Of a DNA stretch of 5,916 nt, positions 1-5,916 are shown piece by piece. This stretch comes from Acidobacteriota bacterium. GTDB lineage: Bacteria > Acidobacteriota > Terriglobia > Bryobacterales > Bryobacteraceae. Positions within the stretch are counted from its first letter, which is position 1; each line of letters opens with the position of its first letter. A model generated the notes under the pieces. It did not search any database, was not told the origin of the DNA, and saw nothing but the letters and a program-made list of their open reading frames with translations. Location: positions 1 through 5,916 of the forward strand of contig JAJYKC010000191.1 in the NCBI GenBank assembly GCA_021788955.1, written 5' to 3'. Both the position numbers and the translations under genes were made by a program.

Positions 1-315
1 CATGGTCCGGTCGAGGTGGTCGATCGCGAATTCCGTGCGGTGGTTTTTGCCTCGCAAAAACAGACGTCGGAGCTTGACGGCGCGCTTGCCAAAGACCTGA
101 AGCGACTGGGCGCCTCGGTGCTGACCGTCGGCCCCTACGCGGAAGATGCGCTGACCTGGGCCCCCAGCAGCGTGCGCGGCGAGGAACTCGCACCGTTGTT
201 CGAGATCGTGCCCGTCCAATGCGCGGCGATGCGTCTGGCGGGATGGAAAGGATTCGTCCCGGGCGAATTTCGCACCGCGGCCGCGGTCACCACAACGGAA
301 ACCGGATTTGCATGA
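1..315 (+). CDS. SIS-domain phosphosugar isomerase/aminotransferase-like protein, 3' part only
   Basis: The frame is open from the first base, so the gene starts before the window; the last 104 residues are visible. They begin with His-Gly-Pro, matching the conserved HGP motif of the second SIS domain in GlmS-type and AgaS/NagB-II-type enzymes. An alternating beta/alpha pattern follows (residues 10-50). The end resembles the family's closing helix: EELAPLFEIVPVQ at 61-73 corresponds to the GlmS segment ending IAPIFYTVPLQ, and VTTTE at 96-100 to the GlmS terminus SVTVE. SIS proteins bind and isomerise or deaminate phosphosugars in the cytoplasm. By alignment from memory, the GlmS C-terminal catalytic lysine is replaced by alanine (near residue 95). 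I therefore favour a stand-alone isomerase or deaminase over a true GlmS, but substrate and exact reaction cannot be read. The ROK kinase starts 10 nt downstream, suggesting one operon. Confidence 0.8.
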   Translation, partial: HGPVEVVDREFRAVVFASQKQTSELDGALAKDLKRLGASVLTVGPYAEDALTWAPSSVRGEELAPLFEIVPVQCAAMRLAGWKGFVPGEFRTAAAVTTTETGFA

Positions 316-325
316 GCCACGGACC

Positions 326-1213
326 ATGCCCGTAGCAGGCATCGACATCGGGGGAACGACAACCAAGCTGGCCCTGGTTGGCCCGGATGGAAAGATCGAA
401 GGACTACGCACCATCCCGACGGCGCCCGGGCACGCTCCGGAATTTGTTGATCGTGTCGCTGCCGCGTTCCATGAAGCGGGGTTGCGCGGCGACCGGGTTG
501 GTGTTGCGGTCGCGGGATTTGTGAGCGACGCACACGACGCAGTAGCCTACAATCCGAATCTTCCCTGGCTGGAGCGCTTCCCGCTGCGAACCGCTCTTGA
601 ACAAGAGCTTGGCCTCCCGGTGACGATTGAAGCGGACTCTAACGCCGCCGCCGTTGCCGAGTGGCGCTGGGGCGCGGGCGGAGGTTCAAGCCGCTTCCTT
701 TGCCTTGCCGCTGGCACGGGTCTTGGCGGAGGCATGCTAGTCGGTGGCAAACTCCTCCGCTATGCCTACGAGGGCGTAGGAGATGTCGGCCATGTGATCG
801 TCGCCCCAGGCGTCGCCCTCTGCAGTTGTGGAGGAAAAGGGTGCGCGGAGGCGCTTGTCGGCGCGAACGCCATCGCGGGACGGTTCCGGGACGCCGGCGG
901 CAGTGCCACGGATCTCCGCGACGTGATCGAACAGGCATTCGCCCGAAATCCCTTGGCCATTCGCCTCATCGAGGACGCCGGCCGCTGGCTCGGCCTTGCT
1001 CTCTCCACTCTTGCCAACATTCTCTTCCCGGACCGCATCGCCATCGCGGGCGGCCTGTCCGAGGCCGGCGACCTCCTGCTCGAACCATGCCGCGCCGTGT
1101 TTCACGAGAATGCCAGCGCATTCGCCTCCCGGTGCGCGCGCATCGTGAAAGCGGAACTCGGCTGGCGGGCCACCCTCGCCGGCGCCGGAGCTTGCGCCAC
1201 GCTCGACGCCTGA
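326..1213 (+). CDS. ROK-family sugar kinase (glucokinase/N-acetylhexosamine kinase-like)
   Basis: A 295-residue cytoplasmic kinase, usual length for a ROK enzyme without a DNA-binding domain, predicted to phosphorylate a hexose or amino sugar with ATP. In order: N-terminal phosphate-binding loop GIDIGGTTTK (5-14); catalytic Asp104 in EADSNAAAVAE; phosphate loop GTGLGGG (130-136); GDVGH (152-156) giving the zinc-ligand His156; CSCGGKGCAE (166-175), which matches the ROK zinc motif CxCGxxGCxE with Cys166, Cys168 and Cys173; and the adenosine-side AGG (241-243). The usual Glu of GE(I/L)GH is Asp153, a conservative change. No helix-turn-helix precedes the kinase fold, so this is not a NagC/Mlc-type repressor. 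The start is ambiguous: ATG 326 places the ATP loop at the expected distance but has no clear Shine-Dalgarno; TTG 308 has GGAA 7 nt upstream, adds six residues and overlaps the SIS gene by 8 nt. Specificity is unknown; the SIS neighbour hints at amino sugars. Confidence 0.92.
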   Translation: MPVAGIDIGGTTTKLALVGPDGKIEGLRTIPTAPGHAPEFVDRVAAAFHEAGLRGDRVGVAVAGFVSDAHDAVAYNPNLPWLERFPLRTALEQELGLPVTIEADSNAAAVAEWRWGAGGGSSRFLCLAAGTGLGGGMLVGGKLLRYAYEGVGDVGHVIVAPGVALCSCGGKGCAEALVGANAIAGRFRDAGGSATDLRDVIEQAFARNPLAIRLIEDAGRWLGLALSTLANILFPDRIAIAGGLSEAGDLLLEPCRAVFHENASAFASRCARIVKAELGWRATLAGAGACATLDA

Positions 1214-1214
1214 A

Positions 1215-1232
1215 GTGTCCGTTCCCGGACAC
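1215..1232. promoter_or_regulatory. Perfect 18-bp dyad, probable upstream activator site 1
   Basis: GTGTCCG-TTCC-CGGACAC: two perfect 7-bp inverted arms around a 4-base centre, beginning one base after the ROK stop codon. Its centre lies about 115 bp before the predicted +1 of the sigma-54 promoter at 1312-1328, within the usual range for an enhancer site bound by a sigma-54 activator dimer. The RNA could also fold as a hairpin, but no T-run follows, so a terminator role is less likely. The function is inferred from symmetry, position and the second copy at 1235-1252. Confidence 0.6.
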
Positions 1233-1234
1233 GC

Positions 1235-1252
1235 GCCTCCGCCTTTGGACAC
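1235..1252. promoter_or_regulatory. Degenerate second copy of the dyad, probable activator site 2
   Basis: Shifted exactly 20 bp from the first dyad. The left arm GCCTCCG matches 5 of 7 bases and the right arm TGGACAC 6 of 7, with the same 4-base spacing. A 20-bp shift is about two helical turns, placing both sites on the same DNA face. Its centre lies about 95 bp before the predicted +1. A strong plus a weak tandem site is a common arrangement for enhancer-binding proteins that oligomerise on DNA. The protein that binds here is not in the window. Confidence 0.5.
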
Positions 1253-1311
1253 TTCCCACCGGCTTCAGGGGCCATCGGCGCTGCAAATCCCTTCCAAATC
1301 AAGCCGTACAA

Positions 1312-1328
1312 TTGGCACGGTGATTGCC
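1312..1328 (+). promoter_or_regulatory. Sigma-54 (-24/-12) promoter of the ADOP permease gene
   Basis: TTGGCACGGTGATTGCC fits the RpoN consensus YTGGCACGrNNNTTGCW at every defined base except the last. The invariant GG (1314-1315) and GC (1326-1327) are separated by exactly 10 nt. With C1327 at -12, transcription should start near G1339, giving a 25-nt leader before the GTG at 1364. Two tandem dyads lie about 95 and 115 bp upstream. AATCAA at 1297-1302 with T1307 is a partial match to the IHF consensus (WATCAANNNNTTR) between the dyads and the core; that part is weak. Such a promoter is silent without an ATP-hydrolysing activator, so the permease is probably induced by a specific signal. Confidence 0.8.
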
Positions 1329-1354
1329 CCTCCTTGCGGGGATACGGATACTTC

Positions 1355-1358
1355 GGAG
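1355..1358 (+). promoter_or_regulatory. Shine-Dalgarno fixing the permease start at GTG 1364
   Basis: GGAG followed by a 5-nt spacer (AATTT) to GTG 1364. The alternative upstream in-frame TTG at 1334 lies before the predicted sigma-54 transcription start (about 1339), so it could not be translated from that transcript, and no comparable ribosome site precedes it. Confidence 0.75.
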
Positions 1359-1363
1359 AATTT

Positions 1364-3856
1364 GTGCGAACCCTACTTCAGGATCTGCGCTTCGCCTCGC
1401 GCCAGCTATGGTCATCACGAGGCTTCACGTTGCTCGCGGTTTTGACCTTGGCCCTCGGTATCGGCGCGAACATGGCCTTGTTCACGGTCATCGAAAGCGT
1501 GCTGCTCCGCCCGCTCCCCTACCCTCATTCCGACCGCCTTGTTTTCATCGGCCCGGCGACCGAGAAGCCCGGCTTCGACTCAACCTCCTGGCTCAACTAC
1601 CACGACATTAAGCAACAATCTCATCAGTTCGCCGATGTCGCCGGCTATTCGGAGGATGTGAGCGTGGTGGCCGGGAAGGACGGTTCTCAGAGTATCGTCG
1701 CCCCGCGCGTAACTCCCAATCTATTCGCTTTGCTCGGCGCACGACCGCTGCTGGGCCGCACGTTCACCGAAGCCGAAGGACAGCCGAACGGGCCGCACGT
1801 GGCCATCCTCTCCGAGGGACTCTGGCGCCAGAGTTTCAACGCGGACCCAGGTATCGTAGGCCGCACCGTCGATGTCGGCGGCCTCCCCCGAACCGTAGCC
1901 GGCGTGATGCCGGCGAGCTTCAGCTTCCCGGAGCAGATGGGGCCGGACCTTCACAAAGGACTTTGGCTTCCGCTGCAGCCGACGCCTGAGATGCAAAAGG
2001 AACGCGGCTATGACTTCTTCCAGATCCTGGCGCAGCTCCGGCCTGGAGTCACAACCGGGCAGGCCCAAGCGGAACTCGACTCGATCGCCCGGCACATCGC
2101 CAAGACCGATCCCACTCAGACCCAGGTGCACTATTTCCGCGCGTTTCCGTATCAGCAGCTACTTACCGGCAACATCCGGCCTGTTTTCTATGCCCTGGTC
2201 GCCGCGCTCGCCCTCGTACTGCTCATCGCTTGCGCGAACGTCGCGAATCTCCTCATCGCGCGGTGTCTCAGCCGTCAGCAGGAATTCGCCGTACGCGTCG
2301 CGCTCGGCGCGAGCCGGCCTCGCATGATCCGCCAGGTGCTCACCGAGGGCCTTCTCCTGAGCATTCTCGGCAGTGGACTGGGCATGGCGGTGGCGGAACT
2401 CGTACTCCTTGCTATCCGGAAACTCCCCGACGGCACCATCCCGCGCTCGGAATCGATTGCGATCCATTGGCCGACGGCTTTTGCGCTTGTCACGGCCGCC
2501 GGCCTCACGGCCATTCTGTCCTCGCTGTTTCCGGCTCTACTGGTCGCGCGCGCTGACCCGCAAACGGCCCTCCAGACCGGGGCCCGTGGCGCCGGTTCGC
2601 GCGTGGTCGGTGGCAGGCTCAGCGGATGGCTGGTAGCCGGAGAAGTCGCCTTATCGACCCTCCTCCTGGTCTGGACGGGCCTGCTGTTCCACACCCTCTG
2701 GAACCTCGAGCATACGCAACTCGGCTTCGACATCACTCGCGTCACCACGTTCACCGCGATGCCGGTGGATTCAGCCGGCTTCGCGGGGATGGCGGTATCC
2801 GAAGTCACCTCCAACGCTCCAGCATCCGTCGCTTCGACGACCTATGCTCCGATTCTCGATCGGATACGCCATGCTCCCGGCGTCGAAGCGGTAGCGTTAG
2901 CGACGGCGCCCCCGCTTTCAGGCATGGACATGCGCTCGAGTTTCACCGTCGTCGGCCGGCCTAAGGAAGAATCGCGCAACAACAACGCCCGAGTTACCGC
3001 GGTTAGCGGCGACTACGCTCGAGCCTTGCGCACGCCGGTCATACGGGGCCGCATGATCCGTGATGACGACACGGCCGCCGCTCCGTTCGTGGCCGTTATC
3101 AACCAGACGCTGGCCCGAAGGTACTTCGCGGCACGAGACCCTCTCGGCCAGCAGGTCGACCTCGGCGGAAAGGACACCGGCATGATCAAGCCTTACACGA
3201 TCGTCGGCGTCCTCGCAGACCAGACGGATGACCGCGTAGGAAGCGCCGTACAGCCGCTCATCCTGCTTCCGCAGCAGCAGATCCTGGTTACTTCGCTGTT
3301 CTACCAAGCCCTGCTAAAAACCGTGGTCAGCTTTGTCGTGAAGACACGCACCGACGTACCCGTCGCTTCCGAAATGCGCTCGATCTTCCGCGAGACGGCG
3401 CCCGGATTCGCACTTGATAACTTCCAGACCATGCGCGAAGCGATCGACCAGAATACGTTCAGCCAGCGCCTCGGCCTGTACCTTACCGGATCCTTTGCCG
3501 GACTCGCCGTGCTCATGGTTGTGGCCGGACTCTATGGCGTGCTCGCCCAACTCGTCAGTTACCGCCGCCGCGAAATCGGGATTCGCATGGCGGTTGGCGC
3601 GACACGGGGCCGCGTCGTGGGGATGGTTCTTCGGCAGGGCTCGCTCTTGATCGGCGCAGGACTCGCGGGCGGACTCGCCCTGGCGCTGGCTAGCGGACAG
3701 CTAATCCGCGGTTTCCTCTACAATGTCCAACCGGCCGATGCGCTAAGCTACACGGCGGTCGCCGCAGCCATGCTCGCCGTCGGTTCTCTCGCCTCGCTCA
3801 TCCCGGCCCGCACGGCCGCTTCTGTCGAGCCGATGCAGGCGCTTCGAGAAGGCTGA
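1364..3856 (+). CDS. ADOP-type duplicated FtsX/MacB permease (ABC transporter permease without ATPase)
   Basis: An 830-residue inner-membrane protein with two fused MacB-like permease halves. In order: amphipathic start MRTLLQDLRFASRQL typical of ADOPs; TM1 about 21-43 with ALGIGAN (30-36); first periplasmic core domain about 54-270; FtsX domain 1 about 272-400 with ANVANLLIAR and EFAVRVALGASRPRMIRQ; an extra TM about 420-445; second periplasmic domain about 450-695; FtsX domain 2 about 700-830 with EIGIRMAVGATRGR (about 737-750), ending VEPMQALREG. Around eight hydrophobic segments fit the family. MacB/FtsX relatives act by coupling ATP hydrolysis to periplasmic movement for export or signalling, but no ATPase or membrane-fusion gene is present, so this is an orphan permease and its substrate is unknown. 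The GTG start is chosen over TTG 1334 because of GGAG at 1355 and the sigma-54 promoter. The gene appears intact and monocistronic, since the next gene is convergent 20 bp away. Confidence 0.93.
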   Translation: MRTLLQDLRFASRQLWSSRGFTLLAVLTLALGIGANMALFTVIESVLLRPLPYPHSDRLVFIGPATEKPGFDSTSWLNYHDIKQQSHQFADVAGYSEDVSVVAGKDGSQSIVAPRVTPNLFALLGARPLLGRTFTEAEGQPNGPHVAILSEGLWRQSFNADPGIVGRTVDVGGLPRTVAGVMPASFSFPEQMGPDLHKGLWLPLQPTPEMQKERGYDFFQILAQLRPGVTTGQAQAELDSIARHIAKTDPTQTQVHYFRAFPYQQLLTGNIRPVFYALVAALALVLLIACANVANLLIARCLSRQQEFAVRVALGASRPRMIRQVLTEGLLLSILGSGLGMAVAELVLLAIRKLPDGTIPRSESIAIHWPTAFALVTAAGLTAILSSLFPALLVARADPQTALQTGARGAGSRVVGGRLSGWLVAGEVALSTLLLVWTGLLFHTLWNLEHTQLGFDITRVTTFTAMPVDSAGFAGMAVSEVTSNAPASVASTTYAPILDRIRHAPGVEAVALATAPPLSGMDMRSSFTVVGRPKEESRNNNARVTAVSGDYARALRTPVIRGRMIRDDDTAAAPFVAVINQTLARRYFAARDPLGQQVDLGGKDTGMIKPYTIVGVLADQTDDRVGSAVQPLILLPQQQILVTSLFYQALLKTVVSFVVKTRTDVPVASEMRSIFRETAPGFALDNFQTMREAIDQNTFSQRLGLYLTGSFAGLAVLMVVAGLYGVLAQLVSYRRREIGIRMAVGATRGRVVGMVLRQGSLLIGAGLAGGLALALASGQLIRGFLYNVQPADALSYTAVAAAMLAVGSLASLIPARTAASVEPMQALREG

Positions 3857-3876
3857 CGAGGCCCAGCGGCCGGGAT

Positions 3877-4398
3877 CTAGCGTCGCTCGCTCGAGGGCGG
3901 CACCAGTCCCTTCAGGCGCATATATACGGCCATCGTGCCGTACATCTCGTTGTCGTGCGTCACGTTGTACCATAGCAGGCCGATCCGGGAATGGTGCATG
4001 TAGCCGGAGCCCACCGTGTCCATCTGGTTGGCCGCCGTCACCGAATCATACGCCTTGTCACACTCGTCGAACGAAGCTTTTAGCGACGCCTGGATGTCGG
4101 CTTTCTTCGCGTCCGCTGCGGGCATAGCCGGTGGTTTTGCGCCCGTCAACAGCGAGCAGGCGCGCAACTGTGCACCGGTAACGTGGGTCAAAAGTTCGGA
4201 GAACGGCCGCACGTCCGGCGTCGCCTTAAAGCTGTAATCGGCTTCCGGCATCTTTTCCGCGGCGCGAAGGATGTTGTTCTTCACACGCGTGTAGGCCTGT
4301 TTGGCCTCCTCGGCAAGGTTCTGGCTGGCGTCGCCGCCCGCCGGTTGAGCCACGGCGCACGCAGCGAAAACGAGAAACGCGGGAACGAGAAGTTTCAT
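3877..4398 (-). CDS. Exported DinB/YfiT-like putative metal-binding protein
   Basis: 173 residues from ATG 4398. Residues 1-18 (MKLLVPAFLVFAACAVAQ) form a signal peptide with a likely cut after AVA or AVAQ, so the mature protein should be periplasmic. The remainder is helical and has DinB superfamily landmarks: PFSELLTHV with His72 in helix 2, HH at 135-136, and the characteristic end THDNEMYGTMAVYMRLKGLVPPSSE (in part 147-171). DinB-fold proteins are four-helix bundles that usually hold a divalent metal with three histidines. Here His72 and His148 are in place, but Met152 occupies the position where relatives usually have the His of EHYG, so metal binding may be altered. An upstream start at 4491 would put 31 poorly explained residues before the signal peptide; ATG 4398 has GAAAGG 7 nt upstream. 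The gene is convergent with the permease and divergent from the lipoprotein gene. Its role is unknown; some DinB relatives are thiol S-transferases. Confidence 0.85.
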   Translation of the reverse strand: MKLLVPAFLVFAACAVAQPAGGDASQNLAEEAKQAYTRVKNNILRAAEKMPEADYSFKATPDVRPFSELLTHVTGAQLRACSLLTGAKPPAMPAADAKKADIQASLKASFDECDKAYDSVTAANQMDTVGSGYMHHSRIGLLWYNVTHDNEMYGTMAVYMRLKGLVPPSSERR

Positions 4399-4476
4399 GT
4401 CAATGCCTTTCAGGAAGAGCATATCGAACAATGCTATGGCGCGCAGCGGCCTCGAGAGGTATCGGAAAATGAGGAA
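4399..4476. other. 78-bp divergent intergenic region
   Basis: It separates the start codons of the minus-strand DinB-like gene and the plus-strand lipoprotein gene, so it should hold both promoters. I find no convincing -35/-10 pair or -24/-12 element for either direction. A 5-bp inverted repeat AGCAT/ATGCT (4418-4422 and 4431-4435) is present, too short to call an operator. Short frames from ATG 4431 (13 codons) and ATG 4436 (14 codons) run toward the lipoprotein gene. Confidence 0.4.
4406..4411 (-). promoter_or_regulatory. Shine-Dalgarno fixing the DinB-like start at 4398
   Basis: On the minus strand GAAAGG stands 7 nt before ATG 4398. Together with the signal peptide that begins at this ATG, it rules out the longer reading from 4491 as the preferred start. 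Confidence 0.65.
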
Positions 4477-5103
4477 ATGACAACGAGACACCGGTTGGGC
4501 TTCGCCCTCGCCTTGGTCCTGGGCTTGGCAGCTTGCTCGACCGCACCGGAACAGAAGGCGGAGACGAAAGCACCATCCGCGGATCCGCCGCGTACCGGCC
4601 GGGAAGCCTTCCAGGAAATGTACGTGCAGGCACGAGGCTGGGCGGTCGACGCGCAGCCGCTGCAGGTGCAGAGCTACAACCTAAAGCAAATGAAATCGGA
4701 AGGGGGCAAGGCTGCCGTCTGGCGAGCAACATTCGTCTCTGCATCACTCCACCAGGCGCGCACTTATACTTGGTCCGCAGTCGAAGACACCGACAACGAT
4801 CTCCACAGGGGCGTTTCGGCTGCCCCTGCCGAGTCATGGTCCGGACCCGGCACCCAGCGCCCATTTCTGCTGGCCGCCCTGCGCAGCGATACCGACAAGG
4901 CGCTGGAGGCCGCTCTGGCGAGAAAGGAGACCCAAGAGTACGTGAAGAAGAATCCCGGCCAACCCGTGATGTACCTGCTCGAGGCGACCGACCGTTTCCC
5001 AGACCCGGCGTGGCGTGTCGTCTGGGGCGACTCCATCGCCACCAGCGGCTACTCGGTTTTCGTCGATGCCTCCACGGGGCAGTTTTTGAAGAGAACGTTT
5101 TAG
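4477..5103 (+). CDS. Putative lipoprotein with PepSY-like C-terminal region
   Basis: 208 residues. The N-terminus MTTRHRLGFALALVLGLAAC is a lipoprotein signal: positive start, hydrophobic core, lipobox LAAC with Cys20. After a Pro/Lys/Ala-rich linker (21-40) comes a soluble domain. Its end, AWRVVWGDSIATSGYSVFVDASTG (178-201, shown as two halves of one strand-turn-strand), resembles the closing beta hairpin of PepSY-type modules, where a Trp-Arg-Val strand is followed by an Asp-x-x-Thr-Gly turn. I do not recognise a specific family. PepSY-like domains are associated with peptidase inhibition or cell-surface functions, but that is only a hint here. The anchor point (inner or outer membrane) cannot be fixed; residues after Cys20 are Ser-Thr, with no Asp at +2. 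The start at ATG 4477 is supported by the lipobox, but its Shine-Dalgarno (GAGG, 4471-4474) sits only 2 nt away, unusually close. The methyltransferase-like gene follows after 23 nt, probably in the same transcript. Confidence 0.75.
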   Translation: MTTRHRLGFALALVLGLAACSTAPEQKAETKAPSADPPRTGREAFQEMYVQARGWAVDAQPLQVQSYNLKQMKSEGGKAAVWRATFVSASLHQARTYTWSAVEDTDNDLHRGVSAAPAESWSGPGTQRPFLLAALRSDTDKALEAALARKETQEYVKKNPGQPVMYLLEATDRFPDPAWRVVWGDSIATSGYSVFVDASTGQFLKRTF

Positions 5104-5126
5104 GCCGTGTTCGCTTCAGCGAATCC

Positions 5127-5687
5127 ATGAAATTCCCCCACGCATGCTTGTACCGCTACCTGGCGCCGGTCTTGCTCACCACAACGTTCGCGGCCCTGGG
5201 CCAGCAGCCGATCCCGGAGCGCTATCCGGACGTTCCGTTCGTTTCCACTCCACAGCCCATCATTGACCAGATGCTTTCGCTGGCCGGTATCCATCCGGGG
5301 GACCGACTGGTGGACCTCGGCTCCGGCGACGGCCGCATCGTCATTACCGCCGCCAAACGCTACGGCATTGACGCGGTTGGTGTCGAAATCAACCCTGCGC
5401 TTGTCCGCCAAGCCCGGGCAAACGCCGCCGCAGCAGGTGTCACAGCCAAAGCGACGTTCGTCGAGGGAGACCTGTTTGACTACGACCTAAGGAAGGCCAC
5501 CGTGGTCACCATCTTCCTCCTGCCCGGAATCAACATGCGCCTCAAGCCGAAACTACTGAAGGAATTGCAACCCGGTGCCCGCATCGTCTCCCATCGGTTC
5601 GACATGGGCCTAAACTGGCCTCCGGAGAAAACGGAGGTTGTTTTGGGCGAGCCTATCTATCTCTGGACCATCCCAAAGCGCCCCTGA
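5127..5687 (+). CDS. Class I SAM-dependent methyltransferase-fold protein with signal peptide
   Basis: 186 residues. Residues 1-25 look like a signal peptide: Lys2 and Arg10, hydrophobic LAPVLLTTTFAALG, then QQ. DVPFVSTPQPIIDQML (35-50) leads into the Rossmann core: motif I LVDLGSGDGRI (61-71), acidic motif II VGVEIN with Glu87 expected to hold the SAM ribose, helix NPALVRQARANA, then EGDLFDYDL (113-121), and motif IV region VVTIFLLPGINMRLKPKLL (126-144). The order and spacing are normal for class I methyltransferases and the active-site loop is intact. The family is known mainly from such short proteins, several with exported N-termini; the substrate is unknown. If it is exported, SAM supply outside the cytoplasm is unexplained, unless the N-terminus is an uncleaved membrane anchor or the fold has another use. 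The ATG has no clear Shine-Dalgarno and lies 23 nt after the lipoprotein stop, so coupled translation is possible. Confidence 0.85.
   Translation: MKFPHACLYRYLAPVLLTTTFAALGQQPIPERYPDVPFVSTPQPIIDQMLSLAGIHPGDRLVDLGSGDGRIVITAAKRYGIDAVGVEINPALVRQARANAAAAGVTAKATFVEGDLFDYDLRKATVVTIFLLPGINMRLKPKLLKELQPGARIVSHRFDMGLNWPPEKTEVVLGEPIYLWTIPKRP
5619..5645 (+). terminator. Terminator-like hairpin inside the methyltransferase 3' end
   Basis: CCTCCG (5619-5624) and CGGAGG (5632-5637) pair perfectly around GAGAAAA. Two possible G·U pairs extend the stem below, and the T-rich TTGTTTT (5638-5644) follows. It lies within the coding sequence about 40 nt before the stop, so it may simply reflect codon content. 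No other terminator candidate follows this gene. Confidence 0.25.
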
Positions 5688-5724
5688 TGCCGTTGCTCAT
5701 CCCTGCGAAACTGAAAAACAGCCG

Positions 5725-5916
5725 TTGACGCGCCGCTCCACATTCCTCGCCATCGCCTGCCTGGCCGCGTGCCGCGCCGCGGAGCCCATTCCTTTCGAGA
5801 CTTTGGCTGGCCAGTTCCGATACGACCCATCTGCATCGCTGAATATCCATCGCACCGCCGACTAGTAGACCGGTAGCGGGGGCTATGTTACGACCCTCTC
5901 TTACGAGTGGTTTCAC
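5725..5916 (+). pseudogene. 5' part of an exported protein interrupted by two in-frame TAG codons
   Basis: From TTG 5725 the frame reads MTRRSTFLAIACLAAC and continues RAAEPIPFETLAGQF, a signal peptide (possible lipobox LAAC at Cys16, or a normal cut after CRAA). It then gives RYDPSASLNIHRTAD and stops at TAG 5863-5865, with a second TAG at 5866-5868. The same frame continues to the window edge as TGSGGYVTTLSYEWFH, which still looks like protein. The YDPSASLNI segment followed by a short gap and a beta-rich stretch recalls the start of the secreted alpha/beta-hydrolase-type proteins common in acidobacteria, but that is a loose impression. Either the gene is broken by nonsense mutations, the sequence has errors here, or the 46-residue frame is by chance. 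The start is uncertain: the Shine-Dalgarno is weak and no ATG fits. It lies 37 nt after the methyltransferase gene. Confidence 0.45.

Follow-up and report, generated by a model that had tools for sequence, protein, structure and literature searches.

A predicted sigma-54-dependent control region with tandem activator sites ahead of an ATPase-less ADOP permease gene in Acidobacteriota

Genes and control elements of the locus

The window, by which we mean the whole 5,916-nucleotide stretch of acidobacterial DNA analysed here, opened with the end of an unassigned gene, followed by genes for a ROK-family sugar kinase and an ADOP permease (Table 1). The permease scored 783.3 bits against TIGR03434 (ADOP), above the curated cut-off of 622.3, and a Pfam scan gave no ABC_tran match in it, so that it lacked the fused N-terminal ABC ATPase of the MacB type. 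Escherichia coli MacB has its own ATPase domain, whereas ADOP comprises two permease halves with no ATPase domain. Reading the family name of TIGR03434, we take ADOP to be an orphan permease, with no ATPase partner encoded nearby; a motif-pair search for ABC ATPases, positive at five of five operon loci used as a control, detected no pair either in the window or across the DNA available for 23 permease orthologue loci. Downstream of the permease lay genes for a DinB-like protein (minus strand), a small unassigned product and a methyltransferase. The methyltransferase (5127-5687) resembled the archaeal protein-lysine methyltransferase model NF041081, with a score below its cut-off, and sat within a long TTG-started frame from 4533.

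Table 1. Features of the kinase-permease interval and the two flanking genes in window coordinates
Feature	Position	Strand	Basis or remark
ROK-family sugar kinase	317..1213	+	Pfam PF00480, E 2e-52; upstream neighbour
Outer 9-bp inverted repeat, GAAGTGTCC (1212-1220) / GGACACTTC (1247-1255)	1212..1255	.	brackets both activator sites
Putative activator site 1 (UAS), GTGTCCGTTCCCGGACAC, perfect dyad GTGTCCG-N4-CGGACAC	1215..1232	+	conserved in orthologues
Putative activator site 2, degenerate dyad, strong right half GGACAC	1235..1252	+	20 bp from site 1
Predicted -24/-12 sigma-54 promoter TGGCACGGTGATTGC (GG-N10-GC)	1313..1327	+	position conserved
Expected transcription start	1338..1339	+	inferred from -12 element
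Shine-Dalgarno-like GGAG	1355..1358	+	read from sequence
Permease start codon GTG	1364-1366	+	read from sequence
ADOP permease, 830 aa	1364..3856	+	two MacB_PCD and two FtsX stretches (PF12704, PF02687)

A first-pass annotation, made from the letters of the window, had described an 18-bp perfect dyad, a second degenerate dyad exactly 20 bp on, a -24/-12 element with 10-nt GG-to-GC spacing, and a GGAG and GTG ahead of the permease, and all of these were found where it had placed them. The first dyad, GTGTCCGTTCCCGGACAC, was an exact 18-bp dyad with a 4-nt spacer, separated from the ROK kinase stop codon by one base. The second carried three mismatches to the dyad pattern and started exactly 20 bp after the start of the first. 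At up to three mismatches the pattern matched three times in the window, the second dyad included, against 0.52 expected, a count reached by four of 200 shuffles. The promoter-like element TGGCACGGTGATTGC, which began 61 bp past the end of the 36-bp tandem site, was the sole match without mismatch to TGGCACGN4TTGC in the window; with three mismatches allowed, 22 matches were found against 23.0 expected, which is chance level, so a -24/-12 match alone is weak evidence. No sigma-70-like promoter was found in the window, where 1.1 were expected by chance.

Tandem dyads upstream of permease orthologues

Scanning genome contigs for the permease yielded 23 relatives (58-96% identical) from Acidobacteria, Acidobacteriales, Acidobacteriaceae, Terriglobia, Bryobacterales, Terracidiphilus and Sulfotelmatobacter; membership of Acidobacteriota was confirmed for the last three names. 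The upstream regions compared comprised the window and 22 orthologues (n = 23), picked by permease homology alone; L017 was left out as its upstream region was missing. Loss of the dyads in orthologous upstream regions had been named beforehand as a finding that would count against the first-pass reading, and tandem dyads at 20-21 bp were present in 16 of the 23, each followed by a TGG-N10-GC element 61-76 bp beyond the pair (16/16). Since the window, L001, L002 and L003 are near relatives, these 16 regions amount to about 13 independent ones. The pair scored above all 300 shuffles in 13 of the 23 regions, was matched by three of 300 shuffles in L005 and L018, and lay at 21 bp in L007. Across spacings of 8 to 44, the maximum fell at 20 bp (12 of 20 non-redundant regions with a score of at least 16), followed by spacing 21 with eight. 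Judged by comparison across these upstream regions, the tandem pair is in excess of chance. In the alignment of the window with L001, L002 and L003, invariant columns made up 33 of 38 in the dyads and 13 of 15 in the promoter, against 39 of 84 in the spacer; the nearest relative, L001 (genome G001), had a 96% identical permease and an almost identical control region. A supported pair was absent from seven of the 23 regions (L006, L008, L009, L011, L015, L019 and L020), although L006 retained one good single dyad, and at least L019 (G008) and L020 (G210) come from genomes that have the candidate regulator described below.

Recurrence of the site across related genomes

Enrichment of the site was assessed in the genomes of relatives. 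In ten genomes the exact dyad occurred at 10 places in six genomes, against three matches in all for a reversed control pattern. A TGG-N10-GC element flanked each of the 10 places on one side, and each also had a weaker partner dyad, matching at 7-10 of 12 positions, at a spacing of 20-21 bp. Their targets, translated at seven of the 10 places, were eight ADOP genes, one HlyD-type adaptor (L033) and one short protein (L028) whose relatives match Recombinase weakly. Five of the eight ADOP targets were orthologues of the window's permease (contigs of L001-L004 and L022), and the other three were L024 and L025, which are mutual orthologues, and L032.

The first-pass annotation had suggested that the dyad motif could define a regulon across the genome. 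The recurrence of the tandem site ahead of pump genes largely upholds the idea, but the exact 18-mer proved too strict because most members are degenerate. As a genome-wide marker the exact dyad by itself was also rejected as too noisy: it matched in 82 of 200 genomes of the class, and the reversed control was common there too, one genome having as many as 328 matches. Among 30 places opened from this sample, eight combined a promoter-like site with a following ADOP or HlyD gene (L044, L046, L051-L055 and L063), one preceded a TolC-type gene (L049) and one a PadR gene (L048), and the other 20 were mostly chance-like. The reversed control ACAGGCNNNNGCCTGT was present in 150, 328 and 28 copies in G111, G135 and G039, respectively; these copies belong to an unrelated family of palindromic repeats.

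From an alignment (A1) of 26 sites including the window's, we built a model of the tandem site that used sequence only. Because selection for A1 had mostly drawn on places followed by a promoter-like site at 30-95 bp, we base our tallies on places held out from training or on orthologues picked by permease homology alone. The model was run on 12 genomes with at most 150 candidates scored per genome (G009:C101:9082-9111 was left out), and ADOP or HlyD genes were called by tblastn (E 1e-4) on the same strand in the 1.5 kb that followed. This opened 84 distinct places at E<=1, of which 43 had E<0.1; 33 of these 43 had TGG-N10-GC at 58-88 bp and 33 had ADOP or HlyD within 1.5 kb. Strict hold-out, removing the training sites with their orthologues and near copies, left 38 places at E<0.3: 22 had the promoter (58-88 bp) and 16 did not, 21 had ADOP or HlyD and 17 did not, and 14 had both. 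Including G002:C503 and G003:C200:38900, orthologues of a training site, gave 40 places, 24 with promoter, 23 with ADOP or HlyD and 16 with both. On the first strand, a promoter fell in the 48-78 bp window at 21 of the 38 held-out places, against one to five in sixteen other windows of equal size. For comparison, 40 ADOP genes of 2.5 kb in the 5.5 Mb of G001 give an estimated chance of about 1-2% that a random 1.5-kb stretch has one on the right strand. The single model match in G006 was at chance level (E 0.24) and lacked a promoter.

In a second sample, 80 genomes of the class with 86 of the 224-5,367 candidates in each genome scored, 40 places at E<=0.05 emerged, spread over 21 genomes; 30 were opened and 29 of these were held out. 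Promoters were found at 16 of the 29, ADOP or HlyD genes at 16 and both at 10, and three further places, each with the promoter, preceded genes for TolC-type outer membrane efflux proteins (PF02321). The 48-78 bp window held a promoter at 20 of the 30 places, against zero to four in seventeen other windows. The predicted enrichment of the dyads near other -24/-12 sites was thus borne out in relatives by the held-out places of both samples. The predicted enrichment before ADOP genes also appeared in both, but the targets proved wider than ADOP genes, extending to adaptor-ABC-ADOP operons, TolC-type channels and LytTR response regulators.

Dyad-to-promoter distances (46 values) clustered in two peaks, at 60-64 bp and 68-77 bp; two values were larger. 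These distances suggested placement on one face of the helix, but a Rayleigh test favoured no period near 10.5 (12 and 13 were higher), and because orthologous places were counted repeatedly and the test is unspecific, helical phasing is left unclaimed.

A candidate activator encoded in a pump operon

In G186, such a site headed an operon encoding HlyD, an ABC ATPase, ADOP, a second ABC ATPase, an NtrC-type response regulator and a histidine kinase. The regulator (P0001 family) comprised a receiver domain (PF00072), a sigma-54 activation domain (PF00158) and a Fis-type HTH (PF02954). Orthologues were identified in 11 of 12 other genomes (58-69% identical), single in 10 (59-69%) and twofold in G008 (64% and 58%), and sat in clusters similar to the G186 operon, often also with a TolC channel. 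No P0001 orthologue was found in G006, where the best match by E-value was 45% identical; this is the genome of L008, whose ADOP gene is without dyads. The tandem site lay upstream on the same strand at nine of the 12 regulator loci, in G008:C57 as a TGTCCA variant, and at the other three (G001, G209 and G210) the contig end was reached first. Seven of the nine had TGG-N10-GC 72-75 bp on; CGG or AGG replaced TGG in the other two. The regulator's own operon in the near relative G002 had a site (TGTCCCCCGGCGTACA) weaker than the window's. Asp54 and the HTH residues LGLSR and YRR were invariant in 13 of 13 regulators, and the recognition helix was near-identical. The sigma-54-contact loop read GAFTDA in all 13, not the textbook GAFTGA, of which GAFTDA is a tolerated natural variant. 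RpoN (sigma-54) was encoded in 12 of 12 relatives, G006 included.

Across the 80 genomes of the second sample (at most 21 regulator candidates scored per genome; model matches at E<=0.05), the site was seen in 18 of 46 genomes with the regulator versus three of 34 without it (Fisher p 0.002, kinship ignored). Of the three without a detected regulator, G040 and G071 had no efflux genes at the match, although G071 had TGG-N10-GC at 74 bp; G077 had two convincing sites with promoter and efflux gene, and the regulator was not found among the 21 of its 83 candidates that were scored. From this placement and co-occurrence in sequence, the activator is probably a P0001-family NtrC-type response regulator encoded within the pump operon.

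Proposed mechanism and alternative readings

The first-pass proposal of a sigma-54 control region ahead of an ATPase-less permease is supported by the conserved tandem site and the constrained promoter position in relatives. We put a probability of roughly 0.85 on 1214-1363 being an enhancer-dependent sigma-54 control region, at which a P0001-family regulator, presumably also encoded in the window's own genome, would act on two tandem dyads of the kind that also heads the regulator's operon. The histidine kinase encoded beside it presumably phosphorylates the dimeric NtrC-type regulator, which would then bind the two dyads 20 bp apart (1215-1252). Its AAA+ domain would reach over about 61 bp of looped DNA and open the promoter of the sigma-54 RNA polymerase at 1313-1327. 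As the regulator's operon starts with a like site, scattered ADOP genes, the window's included, may be further members of its regulon. Guessing from the kinds of gene targeted, the inducing signal might be a toxic compound or stress on the envelope.

Of the alternatives, a real tandem site and promoter bound by a different NtrC-type activator of the same genomes fares best, at odds that we consider low. Each genome had 7-20 regulator matches at E<=1e-60, which leaves room for binding by another activator; the sites of G077 would also fit this reading, as would the G008:C57 clade (58% identical), which pairs a TGTCCA..TGGACA site with its own regulator. It would leave unexplained, however, why the P0001 family is encoded behind such a site at most of its loci, why the site profile follows the regulator across the 80 genomes, and why G006 is without both regulator and dyad. 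In that second clade the tandem TGTCCA..TGGACA (L115 12607-12642, equivalent to G008:C57:142606-142641) lay ahead of ADOP, regulator and kinase genes, which suggests a diverged parallel regulon.

Less probable than control by another activator is that the dyad serves the ROK kinase gene, which ends at 1213, as a terminator or RNA hairpin. The dyad starts 2 bp past the last base of the stop codon, and folding of the RNA is possible (-20.7 kcal/mol, z -1.93), with seven of 200 shuffles folding equally well. We rejected the terminator since no T-run follows the dyad and the terminator scan has no entry for it; moreover, the tandem site persists in distant orthologues despite flanks unlike the window's, its distance to TGG-N10-GC is constrained, and bases at the dyad centre vary. 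PadR regulators are often found near ADOP genes, and dyads suit many dimeric regulators, one UAS-like site even preceding a PadR gene (L048), but repressor operators (e.g., PadR-type) on an ordinary sigma-70 promoter are the least credible reading of all, given the failure to find a sigma-70-like site in the window, the conservation of TGG-N10-GC at a constrained distance and the enhancer-like position of the sites far upstream of the expected start.

Comparison with known systems

Sigma-54 promoters with enhancer sites for NtrC-family activators are known from NtrC/glnA, ZraR/zraP and PspF. The predicted system resembles these in its upstream tandem dyads, GG-N10-GC promoter and AAA+ response regulator with Fis-type HTH, and in that the regulator apparently controls its own operon. 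It differs in the site sequence, in its ADOP, HlyD/MacA and TolC-type efflux targets and in the loop GAFTDA. Passages of a 2025 computational survey predict sigma-54 control for COG0577/COG1136 ABC permeases and ATPases, covering FtsX/MacB-type permeases in gamma-Proteobacteria, Opitutia and Bacteroidia (PMC12316311); the string 'acidobacteri' is absent from its main text, and those passages give no activator or activator site for these genes. As in MacAB-TolC, described in passages of a MacB review (PMC5985334), an adaptor, a MacB-type permease fold and a TolC-type channel recur among the targets here; the terms 'sigma' and 'NtrC' were not found in the main text of that review. Passages of the Solibacter genome paper that discuss sigma E hold no statement on sigma-54 (PMC3174227). 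No literature on ADOP regulation or ATPase partners was found among open-licence PubMed Central papers. We thus predict an efflux regulon of a known kind, of which the particular regulon, site and regulator were not found described in that open-licence literature.

Predicted regulon

Judging by the genes behind the site, the regulon appears to combine a central efflux operon with genes for scattered ADOP permeases, TolC-type channels and LytTR response regulators. At least 15 ADOP genes were found in 11 of the 12 genomes searched and three in the other. ATPases encoded in the operon loci, together with the failure to find any in the DNA searched at the 23 permease loci, make it plausible that the operon's ATPases serve orphan permeases. 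We therefore offer, as a tentative idea that is somewhat likelier to be wrong than right, that orphan ADOP permeases are interchangeable membrane subunits of one pump system. The sigma-54 activator would switch them on together with the operon supplying ABC ATPases, the HlyD/MacA adaptor and often TolC, and tripartite pumps of varied specificity would be assembled in trans. Now that the binding site is defined, an activator and kinase are proposed and targets are listed, the regulation and ATPase partners of ADOP become testable.

LytTR response regulators were encoded behind the site at L121 (1699-2478) and L142 (1821-2600), so the regulon may feed a second two-component system. Less certain single targets were a DUF4097 protein (L144) and a STAS protein (L166). 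The gene behind a dyad with TGGCCCCGTGTTTGC in L048 (1501-2062) encoded a regulator of the PadR family (PF03551), which may connect the site with PadR control of ADOP genes. L129, L159 and L136 encoded similar proteins of 142-151 aa starting MAYFER, with TGG-N10-GC 84-85 bp after the tandem site, and the two scanned (L159 and L136) gave weak matches to the Recombinase domain PF07508.
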